A DNA stretch of 64,000 nt from Ancylobacter rudongensis (lineage in GTDB: Bacteria > Pseudomonadota > Alphaproteobacteria > Rhizobiales > Xanthobacteraceae). Below the pieces are notes generated by a model. It had not been told where the DNA came from. It worked only from the letters and a program-made list of their open reading frames with translations, and searched no databases. Shown here in pieces: positions 1 to 64,000 of the stretch (positions are counted from its first letter, which is position 1; each line of letters begins with the position of its first letter). The stretch lies in assembly GCF_900100155.1 (NCBI RefSeq), contig NZ_FMTP01000003.1:558001-622000 (forward strand), given 5' to 3'. The translations under genes and the position numbers were made by a program.

Positions 1-1
1 C

Positions 2-1057
2 GCGCCCGACGCGGTGCTCGCCGAGGAGCGGGAAGGCTTCGCCGACCGCGAGGTGGGCGGCGAGACATGGCGCGTCTACACGATCGTCGATCCCGAAAAG
101 AACGTCCGGGTCGTGGTCGGCGACCGGATCGGCCTGCGCGACCGGCTGGTGCGCGACCTCGTCGCCGGGCTTGCGGCCCCGGCGCTGCTGGCCATGCCGC
201 TGCTGGGGCTGCTGATCTGGTGGAGCCTGGGGCGGGGCCTGCGCCCGCTCAACCGGGCGGCCGAGCAAATCGCGGCGCGCGAGGGCGAGGACATGCGGCC
301 GATCCCGCCGGACGGCGCGCCGGATGAAATCCAGCCGCTCATCACGGCCCTGAACGGGCTGTTCGCCAAGGTGGAAGCGGCACGCGCGCATGAGCGCGAC
401 GTCACCGCCTTCGCCGCGCACGAGCTGCGCACGCCACTGGCCGGGCTGAAGACGCAGGCGCAGGTTGCCCTCGCCGCCGGCGAGACCGGAGTGCGCGAGA
501 ATGCCCTGCGGCAGATCCTCGTCTCGGTCGACCGGAGCACCCGCCTCGTGCGGCAGCTTCTGGCGCTGGCGCGGCTCGATGCGGGAGCTCCTGTCGATAC
601 GCGAGACGTCTCGATCGGCGCGCTCATTCGCGACATGGTGGCCGCGGTGCCGCACCCGCCGGAGGTCATCACCGTCATCGACCCCGATCTGGACCCTATG
701 GTGCGGCAGTTGGACCCCGATACGCTCACTCTCCTGCTGCGCAACCTTCAGGAGAACGCCGTCCAGAACATGACGGCCGGCACCATCCGCTGGCGCGGGG
801 AGGGGGCGGGCAGGCTGGTGGTGGAGGATGAAGGCCCCGGGATTCCCGCGGAGGAGCTTGGCCTGGTGCGCCAGCGCTTTTACCGCGGGCGCATGACGAC
901 CGCTGCCGGTTCGGGTCTCGGCCTCGCCATCGCCGACGCCGCTGCCCGTCGGCTCGGTGCTCAGCTCGACATTGCCAACCGCACGGACCGGCCCGGGGTG
1001 CGCGCCAGTGTCGACTTCGGCTCGGGCAGCTGGAGCGCTTCCGCGCCGATCAGGTGA
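2..1057 (+). CDS. Sensor histidine kinase, C-terminal part (5' end outside window)
   Basis: The reading frame is already open at base 2 with no stop, so the N-terminus lies outside the window. What remains has a hydrophobic segment near residues 50-72 (the second membrane helix), a HAMP-like linker, an H-box (AAHELRTPLAG, phospho-accepting His), an N-box-like stretch (LLRNLQENAV), and ATP-lid glycine boxes EDEGPGIP and GSGLGLAI. This is the order of a QseC/TctE-type membrane sensor kinase that phosphorylates an OmpR-class regulator, presumably encoded just upstream. The N-box reads NLQENAVQN where kinases usually have NLxxNAxxY/F. The signal sensed is unknown. The convergent acyltransferase ends 43 bp downstream. 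Confidence 0.9.
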   Translation, partial: APDAVLAEEREGFADREVGGETWRVYTIVDPEKNVRVVVGDRIGLRDRLVRDLVAGLAAPALLAMPLLGLLIWWSLGRGLRPLNRAAEQIAAREGEDMRPIPPDGAPDEIQPLITALNGLFAKVEAARAHERDVTAFAAHELRTPLAGLKTQAQVALAAGETGVRENALRQILVSVDRSTRLVRQLLALARLDAGAPVDTRDVSIGALIRDMVAAVPHPPEVITVIDPDLDPMVRQLDPDTLTLLLRNLQENAVQNMTAGTIRWRGEGAGRLVVEDEGPGIPAEELGLVRQRFYRGRMTTAAGSGLGLAIADAAARRLGAQLDIANRTDRPGVRASVDFGSGSWSASAPIR

Positions 1058-1100
1058 ATCCACCCGATCGGGAAAGGGCGCTGGAGCCCGGCGCGAGGCG

Positions 1101-3098
1101 CTACTTGATGGCGGCGAGTTCTTGGTCGATCGCGGCCATCAGGCCGGGAAGGGCAAGGTCGGCACCGTGTCCACTGATGTGGTTGCTGTCGAAGTAAAGA
1201 GGGCGAGCGTCGATCGACACCCGACATGCGCCCTCCTGCGCGGCCGGGCACAGCGCGGCGGCCGGCTGATAGAACCGGACATCGGGCACCAGGCTCTCCA
1301 GGGTCCGGAAACGCGCCATGGCCTCGCGGTCAATCACCGGCCGCTGGGCGAGGTCCGTCCACGCCTGGCCGTGCAGGCGTCGCGCCTGCAGCTCGCGCGG
1401 CACGTCCCAGGGCATGGATGGGAACGGGCCGACGACGATCACCTTTTTGCCCGCCTGCCGGTACAGCTCGATTTCCTCGGCCATCTTTTTGGCGGCGCCG
1501 TCGAGGAACGCGCAGTCCGCTAGCGCCGCCCGGCCGGTTCTGGAGCCCTCGCAATCCAGATGGCCCTGCCAGGCCGCGCCGATCACCACGATCTTGATGT
1601 CTGGATTGGCCAGAATGTAGTCACGCGCCCGCGCATGAAAGACATTGCAGCTGTCCCCCGGTGTCTCGATGCTGGCAAAGGGAAGGCACGCATTCCAGAG
1701 AAAGGGCTGGACGCGGTAGGTCGAGCCGGGATCGTGCTTCAGTTTTTCCGACAGCCGCCAGAACATTTCCTTGCCGTGACTGTCACCGAGATAGGCGACA
1801 ATCGGGCTGGCCGGTGCTGCCGCGCCGATGATGCAGTAATCATCGAACGTGTCCGGCAGCACATTGCCGCAACTGTCGCGCATCGGGCTGATGTCGATCT
1901 GGCCGGCAGCCAGGAGCTGCCCCTGCGCGTCCAGCCGCCACCAGGCGCCCCTGGTGATGTGAAGTCCAAGTCCCGCCGCGGCAAACAGGCAGATTCCGGT
2001 GGCCGCCAAGGCGAAGATCGTTCGCTGGCGAAGCCATGCCGTGTCGCGAAAGGGCGCCTCGACATATTTCCAGCTCAACCAGGCCAGGCTCAGCGTCAAG
2101 ACGATGAGGCCGACCCAGCCAAGCGTGGGAATAGCGCCGAACCAAAGTCGTGCGAACACGAACAGGGGCTGATGCCAGAGATAGGCGCTGTAGCTTGTCA
2201 GCCCGACGAGAACGACCCAGCGGTTCGATAGCAATCGATGGGCGAGCGTTCCCGGAATCGCAAACAGGATGACGCCAACGGCGCCCATGACAGGTATCAG
2301 CGTCAGCAAGCTCGGATTTGGCGTGTCCTCGTCAAACAGAAGATACGCCAGGACAATGGCTGAAAGCGCCAGAAGAGAAAGCGCGCCCAAACAAGCCTGG
2401 TGTCGGGCGGATATCCTCACCCTTTCAATGTGCACATAGGCTGCGAGCGCACCTGCCAGCAACTCCCATGCGCGACTGAATGGCGAGAAAAAGTTGATCT
2501 GAGGAAAATAGATCGACCCGTACTGCGCCACAGCGATACTCACTGCAAACAGGATGGCAAGAATGAACGGCGCGAGGCGTGGACGTATGGCGTAGATAGC
2601 GACCATAATCACGGGAAATACGAGATAGAATTGCTCCTCTACGCTCAATGACCACGTATGGAGCAGCGGCTTGAGCGCCGATTCCGAGTCGAAATAGCCT
2701 GTTTCACGCGCGAAAAAGACATTGGACAAAAAGACATTGGTTGCAAATACGCTTTGGCCGAAATTCCGGAAATCCTCGGGCAGCATGATGAGCCAGCCGA
2801 CGATCAGGCTGAAAACGAGAACCACAAATAATGCCGGAAGTATCCGCCGAGCACGCCTTTCGTAGAAGGTCAGGAACGACATCCTGCCTTCGCTGATATG
2901 ACGGTGGAGGATTGATGTGATCAGGAACCCGCTTATGACGAAGAAAACGTCAACTCCAAGATAGCCTCCTGGAGCAATGCTGAATCCTGCATGATCTAAG
3001 ATGACGGGTATTATCGCGATGGCACGCAAGCCATCAATTTCCGGTCTATATCCCAGCGGGGCTGACGTAGGGAGGATGCCATTGCCGCTTTTAGTCAT
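1101..3098 (-). CDS. Acyltransferase-3 (OafA/YrhL-like) with C-terminal SGNH domain
   Basis: 665-residue membrane protein. Residues ~15-370 are the acyltransferase-3 fold: YRPEIDGLRAIAII near the N-terminus, the VFFVISGFLIT segment, FYERRARRILPAL, and a HTWSLSVEEQFYL box, with about ten hydrophobic helices. The C-terminal ~250 residues form a periplasmic SGNH esterase/acyltransferase-like domain with YLGDSHGKEM (nucleophile Ser in GDSH). Such two-domain proteins O-acetylate cell-surface polysaccharides, O-antigen or peptidoglycan-linked sugars, passing acyl groups across the inner membrane. The gene stands alone. The AT-rich 3099-3190 stretch upstream probably holds its promoter. The exact substrate cannot be deduced. 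The ATG start at 3098 lacks a strong ribosome-binding site. Confidence 0.92.
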   Translation of the reverse strand: MTKSGNGILPTSAPLGYRPEIDGLRAIAIIPVILDHAGFSIAPGGYLGVDVFFVISGFLITSILHRHISEGRMSFLTFYERRARRILPALFVVLVFSLIVGWLIMLPEDFRNFGQSVFATNVFLSNVFFARETGYFDSESALKPLLHTWSLSVEEQFYLVFPVIMVAIYAIRPRLAPFILAILFAVSIAVAQYGSIYFPQINFFSPFSRAWELLAGALAAYVHIERVRISARHQACLGALSLLALSAIVLAYLLFDEDTPNPSLLTLIPVMGAVGVILFAIPGTLAHRLLSNRWVVLVGLTSYSAYLWHQPLFVFARLWFGAIPTLGWVGLIVLTLSLAWLSWKYVEAPFRDTAWLRQRTIFALAATGICLFAAAGLGLHITRGAWWRLDAQGQLLAAGQIDISPMRDSCGNVLPDTFDDYCIIGAAAPASPIVAYLGDSHGKEMFWRLSEKLKHDPGSTYRVQPFLWNACLPFASIETPGDSCNVFHARARDYILANPDIKIVVIGAAWQGHLDCEGSRTGRAALADCAFLDGAAKKMAEEIELYRQAGKKVIVVGPFPSMPWDVPRELQARRLHGQAWTDLAQRPVIDREAMARFRTLESLVPDVRFYQPAAALCPAAQEGACRVSIDARPLYFDSNHISGHGADLALPGLMAAIDQELAAIK

Positions 3099-3309
3099 GG
3101 GAATCCGAAAGAAGTCTAAGGTCAGATATTGATGCAGAATACATCCTGTAATTCAGTCGTTAGGTTAGAAATATTAGCCGGTCAAGCCGCAGGATTCGGT
3201 GGCTGACCGAGACAGTACCGCCTGCGGGATAATTCCGCCGGGCGGCTGGGTGGGCTTCTGGGGCGGCCCCCGAGCCGTGTTGTCCCCGGCCGGCATCTTG
3301 CCGGATGGC

Positions 3310-3780
3310 CTACGCCTTTCGCTGCGCGTGCAGACGGTCGCGAATGGTGTCGATGGCGGCGCGCAGGGTGTCGATGGTCTGCCCGTCCTGTCCCACCGCC
3401 GCCGCGACGCAGCGCATGATCTCGGCAGCTTCGCCCTTTAGCGCCTGCCCTGCCGGCGTCAGGCGCAGCAGCACCTCGCGCTCATCCCTCGGGTTGCGGG
3501 TGCGGGTGATCAGCCCCGCCGCGTCGAGCCGCTTCAGCAGCGGGGTGAGGGTGCTGGAATCGAGAAAAAGCGTCTTTCCCAGTTCCTTCACGTTCTGCCC
3601 GTCGCGGTTCCACAGCGTCACCATGACGAGATATTGCGGATAGGTGAGGCCGAGCTTGTCGAGCAGCGGGCGGTAGAGCTGGGTGAAGGCGTGTCCCGCC
3701 GCATAGATCGAGAAGCACAGCATGTCGCTGACCTCAGGGGCGGGGGCGGGGGTGGCGGTGCCGGGGGACGGGCTGCTCAT
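3310..3780 (-). CDS. OhrR-type MarR-family peroxide-sensing repressor
   Basis: 156 residues with a winged-helix MarR fold. The N-terminal LCFSIYAA, followed by YRPLLDKLGLTYPQYLVMVTLW and DSSTLTPLLKRLDAAGLITR, closely follows OhrR proteins. Cys22 in LCF corresponds to the reactive cysteine that organic hydroperoxides oxidise, releasing the repressor from DNA. There is no obvious second C-terminal cysteine, which would suggest the one-Cys class. The gene is divergent from an alpha/beta hydrolase across 138 bp containing a 21-bp palindrome, so autoregulation and control of that neighbour are likely. The classical target, ohr peroxidase, is not present nearby. An alternative is a MarR regulator for another ligand, but the cysteine context argues for OhrR. 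Confidence 0.88.
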   Translation of the reverse strand: MSSPSPGTATPAPAPEVSDMLCFSIYAAGHAFTQLYRPLLDKLGLTYPQYLVMVTLWNRDGQNVKELGKTLFLDSSTLTPLLKRLDAAGLITRTRNPRDEREVLLRLTPAGQALKGEAAEIMRCVAAAVGQDGQTIDTLRAAIDTIRDRLHAQRKA

Positions 3781-3831
3781 CGGGATCTCCTTTCCCTCCA
3801 GATAATTTGTGCGCGATGGGTTTGCAAGCGA

Positions 3832-3860
3832 TTGACAGCTGCGCCAAGGCGGACTAATTA
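3832..3860 (+). promoter_or_regulatory. Candidate promoter of the alpha/beta hydrolase gene
   Basis: A perfect TTGACA at 3832-3837 is followed after 17 bases by TAATTA at 3855-3860. The -35 hexamer is strong but the -10 is a poor match, so this is only a candidate. It would place transcription start just upstream of, or inside, the 3880-3900 palindrome. Confidence 0.35.
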
Positions 3861-3879
3861 AATCGCATCCTAATCAATC

Positions 3880-3900
3880 GCGCTCGATTCAATTGAGCGC
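3880..3900. promoter_or_regulatory. 21-bp palindrome, candidate OhrR operator
   Basis: Arms GCGCTC and GAGCGC flank an ATT/AAT core, giving nine of ten paired positions around one central base. It lies between the divergent OhrR gene and the hydrolase gene, 18 bases before the hydrolase start codon, which is where an operator for both would be expected. MarR-family dimers bind such palindromes. Confidence 0.6.
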
Positions 3901-3918
3901 AAATCACAGGAGAGCGAC

Positions 3919-4740
3919 ATGAGCAGCTTCACCACCACGGACGGCACCCGTCTCTTCTACAAGGATTGGGGCGTTGGCCAGCCGGTCCTCTTCGCCCATG
4001 GCTGGCCGCTATCGTCTGACGCCTGGGACCAGCAGATGCTGTTCTTCGGCCAGCAGGGCTATCGCGTCATCGCCCATGACCGCCGCAGCCATGGCCGCTC
4101 CGACCAGACCTGGGACGGCAACAATATGGACCAGTATGCCGACGATCTGGCGGAACTGATCGAGGCGCTCGACCTGCGCGACCTGATCCTCGTCGGCCAT
4201 TCCACCGGCGGTGGCGAGGTCGCCCATTATATCGGCCGCCACGGCACGGCGCGGGTGGCGAAGGTGGTGCTCGTCGGCGCGGTGCCGCCGCTGATGCTGA
4301 AGACGCAGGACAACCCGGCCGGCACCCCGCTGGCCGTGTTTGACAGCATCCGCGAGAGCACGGCCAAGAACCGCTCGCAGTTCTTCTTCGACCTGACGGT
4401 TCCGTTCTACGGTTTCAATCGCGAGGGCGTTCCGGCCAATGAAGGCCTGCGCGAGAATTTCCGCCGCATCGGCCTGCAGGGCGGCATCAAGGGGCAGTAT
4501 GACTGCGTCCACGAATTCTCCGAGGTGGACTACACCGAGGACCTCAAGCGCATCGACCGCCCGACCCTCATCATTCATGGCGATGACGACCAGATCGTGC
4601 CGATCGACGCCTCCGCCCACCCGGCTGCGCAGATTGTCGCCAACGCGACGCTGAAGGTCTATCCCGGCGGCTCGCATGGTCTGGCGGAAATCGAAGCGGA
4701 TCGCTTCAACGCCGACGTGCTGGCCTTCATTCGCGCCTGA
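3919..4740 (+). CDS. Alpha/beta hydrolase of the non-haem chloroperoxidase/arylesterase group
   Basis: 273 residues, the normal length of cofactor-free chloroperoxidases. The oxyanion region is FAHGWPLSSDAW, the nucleophile elbow is VGHSTGGGEVAHY (Ser95), the acidic residue lies in HGDDDQIVP, and the catalytic His lies in GGSHGLAEIEADRF. These enzymes hydrolyse esters and, with carboxylic acids and peroxide, form peracids. An OhrR-type repressor is encoded divergently, so peroxide-linked expression is likely. A good ribosome-binding site (AGGAGAG) precedes the ATG. A strong hairpin follows at 4779-4804. The natural substrate is unknown. Confidence 0.92.
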   Translation: MSSFTTTDGTRLFYKDWGVGQPVLFAHGWPLSSDAWDQQMLFFGQQGYRVIAHDRRSHGRSDQTWDGNNMDQYADDLAELIEALDLRDLILVGHSTGGGEVAHYIGRHGTARVAKVVLVGAVPPLMLKTQDNPAGTPLAVFDSIRESTAKNRSQFFFDLTVPFYGFNREGVPANEGLRENFRRIGLQGGIKGQYDCVHEFSEVDYTEDLKRIDRPTLIIHGDDDQIVPIDASAHPAAQIVANATLKVYPGGSHGLAEIEADRFNADVLAFIRA

Positions 4741-4775
4741 GCGCGCCCTCTATCCCGCGCGACACCACCATCTGC

Positions 4776-4810
4776 CCCGGCCGCCGCCCGCAAGGACGGC
4801 GGCCATTTCA
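4776..4810 (+). terminator. Terminator-like hairpin after the hydrolase gene
   Basis: GGCCGCCG at 4779-4786 pairs with CGGCGGCC at 4797-4804. The stem continues through CC/GG, with one mismatch, to a GCAA tetraloop. It is followed by ATTTCAT, only a weak T-tract. Its position 39 bases after the stop codon fits a terminator. Confidence 0.55.
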
Positions 4811-4887
4811 TGTCGGTGCCGGCTGCAACGGCTGATGCGTTCCACGCTTTCCGCGCGCCGTGCCGACGCGCCGGCGGCACTTGCACC

Positions 4888-4905
4888 TATACTCCCTCCA
4901 GTATA
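4888..4905. promoter_or_regulatory. Candidate FrmR operator (TATACT-CCCTCC-AGTATA)
   Basis: A perfect 6-bp inverted repeat surrounds a pyrimidine-only spacer 47 bases upstream of the frmR start codon. The core TACT-C/G-tract-AGTA is the pattern recognised by the RcnR/FrmR branch of the CsoR repressor family. It overlaps a TATATT hexamer (4902-4907) that could be the -10 element, so bound repressor would block the promoter. Confidence 0.75.
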
Positions 4906-4951
4906 TTCACACGCCGAGCCGCACGCGCAAACGTGGGAGCGTGGTGTCCTG

Positions 4952-5233
4952 ATGCCTCATTCGCCGGACGACAAGAAACGTGCCCTGACACGGCTGCGTC
5001 GCATCAAGGGCCAGGCCGAGGCACTTGAGCGCGCGATCGAGGCGGGGGCGGACTGCAATCTGCTGCTCCAGCAAATTTCCGCCCTGCGAGGGGCGGCCGG
5101 TGGACTGATGGCTGAGGTGCTCGACATCCACCTGCGCGAGACCTTCGAGCATGCGCGCGTGGACGCCGCCGCGCCGCCCGCCGCCGACGATCTCGACGCT
5201 ACCATGAAAATTCTGCGTACCTATCTGAAGTAG
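4952..5233 (+). CDS. frmR: Formaldehyde-responsive repressor FrmR (CsoR/RcnR family)
   Basis: 93 residues from the ATG at 4952. The longer open frame upstream covers the operator and is not used. It is an all-helical CsoR-family protein: [16 protein letters not shown], then Cys35 and His60, the two positions conserved in FrmR/RcnR. Pro2, which together with Cys35 is modified by formaldehyde in the E. coli protein, is also present. It would repress frmRAB until formaldehyde reacts with it. The frmA start lies 29 bp downstream behind a GAGGG ribosome-binding site, and frmB overlaps frmA, giving a complete three-gene operon. A metal sensor such as RcnR is the alternative, but the operon context settles it. 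Confidence 0.93.
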
Positions 5234-5262
5234 CCGCACCAGATTCAAGAGGGAACACGTCC

Positions 5263-6390
5263 ATGAAATCGCGCGCCGCCGTCGCCTGGGAAGCCAAGAA
5301 GCCGCTGACCATCGAGACCATTGAAATCGGCGGGCCAAAGCCCGGCGAGGTGCTGGTCGAAATCATGGCGACCGGCGTGTGCCACACCGATGCCTATACG
5401 CTCGACGGGCTGGATTCCGAGGGCAAATTCCCCGCCATTCTCGGCCATGAGGGCGCGGGCATCGTGCGCGAGGTCGGCGCCGGCGTGACCTCGCTGAAGG
5501 TCGGCGATCACGTCATCCCGCTCTACACGCCGGAATGCCGGCAGTGCAAAACCTGCCTGTCGCAGCGCTCGAACCTGTGCACCTCGATCCGTGCCACCCA
5601 GGGCCAGGGCCTGATGCCGGACCGCACCACGCGCTTCTCCTGCGAACGGGTGGGCGCCCAGAGCGGCGAGATCTTCCACTATATGGGCTGCTCGACCTTC
5701 TCGAACTTCACCGTGCTGCCGGAGATCGCGCTCGCCAAGGTGCGTGAGGACGCCCCCTTCGACAAGATCTGCTACATCGGCTGCGGCGTCACCACCGGCA
5801 TCGGCGCGGTGGTCTATACCGGCAAGGTGTGGCCGGGCGCCAATGTCGTGGTGTTCGGGCTGGGCGGCATCGGCCTCAACGTGATCCAGGGCGCCCGCAT
5901 GGTGGGTGCCGACAAGATCATCGGCGTCGACATCAACCCGGCCAAGGTCGAGATGGCCAGAAAGTTCGGCATGACCGACTTCATCAACCCGCTCGACGTC
6001 GGCAATGACAAGGTGGTCGCGGCGATCCAGGACCTCACCGATGGCGGTGCCGACTTCACCTTCGACTGCACCGGCAATGTGAACGTGATGCGCCAGGCGC
6101 TGGAAGCCTGCCATCGCGGCTGGGGCACCTCCATCGTCATCGGCGTGGCGCCGGCCGGGGCGGAGATCGCCACCCGCCCGTTCCAGCTCGTCACCGGCCG
6201 CAACTGGCGGGGTTCCGCCTTCGGCGGCGCGCGCGGGCGCACCGATGTGCCGAAGATCGTCGACTGGTACATGGAGGGCAAAATCAACATCGACGACCTG
6301 ATCACCCACACCATGCCGCTCGATGAGATCAACACCGCCTTCGACCTGATGCATGAGGGCAAGTCGATCCGCTCCGTGGTGATCTACTGA
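5263..6390 (+). CDS. frmA: S-(hydroxymethyl)glutathione dehydrogenase / class III alcohol dehydrogenase
   Basis: 375 residues, full length for class III ADH. It oxidises S-hydroxymethylglutathione, the spontaneous adduct of formaldehyde and glutathione, to S-formylglutathione with NAD. Catalytic-zinc ligands are visible in [12 protein letters not shown] and GHEGAGIV. The four-cysteine structural zinc site is in [17 protein letters not shown]. The Rossmann nucleotide-binding motif is [15 protein letters not shown]. The gene lies between frmR and frmB. Its stop codon shares one base with the frmB start, implying translational coupling. It works in the cytoplasm for formaldehyde detoxification and, in methylotrophs, dissimilation. 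Confidence 0.97.
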
Positions 6391-7238
6391 TGGGCGCGAC
6401 GATGGAAACCGTCTCCAAGGCGAAGTCGCATGGCGGCGTGCAGGGTGTCTATCGCCACGATTCGGCGATCACCGGGACGCCGATGACCTTCGCCGTCTTC
6501 GTCCCGCCGCAGGCGGCCAACGGCCCCGTGCCGGTGCTCTGGTATCTCTCGGGTCTCACCTGCAGCCATGCCAATGTGATGGAGAAGGGCGAATACCGCG
6601 CCGCTGCGGCCGCCCAGGGCGTCATCCTGGTGGCGCCGGACACCAGCCCGCGCGGCGAAGACGTGCCGGACGAGCCCGGCAACTGGCAGTTCGGCTCCGG
6701 TGCCGGCTTCTATCTCGACGCGACGCAGGCGCCCTACGCCACCCATTACAGGATGTATTCCTACATCGTCGAGGAACTCACCGCGCTCATCGCCGCGCAG
6801 TTCCCGGCCGATATGAGCCGGCAAGGCATTTTCGGCCATTCCATGGGCGGGCATGGCGCGCTGACCATCGCGCTGAAGCATCCGGACCGCTTCAAGAGCT
6901 GCTCGGCCTTCGCGCCGATCGTTCAGCCCTCGACGGCGGACTGGTCGCGGCCGGCGCTGGAGAAATATCTCGGCGCCGATCCGCAGGGCTGGCGGGCCTA
7001 TGACGCGGTGGCGCTGATCGAGGACGGAAAGCGCTTTCCGGAATTCTTGGTCGACCAGGGCGCCGCCGATCCGTTCCTGGAGACCGGCTTGCGGCCGCAG
7101 CTTCTGGCCGACGCCTGCGCGAGCGCCGGCATCCCCCTCACGCTCACTCTGCGCGAGGGCTATGACCATTCCTACTTCTTCATCTCCACCTTTATGGCAG
7201 ACCATATCGCCTGGCACGCCGCCCGGCTCGCCCGCTGA
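6390..7238 (+). CDS. frmB: S-formylglutathione hydrolase
   Basis: 282 residues of the esterase-D family. It hydrolyses S-formylglutathione to formate and glutathione, the second step after FrmA. The nucleophile elbow is FGHSMGGHGALTIALKHP. LTCSHANVMEKGEYRAAA and SPRGEDVPDEPGNWQFGSGAGFYLDA are family signatures, and the catalytic His is in YDHSYFFISTFM. The ATG at 6390 overlaps the frmA stop (TGATG). A second ATG at 6402 begins exactly where most family members start (METVSK), so either may be used. It is the last gene of the frm operon. Confidence 0.96.
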   Translation: MGATMETVSKAKSHGGVQGVYRHDSAITGTPMTFAVFVPPQAANGPVPVLWYLSGLTCSHANVMEKGEYRAAAAAQGVILVAPDTSPRGEDVPDEPGNWQFGSGAGFYLDATQAPYATHYRMYSYIVEELTALIAAQFPADMSRQGIFGHSMGGHGALTIALKHPDRFKSCSAFAPIVQPSTADWSRPALEKYLGADPQGWRAYDAVALIEDGKRFPEFLVDQGAADPFLETGLRPQLLADACASAGIPLTLTLREGYDHSYFFISTFMADHIAWHAARLAR

Positions 7239-7282
7239 GGCGCGTGCTCAGCCTTGAAGGTCGAGGGCCCCCGTCAAAGGGG

Positions 7283-9430
7283 TCAATTGGATCGGATCGC
7301 GCTTTCGGTCTGCGGGATGACGGTCGCCTGCGCCGCCCCTGCCGAATCGGGCTGGGCGCGCAGGCGCCCGACCCGATAGTAGAAATGCCCCTCCACCCGG
7401 CCGTTCTGCACCAGGTCACGTTGCCCCACCTCGCCTGAATCGCTGAGGTGAGCGTCCAGCAGCGGGTTGTCGATCTGGCGGCGAGTGAAGGCGAAGAGGA
7501 TGGCGGGCCGTCCCCGCAGCGTGTCGGCAGAATACCAGTAGCCATACATGAGGCTGGGCTGGTCAAGGACGCCGCGGCCGACGGAAACGCCGGGCGCGGC
7601 GCCGTTGTCGGTAGCGTAGAACGCAAGCTCGCTGGCGATGTTGTAGGTATCGAGACCGATCAGCAAGGGTGCCTCCCCGGTGGCGGTCCTCACCTCATCG
7701 GCGATCGCCGCCGCCTCTCCGCCGAAGGCGCGCCAGGCGACCGGCAGGGCAGGCACATCCGCGACATGGCCGAGCCCGGGCAGCCCGGCGACCAGGTAGT
7801 TCAGGCCGAGGCCATAGACGATCAGGCTGATGGCGAGGGTGGGCATGAAGGCGCGGTGCAGGTGCCGCTGCAGGGCGCCGGCGTGGTCTGTTGGCGCGAG
7901 AAGGCCGGCGGCGATCGCCGGGAGCACGGCCAGCCAGAGCGGCCCGGTCCAGTTCAGCCGCGCCATGTGGAACAGGCTGTAGGCGACGAAGACGGCAAGC
8001 GGCACCAGGGTGAAAAGGCCGACGAACAGCCAGGGACCCGGAAGGTCTGACTGATCACGGATGGCGCCGGGGCTCAGGCCGGGCGCCTGCGGCCGCACCC
8101 CTCGCTCGCGCAGCCAGAGCGCGGCGAAGGCGGCGACCAGCCCGGTGGGCGTCAGCAGGCCGGCGACGCCGAGCAGCAGTTCCGGCAGGGAGAAGCGGAA
8201 CGCCCCCTCGATCCGGCGCGTGCTCTGAAAGGCGAAGGAGGCAAGGCCGTTCTCGACGTTCCAGACAATGACCGGCGCGAACAGCACCAGTGCGAGGGCC
8301 GCGGCGAGATAGGGCTCGGGACGCCTGAACCAGACACGCGCCCGCGCGTCCAGCAGCATGAACAACAGGGCGGCCGGCCCGAGCAGGGCGATGGTGTATT
8401 TCGACAGGAGGCCGAGGCCGATGCAGATGCCGACGCCCCACCAGGCCCGGCGCTGTCCGCCGCGCAGCGCTCCCTCCATGAAAAACAGCGCGCCGGCCCA
8501 GCAGGCGGTGAGCGGCGCATCGGGGGTCATCACCAGGCCGGTGCCGAAGTAGAAGGGCAGCGCCGCCACCAGCAGCACGCAGACGAAGGCAGCTTGCCGC
8601 CCGAACAGGCGACCGGCGAGGCCGAAGCTGAAGAAGGCGGTCACGCCCCAGCACAGCCAGGCGGCGATGCGCACGCCAAACTCATTGTTGCCGAACAGGG
8701 CGGTGCCGGCCCAGATCAGCCATGCCACCATCGGCGGATGGTCGAGATAGCCGATATCGAGATGCTGGGCGTAGTTCCAGTAATAGGCTTCCTGCGGCAG
8801 GAGCTCGGCGGTGCCGAGAAACATGAGGCGCAGCGCCACGCTGTAGCCGACGATGCCAATGGCGGCGACACGCCAGCGCGCGGCGCCTGTCGCCGGCGAA
8901 CGGACCGAGGGAAAGACGAAGAAGGCCGCGCCGCCAGTGCTCACCACCGCCGCCGCGCCGATGGCGAAGAGGATGGCGGAGGGCGCGGGCAGGCCCAGAA
9001 GGCCGGTGGCGCAGGCCAGCACCCCGCCGCGCAGCGACAGCGCCAGCAGGGCGACGACGAGAAGGCGCGCAATGTGATCGCCGGAGCGGGGAAGCGGCTT
9101 GCCATCCTCCGCCGCGAAAGCCCAGCGGGCGTTCAGCGCAGCGTTGAAAAGGGTCGCGAGGCCGAAGCTCAGGATCTGCGCGCTGTTCAGCCCGGCTCCG
9201 AGAAGGAAGAACGCCTGGAACGCCAGGAAATCGACGGCCATTCCTGTCAAGCCGACGATGGCGACGCGCCCGATGTGGCCGGCCGGCAGAGTGCCGCCGG
9301 CCATCAGCCCAAGACGGCGCCGATACGCCGCTAGCCGAGGCGCGACGATGTCGGAGTGGCCGGGGGTCCCGGCCGCGTTCGCGTGCGGCGGCCTTCCGCA
9401 CCAGGTCGAACGATGCCCGCTGCCACCCAT
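7283..9430 (-). CDS. GtrA-like domain fused to a GT39/ArnT-type glycosyltransferase
   Basis: 715 residues. Residues ~50-175 form a GtrA-like four-helix unit (GRVAIVGLTGMAVDFLAFQAFFLL, then NARWAFA), a family thought to move undecaprenyl-phosphate-linked sugars across the membrane. From ~190 on is a dolichyl-phosphate-mannose/ArnT-like transferase: an EAYYWNYAQHLDIGYLDHPPMVAWLIW loop carrying the acidic catalytic region, about ten helices, and a C-terminal periplasmic part. The combined protein would flip a polyprenyl-linked sugar and transfer it to a lipid or glycan acceptor. The ATG at 9430 has a GAGGGG site upstream. Met43 is an alternative start closer to the first domain. The frame upstream may be a broken GT2 gene. 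Confidence 0.85.
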   Translation of the reverse strand: MGGSGHRSTWCGRPPHANAAGTPGHSDIVAPRLAAYRRRLGLMAGGTLPAGHIGRVAIVGLTGMAVDFLAFQAFFLLGAGLNSAQILSFGLATLFNAALNARWAFAAEDGKPLPRSGDHIARLLVVALLALSLRGGVLACATGLLGLPAPSAILFAIGAAAVVSTGGAAFFVFPSVRSPATGAARWRVAAIGIVGYSVALRLMFLGTAELLPQEAYYWNYAQHLDIGYLDHPPMVAWLIWAGTALFGNNEFGVRIAAWLCWGVTAFFSFGLAGRLFGRQAAFVCVLLVAALPFYFGTGLVMTPDAPLTACWAGALFFMEGALRGGQRRAWWGVGICIGLGLLSKYTIALLGPAALLFMLLDARARVWFRRPEPYLAAALALVLFAPVIVWNVENGLASFAFQSTRRIEGAFRFSLPELLLGVAGLLTPTGLVAAFAALWLRERGVRPQAPGLSPGAIRDQSDLPGPWLFVGLFTLVPLAVFVAYSLFHMARLNWTGPLWLAVLPAIAAGLLAPTDHAGALQRHLHRAFMPTLAISLIVYGLGLNYLVAGLPGLGHVADVPALPVAWRAFGGEAAAIADEVRTATGEAPLLIGLDTYNIASELAFYATDNGAAPGVSVGRGVLDQPSLMYGYWYSADTLRGRPAILFAFTRRQIDNPLLDAHLSDSGEVGQRDLVQNGRVEGHFYYRVGRLRAQPDSAGAAQATVIPQTESAIRSN

Positions 9431-9536
9431 CTCTCAGCCCCTCGACCGCCGGCGGTGGGCCGCCATCGGCGATCACGATCTCCACTCCGCTCTCGTCGCG
9501 ACTGTCGGGCGGAATGGCTGACAGGAGGCTGACGAT
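9390..9536 (-). pseudogene. Possible N-terminal remnant of a glycosyltransferase family 2 gene
   Basis: On the minus strand, in a frame different from the GtrA-GT39 gene, a short stretch reads like the start of a GT2 enzyme: SLLSAIPPDSRDESGVEIVI followed by ADGG, resembling the first beta strands and the nucleotide-binding VDDGS/ADGGS turn. It has no good start codon and is lost after about 50 residues. GT2, GtrA and GT39 genes commonly occur together, which makes a deletion remnant plausible. The evidence is a short motif only, so chance similarity is possible. Confidence 0.3.
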
Positions 9537-9592
9537 TCTGCCGCTTCGGCGGGGACGCGGCAGGCGCGAGGGGTGGTCAGCCCGTCCGCTCT

Positions 9593-12500
9593 TCAGAAGC
9601 GGTAATTGAGCCCGATCTTGACCGCCTGGAACGAGGCCGAGTTCGAGGCGTCGCGGCCGTCGGCGATCTCCGATGTTCCGACATAGTTCTTCGTCTCGTA
9701 AACGGGCTTCTCGATGATGTCGCAGAACCTTCCACCCCTCGTGGCGCACCCGACTTCGCTGCGGACGGCCCATACGGTGCCGATCTGGGTCGTGGTCGAG
9801 TAGGAGCGGGTGACGCCTGAACGCGCTCTGTTGAAGGTGAAGCTCTCGGCGCCAAAGCCGGCAAAGGCATACTCGGCCTTGACCGACCAGCGGTCGTTGA
9901 TGGCGAATTCCGCGCCGCCGCCGGCCGAAAAGCCGGTGCGGGTCCGGCTTGCGGATTCCGTGAAGCTCAGATTGGTCCGGCTGCCCCCCGGATTCGAGGC
10001 GGTGGCGGAGGCCGAGATGTACTGGGCGCGATCCTCGGTCTCGTGCAGGAAGGCAATGCCGGCCGTGCCATAGACCAGCCACTGGTCGTTCAGGGCATAG
10101 CCGAGCTTGGCGCGCACCGTGCTCATCCAATCGAAGGAATAGTCGGTCTGCGCCTCCGGCATGCGGTTGGCGATCAGATTGGGCCCCTCGGTCGCGCCGA
10201 GCACGCTGGAACTGCCGATATCGAGAGAGCTGATATCGGCCTCGATGCCGAACACGACATTATTGGCGAACTGGTAGTTATAGCCGACCTGCCCGCCCCA
10301 CAGACCGCCGCTGAACTCTTCATTGGCGGACTCATTGAACGCGCGGGGGGCGTAGCTGCCATCCGCCAGCGTGGTAGTGCCGTCAACCGAGCCGAAGCCA
10401 TAACCGAACGAGCCGCCGGCATAGAGGCCGGTCCAGCGCTCGCCATTCCCCCGGAGGCCGACGGGCAGCGGCGCGATCGGCTCGTCGCTGCCGAAGGTGC
10501 CGGTGAGCGTGGCCATGACCGTGCGGCCGGGGGCCGGCATGTCGGTGTTGTTCAGCGCGTCGACATAATAGGTATCGAGCAGGTTCTGCACGCTGATATC
10601 GAGGGTGAGGTGGCTGTTCAGCTTCCACTGGGCGAAGGCGTCGACCACGGTGTAGGGCTCCCACACCTTCGTCACCCAGGTGAAGAACCCGCCATCCTCC
10701 TCCACCGGGACCAGCCGCTCGCTCATATAGGTCACACGCCCGCCCAGCGTCAGCCGATCGTCCAGGAACCGCGCGCCGGCCGTCAGCGAGGCGGTGAAGC
10801 GAGGGGGAATCTGGTTGGTGAGGTAGTCGGCGGAGAGGGTGTAGTCGGTGCAGACGCCGTTCTGCTGGCAGGATTCGAAGTCGGTGTAGTAGTTGAGGCC
10901 GAACTCGGCGAAGACAGCACCGGCATCGTAGCGTCCGGAGAATTCGACACCCTTGAAGCGGACATAGTCGTAGTTGAACAGCCCCATACTGCCGTCGAAC
11001 TGGCGCCCAATATAGTTGTCGGTGGTGTTGTCGAAATAGGCGAGCTTCAGCCGCAGCTTGTCGCCCGCAAGAAGCACATCGTCGCGCAGCAGGTTGGTGC
11101 CGAACTCCCAGTTGCTGGCCTCTTCCGCCTGAAGGTCCGGGTTGAAGACCTGGTCGCTGCGGGTCTGGCTGGTTTCGCGCACGCTCGGCGGGCGGATGCC
11201 GCTCTGGTACTGGCCATAGATCTGCCAGCCCTCCAGGGGGGTCACCATCACGCTGGCGCTGGGGCTCAGGCCATCACCGGAATAGCCGGTGAACGGTTCG
11301 CCCTGGACGTTATAGGTGCTGATGCCGTTGAAGGAGGTGTTGTAGGTCAGATATTCCAGCCCGGCGGAAAGTTCGAGCCAGGTGGTGGGCTCCCATTTCA
11401 CCCGGGCGAACAGCGCGCCGACCTCGCGCTCGCCATTGGCCGGAATGGCCCAGAGCGCAACGTCCGAAAAGTCGTAGATCTGCGTCGGCCGGGCGTTCTC
11501 ATAGACATAAGAGCCGCCATAGCTCACCGCGACCGGCATGTCCGCCACCGAAAAGCGCGAGGTGTTGCTCGCGTTCACCCCGACATTCTGCGACTGCTGG
11601 TCAAGCTCCTGCAGCTCGCCGAGCGACATGAAGACGTTCGACTCTTCCGTGTTCGAGACATAGGTGTCGAGCCTGAAATCGACGAGATCGGTGCTGGTCG
11701 GCGTGTAGTGATAGCGCAGCGTGGCCTGGTTGATCTCCACCGAGGACAGCGGCAGCTGGTCGGTCACCCCGTTGCCCGCCGTGATGACGGAGGGCGACAC
11801 TTCGCCGAAGTCGTTGCCGTAGTAGAGATAGCCGATCTGCAATTGCTGCTCGTCGGTCGGTCGGAAGGTGGCCTTCAGCAGCGCCGAGGTCACGTCCTCT
11901 GAGGTGTTGTAGACCAACTGGCCATGGCCGTAGTTCGACAGCGGCACCTCATTGCCGAGATAGTCGGTGGTGGTCAGGGACCCCTGTGTGCCGGCAAAGT
12001 AATTGCCGGACTTGCGGCGGACAAAGGCGCCGATGGCGTCCACATTATCCTCGCGCACCGCGAGAGCGAAGCTGCCATTGGTGATGGCGGCCCCATCCGG
12101 GTCGCCGAACGTCGCCGCGCTCGCCCCGATTACCGGGTCGATGGAATTGGTGGCGATCCCGGCCCGCACCCGCACGCCCCAGCGCTCGCCGGCCTTGAGG
12201 ATGTCCTCGACGTTCAGGGTCTCCATCGCGATGGTGCCGCCGATGGCGCCGGCCACCGCGCCGTCCGGCCCCTTGGTGATGGTGATGCCCGAGATGAGGT
12301 CGGGGTCGACATAGGTGCGGCTGTCGATGCCGGAATAGCCGCGATAGGAGGAGGTCGATTGCTGCGAGCCGTCGATCGTGGTGGCGACGCGGTTCTGGCC
12401 CTGCAGGCCGCGAATATTCGGGTCGATCGAGGCGCCATTATTGCCGCCGCCGGAAATGACGCCGGGTGTGCCCTGGAACAACGCGCCGGCGGTCTGCGGC

Positions 12501-13015
12501 GGGAAGCGCTCGATTTCCTCGGAGGAGATATAATTGGTGGAGCCCGCCGTCTCGAAGGGCCGGTCGGCGGGCGTGCCGGTGCCGGTGACGTCGATCGTGC
12601 CGAGCTCGATCGCGCCGTCGGCACCAGCCCCCTGCACCGCCCCACCCAAGGGACCGTCTTCCCCCGGCACGAGGATCGTTACCGCCCGGGGGCCGACGAA
12701 GCGCCAGCTGATCCCTGTTCCGGCCAGCATGATGCGCAGCGCCTCCTCCGGGGGGTAAAGCCCGTTCACCGGCCGGGACATGATCTCGTAGGCCTTGGTG
12801 CCGGAGTAGAGCACCTGAAGCCCGGCGCGCACCGACAGGTCGGCAAGGGCCCGCGGCACCGGCATGGAGGCAATGGAGAGGGCGACGCTCTGGCCGCCTT
12901 GCGCATGGGCGTGCGGCACTCCGGCAGGAAGAGTCGCGAGCGCGGTTCCCGCCAGAAGGCACAGGGTCAGCAGGCGCAGGCGTCGGGTAGTCATCATCCT
13001 CATCGTCGGTCCCAC
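9593..13015 (-). CDS. TonB-dependent receptor with STN domain, fused to a C-terminal Omp25-like barrel
   Basis: 1140 residues, far longer than a usual ~750-850-residue receptor. Order: signal peptide (1-38, ending AHA); STN signalling domain (~45-100), which talks to FecR; plug (~148-265, with PNIRGLQGQNRVATTIDG); 22-strand barrel to ~840, ending in aromatic-rich PGRTVMATLTGTF; then from ~858 a second outer-membrane domain beginning WTGLYAGGSFGYG and ending VKIGLNYRF, typical of Omp25/OMP_b-brl proteins. The FNPDLQAEEASNWEFG stretch recalls the NPxL region of haem/haemophore receptors, so an iron or haem ligand is likely but unproven. FecR and FecI genes lie immediately upstream on the same strand. 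Confidence 0.93.
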   Translation of the reverse strand: MGPTMRMMTTRRLRLLTLCLLAGTALATLPAGVPHAHAQGGQSVALSIASMPVPRALADLSVRAGLQVLYSGTKAYEIMSRPVNGLYPPEEALRIMLAGTGISWRFVGPRAVTILVPGEDGPLGGAVQGAGADGAIELGTIDVTGTGTPADRPFETAGSTNYISSEEIERFPPQTAGALFQGTPGVISGGGNNGASIDPNIRGLQGQNRVATTIDGSQQSTSSYRGYSGIDSRTYVDPDLISGITITKGPDGAVAGAIGGTIAMETLNVEDILKAGERWGVRVRAGIATNSIDPVIGASAATFGDPDGAAITNGSFALAVREDNVDAIGAFVRRKSGNYFAGTQGSLTTTDYLGNEVPLSNYGHGQLVYNTSEDVTSALLKATFRPTDEQQLQIGYLYYGNDFGEVSPSVITAGNGVTDQLPLSSVEINQATLRYHYTPTSTDLVDFRLDTYVSNTEESNVFMSLGELQELDQQSQNVGVNASNTSRFSVADMPVAVSYGGSYVYENARPTQIYDFSDVALWAIPANGEREVGALFARVKWEPTTWLELSAGLEYLTYNTSFNGISTYNVQGEPFTGYSGDGLSPSASVMVTPLEGWQIYGQYQSGIRPPSVRETSQTRSDQVFNPDLQAEEASNWEFGTNLLRDDVLLAGDKLRLKLAYFDNTTDNYIGRQFDGSMGLFNYDYVRFKGVEFSGRYDAGAVFAEFGLNYYTDFESCQQNGVCTDYTLSADYLTNQIPPRFTASLTAGARFLDDRLTLGGRVTYMSERLVPVEEDGGFFTWVTKVWEPYTVVDAFAQWKLNSHLTLDISVQNLLDTYYVDALNNTDMPAPGRTVMATLTGTFGSDEPIAPLPVGLRGNGERWTGLYAGGSFGYGFGSVDGTTTLADGSYAPRAFNESANEEFSGGLWGGQVGYNYQFANNVVFGIEADISSLDIGSSSVLGATEGPNLIANRMPEAQTDYSFDWMSTVRAKLGYALNDQWLVYGTAGIAFLHETEDRAQYISASATASNPGGSRTNLSFTESASRTRTGFSAGGGAEFAINDRWSVKAEYAFAGFGAESFTFNRARSGVTRSYSTTTQIGTVWAVRSEVGCATRGGRFCDIIEKPVYETKNYVGTSEIADGRDASNSASFQAVKIGLNYRF

Positions 13016-13110
13016 ATGTTCTGCCTAAGCCGGGCGGACGGCATCGGCGAGCTCCTCAGTGGGTATGACGAAGGCTGCGGGCGGACTCCCCCAGTGCGGC
13101 GCTCACAAAA

Positions 13111-14091
13111 TCATCTTAGGACGATCAGCGCGTTGGTCAGGCGCAGCGACGACACGCCGAGCGTGGCTTCGATCATGTCGATGACGGCGGCAGGATCACG
13201 CGTATCGAATACGCCGGTGACGGGGAGCGCCCGTACCCGCTCGCTGAGGATCAGGATGCGGCCGCGCTGGTAGCGGTTCAGTTCCTCGATCAGCTCGCCA
13301 AGCGGCGCGCGGAAGAACACCATCTGCCCCCGGCGCCAGGCGGTGGCGGTATCGGCCTCGAAGGGCCGGACCTGACCGAGACCATCCGGGGTGAGGACGC
13401 CTTCCTCTCCCGGGGAAAGGCGCAGCGAGGCGTCGGGATCGGCGGCGGAGGTCAGGCTGACGGCGCCCTCCACCAGGCCGACCTCGGTGACATGGTCCCG
13501 CAGCCGCACATTGAAGCTGGTGCCGGTGACGCGCACCTCGCCCTCGCCGGTCGACACCAGGAAGGGGCGCTGTGGATCAGGGGCGACCTGAAAGAACGCC
13601 TCGCCGCGGAACAGCCGGACCCGGCGCTGCCCGGGAGCGAGATCGACCGCCAGCGCGGTGTCGGTGTTCAGCTCGACCACCGAACCATCCTCAAGCCGGA
13701 TTGCCCGGTGTTCGCCGATCGAGGCGATGTGGTCGGCGCGCAGATCATCCAGCCCGCCGCGCCGCACCCATTCGGCTCCCGCTAGGGAAAGACACAGGAG
13801 CAGGCCGGCCACGAGGCCGCGCCCCAGCCTGCGGCGCGGGGCGGCGCTCTCGACCAGCGCCGTGATGGCGGCCTCGTCGCGCCGCCCGCCGGGCGCCCCG
13901 CCCATGGCCGCCCACAGCCGTTCCGCCTGCTCATAGGCCTCGAAATGGCAGGGATCGTCGGCGAGCCAGGCCTGGAACGCCGCATGGGTCTGGGCGTCGG
14001 CGTCGGGCTCGCGCAGCCGCGCATGCCATCGGCTGGCCGCCTCGAAGGCGGCATCGGCGCGTGTGGCGGGGCCGGGCCGGGACGCAGTCAT
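13111..14091 (-). CDS. FecR-family anti-sigma / signal-transducing membrane protein
   Basis: 326 residues from the ATG at 14091 (MTASRPGP). The open frame continues upstream but would overlap the sigma gene's end. The N-terminal cytoplasmic region (AASRWHARLREPDADAQTHAAFQAWLADDPCHFEAYEQAERLW) is the DUF4880 sigma-binding segment. One hydrophobic helix (GLVAGLLLCLSLAGAEWV) crosses the inner membrane. A periplasmic FecR domain follows (IRLEDGSVVELNTDTALAVDL, GEVRVTGTSFNVRL). It would relay ligand occupancy from the receptor's STN domain to the sigma factor. It sits between the sigma gene (98-bp gap) and the receptor gene (95-bp gap), all on the minus strand. Confidence 0.92.
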   Translation of the reverse strand: MTASRPGPATRADAAFEAASRWHARLREPDADAQTHAAFQAWLADDPCHFEAYEQAERLWAAMGGAPGGRRDEAAITALVESAAPRRRLGRGLVAGLLLCLSLAGAEWVRRGGLDDLRADHIASIGEHRAIRLEDGSVVELNTDTALAVDLAPGQRRVRLFRGEAFFQVAPDPQRPFLVSTGEGEVRVTGTSFNVRLRDHVTEVGLVEGAVSLTSAADPDASLRLSPGEEGVLTPDGLGQVRPFEADTATAWRRGQMVFFRAPLGELIEELNRYQRGRILILSERVRALPVTGVFDTRDPAAVIDMIEATLGVSSLRLTNALIVLR

Positions 14092-14189
14092 CAAACAACC
14101 ATCCGGAATCGAGCGGGCGGGCCGACCGTGGCCCACCGATATAGACGAAGCCGCAGCGGCCTGTCCCCCAGTCCCACCTCCACGCCCGC

Positions 14190-14750
14190 TCAGATTGCCC
14201 GCCCGGCATTGCGCAGGGCCTGACGACACTGCGTCATGGCGCGGGCGATGTGCTTCTCCACCGTCTTGTCCGACAGGCCGAGACGGGCGGCGATCTCCTT
14301 CATGGTCAGGCCATGATCGCGCGAGAGCAGAAAGACGGCGCGGCATTTCGACGGCAGCGCGTCGATGGTGCGGCGCAGGAGAGCGAGTTCCTGCACGCCT
14401 TGCAGCGTTTCGTCCGGCAGCGGCACGGTGCAGGCGACCTCGCAGTCGGCAAGGTCGGCTCCGCAGATATAGCGCGCCCGCACCCGCTCGCGCCTGAGAT
14501 GGTCGAGCGCCATATTGGTGGCGCAGCGGGCCAGATAGGCCTGCTTGTTCTCGGCATCGGCAAAGGCGTTGCCCCGCAGCAGGCCAACAAACACGTCCTG
14601 CACCAGGTCTTCCGCCGTGCTCGGGCTGCCGACCAGGCGACGCATCGCCCGCATCAAGCGATCATGCTCGGTGCGGAACAAATGGCCAAGGTCGGAGGCG
14701 AGAGCCAGCACGGGCAATCCTATGACTCCAGCAAGCAGTGCCCAGCGCAC
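14190..14750 (-). CDS. FecI-like ECF sigma factor
   Basis: ECF sigma factor with region 2 (LFRTEHDRLMRAMRRLVGSPSTAEDLVQDVFVGLL, then ARCATNMALDHLRRER) and region 4 (LRRTIDALPSKCRAVFLLSRDHGLTMKEIAARLGLSDKTVEKHIARAM). It should direct RNA polymerase to the receptor gene when FecR signals. The start is unclear: TTG at 14795 abuts a candidate Irr box, and GTG at 14750, used here, gives 186 residues. Either leaves an odd hydrophobic lead (WALLAGVIGLPVLALA) before the usual beginning (SDLGHLF), so a still later start is possible. First gene of the sigma-FecR-receptor cassette. Confidence 0.9.
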   Translation of the reverse strand: MRWALLAGVIGLPVLALASDLGHLFRTEHDRLMRAMRRLVGSPSTAEDLVQDVFVGLLRGNAFADAENKQAYLARCATNMALDHLRRERVRARYICGADLADCEVACTVPLPDETLQGVQELALLRRTIDALPSKCRAVFLLSRDHGLTMKEIAARLGLSDKTVEKHIARAMTQCRQALRNAGRAI

Positions 14751-14798
14751 CGTGAGACACTCTCTACAAAAAGTTGGATTGTCCAGCAATATCAATAG

Positions 14799-14815
14799 TT
14801 TAAATCAATTCTAGA
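14799..14815. promoter_or_regulatory. Candidate Irr iron-control element upstream of the sigma gene
   Basis: TTTAAATCAATTCTAGA matches the rhizobial iron-control element consensus TTTRGAAYNRTTCYAAA at 14 of 17 positions. It lies in a locally AT-rich stretch directly upstream of the sigma gene. Irr binds such boxes in Hyphomicrobiales to control iron and haem genes. The match is by eye only. Confidence 0.4.
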
Positions 14816-14895
14816 GTGGCGCCGACGCAAAACCAGACGCAAGCAGCCTTGCTGGGCCGGCGATCGGCGTCCGGGCTGGATCGTTCGAACCCGCC

Positions 14896-15096
14896 TCAGG
14901 GCCGGGTGAAGCAGAAGGGCGTGCCGTCGGTCGGGTCCTCGACCACGCGGGCGGCGACGCCGAACACGTCCTTGATGGTCGCGGTGGTGAGCACCTGGCG
15001 CGGCGGGCCCGCGGCGGCGAGGACGCCGTCCTTCAGGAACACCATCGCGTCGGCGATGCCGGCAGGGCCGATGCCGAGCACCACCGCGAAGGCTGC
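14896..15096 (-). pseudogene. C-terminal stump of an iron/haem-type ABC transporter ATPase
   Basis: The last ~65 residues of the minus-strand frame (ADAMVFLKDGVLAAAGPPRQ, then VLTTATIKDVFGVAARVVEDPTDGTPF) match the end of FecE/FhuC/HmuV-family ATPases, where the D-loop region is followed by LKDGxxxAxGxPxxVLT and a final VFGVxxxVxxDPxxGTP. Walker A, signature and Walker B are all absent, and the preceding sequence (15097-15370) has no recognisable homology, so this is a truncated relic. It lies behind an iron-type receptor cassette and suggests that a periplasmic-to-cytoplasmic iron importer once stood here. Confidence 0.7.
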
Positions 15097-15370
15097 AGGC
15101 ATTGATGCCGCAGGCCGGGCGAGGCCAGCGGATCGGCGGTGCGGCCCCAACAATGGGGCCGGCACTCTGCACCCTTCCTCGGCCGGCTCACGGCGTGCGA
15201 TGATGAAGCGCTCGACAGCGCACGCGGTTGAATGCGGACTGGCCAGCACGTCCTCGTGGCGCCCGCTGGTGGCGGAATTGTTCACGCCGCCGACGATGTA
15301 CAGCAGCGCTTCGAGCTCCTCGCGCAGAGCGCCCGGGGGCGGGCGTGACCCGCCCGCATGCCGGGAAGGC
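15097..15370. other. Unassigned stretch between the ABC relic and the YkuD gene
   Basis: 274 bp. A minus-strand frame stays open across it (including LYIVGGVNNSATSGRHEDVL), but I recognise no family and see no ribosome-binding site. It may be debris from the same rearrangement that truncated the ABC ATPase. Confidence 0.4.
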
Positions 15371-16012
15371 TCAGCCCGGGAGGACCACCACCTTGGTCTT
15401 GACCGGGGTGCGGTCATACAGGTCGATCATGTCTTGGCTCAACAGCCCGACGCAGCCGCTGGTCACGCCGGAACCGATCGATTCAGGGTCGCTGGTCGCG
15501 TAGATTGTGTACAGCGTGTAGACGCCGTTCTGATAGAGATGCAGCGTGCGCGCGCCGAGCGGGTTGTCGAGGCCGCCCGGCATGCCGCGGGCATATTTGG
15601 CCGCTTCCGGCTGGCGCTTGATCATTTCCTTGGGCGGCGTCCAGGTCGCCCATTCGCTCTTGCGCCCGACATAGGCGTCACCGCTCCACAGGAAGCCCTC
15701 GCGGCCGACATTGGCGCCATAGCGGGTCGCCATGCCGTCTTCCTCGATACGGTAGACGTAGTAATTCTTCGGGTCGACGACGATGGTGCCCGGCGCTTCC
15801 TCTGTCTCGTAACGGACGGTGCGGCGGAAATATTTCGGCTTGACCTTGCTGACATCGACCGCCGGGATGGGGAACTTTTCCTCGGGCACCGGGCCATAGA
15901 CCTTGGCCGCCTCGGCGAGGCTCATCCCATCGGGATTGGCACAGCCCGCCAGCCCCAGCGCGCCAAGGCCGAGGGCTGAGCCGGCGAGAAAAGAGCGGCG
16001 GCTGAGCATCAT
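15371..16012 (-). CDS. YkuD-fold (L,D-transpeptidase-like) lipoprotein, catalytic His residues not conserved
   Basis: 213 residues from the ATG at 16012 (MMLSRRSF). The N-terminus combines a Tat-like RR with a lipobox (GLGALGLAGC), so a periplasmic lipoprotein is expected. The YkuD domain is clear: GTIVVDPKNYYVYRI, then GMPGGLDNPLGARTLHLY, and the cysteine box VTSGCVGLLSQDMIDLYDRTPV. The usual HGT motif reads YAT (TIYATSDPESIG) and the SHGC(I/V)R box reads TSGCVG. The nucleophilic Cys is therefore kept, while both histidines and the Arg are replaced. It may act on peptidoglycan by an altered mechanism or only bind it. Convergence or coupling with neighbours is not evident. Confidence 0.88.
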   Translation of the reverse strand: MMLSRRSFLAGSALGLGALGLAGCANPDGMSLAEAAKVYGPVPEEKFPIPAVDVSKVKPKYFRRTVRYETEEAPGTIVVDPKNYYVYRIEEDGMATRYGANVGREGFLWSGDAYVGRKSEWATWTPPKEMIKRQPEAAKYARGMPGGLDNPLGARTLHLYQNGVYTLYTIYATSDPESIGSGVTSGCVGLLSQDMIDLYDRTPVKTKVVVLPG

Positions 16013-16199
16013 TTGTGGGCTTCCCGTACTGCGCGCGAAGGAGGGGCGGGCCACCCGGCCGGCGTGCCTCTTCACGGGAGGAGATAACGCCCGGGAGGCA
16101 CGGCTGGCAAGCGCAGCCCTGCCTTGCGCCCGGCGCGGGGGCCCGCGCCTTGAGCGCGCCATGATGGCGCAAACCGGTCGTTTTATGGCGTTGGCGCCG

Positions 16200-17699
16200 T
16201 CACCCCCGCGCCGCGCGCCGCCGCGACCAGCGCTGGAGAACCCAGGGCCCTACGGCGACGAGGGCCGCCAACACCCACAGGATGAGCGAGATGTGGCTCT
16301 GGAAGAGAATGCCGAGCTCGCCGCCGCTGATGGCCAAGGCATTGCGCAGATTCACTTCCATCACCTTGCCGAGCACGAAGCCGAGGATGATCGGGGCCAT
16401 GTCGAAGCCGAGTTTGCGCAGAAGCCAGCCCATGCAGCCCACACCCAGCATGAGCAGGACAGCTTCAACGCTGGCATGGGTCGAGTACACGCCCACCACC
16501 GACAGGACGAGGATGCCGGGCACCAATATCCAATTCGGCAGCAGCAGCAGGCGCGAGAAGATGCCAACGAAGGGGATGTTGAGCAGCAGCAGCAGCACAT
16601 TGCCGATATAGAGCGAGGCGATCAGGCCGCCGACGATCTCCGGCCGTTCGGCGAAGAGCTGCGGGCCGGGCTGGATGTTGTAGAGCATCAGCGCGCCGAG
16701 CATGACTGCCGTGGTGCCGCTGCCGGGCACGCCAAGGGTCAGCATCGGCACGAAGGCGCCGGCGGCGCAGGAATTATTCGCCGCTTCCGGCGAGGCGAGG
16801 CCGCGCATGTCGCCCTTGCCGAAGGTGCCGTCACGGTCGGAAACGCGCTTTTCCAGCGTGTAGGAAACCGCGCTCGCCACCGAGGCGCCGGTGCCCGGCA
16901 GCACGCCGACGACAAAACCGATGATCGAGCCGCGCAGCGTCGCCCCGGTGGTGAAGACAACATCCTTCCAGCGCACGAAGGTGCGCCCGACCTTGCCGAC
17001 GATCGAGGTGCCCGCAGCATGGCTCTCCAGCATCAGCATGGCTTCGGAAATCGAGAACAGGCCGATCACCAGCACCACGAAGTCGATGCCGTCGCCGAGT
17101 TCCGGGCTGTCGAAGGTGAATCGATAGGCGCCCGAGGTCGGGTCGAGGCCGACAGTGGCCAGCATCAGGCCCAGCACGCAGCCGATCAGCGTCTTAACCG
17201 GCTGGCTGCCGACCATCGAGCCCAGCGTGGCGAAGGCGAAGACCATCAGCACGAAATACTCGGCCGGGCCGAAGCCGATGGCGAGGCTGGCGAGGAAGGG
17301 CGCGAACAGCGTCAGGCCCACCACGCCGATGATGCCGCCGACAAAGGAAGACAGGCCGCTGATCATCAGCGCCTCGCCCGCGCGGCCCTGGCGCGCCAGC
17401 GGGTTGCCGTCCAGCGCCGTCATCACCGCGCCGGCATCGCCGGGGACGTTGAGCAGGATGGAGGAAATGCGCCCGCCATATTCCGAGCCGGTATAGATGG
17501 CGGCGAGCAGGATCATCGTGCTCTCCGGCGGCAGGCCGAGCGTGTAGGCGATCGGCAGCAGCAGGGCGATGCCGTTGATCGGGCCGATGGCCGGCAGCGC
17601 GCCGATGATGGTGCCGAGGAAGCAGCCGACAAGGCCGATCAGCAGGTTCTGCCAGCTCAGCGCGACGGAAAAGCCGGTCCAGAGATAATCGAGATTCAT
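16200..17699 (-). CDS. tctA: Tripartite tricarboxylate transporter large permease TctA
   Basis: 499 residues with about twelve hydrophobic segments. Family signatures include GALPAIGPINGIALLLPIAY near the N-terminus, the YGGRISSILLNVPGD motif, and a second similar half around GVLPGTGASVASAVSY and FVPMLTLGVPGSGTTAVMLGAL. It is the large membrane subunit of a TTT transporter, which imports di- and tricarboxylates or aromatic acids bound by TctC, driven by an ion gradient. The start codon is 7 bases after the tctB stop, so the two are co-transcribed. A two-component pair (tctDE) on the other side of tctC probably controls expression. Confidence 0.95.
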   Translation of the reverse strand: MNLDYLWTGFSVALSWQNLLIGLVGCFLGTIIGALPAIGPINGIALLLPIAYTLGLPPESTMILLAAIYTGSEYGGRISSILLNVPGDAGAVMTALDGNPLARQGRAGEALMISGLSSFVGGIIGVVGLTLFAPFLASLAIGFGPAEYFVLMVFAFATLGSMVGSQPVKTLIGCVLGLMLATVGLDPTSGAYRFTFDSPELGDGIDFVVLVIGLFSISEAMLMLESHAAGTSIVGKVGRTFVRWKDVVFTTGATLRGSIIGFVVGVLPGTGASVASAVSYTLEKRVSDRDGTFGKGDMRGLASPEAANNSCAAGAFVPMLTLGVPGSGTTAVMLGALMLYNIQPGPQLFAERPEIVGGLIASLYIGNVLLLLLNIPFVGIFSRLLLLPNWILVPGILVLSVVGVYSTHASVEAVLLMLGVGCMGWLLRKLGFDMAPIILGFVLGKVMEVNLRNALAISGGELGILFQSHISLILWVLAALVAVGPWVLQRWSRRRAARG

Positions 17700-17706
17700 C
17701 GGTGTG

Positions 17707-18186
17707 CTAGCCCCGGCGCGAGACGGCGAAAAGCTCGCCGACGGGAAGATAGACGTCGAGCAGATAGCCGAAGACGACGTACCAGAGGGCCGCCTGCACC
17801 AGCCCGCCGATCAGCGAGGCGCGCCAGGAGGCGCCGAAGATCCGGCCCACGCCCGCCGTCATGACGAACATCGCGCCGGCAAAGCCGATCGGCTCGAACA
17901 GCAGCGCGGCGATGAGCACCAGCACCGGCAGCGCGAGGCAGCGCATCAATACCGAGCCCTGCGGCCAGGTCTCCGAGCGGCCGGGAACCAGGAGGTAGAT
18001 CAGCGACAGCAGGCCGAGAATGCCGGCGAGCAGCACCGGGAACACGCGCGGGCCCAGCGGATCGGACGAGAAGGCGTAGTCGATCCGGCTACCGGCAAAG
18101 CCGTAGACCAGGCTGAACGCCAGCAGGGCGAGCGCGGCGAGGCGATTGCTGAGCGAGCCGGCGAGGGGGCGTTGAGGGGCATCCAT
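17707..18186 (-). CDS. tctB: Tripartite tricarboxylate transporter small permease TctB
   Basis: 159 residues with four predicted membrane helices (for example LALLAFSLVYGFAGSRI, VFPVLLAGILGLLSLIYLL, and a C-terminal pair with LIGGLVQAALWYVVFGYLL). The helix pattern, DPLGPRVFP motif and position between tctC and tctA identify it as TctB, the small membrane subunit. TctB proteins are poorly conserved, so context carries much of the call. The stop is followed after 7 bp by tctA. A 69-bp gap with a stable hairpin separates it from tctC. Confidence 0.9.
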   Translation of the reverse strand: MDAPQRPLAGSLSNRLAALALLAFSLVYGFAGSRIDYAFSSDPLGPRVFPVLLAGILGLLSLIYLLVPGRSETWPQGSVLMRCLALPVLVLIAALLFEPIGFAGAMFVMTAGVGRIFGASWRASLIGGLVQAALWYVVFGYLLDVYLPVGELFAVSRRG

Positions 18187-18215
18187 GGCGAGGTCCTGAC
18201 AGGCGGCAAGGGGCA

Positions 18216-18235
18216 GCCCCGCACGCCGGCGGGGC
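18216..18235 (-). promoter_or_regulatory. Intercistronic hairpin between tctC and tctB
   Basis: GCCCCGC and GCGGGGC form a perfect 7-bp stem with a 6-base loop, just after tctC in the direction of transcription. There is no T-tract. Such hairpins often protect the binding-protein transcript and reduce read-through, giving excess TctC over the membrane subunits. Confidence 0.45.
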
Positions 18236-18255
18236 CGCAGGCTGTTCGGTTGGAC

Positions 18256-19227
18256 TTAGAGGCCGGCTTCCTTGGCCAGCGTCTTGAAGCGCAGCACGTC
18301 GCTCTTCACCTTGGCGTCGAAGGCGGGGCCGATGAGGGTGTAGGGAAACAGCCCGCGCGCCGCGAGTTCCGCCTTGAACTCGGGCGTCTGCACGAGCTTC
18401 TCGAAGGTGCCGGTCCAGGCGGCATAGTCCGCATCGCTGACCTTGGCGCCGGTGTAGTAGCCGCGCCAGATCACCCAGTCGAAATCATAGCCCTGCTCGC
18501 GCGTGGTCGGAATATCGGCGAGATCGCCGGTGAGGCGTTCGGGGGACATGACGGCGAGGATGCGGACCTTGCCCGCCAGATGGTGCTTGACCATCTCCGA
18601 GGCGTCGCCGGCGCCGATCTTGATATGCCCGCCTTCCAGCGAGGTCAGCACCGCGCCGCCGCCTTCGAGCGCGACATAGCGCATCTTCTTCGGGTCCTGC
18701 CCGGCGCCCTTGGCGATGAGCGCGGCCTTCATCCAGTCCTGGCTGCCGACGGCGCCGCCGCCGCCGATCGGGAAGCTGGTCGGATTGGCGCCATAGGCGT
18801 CGGAAAGTTCCTTCAGCGTCTTGTAGGGCGAATCCGCGCCGACGACGATGACGCCGTAATCCGCGCCCAGCGCACCGATCCAGCGGACGGCGTTTTCGTC
18901 ATGGCTGCCGAACTTGCCCTGGGCGAGCAGCAGCGCCGAGCCGGTCGAGGCCGCGACGATCAGGCTGGGATCGGCCGCGCGCTTGCCGACGACGTGGTTA
19001 TAGGCGATGGCACCGACGCCGCCTTCCATATAGGTGACGACCATCGGCTGTTCGATCAGCTTGGCGGCGAGCAGGGAATTGGCGGCGAGCCGGCAGGTGA
19101 CGTCGAAGCCGCCGCCCGGCTTGGCGCCGGCAAGGCACTCGGTCTTCTGCGGCAGTGCCACCGCGCCGCCGGCGAGCAGTGCGCTCACCAGGCCGGCCAG
19201 GGCGAATTTCGTGAAAGTGGCGTTCAT
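18256..19227 (-). CDS. tctC: Tripartite tricarboxylate transporter binding protein TctC
   Basis: 323 residues from the ATG at 19227, preceded by an excellent GGAGGAG site. The longer upstream frame is not needed. A cleavable signal peptide (MNATFTKFALAGLVSALLAGGAVA) exports it to the periplasm. The mature protein shows Bug/TctC features: ECLAGAKPGGGFDVTCR, then MVVTYMEGGVGAIAYNHVVG, and the GSHDENAVRWIGAL region. It binds the transported carboxylate and delivers it to TctAB. The ligand is not evident from sequence. The gene is divergent from tctD with ~220 bp between them, which should contain both promoters. Confidence 0.94.
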   Translation of the reverse strand: MNATFTKFALAGLVSALLAGGAVALPQKTECLAGAKPGGGFDVTCRLAANSLLAAKLIEQPMVVTYMEGGVGAIAYNHVVGKRAADPSLIVAASTGSALLLAQGKFGSHDENAVRWIGALGADYGVIVVGADSPYKTLKELSDAYGANPTSFPIGGGGAVGSQDWMKAALIAKGAGQDPKKMRYVALEGGGAVLTSLEGGHIKIGAGDASEMVKHHLAGKVRILAVMSPERLTGDLADIPTTREQGYDFDWVIWRGYYTGAKVSDADYAAWTGTFEKLVQTPEFKAELAARGLFPYTLIGPAFDAKVKSDVLRFKTLAKEAGL

Positions 19228-19410
19228 CGTGGGGCTCCTCCGAAAACTCTGCGCCATCGCCTCACCGCGTGCGGGGGCGGCTCGAAAGGTCAGCGGAGTC
19301 GGGAGGCCCGCGCGGGCGGGGCCTGCGCTGGCCGGACGTTCCTCCACTGGTGCGGCACCGTCTGCGCGGTGCTTGGAGGTGCTTTGCTAGAGCCGTTTCC
19401 TGTCATACAG

Positions 19411-19425
19411 CTGTCTTTGCGACAG
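19411..19425. promoter_or_regulatory. Inverted repeat upstream of tctD
   Basis: CTGTC-TTTGC-GACAG is a perfect 5-bp inverted repeat 21 bases before the tctD start, overlapped by a second pair CCTGTC/GACAGG (19399-19426). It lies in the tctC-tctD divergent region and may bind TctD or another regulator. Confidence 0.35.
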
Positions 19426-19446
19426 GCGCCGCGCCCCGGGTGACAG

Positions 19447-20121
19447 ATGCGTATCCTGCTGGTCGAAGACACGAGGGATGTCGGCGAGGCGATCATCGGC
19501 CGCCTCAGCCGGATCGGCCATGCGGTCGACTGGGAGCTGGACGGCCTCTCGGGCATGGAGGTGCTCAGCCGCACCAGCTACGATCTCGTCATCCTTGACG
19601 TCATGCTGCCGGGACTCGATGGGTTCAGCCTGCTGGCGCAATTGCGGGCGCGCGGCTCGACGACGCCCGTGCTGATCCTCACCGCCCGCTCGCGGGTGGA
19701 GGACCGGGTGGACGCGCTCGACATCGGCGCGGACGACTATCTGGTGAAGCCGTTCGACTTCCGCGAGCTCGAAGCCCGCGTGCGCGCGCTGATCCGGCGC
19801 AATGGCGGCGAGGCGACCAACCTTCTGCGCTGCGGCGACATCAGCATCGACCGACTTACCCGCATGGTGCGGGTGGGCGATTGCGAAGTCCATCTCAAGC
19901 GGCGCGAGCTGACCCTGCTCGAAATCCTCTCCTCGCGGCCGGGCCGCGTCTTCGGCAAGGACGAATTGCTCGACCGCATGTTCGGCCATGACGAGGCGCC
20001 CGGCCCCAATGCCGTCGAGCTCTATATCGGCCGCCTGCGCCGCAAGATCGACGGCGCCCGCGCCCAGATCGTCACGGTGCGGGGCTTCGGCTACCAGATG
20101 GTGATCGATGGCCCGGCGTGA
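19447..20121 (+). CDS. tctD: OmpR-family response regulator TctD
   Basis: 224 residues. The receiver domain (1-115) has the acidic pair in LLVEDTRD, the phospho-acceptor Asp in DLVILDVMLPGLDGF, the Thr in VLILTARS and the Lys in DYLVKPFDF. The C-terminal winged helix (about 130-220) contains LKRRELTLLEILSSRPGRVFGKDELLDRMFG and VELYIGRLRRKIDGA. With the overlapping tctE kinase it should switch on tctCBA transcription in response to carboxylate. The first ATG follows GGTGACAG with a weak ribosome-binding site. Confidence 0.93.
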   Translation: MRILLVEDTRDVGEAIIGRLSRIGHAVDWELDGLSGMEVLSRTSYDLVILDVMLPGLDGFSLLAQLRARGSTTPVLILTARSRVEDRVDALDIGADDYLVKPFDFRELEARVRALIRRNGGEATNLLRCGDISIDRLTRMVRVGDCEVHLKRRELTLLEILSSRPGRVFGKDELLDRMFGHDEAPGPNAVELYIGRLRRKIDGARAQIVTVRGFGYQMVIDGPA

Positions 20122-21496
20122 GCCTTCGCTTTTCCTGCGCCTGTTCGCCCTGATGTCGCTCGTGCTGGCGTTCGGCGCGGCGGTGCTGATGACCGCCGCC
20201 TGGTATTCGGCCCGCGAGGCCGCCGATGAGGCCTATGACCGCCTGCTGCTCGGCGCCGCCTACCAGATCGCCGACGCCATCCAGGTGCAGGAGGGCGAGC
20301 CGGAGATCGCGCTTCCCGTCTCCGCTTTCGAGCTGCTGGCGCTGTCGGATCGCGACCGCATCTTCTACCGGGTGCTTGATCCGGCCGGGCGCACAATGAC
20401 CGGCTATGAAAGCCTCGCCGATCCGGCAGCGGAGGCGGCCGCGCCCGACAAGGCGCTTGTCGAAAACGCGACCTTCGATGGCGAGGTCGTGCGCGTCGCC
20501 CGCGTGTCGCGCCGCTTCGACGACCCGCAGATGCGCGGCGACGCCGTCGTTATCGTCGCCCAGACCGTGGAGGCCCGGCAGGCGCTGGCGCGTGACCTCA
20601 CCTTCCGCTCGTTCATACTGGTGGGCGTCATGGGCGCCATCGCCATTGGCGGCACGATTTTCGCCGTGCGCCGTGCGCTGGCGCCGATCAGCCGGCTGGA
20701 GGTGGCGATCCGCCAGCGCGACCCGCTCGACCTGACGCTTGTCAGCGTCTCCACCCCGCGCGAGCTGGCCCCCTTCGTCGCGGAAATCAACAGCTTCATC
20801 GAGCGGTTGCGCGGCCGGGTCGAGCTGATGCAGCAGTTCATCGCCGATGCCGCGCACCAGCTTCGCACCCCGCTGGCGGCGCTGGAGGGGCAGGTGGACC
20901 TGCTCTCGAACAACGAGGTAACCCCGGAGGGGCGCCGGCATCTCGACCGCATTCGCGTCCGCACCGGGCAGCTCTCCCGCCTCGCCAACCAGCTGCTCAG
21001 CCACGCCATGGTGGCGCATAGGGAGCGGGCGGTGGCGGGTTCGCTGGTCGATCTCACCGAGCTGACGCGACGCGCGCTCGACGACGCGATCCCCGACACG
21101 CTGGAGCGGGATATTCTCGTCACCCTGCACGCGCCGCCCGACCCGCTGATCGTGAGTGGCGACCCGGTCAACCTCGCCGAGGCGATCAAGAACATCGTCG
21201 ACAACGCCCTGCGCCATGGCGCGCCGGGACGTATCACGGTGCGGCTCTCGCGGCACGGCGCGAGGGCGGTTCTCGAAGTGGAGGACGACGGCCCGGGCAT
21301 TCCGCCGGCGCAATGGGCGCGGGTGGTGCAGCGCTTCGGCGCGCCCTCCTCCGATGGCAAGGGATCGGGGCTGGGCCTGTCGATCGCGGCCGAGGTCGCC
21401 GCCGCCCATGGCGGAGCGCTATGCTTCAGGGAAAAGGGCGCCTTCGGCTTTGTCGTGGTGCTGACGCTGGCGGCGCAGGGACGCGAGGTCGCATGA
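20108..21496 (+). CDS. tctE: Sensor histidine kinase TctE
   Basis: 462 residues overlapping tctD by 14 bases. Two membrane helices (~8-35 and ~165-187) bracket a periplasmic sensor. A HAMP-like linker follows, then the H-box (IADAAHQLRTPLAALEGQVDLL), N-box (AIKNIVDNALRHG), and glycine boxes VEDDGPGIPP and GKGSGLGLSI. HQLRTP is the form typical of TctE kinases. It should phosphorylate TctD. The stop codon overlaps the start of the next gene (ATGA), which encodes a periplasmic binding protein, suggesting that ligand sensing involves that protein. Confidence 0.93.
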   Translation: MARREPSLFLRLFALMSLVLAFGAAVLMTAAWYSAREAADEAYDRLLLGAAYQIADAIQVQEGEPEIALPVSAFELLALSDRDRIFYRVLDPAGRTMTGYESLADPAAEAAAPDKALVENATFDGEVVRVARVSRRFDDPQMRGDAVVIVAQTVEARQALARDLTFRSFILVGVMGAIAIGGTIFAVRRALAPISRLEVAIRQRDPLDLTLVSVSTPRELAPFVAEINSFIERLRGRVELMQQFIADAAHQLRTPLAALEGQVDLLSNNEVTPEGRRHLDRIRVRTGQLSRLANQLLSHAMVAHRERAVAGSLVDLTELTRRALDDAIPDTLERDILVTLHAPPDPLIVSGDPVNLAEAIKNIVDNALRHGAPGRITVRLSRHGARAVLEVEDDGPGIPPAQWARVVQRFGAPSSDGKGSGLGLSIAAEVAAAHGGALCFREKGAFGFVVVLTLAAQGREVA

Positions 21497-22596
21497 GACT
21501 TTCCACACGACGCCTCATCCTGGCCGCCGCTCTTGCCGCTGCGATCGGCCCTGCGCTGCTCGCCCTGAGCGCTGGCGCACACGGCCAGGCCATGACGCGG
21601 TTTCCGGCCCCCGGCACGCCATCCGACACGCTGTCGATCCATGCCGCGACGGATCTCACGGCGCTGGCGCCGCTGATCCAGGATTTCCAGCAACTCGCGC
21701 CCGGAACCACGGTCGAGATACGGGAATATGTGACCAACGACCTGTTCTCTGCCGCCGCCCGGGCGTGCCACGAGGGCCGCCCGCTCGGCGACGTCCTGCT
21801 GTCCTCCTCGGTGGACCAGCTGGTGAAGCTGGCCAATGACGGCTGCGCCCGGCGCGTCGAAGGACCGAACCTGCCCCGCGCCCCGCGCTGGGCGAATTGG
21901 CGGGACGAGGTGTTCGGCTTCACCTTCGAACCGATCGTCATGGTTTATAACCGCGACAGCGTGCCCGCCGCCGAGGTGCCGCGCACGCATCTCGAACTGG
22001 CCGAACTGCTTCGGCGCGAGGCCGACCGCTATCGCGGCCGGGTGGGAACCTATGATGTGCGGCTGTCCGGCATCGGCTATCTCCTCGCCTTCAACGATGC
22101 CCGGCAGACCACGACCACCTATGGCCGCCTGCTGGAGAGCCTTGGCCGTGCCCAGGTGGTCGTGCGCTGCTGCACCTCGGAGATACTCGACGAGGTGGCG
22201 GCCGGCCGGCTGCTGATCGGCTACAATATGCTCGGCTCCTACGCCTATGAGCGGGTGCGGCGCGGCCAGCCGATCGGCATCATCATGCCGGCGGACTATA
22301 CGCTGGTGCTGAGCCGCGGCGCGATGGTGCCGGCTCATGCCCCACATCCAGGCCTGGCTGCCCGCTTCGTCGACTATCTTCTGTCCGAGCGGGGCCAGGG
22401 AGTGGGACAGAGCCAGTCCTTCTTCTTCGGGCTGGACGGGACGGCCCCTCCGGGGATCGAGGGGCCGGATGTCGTCACCTCGGGCATCGCCCGGCCCATT
22501 GCCGTGGGGCCCGCACTCCTCGCCGTGCAGGATGCCGCCCGCCGCAAGCGGTTTCTGGAAGACTGGTCGCAATCGATGATCCAGAGCGCGCCGTAA
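21493..22596 (+). CDS. Periplasmic solute-binding protein coupled to tctDE
   Basis: 367 residues from the ATG at 21493, overlapping tctE by 4 bases. It begins with a signal peptide (LILAAALAAAIGPALLALSAGAHG). The fold resembles iron(III)/spermidine-type extracellular binding proteins (SBP_bac_1): LSIHAATDLTALAPLIQDFQ, then YNRDSVPAAEVPRTHLELAELL and GSYAYERVRRGQPIGIIMPADYTLV. No ABC permease or ATPase genes accompany it, so it is an orphan in transport terms. Its translation is coupled to the kinase, and it may present ligand to the TctE sensor domain. The ligand is unknown. Confidence 0.88.
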   Translation: MRLSTRRLILAAALAAAIGPALLALSAGAHGQAMTRFPAPGTPSDTLSIHAATDLTALAPLIQDFQQLAPGTTVEIREYVTNDLFSAAARACHEGRPLGDVLLSSSVDQLVKLANDGCARRVEGPNLPRAPRWANWRDEVFGFTFEPIVMVYNRDSVPAAEVPRTHLELAELLRREADRYRGRVGTYDVRLSGIGYLLAFNDARQTTTTYGRLLESLGRAQVVVRCCTSEILDEVAAGRLLIGYNMLGSYAYERVRRGQPIGIIMPADYTLVLSRGAMVPAHAPHPGLAARFVDYLLSERGQGVGQSQSFFFGLDGTAPPGIEGPDVVTSGIARPIAVGPALLAVQDAARRKRFLEDWSQSMIQSAP

Positions 22597-23010
22597 CTCG
22601 CCCCTCGACGGGCGGCGCGCGGAGGGCGTTCACGGGTGTCCGATCACATTAGCCGGCAACGGACCTGCACGCACGGCCCTCTTCATCGCGCCTCCCGACC
22701 TGTCGAAGGCGGTCGCCGTGGCGAGGGTGGCGCGAAGAACGCCGAGACATATTTTGACATTAAATTGAGACGAGCAGACGCATTCAGACATCTACGGCCT
22801 GATTTTACTCCACAACGCGCTCTATCGATAGCGCTGTGCAATGACGGACTGCACTGTTCACTACAGGAAGGCGCGAGATGCTTGTTCTTTCTGAGCCGAA
22901 GCCGGATCGGGATCGCCCGATGGCGCGACGGAGGCGGCCAAGTATTCGCTCTTTCTCTCGGTTGGCAGGTTCCGGCCGCCCCGGCGTTTCGGGCGCAGAG
23001 GGGGCGAGAG
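22597..23010. other. 414-bp non-coding stretch
   Basis: No convincing gene. A TTGACA at 22754-22759 has no matching -10 at normal spacing. Around 22816-22833 there is an imperfect inverted repeat (GCGC-TC-TATCGATA-GCGC). The promoter of the following lipoprotein gene presumably lies here. Confidence 0.5.
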
Positions 23011-23904
23011 ATGCGACCGCTTCGTAGCGCCGGATATGCTGGCGTGTTCGCCGTGGCCGGCTCCATCGGCGGCTGCGCCCCCGCGCCGCTGGTGCAGGGC
23101 GTCGGGCTCTCATCCTATGACGCGATGGTGCCCGCCGATGGCGTTCTCACAAAATCGCGCCTCGCGGTGAACAAGGAACAGGTTCTGGCCGCCAGGACGG
23201 TCCGGATCGTGCCGACCAGCTTCCCCTCCCACATCGCCCCGAAACTGACCGGCCAGCAGCGGGCGCTGGTCGCCAACAGCGTCAATCGCGGGCTCTGCGT
23301 TTCCCTGAGCGACCGCTTCGAGGTGGTGCCGCCGGACGAGCCCGCCGATCTCACCGTGCAGGCCCATGTCACCCAGGCGACCGAGACCGACGAGGTTGCC
23401 GCCGGCCTTTCGGCCGCCACCTCGATCGGCATGAATTTCGTCGATCTGGGCGTGCCGGTGCCAACCCCGCGCCTTCCCATCGGCATGGGCAATCTGTCGA
23501 TGGAGGCGGCGGCCACCGACCCCTCCGGCCAGCAGCAGGCGTCGATGCTGTGGGCCCGGGGGGCGAATGCCTTCTTCAGCTCGCCGCGGGCCTCGAAGGC
23601 GAGCGACGCTTATGAACTCGCCGACGCCTTCGGCGAGGATTTCGGCGCGCTTCTGGTCAAGGGCGAGAGCCCGTTCGGCCATGGCGGCATCGACCTGCCC
23701 TCGGCGCAGAAGATCAATTCGGCGATGGGCCTGCCGCCGAAGCATGTCGCCTGCGAACGCTATGGCCGTTATCCCGGCCTTGCCGGCATGGTCGGGGGTC
23801 AGTTGGGCCTGCCGCCCGAATGGACCGACAAGGGCGCCGGGCCCGCAGCGCCCGCAGCGCCGGCAACGCCTGCGGAGCCCGCCGCCGTCGCGGCGGTGCC
23901 TTGA
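23011..23904 (+). CDS. DUF3313-family lipoprotein
   Basis: 297 residues from the ATG at 23011, which directly follows GGGGCGAGAG. The long upstream open frame lacks coding character. A signal sequence ends in a lipobox-like SIGGC with Cys22. The body matches DUF3313: LSSYDAMVPADGVLTKSRLAVN, then VRIVPTSF, and ADLTVQAHVTQATETDEVAAG. The C-terminus is a low-complexity Ala/Pro tail (APAAPATPAEPAAVAAVP). The function of the family is unknown. It is predicted to sit in the periplasm or outer membrane. It is a single gene with no obvious operon partner. Confidence 0.85.
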   Translation: MRPLRSAGYAGVFAVAGSIGGCAPAPLVQGVGLSSYDAMVPADGVLTKSRLAVNKEQVLAARTVRIVPTSFPSHIAPKLTGQQRALVANSVNRGLCVSLSDRFEVVPPDEPADLTVQAHVTQATETDEVAAGLSAATSIGMNFVDLGVPVPTPRLPIGMGNLSMEAAATDPSGQQQASMLWARGANAFFSSPRASKASDAYELADAFGEDFGALLVKGESPFGHGGIDLPSAQKINSAMGLPPKHVACERYGRYPGLAGMVGGQLGLPPEWTDKGAGPAAPAAPATPAEPAAVAAVP

Positions 23905-23952
23905 GGCGGATGAGGGGCGCGGCCGAGGCGGGCGACCATCCGCGGCCCGCCG

Positions 23953-25263
23953 TCAGAAGGCGAGGAGATTGTCGCGCAGATGGGCGTGCTCATAGGCCCG
24001 GCGCATCAGCCCACGCTGCTGCAGCGCCGGCACCAGCCCGTCGGTGATGGTGGCGATGGAGCGGCGGCTGACATCGGGCAGCACGATGAGGAAGCCATCG
24101 CCGCCGATCTCTTCCATGATCTCGCCCATCTGCGCCGCCGCGCTGTCGGGGGTGCCGACCACGTCGACGCAGTAGCCGGAGCCGTAATGAGCGACAATGG
24201 CCTCGCGCAGTGTCCGCTTGCCGGCGCGGACCAGAAAGGCCTGCAGGGTGGACTGGGTGCCGTTGGTGGTGAGTTCGCCCACCGGCGCGTCGAGGTCGAA
24301 CTGCGAGAAGTCGATATTGGTCGCCCAGCCGAGCCGGGCGAGGCGGGCGGGAATGCTCTCCGCCGTCTGGATCTTGCGCTGCTCGGCGAACCAGCGGGCC
24401 TGGTCCTCGGTCTCGGCAATGATCGGTGAGAGCAGGAACAGCAATTTGCAGCTGTCGGGATCGCGCCCCATGGCGCTCATCTGGGCGCGCACCTCCGCGC
24501 GGTAGCGCTTCATGTTCTCGACCCCCGAAGGCGCCGCGACGATGGTGTCGGCATGGGCGGCGGCGAAGGCGCGCCCGGTCGCGGAACCGCCGGCCTGGGC
24601 GATGATCGGCCGGCCCTGCGGGCAGGGTCCCGAGTTCAACGGCCCGCGCGAGGCGTAGTACGTGCCGGCATAGTCGATGGTGTGGACCTTTGAGGGATCG
24701 ACCAGCACGCCGTTCTGGCGATCATCGACGATGGCGCCCGGCTCCCAGGAATCCCACAACTGCTTGACGATGTTAGCGTATTCCTCGGCCATGGCGTAGC
24801 GCTCGTCATGGTCGGCCATGCCCTCCAGCCCGAAATTCTGCGCCGCGAGATCGTTGAAGCCTGTCACCAGGTTCCAGCCGGCGCGCCCGCCGGAGATCTG
24901 GTCGAGCGAGCCGATGATGCGGGCGGTGAGGTAGGGATGATAGGCGAAGGTCGAGAGCGTCGGCACGATGCCGAGCCGCTTCGTCGACGCCGCCAGCAGG
25001 GTGGCGACCACGGAGGGCTCCTGGCGCGGCACGCAGATGCCATTGCGCAGGAAGATGTCGCGCGAATTCTGCCAGTTCTCGCCGATGAAGATCGAATCCT
25101 CGATCAGCAGATAGTCGAAACAGGCGCGCTCGATGGCGCGGGCGAGATCGACAAACAGATCCGCGCTCATCCATTCGCGGCCGATATTTCCCGTCCAGGG
25201 TTCGCCCCAGGCCTGGGCGCTGGAGCCCTGAAGGAACCAGGCCATGTGGAAAGGAGATGCCAT
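23953..25263 (-). CDS. Flavin-dependent monooxygenase, NtaA/SnaA/DszA family (copy 1)
   Basis: 436 residues from the ATG at 25263, behind a GAGGGG site. It belongs to the bacterial-luciferase-like (LLM) group that includes nitrilotriacetate, dibenzothiophene-sulfone and pristinamycin monooxygenases: HMAWFLQGSSAQAWG, then LIEDSIFIGE, SGGRAGWNLVTGFNDLAAQNFG, and PQGRPIIAQAGGSATGRAFAA, the FMN-contact loop. These enzymes use FMNH2 from a separate reductase to oxidise C-N or C-S bonds. The protein at 29248 has the same length and is clearly its paralogue. The triple-Rid gene lies upstream on the same strand with 147 bp between them, so it may also have its own promoter. The substrate is unknown. 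Confidence 0.92.
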   Translation of the reverse strand: MASPFHMAWFLQGSSAQAWGEPWTGNIGREWMSADLFVDLARAIERACFDYLLIEDSIFIGENWQNSRDIFLRNGICVPRQEPSVVATLLAASTKRLGIVPTLSTFAYHPYLTARIIGSLDQISGGRAGWNLVTGFNDLAAQNFGLEGMADHDERYAMAEEYANIVKQLWDSWEPGAIVDDRQNGVLVDPSKVHTIDYAGTYYASRGPLNSGPCPQGRPIIAQAGGSATGRAFAAAHADTIVAAPSGVENMKRYRAEVRAQMSAMGRDPDSCKLLFLLSPIIAETEDQARWFAEQRKIQTAESIPARLARLGWATNIDFSQFDLDAPVGELTTNGTQSTLQAFLVRAGKRTLREAIVAHYGSGYCVDVVGTPDSAAAQMGEIMEEIGGDGFLIVLPDVSRRSIATITDGLVPALQQRGLMRRAYEHAHLRDNLLAF

Positions 25264-25349
25264 GATGACCCCTCTGGCGTCGGAACCGGGCCGCTTCCGG
25301 CAGCGAACTGTCGGGCAGGACCCGATGCTGCCAGTTACGCAAGCTCGGA

Positions 25350-25361
25350 ATCCTCTAGGAT
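25350..25361. promoter_or_regulatory. 12-bp palindrome upstream of monooxygenase copy 1
   Basis: ATCCT-CT-AGGAT, 87 bases upstream of the monooxygenase start codon and close to the 17-bp shared motif at 25380-25396. A regulator site is plausible. Confidence 0.4.
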
Positions 25362-25379
25362 AACAGCGGCTTGAAATAT

Positions 25380-25396
25380 CTACCCACAAAGGGTTA
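25380..25396. promoter_or_regulatory. Shared island motif CTACCCAC-N4-GGTTA, site 1
   Basis: Here the spacer is AAAG, so ACCC and GGGT form an inverted repeat. The same 13 fixed bases occur at 26713-26729, in front of the ABC importer and the triple-Rid gene. Both sites lie 100-135 bases from the start codons they could control. Confidence 0.5.
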
Positions 25397-25410
25397 CGGC
25401 GCGGTCCGGT

Positions 25411-26589
25411 TCAGGCGCGGAGCGTGCCGACGCCCTCGATCTCGATCTCCAGCCCGGTTAGTCCGAGGCGGGACAGCGGGATGAGGGTCAGCGCGGGCAG
25501 ACCATTGCTGAAGAACGGGGCGAGGACGTCGAGCACGACGGCGATATCCGCGTCGTCCCCCTCGGTGGCGATGAACACCGTCACCTTGGCGAGGTCGTCA
25601 GGGCCGGCGCCGAAGCCGGCAAGGATGCGGCCAATGCACTCCATCGTGTTGCGCGCCTGCGCGGCGAGATCGCCGGGAAAGACCGCTTCGCCCTGCGGGT
25701 TGGCGGAAATCTGCCCGCCGAGGATCAGCAGCTCATTGATCTTCAGCCCCTGCTCGAACGAGACCGGGATCGGCCAGTCCCAGGTGCCTTCCGGCCAGCT
25801 GGTGGCGCGCGGCGCCGCCGTGCCGTCGGGCGCAACAAGGCCGATCGATTCCTGGCGGATGAGAATGTCGGCGGGATAGGGGCCGGGCACGGGCACGCCG
25901 GTGGCGCCGGGACCCGGCTTGCGGAAGGCATCCGAGCGCACGCGGGCGGCCATCGCCCAGTCCTCGGTGGTGCCGTGGCCGACATAATAGGTGTTGAGCT
26001 TGGCGACGCAGGAAAGATCGGCGCCCAGTTCTTCCAGCGCCTCGCCGATATGGCCGATGGTGGCTTTTGCCTGCCCGACAATGTCGTCCCGGTGCAGCGT
26101 CTGGCCCTGGCCGTCCCGCGACATCTGCGCGCCGACGAAGACGAGATCACCACAGCGTAGCGCGCGGCTGAAGCCGTCCGCATTGGCGGGCGCGGCCGCC
26201 ACCCGCTGACCGTGCCGGACCCCGTCGGGATGCAGCGCGATGGCCTCGATCTGAACCAGTGCCCCGGCGACGAGGGCATGCAGGGGGATGGCGGTGACCA
26301 CCGCCGGCGGCTCGGCCGGGAAAGCCGCCCGCAGACGGGAGAGGATCGTCGTCTCGCGCGTGATCAGCAAACGGTGGTAGAAAATGCCGAGCTTCACCAC
26401 GTCGCCCGGCCCGGCGCCGGCCTCCGCCAGCGCCGCGATGACTTTCGCCGCCGCCTGGTCGATCTGGGCCTCCAGCCCATCGCCCGGATCGCCGAACTGC
26501 GCCGACACGAAGATGAGGTCCTGCGCCCGGTCCTGGGCGCGTGCGCCGAAATCGGCCGGCGAGCGATAGCGGGAGGGGTGAGCGGTCAT
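25411..26589 (-). CDS. Triple-domain Rid (YjgF/YER057c/UK114) protein
   Basis: 392 residues, about three times the ~128 of RidA. Three Rid-like units can be read in series: LIFVSAQFGD...LVQIEAIAL (~25-118), LVFVGAQMSR...ILIRQESIGL (~145-252) and LLILGGQISA...LEIEIEGVGTL (~280-391). RidA is a homotrimer, so this looks like a covalent trimer. The arginine that RidA uses to attack enamine/imine intermediates (FPARS context) is replaced in all three units (PAVVT, GATGV, PALTL), so classical deaminase activity is doubtful. The neighbours are flavin monooxygenases and an amino-acid-type ABC importer. In the rut pathway a Rid protein (RutC) likewise works with an LLM enzyme (RutA). Confidence 0.88.
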   Translation of the reverse strand: MTAHPSRYRSPADFGARAQDRAQDLIFVSAQFGDPGDGLEAQIDQAAAKVIAALAEAGAGPGDVVKLGIFYHRLLITRETTILSRLRAAFPAEPPAVVTAIPLHALVAGALVQIEAIALHPDGVRHGQRVAAAPANADGFSRALRCGDLVFVGAQMSRDGQGQTLHRDDIVGQAKATIGHIGEALEELGADLSCVAKLNTYYVGHGTTEDWAMAARVRSDAFRKPGPGATGVPVPGPYPADILIRQESIGLVAPDGTAAPRATSWPEGTWDWPIPVSFEQGLKINELLILGGQISANPQGEAVFPGDLAAQARNTMECIGRILAGFGAGPDDLAKVTVFIATEGDDADIAVVLDVLAPFFSNGLPALTLIPLSRLGLTGLEIEIEGVGTLRA

Positions 26590-26712
26590 CGGCGGAACCT
26601 CGGCACAGGGCGGGGTGCCGCACGCAGCAATGCGCGTGCCAGAGCGTCTCGTCGTCGCCGGGATTTCCGCCGGCCGGCCACAGCGCCGGAACCCGTCGGC
26701 ACAGGGCCGCGA

Positions 26713-26729
26713 CTACCCACCTTTGGTTA
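26713..26729. promoter_or_regulatory. Shared island motif CTACCCAC-N4-GGTTA, site 2
   Basis: Spacer CTTT. It lies between the divergent triple-Rid gene (start 26589) and the ABC binding-protein gene (start 26829), and could serve both. It is identical in its 13 fixed positions to the site at 25380-25396. Confidence 0.5.
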
Positions 26730-26828
26730 TTGTTCGGCTCTCCCCGCGCGATTGAACTGGAGGGCAGATTCCGCACGCTGGCGCTGTCCGCCGGAAGGTG
26801 CGGCCCCACTCAGGCAGGGAAGCGCATC

Positions 26829-27686
26829 ATGAAAATGGCGATGAAACTGACGGCGCTGGCAACCTTGGCGATGCTCTCGGCCGTGTCCGGTGCCCGGGCC
26901 GATTGCCTGGCCGACATCAAGAAGGCCGGGGTCATTACCGCCGGCAATGGCCTGCTGGGGACCAAGCCCTTCGTCTGGAAGAACGAGGATGGCACCTATG
27001 GCGGGATGGAATGGGAGATCTTCCAGGAGATCGGCAAGCGCATCGGCGTGCCCAAGCAGGACTATGTCGTCACCGAGTGGACCTCGCTGATCCCCGGCCT
27101 GAAGGTCGGGCGCTGGGACATCATCCTGTCGGGCATGGCGGTGACGCAGGAGCGCATGCAGGGCGCCGGCATCTCCTTCTCCAACCCTTATTTCCTGCTC
27201 TATGACTATGTCATCGTCACCAAGGATTCGCCGATCAAGACCTTCGACGATCTGAAGGGCAAGACCCTGGCGTCGACGCTCGGCACGCTGGACTCGCTGA
27301 ACGCCCACGTCCTCGTCGACGCCGGAAAGGCCGGAAAGGTGCTGGACTTCAACGATTTCGGCGCTCCGTTCTCGGCCTTGCGCAACGGCCAGGCCGATGC
27401 CGTTGTCATGGATCAGGCCACGCTTCTGGCGCAGCAGGAGCAGCTCGGGGACCTCAGGGCGCTCGGCGATCCGATCTACTACACCTCCAAGCCGGAATGG
27501 GCCGAGGCGGAGGCCAAGGCCCCCTACATCCTCGGTGGCACGGCCGTGGGCGTGCGCAAGGAATGCCCGGAACTGCTCGCCGCGATCAACGAGGCGCTCG
27601 CCTCGATGGAAGCAGATGGCACCCGCAAGGCCATCCTCTCCAAATACGGCGTCTGGGCCGCCCATCAGGAGAAGACGATGAAATAA
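26829..27686 (+). CDS. Amino-acid-type ABC transporter binding protein (family 3)
   Basis: 285 residues from the ATG at 26829. The signal peptide is MKMAMKLTALATLAMLSAVSGARA. The mature part shows the family-3 pattern: ADIKKAGVITAGNGL, YGGMEWEIFQEIGKRIG, WTSLIPGLKVGRWDIILSGMAVTQERM, and FDDLKGKTLASTLGT. It binds an amino acid or similar small polar compound in the periplasm. The permease follows after 19 bp, then the ATPase, then a monooxygenase, so the imported compound is probably a substrate of that enzyme. Only one permease gene is present, implying a homodimeric channel. Confidence 0.93.
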   Translation: MKMAMKLTALATLAMLSAVSGARADCLADIKKAGVITAGNGLLGTKPFVWKNEDGTYGGMEWEIFQEIGKRIGVPKQDYVVTEWTSLIPGLKVGRWDIILSGMAVTQERMQGAGISFSNPYFLLYDYVIVTKDSPIKTFDDLKGKTLASTLGTLDSLNAHVLVDAGKAGKVLDFNDFGAPFSALRNGQADAVVMDQATLLAQQEQLGDLRALGDPIYYTSKPEWAEAEAKAPYILGGTAVGVRKECPELLAAINEALASMEADGTRKAILSKYGVWAAHQEKTMK

Positions 27687-27705
27687 CCGGCGCGGAGACG
27701 GCGCG

Positions 27706-28422
27706 ATGTACGAGTTCTTCTTCGTCCTGATCCCCCGGCATTTCCCGTTTCTGCTCGAAGGCGCTCTTGTCACCCTCGAACTGTCCTTCCTAAGCATGGC
27801 CTTCGGGCTCGTGCTGGGGCTGGCGACGGCGCTGGGGCGGCTGAGCGGGAAGCGCTGGCTCGACTGGCCATTGATGACCTATGTCGAGATCTGGCGGGAT
27901 GTGCCGCTGATCGTCCAGCTCATGGTGATCTATTTCACCCTGCCGACGATCGGCATCACCCTGTCGGGTTTCTGGGCGGGAGTTCTCGGCCTCAGCCTCA
28001 ATCTCGGGGCCTATCTGTCCGAAGTGTTTCGCGCCGCCATCCTGTCGATCGACCCCGGCCAGCGGGCGGCGGGCATGTCGATCGGCATGTCGAAACCGAT
28101 GATCTACCGGCGGATCATCTTTCCCCAGGCCTTCCGCATCGCGATCCCGACCATTGGCGGATACTTCATCGCGCTGTTAAAGGACTCGTCCCTCGTCTCC
28201 TTTATATCGGTCAATGAACTGCTCCGAAACGGCAACATCATTATCTCCAATACGTTCCGTAATATGGAGGTGTATATGATGGTGGCGATCATCTACTTCA
28301 TTCTCAGCTTCGTGGCGTCGCGCCTCATCCGTCATCTGGAACATCAGCTGACGCCGAAATATCTGCGCCGGCAGGGGCGCAAGGCCAAGGCGCTGGCGCC
28401 TGACATCGCGGTGCTGCCATGA
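27706..28422 (+). CDS. Amino-acid-type ABC transporter permease (HisM/GlnP family)
   Basis: 238 residues with about five membrane helices. The N-terminal VTLELSFLSMAFGLVLGLATALGRLSG and the EAA loop (EVFRAAILSIDPGQRAAGMSIGMSKPMIYRRIIFPQAFRIAIP) mark the HisM/GlnP family, and the loop is the docking site for the ATPase. It ends with an ATGA overlap into the ATPase gene, so the two are translationally coupled. It acts in the inner membrane with the binding protein upstream. The C-terminal tail (LRRQGRKAKALAPDIAVLP) is cytoplasmic and not conserved in the family. Confidence 0.93.
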   Translation: MYEFFFVLIPRHFPFLLEGALVTLELSFLSMAFGLVLGLATALGRLSGKRWLDWPLMTYVEIWRDVPLIVQLMVIYFTLPTIGITLSGFWAGVLGLSLNLGAYLSEVFRAAILSIDPGQRAAGMSIGMSKPMIYRRIIFPQAFRIAIPTIGGYFIALLKDSSLVSFISVNELLRNGNIIISNTFRNMEVYMMVAIIYFILSFVASRLIRHLEHQLTPKYLRRQGRKAKALAPDIAVLP

Positions 28423-29186
28423 GCGAGGCACCGCTGCTCAGTGTGCGCGGGCTGCACAAATCCTTCGGTGCCCTGCATGTGCTCAAGGGCGTCGACCTTG
28501 CCGTGCGTTCGGGCGAGGTGGCCTTCCTGATCGGCCCCAGCGGTGGCGGCAAGTCGACGCTGATCCGCTGCATCAACTTTCTGGAAACGCCGAGTTCCGG
28601 CGAAATCACCTTCGATGGACGCCCTCTCTGCCATGAGGACGGGCGCATCTTCCATCTCGCGCCGGAGCGTGTGCTGCGTGCCGCGCGCAGCGAAATGCCG
28701 ATGGTGTTCCAGCATTTCAACCTGTTCAGCCATCGCACCGTGCTGGAGAACGTCATCGAAGGTCCGATCATGGTGAAGCGGCGCCCGCGCGCCGAGGCCA
28801 TCGCCGACGCCGAGCGGCTGCTGCGCGAGGTGGGGCTGCACGACAAGTCTGATTTCTATCCCGACCAGCTCTCGGGCGGGCAGAAGCAACGCGTGGCCAT
28901 CGCCCGCGCGCTCGCCATGCGGCCCAAGCTGATTCTGTTCGACGAGCCGACCTCGGCGCTCGACCCCGAACTGGTGGCGGGCATTCTCGACACCATCCGC
29001 GCCCTGGCCGATCGCGGCATGACGCTGGTGGTGGTCAGCCACGAAATGGCCTTCGCCCGCAAGCTGGCCGATGTCGTCCATTTCATCGCCGACGGCACGA
29101 TCATGGAATCCGGCCCGCCGGACCGCATTTTCGACAACCCGCAGAACCCGCGTCTCAGCGGGTTCATTCGCTCGATCCTGCATTGA
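28419..29186 (+). CDS. Amino-acid-type ABC transporter ATPase (GlnQ/HisP family)
   Basis: 255 residues. Walker A is GPSGGGKST, where most relatives have GPSGSGKST. The Q-loop is MVFQHFNLFSHRTVLENV, the signature LSGGQKQRVAIARAL, Walker B LILFDEPTSALDPE, and the switch His is in VVSHEMAFA. An insertion (CHEDGRIFHLAPERVLRAARSEM) before the Q-loop is usual for the HisP branch. It overlaps the permease gene by 4 bases and is followed by an intercistronic hairpin (29189-29217) before the second monooxygenase. It powers uptake of the ligand captured by the family-3 binding protein. Confidence 0.95.
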   Translation: MSEAPLLSVRGLHKSFGALHVLKGVDLAVRSGEVAFLIGPSGGGKSTLIRCINFLETPSSGEITFDGRPLCHEDGRIFHLAPERVLRAARSEMPMVFQHFNLFSHRTVLENVIEGPIMVKRRPRAEAIADAERLLREVGLHDKSDFYPDQLSGGQKQRVAIARALAMRPKLILFDEPTSALDPELVAGILDTIRALADRGMTLVVVSHEMAFARKLADVVHFIADGTIMESGPPDRIFDNPQNPRLSGFIRSILH

Positions 29187-29188
29187 GA

Positions 29189-29217
29189 GGCCCGGCCGGC
29201 GCGCGCGCCGCCGGGCC
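29189..29217 (+). promoter_or_regulatory. Hairpin between the ABC ATPase and monooxygenase copy 2
   Basis: GGCCCGGC pairs with GCCGGGCC around a GC-rich loop that can itself pair. It directly follows the ATPase stop and has no T-tract, so it is more likely a processing or attenuation element than a full terminator. Confidence 0.4.
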
Positions 29218-29247
29218 CCGCCGCGCCGCCTATCCGGGGACAAGACG

Positions 29248-30558
29248 ATGCCACACCCTTTCCATCTCGGCCTCTTTCTCCAGGGCTCCAGCGTCCAGGC
29301 CTGGGGCCAGCCCTGGACCGGGCGCATCGCCGAGACCTGGATGAAGCCGGAATTTTTCCTCGACGCGGCGCGGTCGCTGGAGCGGGCCTGCTTCGACTAC
29401 ATCCTGCTGGAGGACAGTTCCTATATCGGCGAGAGCTTTGCCGGCTCGCGCGCCATCTATCTCCACAATGGCATCTCCGTGCCCCGGCAGGACCCTTCCG
29501 TGGTGGCGAGCCTTATGGCCGGGGCGACCCGCCATATCGGCATCGTGCCGACGCTGGCGACCTTCGCCTATCCGCCCTTCCTGCTCGCCCGTCTGGTGGC
29601 GACGCTGGACCAGGTGTCGGGCGGGCGGGCGGGCTGGAACATGGTGACGGGCAGTTCGGATTTCGCCGCGCGCAATTTCGGGCTCGAGAAGCTCACCGAG
29701 CACGATCTGCGCTACGACATGGCGGACGAGTATATCGATCTGGTCGACCGGCTGTGGAAGTCCTGGCACCCGGATGCGCTGGTTGCGGATGCCGAGAGCG
29801 GCATGCTGGTCGACCATGAGCGGGTGCATCAGATCGACTTCAAGGGCAAATATTACAGCTCGCGCGGTCCGCTCAATTGCGGTCCGGCCCCCCAGGGCCG
29901 CCCGGTCATCGCCCAGGCCGGCGGCTCGCCGCGCGGGCGGGAATTTGCCTCCCGCCACGCCGACACCATCGTCGCCAGCGTGGTCGGCGCCCCGGCGATG
30001 CGCGCCTATCGCGACGATGTGCGCGCCCGCATGGTCGGCCATGGCCGCGACCCGGACAGCTGCAAGGTGATGTTCCTGGTCACGCCGATCCTCGCCGCCA
30101 GCATGGCGGATGCCCGCGCCATCCAGGCCGAGCGCCGGGCCGCCGAGGCCCGGCAGACCGACCTCAAGATGGCCTTCCTCGGCAAGATCACCAATATCGA
30201 CTTCACCAAGCTGGATCTCGACGCGCCGATCGGCGACCTCACCACCAATGGCCATCAGCAGCTGCTCGACGATTTCAAGAAGGCCGCCGGCAACAAGACG
30301 CTGCGCCAGGCCATCGTTTCCTTCAACCATGACGGCGACGGCGTCGAACTGCTCGGCTCGCCCGACGATGTCGCCGCGCAGATGGGCGAGGTGATGCAGG
30401 AAGTGGGGGGCGACGGCTTCCTGTTCTCGCTGCCCAATCTTCATCGCCGCACCCTCGCCGAGATCGAGGACGGGCTCGCCCCGGCGCTGCAGAAGCGCGG
30501 CCTGATGCGCAAGGCCTATGCGCATGAGCATTTCCGGGACAATCTGCTCGAATTCTGA
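29248..30558 (+). CDS. Flavin-dependent monooxygenase, NtaA/SnaA/DszA family (copy 2)
   Basis: 436 residues from the ATG at 29248, behind GGGGACAAG. It is the same size as the enzyme at 23953-25263 and similar along its whole length: LGLFLQGSSVQAWGQPWTG, SGGRAGWNMVTGSSDFAARNFG, PQGRPVIAQAGGSPRGREFAS, and the terminus RDNLLEF against RDNLLAF. It should be an FMNH2-using two-component monooxygenase acting on a C-N or C-S bond. It is the last gene of the ABC importer operon, so import and oxidation are linked. No flavin reductase gene is seen in the island, so one encoded elsewhere must supply FMNH2. Confidence 0.93.
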   Translation: MPHPFHLGLFLQGSSVQAWGQPWTGRIAETWMKPEFFLDAARSLERACFDYILLEDSSYIGESFAGSRAIYLHNGISVPRQDPSVVASLMAGATRHIGIVPTLATFAYPPFLLARLVATLDQVSGGRAGWNMVTGSSDFAARNFGLEKLTEHDLRYDMADEYIDLVDRLWKSWHPDALVADAESGMLVDHERVHQIDFKGKYYSSRGPLNCGPAPQGRPVIAQAGGSPRGREFASRHADTIVASVVGAPAMRAYRDDVRARMVGHGRDPDSCKVMFLVTPILAASMADARAIQAERRAAEARQTDLKMAFLGKITNIDFTKLDLDAPIGDLTTNGHQQLLDDFKKAAGNKTLRQAIVSFNHDGDGVELLGSPDDVAAQMGEVMQEVGGDGFLFSLPNLHRRTLAEIEDGLAPALQKRGLMRKAYAHEHFRDNLLEF

Positions 30559-30733
30559 ACGCTGCCTTCGCCTTTATCAGCGACAGCGCCGCCGGACGCT
30601 GCCGCCTTGGGCCGGGGGGCTGCGTCCAGGCACATCGAGCTACCGCCAGGGGCTGACGGCGCGCGCGCCGAGCGGCGAATCATGGATGGCCCTGTTCTTG
30701 CGTCGACATCCCGCCACAGCCGGGAGGAATTCG

Positions 30734-31621
30734 ATGCTCACCGATGCCGGACAGCCGAGCGTTGCAAGTGCTATCGATCGCGCTCAAAGCGCCAATCTGG
30801 CGATGTCGTCCCGCTCGTTCAGCAGCATTGTCGACCAGCTGGGCACGGACGAGTTCCATCGCACGCTAAGAGCCGCGCTCTACGAACTCACCGGGTTCAA
30901 CAGCTGCCTCATCCTGTCCTTCTCCGCCTCCGCCCCGCCTATCGTGCTGGAGCATTGCTCGACCATCCAGCCCGACAGGTTCCGGCACTGCTACATGACG
31001 CAGGCCTATCGGCTGGACCCGTTCTACACCGCCGCCGTGCAGGGCATGACGATCGGCGTCAGCCGCTGCAAGGAGATCTTCGACTATGACTTCGCCAGCA
31101 GCGCCTACCACAACACCTACTACAAGGATGTGCCGCTGGTCGACGAGATTGGCATCCTCTGTCCCGTAAGCGCTTTGCAGACCATCCATATCTCGCTCGG
31201 CCGCTGCACCGGCGCGCCGCACTTCGACCCGTCGGTGCTCGACAACCTCAACGCCGCCGAGCCGTTGCTGGCATCGCTGGTGCGCAAGCATGCGCTGCTG
31301 CGGCCCGACCTCTGTCCGCGTGCCGCGCCGCTGCCGGCTGACAAGGGCGAGGAGTTCGACGCCGCCTGGCTGCGGCGCGTCAACGCCACCCGCCGCGAGA
31401 TGGAAGTCGCCCTGCTGGTGCTGCGCGGCCATACCAATGCGTCCATCGCCTGCGTGCTCGGCATTTCCGAGGACACGGTGAAGGTCCATCGCAAGCGGCT
31501 CTATGTGAAGCTCAACATCTCCTCGCAGGCGGAGCTGTTCATGAAATACATGAACAGCCGGCCGTCCGAGGAACCGGGCGCGTCAATCGGCACCGTGCAC
31601 CGCAGCGGCCGGGGGCATTAG
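30734..31621 (+). CDS. LuxR-family transcriptional regulator
   Basis: 295 residues from the ATG at 30734, chosen because GGGAGG lies just upstream. The open frame reaches further back but overlaps the monooxygenase gene. The C-terminal ~65 residues are a LuxR/FixJ helix-turn-helix (TRREMEVALLVLRGHTNASIACVLGISEDTVKVHRKRLYVKL). The N-terminal ~200 residues contain an unassigned sensor region (DEFHRTLRAALYELTGFNSCLIL, then YRLDPFYTAAVQGM) with a PAS/autoinducer-like feel but no clear signature. It lies between two monooxygenase genes in the same direction and is the obvious local regulator. It has no receiver domain, so it probably senses a small molecule directly. Confidence 0.88.
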   Translation: MLTDAGQPSVASAIDRAQSANLAMSSRSFSSIVDQLGTDEFHRTLRAALYELTGFNSCLILSFSASAPPIVLEHCSTIQPDRFRHCYMTQAYRLDPFYTAAVQGMTIGVSRCKEIFDYDFASSAYHNTYYKDVPLVDEIGILCPVSALQTIHISLGRCTGAPHFDPSVLDNLNAAEPLLASLVRKHALLRPDLCPRAAPLPADKGEEFDAAWLRRVNATRREMEVALLVLRGHTNASIACVLGISEDTVKVHRKRLYVKLNISSQAELFMKYMNSRPSEEPGASIGTVHRSGRGH

Positions 31622-31670
31622 CCCTCCAATTCCAGCGTTCAGTCTCTCCAAATCGGGCCGGCGAAAGCAG

Positions 31671-33002
31671 ATGGCGTTGCGTAGAAACATGGTGCTTGGC
31701 GGCCTGTTCGAGGCCAATGGCTATCACTCCTCCGCCTGGCTGTTGCCGGGCGCGCAGGACAAGGCGCCGACGGATGTCGATTACTTCCGGCGCATCATCC
31801 AGATCGCCGAAGCCGGCCTGCTTGATTTCTTCTTCCTCGCCGACACGCCGGCCGCGCGGACCGAGAACCTCGACGCCTGGACCCGAGGTCCGCTCTACAT
31901 GAACATGCTGGAGCCGATTACCCTGCTCTCCGCTCTTGCCGGGACCACCGCCCATATCGGGTTAGGGGCCACCGCCTCCACCAGCTTCTACGAGCCCTTT
32001 AACGTCGCCCGGCTGTTCGCCTCGCTCGATCACATCAGCCATGGGCGGGCGGCGTGGAATGTCGTAACTTCTGCCAACGACTTCGCCGCGCGCAATTTCG
32101 GCCTCGACAGGCTGCCCCCGCACGATCGCCGCTACGCCAGGGCGCGCGAATTCCTCCATGTGGTACGCGGGTTGTGGGACACATGGGAGGACGACGCCTT
32201 CATCTACGACAAGGCGAATGCCCGCATGTTCGAGCCGTCGAAGTTCCATGTGCTCGACCACCAGGGCGAGTTCTTCAAGGTTCATGGCGCCCTCAACATG
32301 GCGCGCCCGCCGCAGGGCAGCCCGGTGATCTTCCAGGCCGGTGCCTCGGAGACCGGCAAGGCCTTCGCCGCCGAGACGGCGGAAGTGGTGTTCGGCACCG
32401 GCGCGACCATGGAGGAAGCCCTCGCCTTCTACCGCGATCTCAAGGGTCGTATGCCGGCTTATAATCGTCATCCGGACGCGCTGAAGATCCTCTCCGGCGT
32501 CTCCATCGTCGTCGGCGACAGCGAGGCGCACGCGCGGGAGAAATGGGCCTCCTGGCAGGACAAGGTCCATATCGACATCGGCCTGCTCTATCTGAAGACC
32601 GACCTTGAGACCGATCTGTCGGACCTGCCGCTGGACGAGCCGGTGCCGCCGCACCGGGTGCCGGCCACCTCGAACCACCATCAGGTCTATTTCCAGGAGA
32701 TCGCCGGCCTCATCCATCAGGGACTGACGCTGCGCGAGGTGTGCCGGCGCTATAACCGCAGCAAGGCGATCTTCTTCGGCGACGCCGCTCAGGTCGCCGA
32801 CCAGATGCAGGCCTGGGTCGAGGCCGGCGCCTGCGACGGCTTCATGATCGCCTTTCCGGTGCTGCCGGACAGTCTTGTCGAGTTCACCACGCAGGTGGTG
32901 CCGGAGCTGCAGCGGCGCGGCCTGTTCCGCACCGCCTATCAGGGCACGACCCTGCGCGACAATCTCGGCCTCAGGCGCCCCGCCAGCCGGCATGCCCGGT
33001 GA
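31671..33002 (+). CDS. Flavin-dependent monooxygenase, NtaA/DmoA-like (third, divergent)
   Basis: 443 residues, full length. It is from the same LLM subfamily but only distantly similar to the two 436-residue copies: LGGLFEANGYHSSAW, FFFLADTPAARTENLD, LDHISHGRAAWNVVTSANDFAARNFG, and PQGSPVIFQAGASETGKAFAA, the flavin-phosphate loop. Substrates in this branch include nitrilotriacetate, dimethyl sulfide and sulfones. It follows the LuxR gene by 49 bp and is probably co-transcribed. The GC-rich inverted repeat GGGCGG/CCGCCC at 33003-33019 follows its stop. Its presence suggests that the pathway has more than one oxidation step or substrate. Confidence 0.92.
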   Translation: MALRRNMVLGGLFEANGYHSSAWLLPGAQDKAPTDVDYFRRIIQIAEAGLLDFFFLADTPAARTENLDAWTRGPLYMNMLEPITLLSALAGTTAHIGLGATASTSFYEPFNVARLFASLDHISHGRAAWNVVTSANDFAARNFGLDRLPPHDRRYARAREFLHVVRGLWDTWEDDAFIYDKANARMFEPSKFHVLDHQGEFFKVHGALNMARPPQGSPVIFQAGASETGKAFAAETAEVVFGTGATMEEALAFYRDLKGRMPAYNRHPDALKILSGVSIVVGDSEAHAREKWASWQDKVHIDIGLLYLKTDLETDLSDLPLDEPVPPHRVPATSNHHQVYFQEIAGLIHQGLTLREVCRRYNRSKAIFFGDAAQVADQMQAWVEAGACDGFMIAFPVLPDSLVEFTTQVVPELQRRGLFRTAYQGTTLRDNLGLRRPASRHAR

Positions 33003-33045
33003 GGGCGGGCCGGCCGCCCGTCGGGCGCCTGCTCTCTTCATGTTA

Positions 33046-33062
33046 TTTGGAAAATCTATAAA
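33046..33062. promoter_or_regulatory. AT-rich promoter region with a weak Irr-box-like element
   Basis: A sudden AT-rich patch (33038-33092) precedes the second sigma gene. It contains TTTGGAA, a perfect half of the iron-control element, followed by a poorer second half (13 of 17 overall). GGAAAA also resembles the FecI-type -35. Suggestive only. Confidence 0.3.
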
Positions 33063-33105
33063 CTATTGAGTTTGCATTGTTTTTTTGTTCGCGTTAAGGC
33101 GGGGC

Positions 33106-33636
33106 ATGGGTTCTGTCTCTACCTCGTCGGCTGAACTGGACAGCCTGTTCCGGGAGTATCACCGGGAACTGGCGACATTTGCCTATCGCAAGCTGCACGA
33201 CCGGGAGGCCGCGTCCGATCTCGTGCAGGATGCGTTCGTTCGGTACATCGCCCATGTGCGGCAGACGGAGATGGCGGCCGAGAGCCCGCGCTTCTTCCTC
33301 TGGCGCATTGCCAGCAACCTCCTGCTCGATCTTGCCCGCCGCGAGCGGCGGCGCGGTCAGATGGTTGCCCTTGATGCCGTCGCGCCGCACGAGCTGTCGG
33401 ACAACGCGCCGTCGGCCGAGCGACGCCTCTCGGCGCGTCAGGAGTACCGGGCGCTGCGGCAGGCGCTCGACGAACTGCCGGCCAAGGCCCGGACCGCGCT
33501 GCTGCTCAACCGGGTCGAGCGTCTCACCCATGCGCAGATCGCCATCCGGCTCGGCGTCTCGCCGAGCATGGTCAACAAGTATATTTCGCGGGCGCTCGGC
33601 CATTGCCTCGCGCGGCTCAGTGAAGCCGGCTTCTAG
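33106..33636 (+). CDS. FecI-like ECF sigma factor (second cassette)
   Basis: 176 residues from the ATG at 33106, preceded by AAGGCGGGG. A TTG seven codons earlier is less convincing. Region 2 is LFREYHRELATFAYRKLHDREAASDLVQDAFVRYI with IASNLLLDLARRERRR. Region 4 is LRQALDELPAKARTALLLNRVERLTHAQIAIRLGVSPSMVNKYISRAL. It is expected to transcribe the receptor gene at 34754 when released by FecR. Gene order is sigma, FecR, receptor, mirroring the cassette at 9593-14750 on the other strand. Sequence similarity to that sigma factor is only general, so this is not a recent tandem duplicate. Confidence 0.92.
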   Translation: MGSVSTSSAELDSLFREYHRELATFAYRKLHDREAASDLVQDAFVRYIAHVRQTEMAAESPRFFLWRIASNLLLDLARRERRRGQMVALDAVAPHELSDNAPSAERRLSARQEYRALRQALDELPAKARTALLLNRVERLTHAQIAIRLGVSPSMVNKYISRALGHCLARLSEAGF

Positions 33637-33701
33637 AAAAGCGCCAGACCCAGTGTCATGAAGGCACCCTCGCACGTCTTTATCGTCATGGATGGTCTCC
33701 C

Positions 33702-34631
33702 ATGAGGCGCAGGGCGCGTGCTGCCACCACCAACGACCCGCTGACGGAGCGCGCGCTTTCCTGGCTGGTCCGTCTGCATTCGGGCAGCGAGACGGAGCAG
33801 GACTGGCTCGCCTATCACGAGTGGAAGATGGCGCATCCGAGCCATGCCGAGGCCGCCGCGCGTGCGGAACATGTCTGGAGCCGCCTCGGCCCGGCCTTGA
33901 AGCCGCCGCCCCGGCCTGGATGGAAGGCGGCGGGCGCGCTGGTGCTGGTCGTTGCTCTCGCCGGCGCGGGTGCGTCCGGATCCTTCTCCAGCTGGTTTGC
34001 CGATCAGGCCACGTCGGTGGGGGAAATCCGCACCGTCACGCTCGACGACGGGTCTTCCGTGGTCATGGATTCCGCGACCAGCCTTGATGTCGATTTCGGC
34101 GGTAGCCAGCGGCGTATCCGCGTGCTGGACGGCCAGGTCTTCGTCACCGTCGCCGCCGACGCCTCGCGCCCCTTCCTCGTCGATGCGGGCGAGGGCGAGG
34201 TGCGGGCGCTCGGCACCGCCTTCAACATACGCCGGGACGGCGCCCGCACGGATGTGAGCGTCACCCAGCATGCCGTCCGCGTCTCGCTGGAGTCGGCAGG
34301 CAGTGTCGAGGTCCGCGAGGGACAGGGTGTCGACTTCGCCCCGGCGACGGGGCTTAGCGCCCCGCGCGCGGTCGATATCGAGCAGGTGACGGCGTGGCGG
34401 AAGGGCGAAATCCTGTTCGATGGCCGCCCGCTCGGCGAGGTCGTCAATGAAATGGGGCGGTACCGGCGCGGCACCGTCTTCTTCATCGACGATAAACTCA
34501 AGCAACTTCCCGTCACCGGCATCTTCTCGACCCATGATACCGATGATTTCTTCCTGGCGCTTGAGCAGACATTGCCGGTGCGTGTCACGCGCCTGCCCTA
34601 TCTCATCTTGATCGGGCCCGTGTCTGAATAG
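33702..34631 (+). CDS. FecR-family anti-sigma / signal-transducing protein (second cassette)
   Basis: 309 residues. The cytoplasmic N-terminus (ALSWLVRLHSGSETEQDWLAYHEWKMAHPSHAEAAARAEHVW) is the DUF4880 sigma-contact region. A single helix (AAGALVLVVALAGAGASGSF) follows, then the periplasmic FecR domain (VTLDDGSSVVMDSATSLDVDF, GEVRALGTAFNIRR) and the C-terminal STN-like part (GRPLGEVVNEMGRYRRGTVFFID) that contacts the receptor. The ATG at 33702 is 66 bp after the sigma stop. The receptor gene follows 122 bp downstream. Role: relays receptor occupancy to the sigma factor. Confidence 0.92.
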   Translation: MRRRARAATTNDPLTERALSWLVRLHSGSETEQDWLAYHEWKMAHPSHAEAAARAEHVWSRLGPALKPPPRPGWKAAGALVLVVALAGAGASGSFSSWFADQATSVGEIRTVTLDDGSSVVMDSATSLDVDFGGSQRRIRVLDGQVFVTVAADASRPFLVDAGEGEVRALGTAFNIRRDGARTDVSVTQHAVRVSLESAGSVEVREGQGVDFAPATGLSAPRAVDIEQVTAWRKGEILFDGRPLGEVVNEMGRYRRGTVFFIDDKLKQLPVTGIFSTHDTDDFFLALEQTLPVRVTRLPYLILIGPVSE

Positions 34632-34753
34632 GGAGCCGCCGCAGAATTAGAGTAATTACGATCTTTCGTGCCGTGCTGTCAGGTTTTGCGTGAGCCGCGT
34701 CTTTCCCCGTTGAGGCCCCGGAAGGGGCAGGGCTCGAGGCAGGGGAAACCAGG

Positions 34754-37700
34754 ATGAGGCGCGACGGCAGGGGCATTTTCCGCAAGGCGCGCCTGGCGCT
34801 TTTTCTCGGATCCACGGCCTTGGCGACGGCGGGCCATGGGGCCCCGGCAATCGCCCAGCAGCAGGTTTCCTACAACATCCCGGCGGGAAGCCTCGGCCTC
34901 GCGCTCACCACCTGGGCGCGTGCCTCGGGCATGAAGTTCCTCGCCTCCTCGCAGGTGCTGAGCGGGCAGCGCACGCAGGGGCTTTCGGGCAGCTACGCTC
35001 CCCACCAGGCGCTTGACGCGCTGCTGCGGGGAACCAACCTCGCCTACAATATCAGCGGCTCCACCGCGACGATCAGCGACCCCGGCCAAAGTGGAGCCGG
35101 GAGCGGCGCTTCCGACGACGTCGTCGTGCTGGACGTCATCACCGTGTCCGATGCCGGCAATCCGGTCTACCGGCCATTCGAGACGGCGGCGCCGGTGGCC
35201 TATATCTCGCAGGAGACCATTGAGCGTTTTCGCGGCAGCAGCCCGGCCGATATTTTCCGTGGCACGCCGGGCGTGATGTCGGGCGAGGCGCGCAATGGTG
35301 CCGGCGCCATTGATGTCAACATCCGCGGCATGCAGGGCTTCGGCCGTGTCGCCACCACGATCGACGGCGCCGAGAACGGCGTCACTGTCTATCAGGGCTA
35401 TCAGGGCCTCTCGAACCGGACCTATGTCGACCCCGATCTGCTGGCCGGCATCGAGATCACCAAGGGATCGGACGTCGCCTCGCGCGGCATCGCCGGCACG
35501 GTGACGATGCGTACGCTCGACGCCGGCGACATCGTCAAGCCGGGCGAAACCTGGGGCGTGCGCGTCAAGGGCGAGTTCGGCACCAACTCGGCGGAGCCTG
35601 AGGCGGGCGCGAAGGGGGGCTATCTCTGGCCGTCCACGCCGTGGTCCGCTCCCGTCGCGGTGCCCTCCGCCTCCGGCATGGACCGGCCCGGCCCCTTCGA
35701 CCCCAGGAACGGCTCGGCCAGTTTCGCGGCGGGCGTGAAGGAGGAAAACTACGATCTCTTCGCGGCCTATGCTTATCGCAACCGTGGCAATTACTTCGCC
35801 GGCACGAACGGACCGGGGGCCAGCCCGGTCAATACCGGGCCGAAATCCGTCTGCGGCACCTATGTCTGCACCGACTGGCCAAGCTATGTCGACAATACGG
35901 GTCTCACCAATTACCGCGCCGGCGAGGAGGTGCTGAACACGCAGCTTGAAACGGAATCCTGGATCACCAAGGCAACCGTGCGGTTCGGCGACGGCCACAG
36001 CCTGCAGGCGGGCTATACGGGCTATCGCGCCGAGGCCGGCGACCTGCTGGCCTCGCGCTTCACCGGCGAACGCGGCCAGCCCAGGCAGCAGAACCAGTCG
36101 GCCGGCACGACCGTCGATACCGGCACGCTGCGCTATCGCTGGAACCCCGAGGACAACGACCTGATCGACCTCAAGTCCAACCTGTGGACGACGCGGCTGG
36201 AACTGCGCAATCCGAGGCGGGGCTCGACCATACCCACGCCGGAATCGATCGGCCTGCCGGCCGGCTACCGCACCGGCTCGGACACGGTGATGTGGGGCGC
36301 CGACGCGACCAACACCGCGCATCTCGGTTTTGAGCAGTACGGCGCGCTCGATCTCACCAGCGGCGTGTCCTATCTCAGCGAGGATACGCGGCCGAGCGGC
36401 TATTCCCAGGCCCTGGAAGGCTGGCTCAACCTGCGCGACGCCCAGCGCGAGGAAGCGGCGGTGTTCAGCAAGGTGGCCTACCAGCCACTCGACTGGCTGA
36501 CGCTCAATGCCGGCCTGCGCTATTCGCATTACTGGTCCGACGACCGCTCCACCAATTCCAACAGCTCCTATGTGAACCCGGAGCCGCAGCGCGACGAAGG
36601 CGGCTTCAGCCCGTCGGTCGGCGTGACGGTGGAGCCGGTCGACGGCGCGCAGTTCTATGTCAACTATTCGAATGCGCTGCGCTTCCCGAGCCTGTTCGAG
36701 GCCGGCTCCGCCTTCACCATCATTCCCAATCCCGATCTGAAGCCCGAGCGTTCCAGCAATTGGGAAGTCGGCGTCAACTATGTCAGGGACGGCCTCTTCG
36801 CGGCGGAAGACCAGGGAATGCTGAAGTTCAGCTATTTCAACTGGGACGTGAAGGACTATGTCACGCGCGAGTTCCGTGCCTTCCAGGGCGACGGGTATGA
36901 ATGGTACGGCATGCAGGTCTACAATATCGACCGGGCGAAGTTCGCGGGCCTCGAATTCTCCGCCCTCTATCAAAATGCCGGCTTCACCGCCGCATTCGGC
37001 GCGAATTACTATCTCGACATCGAATATTGCCGCACCGCCAACAATTGCGACAGCAAGACGCTTTATGGCGACTACGCCACCAACCAGGTGCCGCCGGAAT
37101 ATATGGTGAACCTGACCGTGTCGCAGAAATTCCTGGACGACGCGCTGACGCTGGGCGGGCAGGTCTCCTATATCGGCCCGCGCGCCATCGGCCACGGCCA
37201 GGTGACGGCGCAGGGCGCCGCCCAGTTCATCACGCAGATCAACTGGAAGCCCTATGTGCTGGTGGACCTGTTCGCCGAGTACAAGATCAACGATGACCTT
37301 ACGGCGAGCCTCCGCGTCGAGAATGTGACGGACGAGTATTATGTCGATCCGCTGGGGCTGGTGAATCAGCCCGGTCCGGGGCGCACCTTCTATGCCGGCC
37401 TGACCGGCCGATTTGGCGGCGACCAGAAGCCGCCCACGCTCATGCCGCCGCTCAGGAGCGCGGGGCAGGGGGTGGACTGGACCGGCCTTTATGCCGGCTT
37501 CCACGCCGGCGGGGTTCTGGCCCATATCGATGGCACCACCACGACACTGAACGGGCTGCCGAGCGCCATCGCCGCCACCGAATCCGCAGATCTCGATCTC
37601 GGCGACAACTATCTCTGGGGCGTTCAGGGCGGCTTCAACTACCAGCTGGCGAACGGTTTCGTATTCGGCATGGAAGCCGATGTCAGCAAGACCTATCTCA

Positions 37701-38320
37701 GCGGTTCGCAAAAGGCCTTGGCGACCGAAGGCGCGCTGGCCGGCACCGACATGCTGCAGGCGGAGACGCGCTACGACATCGACCTGATGGCGAGCCTGCG
37801 CGGCCGCATCGGCTATGCCTTCGACAACGGATTGTTCCTGTATGCGACCGGCGGCGCGGCGTTTGCCAGGGAGAACATGAAGCGCGACCAGTATATCTCG
37901 GCCGACGCCTGGGGGTCGGATTCCTACGGCACGTCCACCAAGATCTTCTCGACGGAAAGCGTGAAGATCGATCGCACCGGCTGGACGATCGGCGGCGGCG
38001 CCGAATACGCCATTAACGACCGCTGGTCGATCAAGGCCGACTACACCTTCACCCGCTTCGCGGCCAGGACGGCCACCTTCGCCAATGCGCGAGCGGGGGT
38101 TGGCAAGGACTATACGACGAGGGAACGGACCGGCACGACGATCGAGCCTCCAAACGAGTTCCTGTGCGAAATACTCGGCGGCGATTTCTGCCTGCCAACC
38201 GAAACCCCCGTTTACACCACCACCACCCATCCCGGCAGTTCCAGCATCGCAAATGGCCGCAGCGCCTCAGACTCGCTCGACCTGCACATGGTCAAGGTCG
38301 GCTTGAACTATCGCTTCTGA
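34754..38320 (+). CDS. TonB-dependent receptor with STN domain, fused to a C-terminal Omp25-like barrel (second copy)
   Basis: 1188 residues. Order: signal region (1-36, ending AIAQ), STN (~40-100, AGSLGLALTTWARASGMKFL), plug (~140-260, DVNIRGMQGFGRVATTIDGA), TonB-receptor barrel to ~890 (ending GRTFYAGLTGRF), a proline-rich linker, then from ~907 an Omp25-type domain (VDWTGLYAGFHAGGVLAHIDG) ending MVKVGLNYRF. The ALRFPSLFEAG...NPDLKPERSSNWEVG stretch fits haem-receptor FRAP/NPxL motifs. It has the same architecture as the protein at 9593-13015, with moderate similarity throughout. The ligand is unknown; iron or haem is the likeliest. FecI and FecR genes precede it in the same direction. Confidence 0.93.
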   Translation: MRRDGRGIFRKARLALFLGSTALATAGHGAPAIAQQQVSYNIPAGSLGLALTTWARASGMKFLASSQVLSGQRTQGLSGSYAPHQALDALLRGTNLAYNISGSTATISDPGQSGAGSGASDDVVVLDVITVSDAGNPVYRPFETAAPVAYISQETIERFRGSSPADIFRGTPGVMSGEARNGAGAIDVNIRGMQGFGRVATTIDGAENGVTVYQGYQGLSNRTYVDPDLLAGIEITKGSDVASRGIAGTVTMRTLDAGDIVKPGETWGVRVKGEFGTNSAEPEAGAKGGYLWPSTPWSAPVAVPSASGMDRPGPFDPRNGSASFAAGVKEENYDLFAAYAYRNRGNYFAGTNGPGASPVNTGPKSVCGTYVCTDWPSYVDNTGLTNYRAGEEVLNTQLETESWITKATVRFGDGHSLQAGYTGYRAEAGDLLASRFTGERGQPRQQNQSAGTTVDTGTLRYRWNPEDNDLIDLKSNLWTTRLELRNPRRGSTIPTPESIGLPAGYRTGSDTVMWGADATNTAHLGFEQYGALDLTSGVSYLSEDTRPSGYSQALEGWLNLRDAQREEAAVFSKVAYQPLDWLTLNAGLRYSHYWSDDRSTNSNSSYVNPEPQRDEGGFSPSVGVTVEPVDGAQFYVNYSNALRFPSLFEAGSAFTIIPNPDLKPERSSNWEVGVNYVRDGLFAAEDQGMLKFSYFNWDVKDYVTREFRAFQGDGYEWYGMQVYNIDRAKFAGLEFSALYQNAGFTAAFGANYYLDIEYCRTANNCDSKTLYGDYATNQVPPEYMVNLTVSQKFLDDALTLGGQVSYIGPRAIGHGQVTAQGAAQFITQINWKPYVLVDLFAEYKINDDLTASLRVENVTDEYYVDPLGLVNQPGPGRTFYAGLTGRFGGDQKPPTLMPPLRSAGQGVDWTGLYAGFHAGGVLAHIDGTTTTLNGLPSAIAATESADLDLGDNYLWGVQGGFNYQLANGFVFGMEADVSKTYLSGSQKALATEGALAGTDMLQAETRYDIDLMASLRGRIGYAFDNGLFLYATGGAAFARENMKRDQYISADAWGSDSYGTSTKIFSTESVKIDRTGWTIGGGAEYAINDRWSIKADYTFTRFAARTATFANARAGVGKDYTTRERTGTTIEPPNEFLCEILGGDFCLPTETPVYTTTTHPGSSSIANGRSASDSLDLHMVKVGLNYRF

Positions 38321-38844
38321 GCGAGCGAGGCGGCACGGCGGATTGGCCATCCGAATGCGGTCCGCCGCGCGAGGCGTGTTGAGGGTGTTCTCGCTGATCC
38401 CGGCCCCTCCGAGCGCGGGTGTTTGAAGGCGAGGCGGCCCCGCCATGTGAGGGGGTGAGCTTCGTCGGGCACCACACCCGCGCCTGCCGCGCCGACGGCC
38501 CTTGGGCAAGCCCCGGATTCATACGTTCGGCAGAGATGGCTGGTTCGGGATCTTGAAGTCGCTTCCGCCCCGCGTCAGGCTGAGTCCTGCGGGCGGCGGA
38601 AAAGCAGGGCGGCGCGGCATCGCGAGGCCGGTAAACTGCGTAGCGTGGCGCAAGGCAAACTCGGCAGATCCCTGCCCAGCGGCAACCTGACTGTCGATTT
38701 CTGTGTGGTGCCGCCACTGCGTCATCGCCGCCTTCGCTGTCACAAACTGAAACAGGGGCGAGACACGCGGGCGAGGTCAGGCAACTATCAAGGTCGGCGG
38801 ACAAACAGACGCTGCCTTCGGGCGGCGCGCATCAGGGTTCCGCC
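38321..38844. other. 524-bp non-coding stretch
   Basis: No gene could be supported. Open frames on both strands have random-looking composition. The only clear structure is a long hairpin at 38563-38601. The promoter of the SH3 gene should be near the end of this stretch. Confidence 0.5.
38563..38601. other. Stable stem-loop in the intergenic region
   Basis: TTCCGCC pairs with GGCGGAA, and inside it CAGG pairs with CCTG around CTGAGT, giving a two-part stem. There is no T-tract on either strand. It could be a structured RNA or a remnant of a repeat element. Confidence 0.35.
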
Positions 38845-39519
38845 ATGCTCAGAACGCTTCTCTTCGCTGCCGCGCTCACCGTCGCTGCCGTATCGGCGGC
38901 GAGCGCCGCGACGACTTCTGTCGCCGTCACCAATGTCAATCTGCGCGCCGGCCCGTCGACGGTCTATCCCGCCATAACCGTGGTGCCGGCGGGCGCCGCC
39001 ATCACCACCTTCGGCTGCGTTGCCGGCTTTAGCTGGTGCGACATCGGCTTCGGACCTTATCGTGGATGGGTGGCGGCAGATTACATCCAAGTGGTCTATC
39101 GCGGGGCGCCGGTCGTGCTGACCGCGCCTGTGGCGCCAGCGGTTGGCATCGCCGTCGTGACGTTCAACCGCGCCTATTGGGACCGCTACTATGTCGCCTA
39201 TCCCTGGCACAGACACTGGGCGGCCTACCCGCCCTATGTCGCGCCGCGCGTGACGTCGGCCAGTCGCTCGGTCTCCTGCGCAGGCGGCGCCTGCGTCGGC
39301 GTCCGCGGCGCCACCGGAGTTTACGGCGGCGCGACGGGACAGACGCGCGTCTGCACCGGCGGGGCGTGCACCTCGACCCGGGTCACTGCCGGCCCGAATG
39401 GCGGCATGGCGGCGCGCACACGAAACTGCGCTGTTGGGCAGGGCTGCACGACCAATCGCGCGGTCGTCGGCCCCGGCGGCGGTGTGCACAGCGGCTCGCG
39501 CAGCTTCCAGCGGTGGTGA
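38845..39519 (+). CDS. Secreted SH3-domain protein
   Basis: 224 residues. A signal peptide (MLRTLLFAAALTVAAVSAASAA) is followed by a bacterial SH3 domain (~24-85: SVAVTNVNLRAGPSTVYPAI through GCVAGFSWCDIGFGPYRGWVAADYIQVVY). Next comes a Tyr/Trp-rich segment (WDRYYVAYPWHRHWAAYPPYV), common in alphaproteobacterial SH3 proteins. The last ~80 residues are a Gly/Thr/Cys-rich repeat region with four evenly spaced cysteine-containing units. SH3b domains usually bind peptidoglycan or other cell-wall parts. No catalytic domain is present. The gene ends before a strong bidirectional terminator shared with the convergent neighbour. Confidence 0.88.
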   Translation: MLRTLLFAAALTVAAVSAASAATTSVAVTNVNLRAGPSTVYPAITVVPAGAAITTFGCVAGFSWCDIGFGPYRGWVAADYIQVVYRGAPVVLTAPVAPAVGIAVVTFNRAYWDRYYVAYPWHRHWAAYPPYVAPRVTSASRSVSCAGGACVGVRGATGVYGGATGQTRVCTGGACTSTRVTAGPNGGMAARTRNCAVGQGCTTNRAVVGPGGGVHSGSRSFQRW

Positions 39520-39532
39520 TCGGACGTCACCC

Positions 39533-39576
39533 GATAAAGAAGGCCGGGAGCCTGCGCTCCCGGCCTTCTTCTTATC
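39533..39576. terminator. Bidirectional rho-independent terminator
   Basis: GAAGGCCGGGAG and CTCCCGGCCTTC form a perfect 12-bp stem with loop CCTGCG, extended by further A/T pairs (GATAAA against TTCTTATC). T-rich sequence follows the stem on the plus strand (TTCTTAT), and AAAGA on the left gives T's on the minus strand. It separates the convergent SH3 and Spy-like genes. Confidence 0.85.
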
Positions 39577-39588
39577 CGCGCGTGACCG

Positions 39589-40146
39589 TCAGAGCGGCAT
39601 GCCAGGCGCCTCGCTGCGGCGCCATTCCAAGAAACGGACGATTCGCTCGACCAACGTCGTCTGCATCTGCTTGGCCATGCTCATCTGTTCGGGCGTCAGC
39701 GCCGTCTTGAGTGTGGAGACCGCGTCCTGCAAAGCGCGGGCCTTCTCCGCCCTCTCGATGGCGGCGATGGCGATGTCTTGCGCGAGGTCGAAAGCCTGTG
39801 CCTCGGCGCGCTGCTTCTCCTGCGTCCAGCGCCCGAGCCGCTCGCCTGAGGGCAGAAGCGCGATGAGCGCCGTTGTGTAGCCGCGCCAGGCATCCATCTG
39901 GTCGCTCCGGATGCCGAGCGCGGTTTCCTGCGCCGAGAGCAACAGGCCGGCAATGAGCCGAACGGAAGTCGGATCGTAGGCCGGTCCCGGCTCGCTCACG
40001 AACGGCTCCGGCTCGCATGCCCAGGGCCCGGCGGGCCCTGTCAGTTCCCGCGCGCTCCCGAGTGTGGGTATGACGGCGGCGAGGCCGAGGACGGCCGCTC
40101 CCCCGGCTAGGCGTGTGGTCAGTCTGGTCGGGAATGTGGCTCTCAT
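39589..40146 (-). CDS. Spy/CpxP-like LTxxQ-motif periplasmic protein
   Basis: 185 residues from the ATG at 40146. The signal peptide includes LAGGAAVLGLAAVIPTLGSA. The mature protein is helix-rich, with an LTPEQMSMAKQMQTTL segment, the LTxxQ motif of Spy/CpxP chaperones, near the C-terminus. Spy-like proteins act as periplasmic chaperones and feed back on two-component sensors. It follows the kinase and regulator genes (41568-42287 and 40231-41556) on the same strand after an 84-bp gap, so it is likely both a target and a modulator of that system. Confidence 0.8.
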   Translation of the reverse strand: MRATFPTRLTTRLAGGAAVLGLAAVIPTLGSARELTGPAGPWACEPEPFVSEPGPAYDPTSVRLIAGLLLSAQETALGIRSDQMDAWRGYTTALIALLPSGERLGRWTQEKQRAEAQAFDLAQDIAIAAIERAEKARALQDAVSTLKTALTPEQMSMAKQMQTTLVERIVRFLEWRRSEAPGMPL

Positions 40147-40230
40147 GGCGTCAAGTCCTTTGCCGTTGATGAGGCGGCAAGGGTGAGCGGCCAAGGTATC
40201 GCCGCTCGAACCGCGGCATGTCGATTTGTA

Positions 40231-41556
40231 TCAGCCCGCAGGTTCCGCCCGCGGCAACCGGACCCGGACGGCAAGCCCCCCGCACCGGCTCGTGTCCAGC
40301 TCGACACTGCCGCCGTGCCGCTCGACGAGCCGACGGACGATGGTCAGGCCGAGGCCCGTCCCGCCACTGTCGCGATTGCGCGAGGACTCCAGCCGATGAA
40401 ACGGCTCGAAGACGCGCTCGCGCTCCTCGGCGGGGATGCCGGGGCCCTCATCCTCTATGACCAGCACCACAGGCGAGGCGCTCGCATCGATGCGGGCGAA
40501 GGCCCGCTCGCCATAGCGCAGCGCATTGCCGACGAGGTTGGCAATGACGCGCCCGAGCGCCTTGTCGCCCATCGCGACCCATGCCGGGCCGTCCGGCATC
40601 TCGAGGACGAGCCGCGCGTCGTTCTGCTCGGCGCCGTAGCGGCGCAGCGCGGCCGCGACGTCGGCGCAGGCCCGCTCCGTCGGGGCGAAGGATTCCTGCG
40701 CGAAGTCGAGTGTGTCTTCCACCAGCGACTGCATGGCTTCGACATCGGCAATGGCGCCGGCGCGGTGGCGACTCTCCGGCAACATCTCAACGCGCAGGCG
40801 CAGGCGGGTGAGATAGGTACGAAGGTCGTGCGAGATCGCGCCGAGCGTCAGCGTGCGGTTGCGCACCAAGGCGGCGATACGCTCCTGCATCGCGTTCACC
40901 GCGCGGATCAGCGTGCGCAGCTCCGGCGCGCCGCGCTCGGCTATCGTGACCGGGGCGATGTTCTCGCCGACCCTGTCGACCTCGCGGGCGAGGCGCGTGA
41001 TCGGCCGCATCTCGCGCGCGACCGCGACCAGCGCGGCCAGAGCGACAAGGACGCCGAACAGGCCGGCGAAGAAGCCGATCGGCACGCCGAGCAGCCGGAC
41101 CGTGACGCGGTCTTGGATGTCGAGCCAGAGATAGCCGCCCTCGGCCAGTCCGACATAGACGCTGAGCATGTCGCCGCGCCCGTCTTCACTGGGCCCATCG
41201 AGTCGCACGACCACTTGCCGCCCCTGTGCACCCCGCAGCGCCAGTGCCGTCCGGATGGAACGCTCGATACGTCCGATGCCTTTCGTGGGGTCGAGATCGT
41301 CGGGTAGCGCGGGAATGATCGTTGCGGTGCGGCCGTTCTCGCTGAAGGCCTCCAGCAAAGCAGGCCGGAGATCGGCCGGCACCTTGTCGACCAGTAGGAC
41401 CATAGACGCGATCTGCCGCGGCAGCGAAGGCGGCGCCTCGCCGAGAGCCGGGCGCCCCTCGCCCGCGCCGAAATAGAAGGCCAGCGCCACCAGCTGGATG
41501 GCGAAAAATGCCACCGCGACGATCAGGATGATGCGGGCGAGCAGGCCGAGACGCAT
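40231..41556 (-). CDS. Sensor histidine kinase with altered H-box
   Basis: 441 residues with two membrane helices (~8-28 and ~165-187), a periplasmic sensor between them, a HAMP linker, and a kinase core: H-box ISHDLRTYLTRLRLRVEML, N-box RVIANLVGNALRYG, G1 IEDEGPGIP, G2 GGTGLGLTI. The proline nearly always found five residues after the phospho-accepting His (HDLRTPL) is Tyr here. The regulator gene ends 11 bp before this start, so the two form an operon. The signal may be envelope stress, given the Spy-like gene downstream. Confidence 0.93.
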   Translation of the reverse strand: MRLGLLARIILIVAVAFFAIQLVALAFYFGAGEGRPALGEAPPSLPRQIASMVLLVDKVPADLRPALLEAFSENGRTATIIPALPDDLDPTKGIGRIERSIRTALALRGAQGRQVVVRLDGPSEDGRGDMLSVYVGLAEGGYLWLDIQDRVTVRLLGVPIGFFAGLFGVLVALAALVAVAREMRPITRLAREVDRVGENIAPVTIAERGAPELRTLIRAVNAMQERIAALVRNRTLTLGAISHDLRTYLTRLRLRVEMLPESRHRAGAIADVEAMQSLVEDTLDFAQESFAPTERACADVAAALRRYGAEQNDARLVLEMPDGPAWVAMGDKALGRVIANLVGNALRYGERAFARIDASASPVVLVIEDEGPGIPAEERERVFEPFHRLESSRNRDSGGTGLGLTIVRRLVERHGGSVELDTSRCGGLAVRVRLPRAEPAG

Positions 41557-41567
41557 GTCAATTCGCC

Positions 41568-42287
41568 TCAGACCTCGTGCACGTCAGCCGAGAACAGGTA
41601 GCCGACATTTCGCACGGTGGTAATCGGTTGCTCGGCCTCGCCGAGGCCGCGGGCCAGCTTGCTGCGCAGCCGCGACACGGTGACGTCGATGGTTCGGTCG
41701 AACGGGTCGCCACCGGCGCGCCCGCGTGTCCAGTCCAGCAACTGGTCGCGCGAGAGCACGCGGCCGGGCCGTTCGAGGAAACAGGTCAGCAGGTCGAACT
41801 CGGCCGTGGTAAGCAGGACACGCTGGCCGCTCTCGTCCGCCACCGTGCGTGCGTCGAGATCGGCGATCAGCCCCGCGAAACGCCGCCGCCGCCTCTCCGG
41901 CACACCCGCGGACAGGGGACCCGACGCGCGGCGCAGCAAGGCGCGGATGCGCGCCAGCAATTCGCGCGGGTTGAACGGCTTGCCGAGATAATCGTCGGCG
42001 CCAATCTCCAGCCCGACGATGCGGTCGATGTCGTCATGCTTGGCCGTGAGCATGAGGATCGGTACCCGGCTTCTGGTCCTGAGCCGCCGGCAGATCGACA
42101 ACCCATCCTCGCCGGGCAGCATGATGTCGAGGATGACGATGTCGGGCATGCCGCGCGCCAGCGCCCGGTCCATCAGGACGCTGCTGCCGACCGCTTCGAC
42201 GTCATAGCCCTCGCCGCCGAGGAAATCGACGAGCAGGCTGCGAATGTCGCGGTCGTCCTCGACCAGAAGCACTCTTGCGGCTGTCAT
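41568..42287 (-). CDS. OmpR-family response regulator
   Basis: 239 residues from the ATG at 42287. The upstream open frame lies in the promoter region. The receiver domain has RVLLVEDDRDIRSLLVDFL, the phospho-acceptor Asp in DIVILDIMLPGEDGL, Thr in ILMLTAKHDD and Lys in DDYLGKPFNP. The winged helix contains LLTTAEFDLLTCFLERPGRVLSRDQLLDWTRG and DRTIDVTVSRLRSKL. It is the partner of the kinase downstream. It is divergent from the Cys-rich protein and ABC exporter genes, which are candidate targets. An 8-mer GATACAAA occurs in that divergent region and again before the Spy-like gene. Confidence 0.94.
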   Translation of the reverse strand: MTAARVLLVEDDRDIRSLLVDFLGGEGYDVEAVGSSVLMDRALARGMPDIVILDIMLPGEDGLSICRRLRTRSRVPILMLTAKHDDIDRIVGLEIGADDYLGKPFNPRELLARIRALLRRASGPLSAGVPERRRRRFAGLIADLDARTVADESGQRVLLTTAEFDLLTCFLERPGRVLSRDQLLDWTRGRAGGDPFDRTIDVTVSRLRSKLARGLGEAEQPITTVRNVGYLFSADVHEV

Positions 42288-42339
42288 GGCGCTGGCATGA
42301 CAGCGACGACGGAGCCGCGCAAGCCATCCCCACGGCGTC

Positions 42340-42347
42340 GATACAAA
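42340..42347. promoter_or_regulatory. GATACAAA element in the divergent region, repeated at 40225-40232
   Basis: GATACAAA here (plus strand) and as its reverse complement TTTGTATC at 40225-40232, upstream of the Spy-like gene. Both lie where the local response regulator could act. An 8-mer can recur by chance, so confidence is low. Confidence 0.3.
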
Positions 42348-42548
42348 CTGCAACAAAAAGCCCCGGCGCGGAGACACGACCGCAAAACCTCGGGTCGATA
42401 TTCGCTTCCGTCGCCGTGCGCAGCACACCCGTTCCCGGCGGCATGGCAGGCGCGAACCTGCCCGCCATGGAGCCTGTCGCGGTCGGCCGGCCCCCTGCCG
42501 GGCGGGCTCCATGGTTCTGCGTCCCAACCCGCTAAAGGAGCCGACCTC

Positions 42549-42821
42549 ATGGATCGTGCGTTCTTCCTTCGCGCCGGCCTCGTGCTGGCTTTCGCCACCC
42601 TGCTCGGCGCCGCCTTTTCCGGAGCCGCCACAGCACAGAATATCTCGCGTGCCCAGGCACAGGCTATCCGTGCCGCCTGCGAGGCGGACATCCGCGCCAC
42701 CTGCCCCGGCGTGCAGCCGGGCGGCGGGCGCATCCTTCAGTGCATCAAGGCCAATCCCGACAAGATTTCCCAGCCCTGCAAGGAGGCTCTCGTCGCCGCC
42801 AAGGCTACCCCCGCCCCGTGA
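42549..42821 (+). CDS. Small secreted cysteine-rich repeat protein
   Basis: 90 residues from the ATG at 42549, preceded by AAGGAG. A signal peptide (MDRAFFLRAGLVLAFATLLGAAFSGAATA) is followed by one ~45-residue Cys-rich unit (AIRAACEADIRATCPGVQPGGGRILQCIKANPDKISQPC) with four cysteines. It resembles the cysteine-rich GLG1-type repeat seen in short proteobacterial periplasmic proteins. The cysteines probably form two disulfides in the periplasm. The function is unknown. The exporter adaptor gene follows 37 bp later, so it is likely part of that operon. Confidence 0.85.
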   Translation: MDRAFFLRAGLVLAFATLLGAAFSGAATAQNISRAQAQAIRAACEADIRATCPGVQPGGGRILQCIKANPDKISQPCKEALVAAKATPAP

Positions 42822-42858
42822 CCCGCCCTCGGCCGCCCTTCACCCGGATGCCCTTGTC

Positions 42859-44061
42859 ATGAACGTCCAGCCGGGCCTCGACCCGTTCTTGTCGCTGGAG
42901 GCCCCCCTCCCGCGCCCGCGTCGTCGCCATGGGTTTCGGCTGACCGTCCTCGCGGCGGTGGTTCTGGGGATCGGATTCGTCGGCCTGCGCTATCTCTATC
43001 CGCATGGGGTCGAGGGTGAGATTCTGCGCCCAGGCATGCTGGATGTGGAGCTTCAGGGGCCCGGCACATTGGCGGCCTTGACCGAGGCCAGCGTCGCAAG
43101 TCGCATCCAGGCCCGCATCAAGGAACTCGCCGTCGACCGCAATGACGTGGTCGGCAAGGGCGAGATACTCGCCCGCCTCGCCTTCGATGACCTCAGCGGC
43201 GAGGTTGAGGCCGCCGAGGCGAGCGCCCATGCCGCCGAGCGCGGGGTGGGCGCCGCACAAGCCGAGCGCGACCGCGCCGTCGCGACGCTGGAACAAGCGC
43301 GCGCGACGCACGAACGGCAGGTCGCGCTGCTCGCCAAGGGTGTCTCCAGCGCGGCCGGGCTCGAAGACGCGCTCGCCGCCCGCCGTCAGGCCGAAGCCGA
43401 CGTTGCACGCGCAGGCCGCGCCATCGAGCAGGCCGAGGCCGAGCACGATGCCGCGAACGCGCGCATAGCCGTTGCCCGCGTCCAGCTCGACGATAGCGTG
43501 CTGCGCGCGCCGATTTCCGGCGTGGTGGTGTCGCGCACGCGTCATGTCGGCGACGTGCTGGCGCCGGGCAGCGAGCTGCTCCACCTCGTCGATCCCGCAA
43601 GTCTTGTGCTGACCGCGCGACTGGACGAGAGCGCCATATCCGCTATCCGGCCGGGACAGGCGGCGGAGATCACCTTCACTCGCGCCGAGGGCACCATTCG
43701 CGGCCACGTCCTCAGGCTCGGGCGGGAGGTCGACCGAGAGACGAGGGAGTTCGAGATCGACATCGCGCTCGATACGATTCCCGCCAACTGGGCGCTCGGC
43801 CAACGCGCCATGGCGCGCATCATCATCGAGCGGCGCGGGCCGCTGCTGACCGTGCCAACGTCGTTTCTTGTCTGGCGCGACGGGCGCCCCGGCGTATGGG
43901 TCGCGTCCCGCGGCCGCGCGCGATGGCGCGAAGTGACGCTGGGCGATGCCGGCGCGCGGCGCGTCGAGATCCGGGGCGGCCTCGATGCCGGCCAGGAGAT
44001 CCTCAAACCTGACGACCTCTACCCGTTCATGCGCGTGCGCCTCGCCGGAGCGGCCTCGTGA
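42859..44061 (+). CDS. Periplasmic adaptor (HlyD/MacA-type) of an ABC exporter
   Basis: 400 residues from the ATG at 42859. One N-terminal membrane helix (LTVLAAVVLGIGFVGLRYL), a split biotinyl-lipoyl domain (VASRIQARIKELAVDRNDVVGKGEILARL and LRAPISGVVVSRTRHVGDVLAPG) around a long alpha-helical hairpin rich in Ala/Glu (~115-215), then beta-barrel and membrane-proximal domains. It links the inner-membrane FtsX-type permease to an outer-membrane channel. Its stop overlaps the permease GTG start (GTGA). The gene set matches MacAB or DevBCA systems. The substrate is unknown. Confidence 0.92.
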   Translation: MNVQPGLDPFLSLEAPLPRPRRRHGFRLTVLAAVVLGIGFVGLRYLYPHGVEGEILRPGMLDVELQGPGTLAALTEASVASRIQARIKELAVDRNDVVGKGEILARLAFDDLSGEVEAAEASAHAAERGVGAAQAERDRAVATLEQARATHERQVALLAKGVSSAAGLEDALAARRQAEADVARAGRAIEQAEAEHDAANARIAVARVQLDDSVLRAPISGVVVSRTRHVGDVLAPGSELLHLVDPASLVLTARLDESAISAIRPGQAAEITFTRAEGTIRGHVLRLGREVDRETREFEIDIALDTIPANWALGQRAMARIIIERRGPLLTVPTSFLVWRDGRPGVWVASRGRARWREVTLGDAGARRVEIRGGLDAGQEILKPDDLYPFMRVRLAGAAS

Positions 44062-45221
44062 ATCTGGCGCTGAAAGATACGCTCCACGCACCTGCCCGCT
44101 TCGCGCTTACCACTCTCGGCGTCGCCTTCCTCGTCATGGCGGTGATCGGCATGATCGGCCTCTATCGCGGCATCGTCGAAGATGCGCTCCTCATCATCGA
44201 CCGGATCGATGCTGATCTCTGGGTCGTGCAAGGCGAGCGCGCCGGTCCTTTTGCCGAAGGTTCCGCCGTGGCGGCCGACATGGACCGGCGGGTCGAGGGC
44301 GTGCCCGGTGTCGCGGATGTGCGGCGCTTCACCCAGTTCAGCCAGCAGTTCAGCTTCGCCGGTGCCCCGCGCCGCGCCACCGTGACAGGTGTCGACGTGC
44401 CGCGCGACAATGGACGCTGGCTGTCGCTCGCCGAAGGCCGCTGGCTCGGCGGCAGCCGCTATGAGGCCGTGGCAGATGCAAGCACCGGCCTGAAGGTCGA
44501 CGACCGGATACAGCTTGCGCGCGATGTCTATACGGTTGTCGGCCTCACGCGGCGCATGGTCGATTCGGCCGGCGACGGACTGCTTTTCGTCGGTATCAAT
44601 GACGCGGCTGTCATCGCCCGACGCCGCACATCGGAAGAGATCCATCTCGCGCGCGCCGCCGGGACCGGCGCTGGCGTCGTGAGCGCAGACGCAAGCTCGG
44701 TAGCGCAGGACAGCAAGATCTCCGCTGTGCTCGTCCGGCTCGATCCCGCCGCCGACACCGCGCGCGTGATCGCCACCCTTCAGCGCTGGGGCGACGTGCG
44801 GGTCATGACCACGGGCGAGCAGCGTGACCTGATGCTCAATGCCAGGCTCTGGAAGCTGCGCCTCCAGATACTGACCTTCACCGGGATGATCCTTGTCATC
44901 ACCGCCATCGTGGTGTCGCTCATCGTCTACACCATGACAATCGAGAAGCTGCACGTGATCGCTCTGCTCAAGCTGATGGGCGCGCGCGAGAGCGTCGTGG
45001 TCCGTCTCATCGGCCAGCAGGCCGCACTCATCGGCATCGCCGGCTACGCACTTGCCGTTGCTCTGGCCTGGATGATCTTCCCGTTCTTCCCGCGCCGCGT
45101 GGTGATGCTGCCGCCGGATCTCGCCCAGATCGCGCTCGCCCTCGCCCTTGTCTGCGCCGCCGCGGCATGGGTCGGCATTACCCGCGCCTCGCGGGTCGAG
45201 GCGCGCGAGGTGTTGTCGTGA
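44058..45221 (+). CDS. FtsX/MacB/DevC-type ABC permease
   Basis: 387 residues from a GTG at 44058 overlapping the adaptor stop. One N-terminal helix (FALTTLGVAFLVMAVIGMIGLYRGI), a large periplasmic domain (~45-270), and three C-terminal helices (LTFTGMILVITAIVVSLIVYTMT; LIGIAGYALAVALAWMIF; LALALVCAAAAWVGI) are typical of FtsX-fold permeases. The IEKLHVIALLKLMGARESVVVRLI loop is the conserved coupling helix for the ATPase. It should work mechanically with the adaptor and ATPase to move a periplasmic or membrane substrate outward. GTGA overlaps at both ends show tight translational coupling. Confidence 0.93.
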   Translation: MNLALKDTLHAPARFALTTLGVAFLVMAVIGMIGLYRGIVEDALLIIDRIDADLWVVQGERAGPFAEGSAVAADMDRRVEGVPGVADVRRFTQFSQQFSFAGAPRRATVTGVDVPRDNGRWLSLAEGRWLGGSRYEAVADASTGLKVDDRIQLARDVYTVVGLTRRMVDSAGDGLLFVGINDAAVIARRRTSEEIHLARAAGTGAGVVSADASSVAQDSKISAVLVRLDPAADTARVIATLQRWGDVRVMTTGEQRDLMLNARLWKLRLQILTFTGMILVITAIVVSLIVYTMTIEKLHVIALLKLMGARESVVVRLIGQQAALIGIAGYALAVALAWMIFPFFPRRVVMLPPDLAQIALALALVCAAAAWVGITRASRVEAREVLS

Positions 45222-45919
45222 GCGGCGCGCCCGTGCTTTCGGTGCGCTCGCTCACGCGCCACTACGCCACCGGTGCCGGCCTGGTACGCGCGCTCGACGG
45301 CGTCTCGCTCGACGTTGCCGCTGGCGAGCTGGTCGGCATCTTCGGGCCAAGTGGCTCAGGCAAAAGCACCTTCCTCATGCTGGCCGGGCTTCTGGAGAAT
45401 CCGACCTCCGGTGAGGTCTGGCTGGCGGGTGAAAGGGTCTCCCATGCCGGGGCCGACCTCGACGCGCTGCGCGAGATCCGCCGCAAGCGCATCGGCTTCG
45501 TGTTCCAGAAGGCGAATCTGATCCCCTTCCTCTCTGCGGTGGAGAATGTCGCGCTGGGCCTCGAAATCGCGGATGTCACCCCAGCCGACGCCCGCGTGCA
45601 TGGCCGGCGGCTGCTCGCTGCGCTGGACCTCGCGCACCGTGCCGACAGCCTGCCGGCGAAACTGTCGGGTGGCGAGCAGCAACGTGTGGCGGTGGCGCGA
45701 GCGCTTGCCAATGCGCCGCCGCTCATCCTCGCCGACGAGCCCACGGCAGCGCTGGACCGCGTGCGTGGCCGTCAGGTGATGGAGATCTTCCGCCGCATCG
45801 CCGCGACGCGCGGGGCGGCGGTGGTGGTGATTACCCATGATCCGCGCTCGACCAACCTGTTCGACCGCATCGTTCACTTCGAAGACGGGCGGGTGTGCGA
45901 ACGACCTCAAATCTACTAG
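45218..45919 (+). CDS. ABC exporter ATPase (MacB/LolD type); stop codon completed by an IS
   Basis: 233 residues from a GTG at 45218 that overlaps the permease stop. An earlier ATG would lie inside the permease gene. Walker A is FGPSGSGKST, the Q-loop FVFQKANLIPFLSAVENV, the signature LSGGEQQRVAVARAL, Walker B LILADEPTAALDRVRG (Arg-Val replacing the usual Asp-x), and the switch His is in VVVITHDPRS. The TAG stop (45917-45919) consists of a target TA plus the first base of the IS. Without the IS the codon would be TAA, so protein length is unchanged. Confidence 0.94.
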   Translation: MSGAPVLSVRSLTRHYATGAGLVRALDGVSLDVAAGELVGIFGPSGSGKSTFLMLAGLLENPTSGEVWLAGERVSHAGADLDALREIRRKRIGFVFQKANLIPFLSAVENVALGLEIADVTPADARVHGRRLLAALDLAHRADSLPAKLSGGEQQRVAVARALANAPPLILADEPTAALDRVRGRQVMEIFRRIAATRGAAVVVITHDPRSTNLFDRIVHFEDGRVCERPQIY

Positions 45920-46696
45920 GCGGTGTTGACAAAAGTCGGCATCCATAGCTTTGCGGCGGCGAGGACCAGGAATCCGAGCAAAGAAACGGCGGTCTTGTCG
46001 TATCGGGTGGCGATGCGGCGGAACTGCTTGAGCTTGTTGAACATACGCTCGACCCGGTTCCTGTCCTTGTAGGCGCGGAAGTCGCAGGCGATGGCATCTC
46101 TGCGGTTAGCCTTGGGTGAGATGACCGGCAGAATTCCCTGGAGCAGCAGGCTGACGCGGACGTCGTCGCTGTCATAGCCCTTGTCGGCCAGCATCAGCCT
46201 GGGCCTGGCGACAGGCAAAGCGATAGGTCGTCGACGGCCTTGTAGTCGGAGGCTTCGCCGCCGGTGAGGACGAAGCCGAGAGGGCGTCCCTGACCGTCTG
46301 CGCGGGCGTGGATTTTGCTCGTAAAGCCGCCGCGGCTTCGACCAGAACCTTCCTTATGAGTTCCCCTTTTTGCGCCCGCTGCCTGAGAGTGGCCGCGCAC
46401 CATGGTGCTGTCGATCATATGCTGCCAGTCGTCGGTGAGCCCAAGCTCGACCAACGTTTCCAGCAAGGCGTCCCACACCCCTTGCTCGGCCCAGCGACGG
46501 AACGGACATAGACCGAGTTCCACTTGTCATAGCGTTCGTGCATGTCGCGCCAGGGGCAGCCGACCCGAAGCACGTAGAGCATTCCGTTCAGAAAACGGCG
46601 ATTGTCCAGGGCCGGCCGGGACCATCGGCCACGCTCGGCCGGCAACAACGCCCCAACCACAACCCATTCATCATCCGTCAGATCGCTCCGAGCCAA
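45916..46696 (-). pseudogene. IS5-family (IS427-like) transposase, broken into three frames
   Basis: Read across frames, the protein is a full IS5-type DDE transposase: MARSDLTDDEWVVVGALLPA with PWRDMHERYDKWNSVY (46415-46696); FRRWAEQGVWDALLETLVEL, MIDSTMVRGHSQAAG, and GGFTSKIHARADGQGRP (46194-46523); and LMLADKGYDSDDVR with YKDRNRVERMFNKLKQFRRIATRYDK (45916-46218). Frame change 1 could be a -1 shift as in some relatives, but its site (CCGTTCC) is not slippery. Change 2, near 46205-46220, looks like a one-base loss. The copy is therefore probably inactive. The start is TTG at 46696 behind GGAGG. Confidence 0.85.
45919..45935. repeat. Left terminal inverted repeat of the IS
   Basis: GGCGGTGTTGACAAAAG, matching the inverted right end (46752-46768) at 16 of 17 positions. 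Confidence 0.9.
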
Positions 46697-46751
46697 ACCT
46701 GCCTCCTCTGGACGGAGGCCTTCAATCGGTCAGACAGCGATTTGAGAATCC

Positions 46752-46768
46752 CTTTTGTCAACACGGCC
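46752..46768. repeat. Right terminal inverted repeat of the IS
   Basis: CTTTTGTCAACACGGCC, reverse complement of the left end with one mismatch at the fourth base. It is followed directly by TA. Confidence 0.9.
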
Positions 46769-46875
46769 TAAGTCGTGACAGGCTGGGGGTAGGTTCGCGG
46801 GCTTTGAACCGTGTAACCTTCACCGAGGGCTGTACGTAAAATAGCAGATCAGCGTCTCGCAAACTCATAGGCGCT

Positions 46876-48162
46876 CTAATTCATCCGATCCGGCGTGGCG
46901 GGCGCGCCTCTGGGGATTTCCAGCGTCACGCCGAGCCCGCCGCGTGTGCCCAATGCCGCCGTAACGCGGCCACCGTGCTTGCCGATCGCCTGTTTGGTGA
47001 TAGCCAAGCCGAGGCCATAGCCGTCGTGAGCAACAGCATCACTTCCACGCATGAATGGCTGGAATATTCTTTCGATATCATGCGCTTGCACACCCGGCCC
47101 CTCATCCGCGACCGTCACATGGAGCGTCTCTCCGATGATCCGGGAGCGAATGTAGACATGGGAGTTGTCAGGGGAGTGCTTCAGAGCATTCCGAATGACG
47201 TTCTCCAGTGCGCGATAGATCAGCTCTCCGTCCACTTGGGCGACAAACGTCGCGGCACCCTCATGCGCGACCGATATTCCGCGCGCCTGGCCCTCGAATG
47301 ACGCGTCATCCACGATTTCGTTGACGAGATCGATGACATCGAGGGTCTGCGCCACGACGTTGTCGACGCGGCCGGACAACCTGGCGAGGGTGAGAATCTC
47401 GCCGACCAGCCCGTCAATACGCTCGATCTCGCGATCCATACGGCCCAGCAATGTCTCGAGCCGTGACGGATTCTGCCTGAGCACGCCGATGGCGGCCTGG
47501 AGGCGGGACAAGGGCGAACGAAGCTCGTGAGAGACGTCGTGAAAAAGCCGCTGCTGAACCTCCTGCAACTCCTGCAGGCGCCCGGCACTGGTATCGAAAT
47601 CGTGGGCGAGAGCCGCCACTTCGTCCTTCCGGCCACCCATCTTGTCACCAATGCGGACGTCGAACTGGCCGTGGGCGAGGGCACTCAGGCCGTGGCGGAG
47701 ATGGGCGACGGGACGAATGAGATAGCGCGCCAGTGCGAAAGCGGCCACGGCGCTGGCGATCAAGGCGGAAGCCCAAGGCAGCAGCGTCGGCCAGGTTCCC
47801 TCGATGACGCCGGGATCCTGGGCAATCAGCGTCACGCGATGGCATGTATCGCCGATGATGACGTTGCGCACATGCGCGCTATCACCCTCCGCGCAGTCGG
47901 CCGGTGTAACGCTGTCGGAGATCGACAGCTCGACAGGCTGCGCCAGCGTTGCGGTGGCACGTGCGTAGGCCTTGGCGGCCTCCATTCCCTGCTGCTCCAG
48001 CAGCCGCGCCGCGACATCGAGCGCGATGACCCGCTGCTGGCGCACCAGTTCCTGTGAGAATGGAACCGCGTCGAGCAGGCTGCTGATGACAAACAACCCT
48101 CCGATCGAGGCCGCGAGCGTCAGCCAGATGATGGAGAAGAACTTCCAGAACAAGCGGCGCAT
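46876..48162 (-). CDS. CpxA-like sensor histidine kinase
   Basis: 428 residues from the ATG at 48162; the frame stays open far upstream but overlaps the regulator. Membrane helices at ~6-28 and ~150-170 flank a periplasmic sensor with two cysteines (DCAEGD, DTCHRV). Then HAMP (LIRPVAHLRHGLSALAHGQFDVRIG), H-box VSHELRSPLSRLQAAI, N-box ALENVIRNALKHS, G1 ADEGPGV and G2 DGYGLGLAI. HELRSPLSRL is the form typical of CpxA. The start overlaps the regulator stop by one base (TGATG). An RND pump operon lies divergently across the regulator gene and is the likely target. Confidence 0.93.
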   Translation of the reverse strand: MRRLFWKFFSIIWLTLAASIGGLFVISSLLDAVPFSQELVRQQRVIALDVAARLLEQQGMEAAKAYARATATLAQPVELSISDSVTPADCAEGDSAHVRNVIIGDTCHRVTLIAQDPGVIEGTWPTLLPWASALIASAVAAFALARYLIRPVAHLRHGLSALAHGQFDVRIGDKMGGRKDEVAALAHDFDTSAGRLQELQEVQQRLFHDVSHELRSPLSRLQAAIGVLRQNPSRLETLLGRMDREIERIDGLVGEILTLARLSGRVDNVVAQTLDVIDLVNEIVDDASFEGQARGISVAHEGAATFVAQVDGELIYRALENVIRNALKHSPDNSHVYIRSRIIGETLHVTVADEGPGVQAHDIERIFQPFMRGSDAVAHDGYGLGLAITKQAIGKHGGRVTAALGTRGGLGVTLEIPRGAPATPDRMN

Positions 48163-48851
48163 CAGCGATCCTGCAGGAGCTGGTAGCCGTGACCTCGCAC
48201 GGACTGGATCCAGGACTGGCCGTCCTCCCGCATGCCGAGCTTTTGGCGGATGCTGCTCAGGTGCACGTCGATGCGCCGGTCGAACGGCGTCAGCGGCCGG
48301 CCCAAAGCGTGCTTTGAGATGTCCTGCTTGGAAACGAGCTGGCCTGCGTGGCGGGCAAGCACTTCGAGAAGGCTGAATTCCGTCCCGGTCAACTCGAGAG
48401 GGCGGCCGCGCCAATCCGCTGTCCGTGTCCCGGGGTGCATGATGAGTTCGCCTGCGCGGAGCGAATCCTGCGGTGTCGCCGCGCTCGCGGAACCCGAACG
48501 GCGCAGTATTGCCTTCAGCCGCGCCACCAGTTCGCCGGGCGAGCACGGCTTCGACACATAGTCGTCGGCACCGAGATTGAGCCCGGCAATGCGATCGACA
48601 TCGTCGCCCTTGGCCGTCAGCATCAAAACCGGGACTTGGCTCAGCCGCCGGATCCGCTGCAGCACGTCGATCCCGTTCATGTCCGGCATCATGATGTCGA
48701 GGACGATGATATCGATGCTGTTCGCGGCAGCTTGCGCGATCGCGGCGCGCCCATCGCTGGTCGCCGTGACCTCGAAGCCCTCCTCGGCAAGATATTCCTG
48801 CAGGAGCGTGGTGAGATCGACGTCGTCGTCGATGAGAAGGACCTTGGTCAT
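48162..48851 (-). CDS. CpxR-like OmpR-family response regulator
   Basis: 229 residues. Receiver: KVLLIDDDVDLTTLLQEYL, phospho-acceptor in DIIVLDIMMPDMNGI, Thr in VLMLTAKGDD, Lys in DDYVSKPCSP (Cys where Phe is usual). Winged helix: LELTGTEFSLLEVLARHAGQLVSKQDISKHALGRPLTPFDRRIDVHLSSIRQKL, a close match to CpxR. Coupled to the CpxA-like kinase downstream. It is divergent from the RND pump genes, with a 148-bp promoter region carrying a direct repeat that is a candidate binding site. It probably controls pump expression in response to envelope stress or toxic compounds. Confidence 0.94.
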   Translation of the reverse strand: MTKVLLIDDDVDLTTLLQEYLAEEGFEVTATSDGRAAIAQAAANSIDIIVLDIMMPDMNGIDVLQRIRRLSQVPVLMLTAKGDDVDRIAGLNLGADDYVSKPCSPGELVARLKAILRRSGSASAATPQDSLRAGELIMHPGTRTADWRGRPLELTGTEFSLLEVLARHAGQLVSKQDISKHALGRPLTPFDRRIDVHLSSIRQKLGMREDGQSWIQSVRGHGYQLLQDR

Positions 48852-48923
48852 CGGATGAGTCCGTCATTCAGTCAGGCAAGAGCCATACAGAAAAATGACG
48901 GGCAGGCACTGGATTTTACCCAT

Positions 48924-48951
48924 CTTAACGTTGGCTTGACCGCACTTAACG
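48924..48951. promoter_or_regulatory. Direct repeat CTTAACG, 21-bp period, candidate response-regulator site
   Basis: CTTAACG at 48924-48930 and again at 48945-48951, exactly two helical turns apart, between the CpxR-like gene and the RND operon. OmpR/CpxR-family dimers bind direct repeats on one face of the helix. Confidence 0.45.
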
Positions 48952-48999
48952 CCCGAACCGCTACCCACAGCGAGTACCTGTCGATCACCCGGGCGGCGC

Positions 49000-50448
49000 A
49001 TGCGTTCATTGTTGACGAAGACCTCTGCCGCGCTTGTGTCGATCGGGATCGGCCTGTGCCTGTCAGGCTGCGCGGCATTTCCGGAGCTTCGTCCCGCCGA
49101 CGTCAGGCTGCCCGACACATGGCACGCCACCCGGCCGCATGATGGCAGCACGTCCGAACTGGTGACGTGGTGGGGGACCTTCAACGACCCGTCGCTCATC
49201 GCCCTCATCCGGCTCGCGCAGGACGAGAATCCCACCGTCGCATCGGCGGTGGCCGATATCGAGCGGGCCCGCGCGACGCTCGCTTCCGAGCAGGCGAACC
49301 TGTTCCCCGTCCTCGACGGCTCGGCATCCGCCACCCGGTCCGGCACCGACGGCAGCTCCAGCAACCGGGTTGCTGCGGGCACGCTGTCGAGCGGCGGCCT
49401 CGATGCCTCGTGGGAAGTCGACCTGTTCGGCAAGGTTCGACAGAAGACCGAAGCGGCCGGGCTTCGCGTGGATCAGCGCGTCGACGACTGGTACGACACG
49501 CGCGTGTCTCTCGCGGCCGAGGTCGCCGACTACTATGTGCAGTACCGGGCCTGCCGCCAGCTTGAGAATGCCTACAGCGTCGAGCTCACCTCGCAGCGCG
49601 AAACCATCCGCGCCACCGAGACCGCCGCCGCATCCGGTTTGACGTCTTCGGCCGACCTTGCCTTGGCGCGGGCCAGCGCGGCCTCGTCTTCCTCGACGCT
49701 GACCGCCCAGCGCACGGAATGCAATGTGCTGATCATCTCGCTCGCCCAGGTCACCGGCGGCGATGAGGCAGCGGTGCGGCGCCTGCTGGCGCAGGGCAAG
49801 CCCGGCCTTCCCGCGCCGAAGAGCTTCCAGATCACGGCGGTGCCGGCCGAGGCGTTGCGCCAGCGCCCGGACATCAATGCGCTTGAGCTCGAGGTGGCCG
49901 CCGCCGTCGCCGATGTCGGCGCCGCGAAGGCCGATCTCTACCCCAGCCTGAGCCTTGCGGGTTCGGTTACGATCAGCAGTTCGACGCTGACCGGCGCCGC
50001 CTTGCCATGGTCCTTCGGGCCTGCCCTCACCATCCCGCTCTTTGACGGCGGAGCGCGCCGCGCCACCGTGATGGGAGCGATCGCCGACTACGACACCGCC
50101 GCGGCGAACTACAAATCCGGCGTACTGAGCGCCGTTGCGGAAGTGGAGACGGCGCTGGTGCGGATCGACAGCACCCGCCGCCGGATCAGCGATGCCAGCA
50201 GCGCGGCCCGCAACTACCGCACCTATTTCAACGCGATCGACACAAATTGGCGGGCCGGCGGCGTCAGCCTGCTGGACCGTGAAGAAGCGCGCCGCGCCGC
50301 GCAGTCGTCGGAGATCTCGCTGATCGAAATCCGGCGCGACGCCGTCCGCTACTGGATCGCGCTCTACAAGGCCCTCGGAGGCGGCTGGGATGCCGGTGCC
50401 GGCTCTCCGCCGGGTCATTCGTCGACGATACAAGGAAATCAGCTCTGA
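49000..50448 (+). CDS. Outer-membrane efflux lipoprotein (NodT/OprM family)
   Basis: 482 residues. The signal sequence ends in a lipobox (LCLSGC, Cys24), as in the OprM/NodT branch. Two TolC-type repeats are visible, with TWWGTFNDPSLIALIRLAQDENPTVASAVADIERARATL starting the first and RQRPDINALELEVAAAVADVGAAKADLYPSLSLAGS in the second. The protein forms a trimeric beta-barrel and periplasmic tunnel that completes the tripartite RND pump encoded downstream. The stop overlaps the adaptor start (TGATG), so the three genes form one operon. Having the outer-membrane gene first is less common than adaptor-pump-channel order. Confidence 0.93.
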   Translation: MRSLLTKTSAALVSIGIGLCLSGCAAFPELRPADVRLPDTWHATRPHDGSTSELVTWWGTFNDPSLIALIRLAQDENPTVASAVADIERARATLASEQANLFPVLDGSASATRSGTDGSSSNRVAAGTLSSGGLDASWEVDLFGKVRQKTEAAGLRVDQRVDDWYDTRVSLAAEVADYYVQYRACRQLENAYSVELTSQRETIRATETAAASGLTSSADLALARASAASSSSTLTAQRTECNVLIISLAQVTGGDEAAVRRLLAQGKPGLPAPKSFQITAVPAEALRQRPDINALELEVAAAVADVGAAKADLYPSLSLAGSVTISSSTLTGAALPWSFGPALTIPLFDGGARRATVMGAIADYDTAAANYKSGVLSAVAEVETALVRIDSTRRRISDASSAARNYRTYFNAIDTNWRAGGVSLLDREEARRAAQSSEISLIEIRRDAVRYWIALYKALGGGWDAGAGSPPGHSSTIQGNQL

Positions 50449-51527
50449 TGCGGCGAAACCTGAACCTCTGCGCGGCCCTGCTCGCCATGGCGTGCCTTGC
50501 GTCCGGCATCCCGTCCGCCAGCGCACAGGAAACCAACGAGGCCGCAGCTCTCACCGTGAGCGTGGTGAGACCCGTCGAGCGCCAGTGGCCCGAGACCGTG
50601 CCGGCCAGCGGCTGGCTCAAGCCCTGGCACGAAGCCATTGTGGCGTCGGAGATCAGCGGTCTGCGCATTACCGCAGTGCTTGCCGAAGTCGGCTCGATGG
50701 TGACGAAGGGCCAGGTGCTGGTGCAGCTGGCTCAGGAAACCCTGCAGTCGGACATCCTCAAGGAAGAGGCGGCGCTTGAAACGGCAAGGGCAAACCTCGC
50801 CAAGGCGAAGGCCAACGCCGAGCGCGTGCGCAAATTGCAGGGAAGCGGCGCTTTGTCGGATGAAAAGGTGACAGAATACCTCATCTCCGAACAGACGGCG
50901 CTGGCCGACGTGAAGTCGGCCGAAGCGACGCTGCAGGGTCAGAAGATCAAGCTCGATCAGGCCACAATCGTTGCCGCCGATGACGGGCTCATCACCTCCC
51001 GCTCGGCGCAACTCGGGGCGGTGGTGTCGTCCGGCACCGAGCTGTTCCGCCTGGTACGCCAGCAGCGCGTCGAGTGGCAAGCCGAGGTGGCCGCCCGCTA
51101 TCTGCCGCGCATCAAGGAGGGCTTGGTTGCCGTCATCGCCGGGCCGGGCGACAAGAGCATCACCGGGCATGTCCGGCTGGTCGGGCCGACGGTCAGCACC
51201 GACACGGGACGGGCCATCGTCTATGTCTCCCTGCCGGTGGAGGCGCGTCCGCCGGTGGGACTTTACGTCACCGGCCATATTGAACTTGAAACGACCCAGG
51301 CGCTCTCGGTGCCGGAATCGGCGCTCGTTTTCCGCGACGGCCTCAACTACCTCTTCACCGTCAACGACGACAAGCGCGTCGAACGCCTACGGGTCGAGAC
51401 CGGCCGCCGCGCGGCGGGCGAGGTCGAGATCGTGTCGGGCCTCGCTCCCTCCGCCAGGGTCGTGAAGTCCGGCGGGGCCTTCCTTGCCGACAAGGCGCTC
51501 GTCAGGATCGAGGGAGACGTCCAATGA
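50448..51527 (+). CDS. RND pump periplasmic adaptor (AcrA/MexA type)
   Basis: 359 residues. The signal peptide ends near ASAQ. Lipoyl halves are VVASEISGLRITAVLAEVGSMVTKGQVLVQL and ATIVAADDGLITSRSAQLGAVVSSGTELFRL, separated by a helical hairpin (~95-160). Barrel and membrane-proximal domains follow (GLYVTGHIELETTQALSVPESALVFRDG). It bridges the RND permease and the outer-membrane factor. Overlaps with both neighbours (TGATG before, ATGA after) show strict coupling. Its short hairpin is typical of adaptors for HAE1-type drug pumps or related proton-driven pumps. Confidence 0.93.
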   Translation: MRRNLNLCAALLAMACLASGIPSASAQETNEAAALTVSVVRPVERQWPETVPASGWLKPWHEAIVASEISGLRITAVLAEVGSMVTKGQVLVQLAQETLQSDILKEEAALETARANLAKAKANAERVRKLQGSGALSDEKVTEYLISEQTALADVKSAEATLQGQKIKLDQATIVAADDGLITSRSAQLGAVVSSGTELFRLVRQQRVEWQAEVAARYLPRIKEGLVAVIAGPGDKSITGHVRLVGPTVSTDTGRAIVYVSLPVEARPPVGLYVTGHIELETTQALSVPESALVFRDGLNYLFTVNDDKRVERLRVETGRRAAGEVEIVSGLAPSARVVKSGGAFLADKALVRIEGDVQ

Positions 51528-54500
51528 ACTTCTCCGCTCTCGCGATCCGCAACCCGGTCCCGGTCATCCTCCTGTTCATCCTGCTGACGGTGGGTGGCCT
51601 GCTCGCCTTCAGCTGGCTCCCGGTCCAGAATTTTCCGGACATGGACCTGCCGACCGTCAAGATAACCGCCACTCTGGAAGGCGCCGCGCCCTCGCAGCTT
51701 GAGACCGAAGTCGCCCGGAAGATCGAAGACAATCTCGCCTCGCTCAGCCTGCTGGACCACATCACGACGACGATTACAGACGGCCTGGTATCGATCACCG
51801 TCTCCTTCAAGCTGGAGAAGAACAGCGAGGAGGCGCTGAACGAAGTTCGCAACAAGGTGGACAGCACGACGGATCTGCCCTCCGAGATGGAATCTCCCAG
51901 CGTGACCAAGGTGACGGTGCAGAGCTCTCCCCTCATCACCTATGCCGTCCGCTCCACGCGCCTCAATGAGACCGAGCTGTCCTGGTTTGTCGACAACGAC
52001 ATGACCAAAGCGCTGCTGTCGGTCTCCGGCGTCGGCGAAGTGAACCGTGTCGGCGGGATTGATCGCGAAGTGCATGTCGATCTCGATCCTGACGTCATGG
52101 GGTCGCTCGGGATCACGGCCGCTTCCGTGTCCTCGCGTCTCAAAGCGGTCCAGGCGGACAGTTCCGGTGGGCGCGGCGAGATCGGCGGTGGCCGGCAGAC
52201 CATCCGGACCCTCGGCGCCGTCGCCTCGATCGACGACCTCAAGGCGCTCGCGATTCCGCTTTCCAATGGCACGCTGGTTCGGCTGGATGAGATCGGCACC
52301 GTCGCGGACAGCTTTTCGGATCGCTCGTCACTTGCCTATCTCAAGGGACAGCCGGTCGTCGGCGTCGAGGTCAAGCGCTCGAACGGCTTTTCCGATACCG
52401 GCGTCGCTGCCGACCTCAGAACCGCGATGCTGAAATTCGCCGCCGACAATCCGGATGTGGAGATTGTCGAGGCCTACAGCACGGTCGGGCCGATCATCGA
52501 AAATTACGACGGCTCGATGCACATGCTCTATGAGGGCGCGATCCTCGCCGTCGTGGTGGTGTGGCTTTTCCTGCGCGACTGGCGCGCGACGTTCCTGTCC
52601 GCCGTCGCCCTGCCGCTGTCGGTCATCCCGACCTTTTTGGTGATGTATTTCGCTGATTTCAGCCTCAACACCGTGACCCTTCTCGCATTGTCGCTGGTGG
52701 TGGGCATCCTGGTCGACGATGCCATCGTCGAGGTCGAGAACATCGCGCGCCATTTGCAGATGGGGAAGGCGCCCATGGATGCCGCTCTCGAAGCCGCCGA
52801 CGAAATCGGGCTCGCCGTCATTGCGACGACCTTCACGCTGGTCGCGGTGTTTCTGCCGACGGCGTTCATGAGCGGCATTCCCGGGCTCATCTTCCGGCAG
52901 TTCGGCGTGACGGCGGCCGTCGCCGTGCTCGCTTCGCTCCTCGTGGCGCGTCTGGTGACGCCGATGATGGCCGCCTACATGATGAAGGTGCATCCGCACG
53001 AACAGAAGGATGGCCGGATCATGCGCGCCTATATGGCGTTCATGAAGGGCTGCCTGCATCGCCGGAAGCTGACGGTTCTCGGCGTGTGCGTCTTCCTCGG
53101 CCTGTCGCTGTCGACGATTCCCTTTCTCAAGTCGGGCTTCCTGCCGGCCTCCGACGACGCGCAGACGAAAGTCACACTGACCTTGCAGCCCGGCAGCACG
53201 GTCGAGCAGACCGATGCGACGGCGCGCCAAGCCGCCGACATCATTGCGAAGTTGGCCGATGTCACCAGCGTCTACGTTGCCGTCGGCAGCGTCTCGTCAG
53301 GTGGCGGGCTGAACTCCAGCACGACCAGCGACGTCACCTCGGCAACCCTCGTCGTCGACCTGACGGCCATTGGCGACCGTGATCGCAAACAGGCCGAGGT
53401 AGAGAACACTATACGCCAGGCCCTGGCCGTGTTGCCGGGCACGCGCGTCGAGGTTGGATCGGGTGGCAACGGCACCAAGCTGGAGATCACGCTTGCCAGC
53501 GATGATCCCGACACTCTCGACAAGGTCGGCGCCAGTCTTGAAGAGCAGCTGCGCACCCTCTCCGGCATCGGCGCGGTGACGTCCAGCGCCTCGCTGCAGG
53601 CGCCCGAGGTCCAGATCGCACCGGACTTTACGCGCGCCGCTGCCCTCGGCGTGACATCGGATGCGATTTCCGAAGCGGTCCGAGTGGCCACGAATGGCGA
53701 TTACTCCGCCTCGATGGCAAAGCTCAATCTGACGCAGCGGCAGGTGCCGATCCGGGTGCGGCTGGATCCCCGAAACCGGGCGACGCTGGACGACATCGCC
53801 AATCTGCGGGTGGCGGGCAGCAATGGCAGTGTCAATCTCGGCTCGATTGCGGACATCCGGATCGGCGGCAGCCCGTCCGAGATCAACCGCATCGACCGTT
53901 CGCGCAACATCACCTTGTCGATCGAACTCAACGGTCGAACCCTCGGCGACGTCAATGGCGAAGCGCAGGCGCTGCCCGCTCTCAAAAACCTGCCGCAGGG
54001 AATCCGGCTCGTCGAACAGGGCGAATTGCAGCGCAGTTCCGAACTGTTCGAGAGCTTCGGCATCGCCATGGCGATCGGCGTGTTCTGTATCTATGCGGTG
54101 CTGGTGCTGCTGTTCCACGATTTCCTGCAGCCGGTGACGATCCTCATGGCGCTGCCACTCTCGCTCGGCGGTGCCCTTCTGCCGCTCGTGCTCACCGGCA
54201 CCAGCTTCTCCATGCCTGCCGTCATTGGGCTGCTCATGCTGATGGGCGTGGTGACGAAGAACTCCATTCTTCTGGTCGAATACGCCATCATGGCGCGCCG
54301 AGGCGGCATGCCGCGGTTCGAGGCCCTGGTCGACGCCTGCCACAAACGGGCGCGGCCCATTGTCATGACCACCATCGCCATGGGGTGCGGCATGCTCCCC
54401 GTAGCCTTGAGCCTGAGCGGCGGCGACTCCAGCTTCCGGCAGCCCATGGCTATCGTCGTGATCGGCGGGCTTGTGACATCGACATTCCTCAGCCTTCTTG

Positions 54501-54604
54501 TCATTCCCGTCATCTTCACCTTCGTCGACGACTTCCTTGGGCTGCTCACGGGGCAGCTTGGTGCGAAACGGACAGCGAAGGTGCCGACTGCTGAAATGGT
54601 GTGA
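51524..54604 (+). CDS. RND-family proton-driven efflux permease (AcrB/HAE1-like)
   Basis: 1026 residues, the standard RND length, with twelve membrane helices in two repeats: TM1 (PVPVILLFILLTVGGLLAFSWL), a large periplasmic porter/funnel domain, TM2-6 with the proton-relay acidic pair in LVVGILVDDAIVEVENI, a second porter domain, and TM7-12 (for example IGLLMLMGVVTKNSILLVEYAI). It expels lipophilic or cationic toxic compounds from periplasm or membrane through the adaptor and outer-membrane factor. Last gene of the operon. Specificity cannot be predicted. Confidence 0.94.
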   Translation: MNFSALAIRNPVPVILLFILLTVGGLLAFSWLPVQNFPDMDLPTVKITATLEGAAPSQLETEVARKIEDNLASLSLLDHITTTITDGLVSITVSFKLEKNSEEALNEVRNKVDSTTDLPSEMESPSVTKVTVQSSPLITYAVRSTRLNETELSWFVDNDMTKALLSVSGVGEVNRVGGIDREVHVDLDPDVMGSLGITAASVSSRLKAVQADSSGGRGEIGGGRQTIRTLGAVASIDDLKALAIPLSNGTLVRLDEIGTVADSFSDRSSLAYLKGQPVVGVEVKRSNGFSDTGVAADLRTAMLKFAADNPDVEIVEAYSTVGPIIENYDGSMHMLYEGAILAVVVVWLFLRDWRATFLSAVALPLSVIPTFLVMYFADFSLNTVTLLALSLVVGILVDDAIVEVENIARHLQMGKAPMDAALEAADEIGLAVIATTFTLVAVFLPTAFMSGIPGLIFRQFGVTAAVAVLASLLVARLVTPMMAAYMMKVHPHEQKDGRIMRAYMAFMKGCLHRRKLTVLGVCVFLGLSLSTIPFLKSGFLPASDDAQTKVTLTLQPGSTVEQTDATARQAADIIAKLADVTSVYVAVGSVSSGGGLNSSTTSDVTSATLVVDLTAIGDRDRKQAEVENTIRQALAVLPGTRVEVGSGGNGTKLEITLASDDPDTLDKVGASLEEQLRTLSGIGAVTSSASLQAPEVQIAPDFTRAAALGVTSDAISEAVRVATNGDYSASMAKLNLTQRQVPIRVRLDPRNRATLDDIANLRVAGSNGSVNLGSIADIRIGGSPSEINRIDRSRNITLSIELNGRTLGDVNGEAQALPALKNLPQGIRLVEQGELQRSSELFESFGIAMAIGVFCIYAVLVLLFHDFLQPVTILMALPLSLGGALLPLVLTGTSFSMPAVIGLLMLMGVVTKNSILLVEYAIMARRGGMPRFEALVDACHKRARPIVMTTIAMGCGMLPVALSLSGGDSSFRQPMAIVVIGGLVTSTFLSLLVIPVIFTFVDDFLGLLTGQLGAKRTAKVPTAEMV

Positions 54605-55142
54605 GTTGTGGACGACGGGAAACGCCCCCGGGGACCATGCAGAGGCTCAAGGCTGGCCACATTGACGTGAGCCGACGGATTCGAGGATCCCCGGCCGCCG
54701 GAGCCGACGGGCCCGCCTCGGCCGCGGCGGGCAGCGGACACTCTCATGGCCCGGACAGACGCCGACGGATCCGCCCCCGGCGGGAGCGGTCATCGGGGGT
54801 AGATACGAGGAACGCGGGGGCGGCCTTCAGCGCGGCCAGCATCCGCTCATCTCCACGCAGCAAATAGCCCGCATGCGATCCAATCGGTCAGTACCGAGTG
54901 GCCAGACGTAACGCTCTGACGCACTTAGAGCTGGCCTCGATCGTCTTCGATCAAAATACGCGCGCAAAATGTGCGGGAATCCAGAAGTGCATTCCGTCAA
55001 AACGTTGCTGACGATACGCGCTGTAATTTTACCGAAACATAGAACACGAAATGTCATCATAAAAACTGAAATTGTAACATACGTATACTTCATTCTGCGG
55101 TACATTCTGGGTGGCTGATGGAAGCGCAACTTCGTCATGCCC

Positions 55143-55190
55143 GACTGGGGCGCCGACCAAAGACCTCACCCGTCGTTTGGCGCCCCAGTC
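55143..55190. repeat. Perfect 12-bp inverted repeat with 24-base spacer
   Basis: GACTGGGGCGCC (55143-55154) and GGCGCCCCAGTC (55179-55190). No T-tract follows on either strand. It could be a transposon end, a recombination site, an RNA hairpin, or a terminator for the short minus-strand frame just upstream of it. Confidence 0.6.
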
Positions 55191-55276
55191 CCCCGCGCGC
55201 ATCGATGATGGAACCGCGCCCCCGGCGCATGAACGGAGTGGCGATATGGACAGTCCAGCCGGATGCATCGCCCACG

Positions 55277-55453
55277 TCACGGAGGGGGCCATCTGCGTGG
55301 CGACAAGGTGTCTGTCCGACGCATCTCGCCGATTGCTGCCGCGACGTCGAGACGGCAGATGAGCCGCTCATAATAGTCAATCAGCCCGCACCGCCGCATT
55401 TCCTCCAGATGCTTTGGGTTTATGTCATCGATAAGAGCTAAGAGTGTCCACAC
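55277..55453 (-). pseudogene. Short protein-like frame, possible gene fragment
   Basis: 58 codons open from a GTG at 55453 to a TGA at 55277. The translation includes LALIDDINPKHLEEMRRCG and LIDYYERLICRLDVAAAIG, helical and compositionally like real protein, unlike the other frames here. I do not recognise the family, and there is no clear ribosome-binding site, so it is more likely a fragment than a functional small gene. Confidence 0.3.
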
Positions 55454-55942
55454 ATGGCTGTGCTATCGAAGCTTAGCCGTAGGAAACACGTAGCCTATAT
55501 CATCCTCAGGGTTGGTATTCTCCGTGTGCGTCCCCGGCGCGGCGATTCCAGTGTTCACAGCCGCCCCCTGAGATCAGGCTCTCCCCTAGGAATTAAACGC
55601 ACAAAGGACACGGAACGGCCCTTCAGGTGCGGGTTCAATTTCATAAAATCATATCGTATTCTTATATAAATGTGGAATATCTAATCTAGTAAATTACGTT
55701 GTTTGATATATATGGAAATTAATAAAAATAAATCATAAAAATACATGATACTTTTTACAAACAACATAAGACGACATTGCGCAATGTTCCCAGCGAAGCG
55801 ACACAAAATCGAACATACAGAAACAAATCTACGCGAAAATAGCCAAAAATACGGGCTATCGATGTGTAAAGATTGATAAATTCAGTCAATCTGATTTGTA
55901 ATTATCTCCGCGTTGGTACAGATGACTGCTGAGTGGCGAAAT

Positions 55943-58381
55943 ATGAAGCTGTTAGAAAATCAACCGGTTGTGATTTATAGTAAAATCATATCAGAATTAT
56001 TCTTACTTTCGTTTTTCGTTTTGCTGTTTACGGGAGTTCCGGTCCGGCTTCATGCTGCGGGGGCCGCACCTCAAGCGAGCGTATCCATCGTCGTCGAGGG
56101 CAATCGGCGCGTCGATGCCGATACCATCCGCTCCTATTTCCAGCCCGCGCCCGGCCAGTCGCTGACGCCCGCCAAGATCGACGAGGCACTCAAGGCGCTC
56201 TATGCCACCGGCCTGTTCTCGGACGTCACGATCAGCAACCGCGGTGGGCGGCTTGTGGTCAACGTGGTCGAGAACCAGGTCATCAACCGCGTGGCGTTCG
56301 AGGGCAACAAGAAGGTCAAGGACGACCAGCTGGCGCAGGAAGTGCAGTCAAAGGCCCGCAGCCCGCTCTCCAAGACGACGGTGCAGGCGGACACGCAGCG
56401 CATCATCGACGTCTATCATCGTGGCGGCCGCTACGACGTGCGCGTCGAGCCGAAGATCATCGACCGCGGCCAGGGTCGTGTCGATCTGGTGTTCGAGATC
56501 ACCGAGGGCGACAAGCTGGGCGTGGCCGAGATCAAGTTCGTCGGCAACAAGGCCTATTCGGAATACAAGCTCAAGGAAGAGATCACGACCACGGAGACCA
56601 ACTGGCTCTCCTGGCTGAAGACTACCGACATTTATGACGTCGATCGCATCAACACCGACCAGGAACTGCTGCGCCGCTTCTACCTGAAGCATGGCTATGC
56701 CGATTTCCGCATCATCTCGGTGACGGCCGATCTCGACCGCCAGCGCGACGGCTTCGTCATCACCTATGTGATTGAGGAAGGCCCGCAGTACCGGGTCGGC
56801 ACGGTCGATGTCGTTACGGGCATCAAGGATGTCTCGATCAACGATCTGCGCGCCGCCCTGCGGGTCGCGCCCGGCCAAGTCTACAATGCCGAGCTGGTCG
56901 AGAAGTCGGTCGAGAACGCCACAATCGAGGTCTCTAAGTCCGGCTATGCCTTCGCCCAGGTCCGTCCGCGCGGCGACAGAAATGTCGAAGCGCGCACCAT
57001 CTCCCTGGTCTTTGCCGTGGAGGAAGGTCCGCGCGTCTATGTCGAGCGGATCGAGATCCGCGGCAACGTCCGCACCCGCGACTGGGTCATCCGTCGCGAG
57101 TTCGATTTCGCCGAAGGTGACGCCTATAACCGCGTCATGGTGGATCGCGCCGAGCGCCGCCTGCGCAATCTCGGCTACTTCAAGGACGTGAAAATCACCA
57201 ACGAGCCGGGCACCGCTCCTGACCGCATCATCCTTGTGGTGACGGTCGAGGATCAGCCCACCGGCGAGTTCTCGGTCTCGGGCGGCTATTCGACCTCGGA
57301 CGGCATCATTGGCGAAGTGGCGATCTCGGAGAAGAATTTCCTCGGGCGCGGCCAGTATGTCCGTCTTGCCGGCCAGCTCGGCGAAAGCGTGCAGGGCGCC
57401 GATTTCAGCTTCACCGAACCCTATTTCCTCGACTATCGCGTGGCTGCCGGTTTCGACCTGTTCTGGAAGACCACCAGCGCCACCAGCACCAGCCAGTACG
57501 ACACCGAGACGATGGGCGGCACGCTGCGTGTCGCGCTTCCGCTGACCGACGAATTGACGCTGGGCCTGCGTTACATGCTGTCGCAGAAGGAAATAACGGT
57601 CGATGACGACTACTATGACGACTCGTCTTGGGCGTTGATCGAAATTAACGGTGAGTCGATCATCACCTCGGCAATTGGCTACACCCTATCCTACAACATG
57701 CTCGACGATAACCGGAACCCGTCCAACGGGTATCTGCTCGAACTGAAGCAGGACTTTGCCGGCCTCGGGGGTGACACCAGCTATATCCGTTCGACCTTCG
57801 ACAGCCGCTTCTACACCCCGATCGTTGGCGACTTCGTCCTGCTGCTGCACGGTCAGGTCGGCAATGTCATCTCATGGGGCAGCGAGGATCTGCGTATCAC
57901 CGACAATTTCTTCAAGGGCCCCGACCTCGTTCGCGGCTTCGCCTCCAACGGCATCGGCCCGCGCGATCTGGCCTCCGGCTATAATGGCGATGACATGGAC
58001 GCGCTGGGCGGCACGATGTACTGGGGCACGTCGGCGGAAATCCAGTTCCCGCTCTCCTTCCTGCCCAAGGATTTCGGCCTGAAGGCGGCGGTCTTCGCCG
58101 ATGCCGGCTCGCTGTGGGATTATCAGGGCAACACCACCTTCACGAACATTGCGGGCTGGGAAGAGAATCTCGTGGATTGCGACGCGCTGTCCGGCTCGTC
58201 GACCAAGGGCAAGGCGAATGTCTGCGTCGCCGACAGCGACAGCATTCGCTCCTCGGTCGGCGTCAGCCTGATCTGGTCCTCGCCCTTCGGCCCACTGCGC
58301 TTCGACTATGCCTGGGCGCTGACCAAGGAATGGTATGACGAGGTTCAGGAGTTTCGCTTCAGCGGCGGTACCAAGTTTTAG
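55943..58381 (+). CDS. BamA/Omp85-family outer-membrane assembly protein, isolated copy
   Basis: 812 residues from the ATG at 55943; TTG 55913 and ATG 55922 are in frame and possible. After a signal region (IISELFLLSFFVLLFTGVPVRLHA), five POTRA repeats can be followed (~40-410, starting ASVSIVVEGNRRVDADTIRSYF), then the 16-strand barrel with the conserved loop-6 region (GPDLVRGFASNGIGPRDL) and terminal FSGGTKF. BamA inserts beta-barrel proteins. Its usual neighbours (rseP, skp, lpxD) are absent, so this is probably a second copy. The first ~130 bases are AT-rich with different codon use, after which the sequence turns abruptly GC-rich. Confidence 0.9.
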   Translation: MKLLENQPVVIYSKIISELFLLSFFVLLFTGVPVRLHAAGAAPQASVSIVVEGNRRVDADTIRSYFQPAPGQSLTPAKIDEALKALYATGLFSDVTISNRGGRLVVNVVENQVINRVAFEGNKKVKDDQLAQEVQSKARSPLSKTTVQADTQRIIDVYHRGGRYDVRVEPKIIDRGQGRVDLVFEITEGDKLGVAEIKFVGNKAYSEYKLKEEITTTETNWLSWLKTTDIYDVDRINTDQELLRRFYLKHGYADFRIISVTADLDRQRDGFVITYVIEEGPQYRVGTVDVVTGIKDVSINDLRAALRVAPGQVYNAELVEKSVENATIEVSKSGYAFAQVRPRGDRNVEARTISLVFAVEEGPRVYVERIEIRGNVRTRDWVIRREFDFAEGDAYNRVMVDRAERRLRNLGYFKDVKITNEPGTAPDRIILVVTVEDQPTGEFSVSGGYSTSDGIIGEVAISEKNFLGRGQYVRLAGQLGESVQGADFSFTEPYFLDYRVAAGFDLFWKTTSATSTSQYDTETMGGTLRVALPLTDELTLGLRYMLSQKEITVDDDYYDDSSWALIEINGESIITSAIGYTLSYNMLDDNRNPSNGYLLELKQDFAGLGGDTSYIRSTFDSRFYTPIVGDFVLLLHGQVGNVISWGSEDLRITDNFFKGPDLVRGFASNGIGPRDLASGYNGDDMDALGGTMYWGTSAEIQFPLSFLPKDFGLKAAVFADAGSLWDYQGNTTFTNIAGWEENLVDCDALSGSSTKGKANVCVADSDSIRSSVGVSLIWSSPFGPLRFDYAWALTKEWYDEVQEFRFSGGTKF

Positions 58382-58619
58382 GGAGTGAACCGCTCGGGGT
58401 CTGCCTGATAATATTTGTTTAAGTTGCGCGGCCATGCGGTTCTCGTCGAGTGGCCTGCCCCGAGTGAGCGGTCCAGTTAGGCTAATGCATTGTTGGCCTT
58501 TTACCCTGCCCCCGATATTTGACCGGCCTGCTGGCCGCATCCAGGGGGAAAACGGTCAACGTGGGCTGCATGCCGGTGGCCGATCGACGAGCGATGTCGG
58601 AGGCTTGTTGCCGATCACA
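58382..58619. other. Intergenic region between the bamA-like gene and the IS3 remnant
   Basis: No gene seen. ACCGCTCGGGG (58389-58399) is partly mirrored by CCCCGAGTGAGCGGT (58459-58473), an imperfect inverted repeat of unknown meaning. Confidence 0.4.
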
Positions 58620-58742
58620 CTATGAGTGTCGTAGCTCGCTGTACTCTCTGAGCCAAGTCTCCACTTTTTCCCGGGCGTCGGGCAGGCTCATGAAACAGTG
58701 CGCGTTGGGGCATTCGGTCCGGAATTTCCCGTCGAATGACTC
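58620..58742 (-). pseudogene. IS3-family transposase OrfB C-terminal remnant
   Basis: About 40 codons on the minus strand read ESFDGKFRTECPN, then CFMSLPDAREKVETWLREYSE, ending in TAG. This is the conserved end of IS3-family OrfB integrases (ESFNGxxRDECLN...W...SLADAxxxIExWxxxYNxxRPHS). The DDE core and the other end are missing. Too short for an ordinary ORF search, but the pattern is distinctive. It marks past mobile-element activity beside the isolated bamA-like gene. Confidence 0.7.
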
Positions 58743-58760
58743 TGTCGAAGAGGAGACGGC

Positions 58761-60230
58761 TCACCGGGGAGTTGTCGGCGGCGCCGACAGGGTCAACCGA
58801 TGAGCGGTGGCCGGTTGCAGCGGTTCCGCCATCGCGCGGGCGAGATTTAGCACACGCGCGGTGAGTGCGGCCACCTTGTCCGGGTGAGCCTCGGCGATGT
58901 CGGACGTCTCGGTCGGGTCCGTGGAGAGGTCGAACAGCTCGACCTTCGGCGGCAGATCCACCTTCCAGACGAGCTTCCAGTCGCCCTCGCGCACCGCGCC
59001 CTGGCTCGGCTCGACATTGTAGACCACCTCGTCGCGGCCCGCCTGTCCGGCCGCGAGTGTCGGCCACATGTCGATGCCGTCCAGCCTCTTGCTATGGCCG
59101 AGGCCGGCGCCGGCGAGTCCGGCCAGTGTCGGTAGCATATCCACTACATGCATCACCCCCGGGCTCGTGCCGGGCGTGATGCGGCCGGGCCAGTTGGCCA
59201 GCGCGACCACGCGCGTGCCGCCCTCATAGAGCGTGCCCTTGCCGTCGCGCAGCGGCACGTTGCTTGCCGGAAGATCGCCGCTCACGTCCCCTTCGCCGAC
59301 GAATTTCTTGTTGCGCGTGCCGCCATTGTCGCTGTGGAACACGATCAACGTGTTCTCGCGCAAGCCACGCGCCTCCAGCGCCTTGACCACCTTGCCGATC
59401 TGATCGTCCATGGCGGTGATCATAGCCGCATAGGTGCGGCGCTGGGGGTCGTCGATGCTGGCATACATGTCGATATAGGTCTGCGGCGCCTGGAAGGGCG
59501 TGTGCGGGGCGGTGAAGGCGAGATAGAGGAAGAGCGGTGTCTTCGGGTCCTGCTCCGCGATCAGCCGCACCGCCTCGGCGCCGAGCAATTCGGTGTCATA
59601 GCCGTCCTCGACCACCATCTCATTGTCGCGGTACCAGTCGGTGACGCCATGCGCCTGGTGCTTGAAATGGTCGATCTCGCCCAGCAGCGGGCCGTAGAAG
59701 CGGTCGAAGCCGCGCTGGCACGGCCAATATTTCCGGTCGGCGTGGCCAAGATGCCATTTACCCACCAGCGCGGTGCGATAGCCGACCTCCTTCAGCGCCT
59801 GTGGCAGCAGGAATTCGTCGGTGGCGAGGCCGTAGTCGCCGCCGGACGGGATGACGGCGGTCTGCAGGCCGTAGCGCAAGGGGTAGCGCCCGGTCATCAG
59901 CGCCGCGCGGGTCGGGGTGCACATTGGCTGGGTGTAGAAATGGCCGAGAGCCGCGCCGCCGGCGGCGAGCGCGTCGAGGTTCGGCGTCTTGATGTCCGAG
60001 CCGCGGAAGCCGACATCGGCGGAGCCGAGGTCATCGGCCATGATGTAGAGAATGTGCGGGCGCGGCGGGCCACCCGTGCCCCCAACCTGCGTGCCCTGCG
60101 CCCAAGCGCCCGTGGCGAACAGCGGCAGGCCGGAGACGGCCGCGAGCAGGCTGGCGCTGCCGGCGAGCACCTCGCGCCGGCTCGGTTCTGCGGGGCGTTC
60201 CGGCATGGCGTGAATTTCGGGATGGGTCAC
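58761..60230 (-). CDS. Sulfatase (arylsulfatase-type), probably Tat-exported
   Basis: 489 residues from a GTG at 60230 with GGAG upstream. A twin-arginine-like signal (SRREVLAGSASLLAAVSGLPLFATGAWA) indicates periplasmic export. Metal-binding acidic residues lie in LYIMADDLGSADVG. The sulfatase signature is MCTPTRAALMTGRYPLRYG, in which Cys104 would be converted to formylglycine. Further motifs are VGKWHLGH, HSDNGGTRNK and GKGTLYEGGTR. It hydrolyses sulfate esters, probably to obtain sulfur or carbon. The gene follows, by 22 bp, the gene for its maturase, so the pair is self-contained. The substrate is unknown. Confidence 0.94.
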   Translation of the reverse strand: MTHPEIHAMPERPAEPSRREVLAGSASLLAAVSGLPLFATGAWAQGTQVGGTGGPPRPHILYIMADDLGSADVGFRGSDIKTPNLDALAAGGAALGHFYTQPMCTPTRAALMTGRYPLRYGLQTAVIPSGGDYGLATDEFLLPQALKEVGYRTALVGKWHLGHADRKYWPCQRGFDRFYGPLLGEIDHFKHQAHGVTDWYRDNEMVVEDGYDTELLGAEAVRLIAEQDPKTPLFLYLAFTAPHTPFQAPQTYIDMYASIDDPQRRTYAAMITAMDDQIGKVVKALEARGLRENTLIVFHSDNGGTRNKKFVGEGDVSGDLPASNVPLRDGKGTLYEGGTRVVALANWPGRITPGTSPGVMHVVDMLPTLAGLAGAGLGHSKRLDGIDMWPTLAAGQAGRDEVVYNVEPSQGAVREGDWKLVWKVDLPPKVELFDLSTDPTETSDIAEAHPDKVAALTARVLNLARAMAEPLQPATAHRLTLSAPPTTPR

Positions 60231-60252
60231 GGCGGTTCTCCGGCAGCGGAAT

Positions 60253-61239
60253 TTACAAGGTTGTGGCTCGGCGGATGCAACGAAAACCGATATGCACTGA
60301 GGCGGTATCGACCGTCTGGGGTTGGCGGGCGGCGGGACGGTAGCGTCGGCAATAGCTGGGCGCGCACAGATGCGAGCCGCCCTTTAGCACCTTGCGCGGC
60401 GCCGGCCCGCCGGGCGCCAGCGGATCGACGCTCTCCTCCCAGCGGGCGCCACGCGGGTTGCGCGGCAGGCAGCACGGCTTGGTGGACGGCAGCAGAGCGG
60501 CGTGGCGCGGGGCGTACCAGTCGTCGGTCCACTCCCACACATTGCCGATCATATCGTGAAGGCCGAAGCCGTTCGGCGGGAAGGCGGTGACCGGCGAGGT
60601 GGCCACATAGCCATCCTCCGCGAGGTTCTCGTGCGGGAATGCGCCCTGCCAGCTATTGGCGCGGTGAACGCCGCCCGGCGCCAGCTCCTCGCCCCAGGCG
60701 AAGTCCATACCGTCGAGCCCGCCACGCGCAGCGAACTCCCATTCCGCCTCGCTCGGCAATTCCTTGCCGCACCAGCGCGCATAGGCGAGTGCATCGTCAT
60801 GGCAGACGTGAACGACGGGATGATCTTCGCGGCCGGAAAGGTCACTGCCGGGCCCTTGCGGATGGCGCCAATCGGCGCCGGGCATGAAGCGCCACCAGCG
60901 CGTCCAGTCTTCCCGCCCCCCCGCCTCCTTGGGCGCCGTGAAGACGAGGGAACCGGGCACGAGGAGGCGCGGATCAGCGCCGGGATAGTCCTCGGGACGC
61001 GGCGCCCGCTCCGCCAGCGTTACATGGCCGGTGGCGGCGACGAAGTCGGCGAAGGCGCGGTTGGTGACGGGCGTGCGGTCGATGAAGAAGCCGTCCACGG
61101 CCACACCATGCGCGGGGGCTTCCTCCGGGTAGTGGCGGTCCGAGCCCATGGTGAAGCGGCCGGCGGGGATCCACACCATGCCGGAGGCCGTCGACGTCGC
61201 CGGATCGGCGCACTGACCCGCGATAGCTGTGACTCGCAT
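60253..61239 (-). CDS. Formylglycine-generating enzyme family protein
   Basis: 328 residues. The SUMF1/FGE fold is clear: MVWIPAGRFTMGSDRHYPEEAP, PVVHVCHDDALAYARWCGKELPSEAEWEFAARGG, NGFGLHDMIGNVWEWTDDWY, and the C-terminal GGSHLCAPSYCRRYRPAARQ. The two active-site cysteines, Cys292 and Cys297, have the spacing of true aerobic FGEs, so it should oxidise the sulfatase Cys to formylglycine using copper and oxygen before export. It is first in the two-gene operon. GGAG lies eight bases before the ATG at 61239. Many proteins with this fold do other things, but the Cys pair and neighbour favour FGE. Confidence 0.94.
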   Translation of the reverse strand: MRVTAIAGQCADPATSTASGMVWIPAGRFTMGSDRHYPEEAPAHGVAVDGFFIDRTPVTNRAFADFVAATGHVTLAERAPRPEDYPGADPRLLVPGSLVFTAPKEAGGREDWTRWWRFMPGADWRHPQGPGSDLSGREDHPVVHVCHDDALAYARWCGKELPSEAEWEFAARGGLDGMDFAWGEELAPGGVHRANSWQGAFPHENLAEDGYVATSPVTAFPPNGFGLHDMIGNVWEWTDDWYAPRHAALLPSTKPCCLPRNPRGARWEESVDPLAPGGPAPRKVLKGGSHLCAPSYCRRYRPAARQPQTVDTASVHIGFRCIRRATTL

Positions 61240-61697
61240 CGCGGCTCCGCTGCCTTCCGCAGGCGCCAGGCCTCGTAGGGCCGCGCCGCAACCTCGCGGC
61301 CGGAACAGGCCACAGACAGTGACCTTATCACTACACCTCCGTTCGGCTCAATCGCTCATCCTGCAAAGCAGACGTCCAAGCAAAGCGCTACATCCGCTGC
61401 GTTCCAGTGAGATTGAAATCAATGAGATCGCCGACAGTGGCGGCGCCAGCGGGGTGGAGGTTTCTCAGTACCTTGGGCGGCGTCGGCTCGTCGAAAGATG
61501 CCGGCATACCGCAAGGGTCGGTGTACCGCCCAGACGGTTGGGAACGGGTGTGGCACCGTCACGCGGCGCGAAGGCGCGATAGTTCCCCTTCTTAAGAGGG
61601 CGTGCGAAGGATGTGGAGAATTCAATTGTCCCATGCTCTCCAGAGAGTTGGCCGCTCAAATTTCAGATAGGAACAGTATCCAGTATCTGGCAGAGGT
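61240..61697. other. 458-bp stretch without a supported gene
   Basis: Open frames of 60-70 codons occur on both strands, but none shows family features or a good start. It must contain the promoter of the FGE-sulfatase operon near 61250-61350. Some of it may be gene debris. Confidence 0.45.
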
Positions 61698-62279
61698 TTA
61701 AGGGCCGTATACGGATATCAGCACGCAGCTCTGGTCCGTCAGGCGACGGACCTTATGGCGCAGAACCCCGGGAAATTGCACGGAATCACCTTTGTTGAGA
61801 ACCAGTTCCTGATCAGGAAAACGCACTTCTACCTTACCCTGAATGACGAACAGCAGCTCTTCGCCGCGATGGGTCGCTTCCGGCTCATTGGCGAACTCGG
61901 CAGGCGGATACATGAGGAAGACTTCCAGGCCTGAACTGTCGGTCCCCTGGGTCAGAACCTCCATGTGGTAGTTGCCGTCATCGGCGGTGAGCGCATCGCG
62001 ATCGCCCGCACGCGTGATGAAGATCAGCTGGTGGTTCTCCGCCGCTCCGAACAGCTGCGCTGCGGATACTTCCAGCGCCGTGGAAATCCGCAGGACGATG
62101 GCCACGGAAGGGACTTTCAGCCCACGCTCCACGCGGGAGAGATAACCTTTGTCCAGGGCCGCGGCCAAGGCCAACTGCGACAGGGAAAGCCCGCGCGCGA
62201 CGCGCAGCGCGCGAATGGCGCGACCAAGGCTGACATCGGTCGTCGCCTTCGTGGTCGCGGGGGCCGCTAGCGTGACCAT
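61698..62279 (-). CDS. XRE-family regulator with C-terminal cupin domain
   Basis: 193 residues from the ATG at 62279 (MVTLAAPA). The open frame extends upstream across the operator region and is not used. An N-terminal helix-turn-helix (~17-72: LGRAIRALRVARGLSLSQLALAAALDKGYLSRVERGLKVPSVAIVLRI) is followed by a cupin (~105-190: GLEVFLMYPPAEFA, GEELLFVIQGKVEVRF, LNKGDSVQFPGVLRHKV). Such proteins sense small organic ligands through the cupin and commonly regulate adjacent catabolic or transport genes. It is divergent from the TRAP transporter genes, separated by 338 bp containing several palindromes. Confidence 0.92.
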   Translation of the reverse strand: MVTLAAPATTKATTDVSLGRAIRALRVARGLSLSQLALAAALDKGYLSRVERGLKVPSVAIVLRISTALEVSAAQLFGAAENHQLIFITRAGDRDALTADDGNYHMEVLTQGTDSSGLEVFLMYPPAEFANEPEATHRGEELLFVIQGKVEVRFPDQELVLNKGDSVQFPGVLRHKVRRLTDQSCVLISVYGP

Positions 62280-62346
62280 GGGGCTCTCATACTCCTGCGT
62301 TCGCTCGGCATGCACCGGATCGTACAAACCCGCGTCCTGCCCGACC

Positions 62347-62368
62347 CAAATTCCCGGGAGGGAATTTG
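62347..62368. promoter_or_regulatory. 22-bp palindrome, candidate operator of the cupin regulator
   Basis: CAAATTCCC and GGGAATTTG form a perfect 9-bp inverted repeat around GGGA. It lies 68 bases upstream of the regulator start, in the divergent region shared with the TRAP genes. Confidence 0.6.
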
Positions 62369-62413
62369 GCGACGACGTCAGCACAATTTCCCCACTCAGA
62401 TGCCGATTGCAAG

Positions 62414-62429
62414 TGGGCAATTACGCCCA
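62414..62429. promoter_or_regulatory. Inverted repeat TGGGC-AATTAC-GCCCA
   Basis: A perfect 5-bp inverted repeat with a 6-base spacer, between the regulator and the TRAP binding-protein gene. It may be a second operator half-site cluster. Confidence 0.4.
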
Positions 62430-62439
62430 AGCTACAATG

Positions 62440-62454
62440 TTGGCCATTGGGCAA
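62440..62454. promoter_or_regulatory. 15-bp element TTGGCCATTGGGCAA
   Basis: Shares TTG-N3-ATTG-N-GCAA with the element at 62560-62574 (11 of 15 identical). Both are imperfect palindromes in the regulator-TRAP intergenic region. Confidence 0.45.
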
Positions 62455-62559
62455 CCAGGGTGAGAAAACCCGTCACGCCCATCCTTCAGAAGTTTGGCAC
62501 AGGCCTTGCGACGGAACGCTTTAGAAGCTCGTATCGCAGTTTCAGGAAGTTGAAAATGG

Positions 62560-62574
62560 TTGCTTATTGAGCAA
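62560..62574. promoter_or_regulatory. 15-bp element TTGCTTATTGAGCAA
   Basis: Palindromic ends TTGCT/AGCAA. It lies 44 bases upstream of the dctP start codon and resembles the element at 62440-62454, so the same regulator may bind both. Confidence 0.45.
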
Positions 62575-62617
62575 CGTTGTCCAATTTGTAGACGGCAACA
62601 ATCGAAGGGATTGCCCC

Positions 62618-63670
62618 ATGACTCTCGCCAAACACATGCGTCAGGCAGTGTTGGCCATGATGGTCGCAGCCCTGCCCATTTCCGGGGCAGCGGCTGCGGA
62701 CAGCAAGGTGAAGTGGAAGATGGCCGCGACCTTCCCGAGCTCGCTGCCGCAGCTCGGCACCCTCGGAAAGCGTCTGGAAGACCAGATCGCCAAGGTCTCC
62801 GGCGGCAATATCGAGATCCGCTTCTATGAGCCCAACGCCCTGGTGCCGCCACTGGAGGTGTTCGACGCCGTGTCCATGGGAGCGGTGGACGCTGCTTTCT
62901 CCACCCCCGGTTTCTGGGGCGGCAAGGTGCCGGCGCTGCAGGTCTTTGCCGCTCTGCCGTTCGGCCCCGCGGCGCCTGAATACATGGCGTGGTTCTATTT
63001 CGGCGGCGGCAAGGAGATCTTCGACGAGATCTATGCCAAGTACGGCATCAAGTCGGTCATGTGCGGCATGCTCGCGCCGGAGGGCTCGGGCTGGTTCAAG
63101 AAGGAAGTCTTGAGCGTCGACGACCTCAACGGCATGAAGCTGCGCTTTTTCGGGCTGGGCGCCAAGGCGCTCGGCAAGTTCGGCGTTTCCGCGCAGTTGC
63201 TTGCCGCCCCGGACGTCTATCCCGCGCTCGATCGCGGCGTCATCGACGGCCTGGAGTTCGTGCAGCCTGCCATCGACCTGAAGATGGGCTTCTGGCAGAT
63301 CGCCAAATACTACTACTTCCCCGGCTGGCACCAGCAGTCGACCTTCTTCGACTTGATGATGAACAAAGCCCAGTGGGACAAATTGAGCCCCACCCAGCAG
63401 GCTCAGATCGAGAGCGTGTGTGGCGACAATGTGCGCTACGGCATCGCCGAGGGCGAGGCGATCCAGCTTCCCGCCCTCAAGGAGCTGCAGGAGAAGGGCG
63501 TTACCATCAAAAAGTGGTCCGACGAGGACCTGAAGAAGCTCCATGTCGCTGTCGACGAGGTGATCGCCGAGCAGGTGGCCGCCGACCCCGATTTCGCGCG
63601 GGCCTATGCCAGCTTCTCCGCGTTCCGCAAGGATTACGCGACCTGGAAAGACATCGGATATCTGAAGTGA
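62618..63670 (+). CDS. dctP: TRAP transporter solute-binding protein DctP
   Basis: 350 residues from the ATG at 62618, with GAAGGGA upstream. The signal peptide (MRQAVLAMMVAALPISGAAA) is followed by the DctP fold: KWKMAATFPSSLPQLGTLGKRLEDQIAKVSGGNIEIRFYEP, GAVDAAFSTPGFWGGKVPALQVFAALPFG, NGMKLRFFGLGAKALGKFGVSAQLLAAPDVYPALDRGVIDGLE. It resembles the branch that binds keto acids or other monocarboxylates such as lactate and mannitol-derived acids, but the ligand is not certain. The small permease follows after 4 bp. Confidence 0.94.
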   Translation: MTLAKHMRQAVLAMMVAALPISGAAAADSKVKWKMAATFPSSLPQLGTLGKRLEDQIAKVSGGNIEIRFYEPNALVPPLEVFDAVSMGAVDAAFSTPGFWGGKVPALQVFAALPFGPAAPEYMAWFYFGGGKEIFDEIYAKYGIKSVMCGMLAPEGSGWFKKEVLSVDDLNGMKLRFFGLGAKALGKFGVSAQLLAAPDVYPALDRGVIDGLEFVQPAIDLKMGFWQIAKYYYFPGWHQQSTFFDLMMNKAQWDKLSPTQQAQIESVCGDNVRYGIAEGEAIQLPALKELQEKGVTIKKWSDEDLKKLHVAVDEVIAEQVAADPDFARAYASFSAFRKDYATWKDIGYLK

Positions 63671-63674
63671 TCCC

Positions 63675-64000
63675 ATGACCTTCTTGCTGGTCACCTCAAA
63701 CGTGTTGAAGGCGAGCGCACGACGCGTGGGGGAGGTTGCGGCGTGGTGCGTCGTCGCCCTCATCCTCACCGTCATGCTCGACGTCATTACCCGCCGCTTC
63801 ATCGTGCTTGGCTCGACGAAGCTGCAGGACCTGGAGTGGCATCTCCACGCCACTCTCTTCCTGCTCTGCCTCGGCTACGCCTATGTTGAGGGGGAGCACG
63901 TGCGCATCGACGTGCTCCACTCCCGCTTCGGGGCGAAGGCCGCGGCGGCTATTGAGCTGATCGGCGCCGCCCTCTTCCTGGTGCCGTTCTGCATTGTTGT
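63675..64000 (+). CDS. dctQ: TRAP transporter small permease DctQ (3' end outside window)
   Basis: The frame from the ATG at 63675 is still open at the window edge (108 full codons seen). Membrane helices at ~18-38 (VAAWCVVALILTVMLDVITRR), ~55-72 (HLHATLFLLCLGYAYVEG) and ~92-108 fit the four-helix DctQ. The LxxxGYAYVEGEHVRIDVL motif is characteristic. It should be followed by the large permease DctM outside the window. It starts 4 bases after dctP, so the transporter is one operon. Confidence 0.93.
   Translation, partial: MTFLLVTSNVLKASARRVGEVAAWCVVALILTVMLDVITRRFIVLGSTKLQDLEWHLHATLFLLCLGYAYVEGEHVRIDVLHSRFGAKAAAAIELIGAALFLVPFCIV

Follow-up and report, generated by a model that had tools for sequence, protein, structure and literature searches.

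An open reading frame on the minus strand of a 64,000-nucleotide stretch of Ancylobacter rudongensis DNA (the window) raises the question whether one polypeptide can hold two outer-membrane barrels and, if it does, what the second barrel contributes to a TonB-dependent receptor. The frame, at 9593-13015, encodes 1140 amino acids from a GTG start and has no internal stop. When it was searched against Pfam for the four domains proposed from the sequence, all four were found in order and each above its curated cut-off, namely STN at residues 66-114 (12674-12820; PF07660, 30.2 bits against a cut-off of 28.4), Plug at 154-261 (12233-12556; PF07715, E 1.3e-16), TonB_dep_Rec_b-barrel at 397-812 (PF00593, E 1.6e-42), and OMP_b-brl at 858-1056. 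Residues 1-39 (12899-13015) read as a probable signal peptide, and pLDDT is below 50 over residues 1-40. The HasR-like receptor barrel occupies residues 279-841 (10493-12181) and has 22 strands, as counted in the full-length AlphaFold model with short loop strands excluded; its last residue is Phe841 (PGRTVMATLTGTF), in agreement with the end that had been placed near residue 840. It is followed by a periplasmic linker of 19 residues (842-860; 10436-10492) in which pLDDT falls below 50 at 845-857, and then by an OmpA-like 8-stranded second barrel at residues 861-1140 (9596-10435), running from WTGLYAGG to VKIGLNYRF, which is the stop-free continuation of about 280 residues that had been assigned to the Omp25/OMP_b-brl family. 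All four Pfam domains were also found at E 0.001 in each of 41 proteins selected among the fetched fused proteins, and the linkers of 53 fused proteins range from 18 to 32 residues with a median of 23.

That this is one chain with two barrels is supported by the domain matches, by two AlphaFold models (the full-length protein and the isolated second barrel), and by intact homologous genes, of which there are dozens. The predicted structures contain two complete barrels that are separately closed, and the possibility that the C-terminal part completes a single receptor barrel was rejected, since this part closes on itself in the models. The full-length model has a pTM of 0.66 with a flexible linker, and the placement of the two barrels relative to each other is not fixed in it. 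If the fusion were an artefact, in which a lost stop codon or a frameshift joined a receptor gene to an adjoining Omp25 gene, a stop codon would be expected between the two domains in homologues, and none is present there in 17 genes from 8 of 25 genomes of the genus, among the matches listed, or in 50 of 78 database loci drawn from the best 80 of 313 matching stretches. In addition, 8 of 1056 matching plasmid records cover at least 80% of the protein, and in all three of those inspected it is annotated as a single CDS. These intact homologues refute a missing stop as the origin of the fusion, and the probability that we attach to it is practically nil.

The window itself carries a second fused receptor gene at 34754-38320 on the plus strand, which encodes 1188 amino acids with the same four Pfam domains and is 39% identical to the first protein nearly end to end, and a third fused gene lies elsewhere in the genome (G000 C8). 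We searched 41 genomes, 25 of the genus including that of A. rudongensis itself and 16 others; all of the 17 intact full-length genes came from the genus and no fused gene appeared among the matches listed for the 16 genomes beyond it. A scan of database contigs found 313 stretches that encode a relative, and the best 80 of these make up the 78 loci, which comprise 50 intact fusions, one fusion with a frameshifted end (L064), 25 single receptors, and two loci cut by a contig end. Fused genes were found in Xanthobacteraceae, Nitrobacteraceae, Hyphomicrobiaceae, Rhizobiaceae, Brucellaceae, Methylobacteriaceae, Caulobacteraceae, Erythrobacteraceae, and Sphingosinicellaceae, and also on a plasmid of Ketogulonicigenium (Rhodobacterales). 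When genomes were sampled evenly, 3 of 397 from the order, 1 of 385 from the class, and 1 of 398 from the phylum matched a junction profile over its full length or to within two positions of it, and these counts are lower bounds as at most seven candidates were scored per genome; G401, from the same family, gave only a partial match to the profile and yet holds a separate fusion (see below). From the spread over families together with the low counts in the even samples it follows that the fusion is widespread but rare and patchy. In the DNA fetched around the 25 single-receptor loci, in a search made with L078 still cut at the wrong place, no reading frame of at least 150 amino acids matched the barrel profile at E 1e-8, and therefore the barrel is not simply an adjoining gene there. 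The three annotated records that were inspected give the product just as TonB-dependent receptor, which makes the second barrel easy to overlook. In another genome of the genus (G016) a further fused receptor gene is split into two parts about 20 kb apart and on opposite strands (L026 4555-5818, L027 7071-8334), and the same 1264-bp sequence, which resembles an insertion element, is present as an inverted repeat at each break point.

Both receptor genes in the window are preceded by a FecI/FecR pair. For the first gene the pair is on the same strand and consists of a FecI-type ECF sigma factor gene at 14190-14795 (minus strand; Sigma70_r2 and r4_2) and a FecR-type anti-sigma regulator gene at 13111-14346 (minus strand; PF04773 E 1.1e-22, DUF4880 at residues 102-144), the true start of which is probably inside the open reading frame. 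For the second gene an ECF sigma factor is encoded at 33085-33636 (plus strand; Sigma70_r2 and r4_2) and a FecR-type regulator at 33702-34631 (plus strand; PF04773 E 4.2e-19), and ABC transporter genes and genes for two luciferase-like monooxygenases lie upstream of this receptor gene. Both regulators are encoded within 3.5 kb upstream in 46 of 51 fused loci and one of the two in the other five, the flanks being short at some of these. The pair is also present at 19 of 22 single-receptor loci. The features of a transducer of the FecA/HasR type, an STN domain, a plug, a 22-stranded barrel, and adjoining ECF sigma and FecR genes, are thus all present. The receptors HasR and HxuA (HasI-HasS and HxuI-HxuR systems) likewise combine STN, plug, and barrel with adjoining sigma and anti-sigma genes, and HasR is the best PDB match of the window receptor. 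The sigma-regulator-receptor set in the window matches that of the hxuIRA operon, which is described along with the has system in PMC12670364, and contact between a receptor signalling domain and its regulator is reported for PupB-PupR in PMC7186176. HasR stops at the receptor barrel, and the window protein differs from it in carrying a second barrel and in having no bis-His heme ligands. HxuA also ends with its receptor barrel.

This arrangement leads to the question where the second barrel was joined and which part of the chain signals to the BAM complex. Single receptors end ten residues past a PGR motif in 21 of 22 cases, and the fused chains go on from the identical point. The single exception (L100) is three residues longer and ends in GGE, which resembles the usual start of a fused linker, and it may be a former fusion that lost its barrel later. 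The BAM signal consensus is given in PMC10945584 as polar-x-Gly-x-x-aromatic/hydrophobic-x-aromatic/hydrophobic. In 53 of 53 fused proteins the second barrel closes with a strand that fits this consensus, and the true C-terminus is Phe in every one of them. The last strand of the receptor fits it in only one of the 53 fused proteins compared to 7 of 22 single receptors, and its final Phe is kept in 32 of 53 fused proteins compared to 21 of 22 single receptors (Fisher p 0.002, with kinship ignored). The sequence-only reading had supposed two terminal signals in one chain; the canonical signal at the chain end was borne out and an equal one after the receptor was not, and because the receptor strand fits the consensus in just one protein the fused chain is left with one canonical signal, at its very end.

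The second barrel has the PF13505 match and, in the model of the barrel alone, the 8-stranded fold of the Omp25/Omp31 family, and it shares W861, G863, Y865, R968, and G972 with 16 stand-alone members. It differs from these in its place behind a receptor, in a longer last loop, and in charged residues that are specific to the fused form. When 49 fused barrels were compared, the four outliers L074, L080, L084, and L086 being excluded, 67 positions were at least 75% conserved, and 24 of these were fused-specific, that is, present in at most one quarter of the stand-alone barrels. R996 and Q998 are found in all 49 fused barrels and in 1 of 16 stand-alone ones, R1121 in all 49 and in none of the 16, and E895, E943, E992, E1020, R1026, and R1065 are among the further fused-specific positions. 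Judging from strand alternation, most of these residues would point to the interior or the mouth of the barrel, at its extracellular end. The long last extracellular loop spans residues 1062-1120 (9656-9832, minus strand), of which positions 1071-1118 are missing from at least 70% of the 16 stand-alone barrels, and positions 1005-1012 of the preceding loop are also missing from most of them. When the barrel is modelled by itself, the last loop is predicted to form a beta-hairpin with block pLDDT values of 83-97, and in the full-length model its tip (1081-1100) has block values of 70 and 55. In the receptor part only 4 of 210 conserved columns were fused-specific against single receptors at a looser threshold, with L078 still cut at the wrong place, and the two counts come from unequal tests in that the fused proteins are less closely related to the stand-alone barrels than to the single receptors. 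As the receptor part has almost no fused-specific residues, this comparison of conserved columns revealed no docking face on the receptor. No PDB sequence was related to the second-barrel profile at E 0.01. Within the Omp25 family the second barrel is a specialised form, marked by its extended last loop and by conserved charged residues that cluster at the extracellular end.

On the receptor tree the distinction between fused and single proteins needs 10 changes, at least 9 of which are forced by the starred branches, and several barrel-less receptors are nested among fused ones, which indicates that the barrel is dispensable in some lineages. On the barrel tree two stand-alone barrels on long branches, L118 and L119, fall together with the 49 fused barrels at a support of 96, the other 14 stand-alone barrels lie apart, and L074, L084, and L086, as well as L080, are placed elsewhere; here the distinction between fused and stand-alone needs 4 changes, of which at least 2 are forced on these quick trees. 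Distances in the two trees are correlated (r 0.45, with none of 2000 permutations as high), and the nearest neighbour agrees between the trees for 32 of 53 proteins and differs for 21. The simplest reading is that there was one main old fusion, after which the barrel was lost repeatedly and the fusion spread horizontally to some extent, and that a few separate fusions arose besides. A clear separate case is encoded by L142 (1023-4238, plus strand) in a genome of the same family, where a TonB-dependent receptor without STN is joined to OMP_b-brl. Purifying selection was found on the receptor and on the second barrel alike in nine pairs.

Omp25-type barrels also occur joined to one another and to a porin. 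L140 (827-2347) and L141 (812-2236) each have two tandem matches to the barrel profile and two stretches in Pfam, and L144 (1592-4096) has three tandem profile matches with just a weak OmpA match in Pfam. In L139 (201-2243, minus strand) and in L138 an Omp25-type barrel stands ahead of an OprB carbohydrate porin, Pfam having been run on L139 only. A suspected receptor fusion in G024, a genome of the same genus, was rejected, as its long frame (L147, 1237-4221, plus strand, 994 amino acids) contains no TonB receptor and strings together Omp25-type barrels, its three OMP_b-brl stretches being separated by further barrel-like sequence.

The architecture, its conservation, the operon, and the specialisation of the second barrel were read directly from the computations. 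Beyond the sequence-only reading, the analysis brought out the operon context, two more fused genes in the same genome, of which one is in the window, the relaxation of the receptor signal next to a canonical signal at the chain end, and the loop and charged cluster that are specific to fused barrels. The explanation that we prefer, with a probability of about 0.55, is that the protein is a two-barrel TonB-dependent transducer in which the receptor has a covalently tethered partner at the cell surface, the second barrel, whose tasks would be to capture or screen ligand at the mouth of the receptor and to supply the BAM signal. Residues 1-841 would form a HasR/HxuA-like receptor with STN domain, plug, and 22-stranded barrel. 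Once a ligand is bound, the STN domain would signal this to the FecR-type regulator of the adjoining gene, and this regulator would then free the FecI-type sigma factor to turn the operon on. From the receptor, a flexible 19-residue linker would lead the chain through the periplasm to the complete 8-stranded barrel. This barrel would lie next to the receptor in the outer membrane, in a fixed ratio of 1:1, and would also provide the one canonical C-terminal BAM signal of the chain. What the second barrel does, capture or screening at the receptor mouth included, is something we infer, and among the roles of gate, partner, and anchor that had been suggested for it that of a partner is weakly favoured. 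It is conceivable, though we put this forward only tentatively, that the two barrels make up a composite receptor in which the small one, with its long loop and charged mouth, captures the ligand and either delivers it to the TonB-dependent barrel or gates that barrel, the whole being coupled to sigma-factor signalling. SusD and TbpB are lipoprotein co-receptors, and in a composite receptor the small barrel would be their membrane-embedded, covalently tethered counterpart.

An explanation without any ligand role, which we regard as unlikely, is that the small barrel is an assembly or stability module that brings a strong BAM signal and easy folding and thereby recruits BAM or stabilises the receptor. 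The position of the only canonical signal at the end of the second barrel in all fused proteins and the relaxed final Phe of their receptor strand would fit this, but single relatives do without a second barrel, the receptor strand fits the consensus poorly in most single receptors too, and the fused-specific extracellular loop and charged cluster would be left unexplained. Abundant Omp25-type barrels might, on the other hand, fuse readily to outer-membrane proteins as a neutral or weakly useful accretion with no special mechanism. The pairs in L140 and L141, the triples in L144 and L147, the OprB fusion in L139, and the separate fusion in L142 speak for such accretion, as do the many changes on the receptor tree and the rarity of full junctions in the order; it is nevertheless improbable in our judgement, given that the fusion occurs in several families and orders of Alphaproteobacteria, that the second barrel is under purifying selection, and that there is one main group of fused barrels, whose members have derived features in common. 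Still more doubtful is a role in heme capture, in which the second barrel would act like Omp31, HbpA, or Pap31 and pass heme to the HasR-like receptor. The receptor scores 343 against a cut-off of 317 for the heme/hemoglobin receptor family TIGR01785 (NCBIfam), HasR is its closest receptor at 456 bits with the next other receptor at 190, and the second barrel is kin to the Omp25-family proteins Omp31, HbpA, and Pap31, to which hemin binding or a role in heme acquisition is ascribed in PMC9728373 and PMC8877253. Against this, neither of the places aligned with the HasR ligands is occupied by His in the window protein. These ligands we take to be His189 in the plug loop and His603 in loop L7. 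Among the fused proteins a His lies near the two places in 3 and 10 of 53, respectively, by an alignment-based count made with L078 still cut at the wrong place, and Tyr227 lies beside the plug ligand place in 75 of 75 aligned proteins. HemS was not found in the genome by a search whose control did match, and HasA had no match in the genome, where its control query also matched nowhere. The case for heme as the substrate is thus weakened.

The protein had been called unusual, and so it is, though it is not unprecedented, as outer-membrane proteins with more than one barrel domain are a described class, which the authors of PMC11494523 present as their own earlier finding with a citation of Solan et al. 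2021; the same multi-barrel analysis is cited in PMC8592465. GfcD/YjbH, like the window protein, have more than one barrel per chain, and GfcD consists of 12 and 13 strands around a middle domain whereas the window protein consists of a TonB-dependent transducer and an 8-stranded barrel. In the Solan et al. 2021 analysis combinations with eight-stranded barrels reportedly prevail, which would fit the window protein. OmpA carries a periplasmic peptidoglycan-binding domain, and no such domain was seen in the window protein. A literature search that took in titles and the beginnings of abstracts, with Solan et al. 2021 outside its scope, yielded no description that we recognised of a TonB receptor fused to a second barrel. 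The combination of a signalling TonB receptor with a specialised 8-stranded barrel is therefore a variant within a known multi-barrel class. It offers a natural, conserved substrate for the question how BAM folds two barrels with one canonical signal on the last strand, with the single-barrel relatives in the same clades as natural controls, and a membrane barrel fixed 1:1 to its receptor may be a new layer in TonB-dependent import and surface signalling.

A sequence scan for promoter-like and terminator-like sites gave 1 where 0.8 were expected and 3 where 2.0 were expected, respectively. The genes downstream of the receptor differ among the three annotated plasmid loci (FhuB/FhuF and a siderophore receptor; a glycoside hydrolase and an ABC transporter; cytochrome bd) and therefore point to no common substrate. 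The window also has at 7283-9430 on the minus strand a reading frame of 715 amino acids with a GtrA-type membrane domain and a PMT_2 glycosyltransferase domain.
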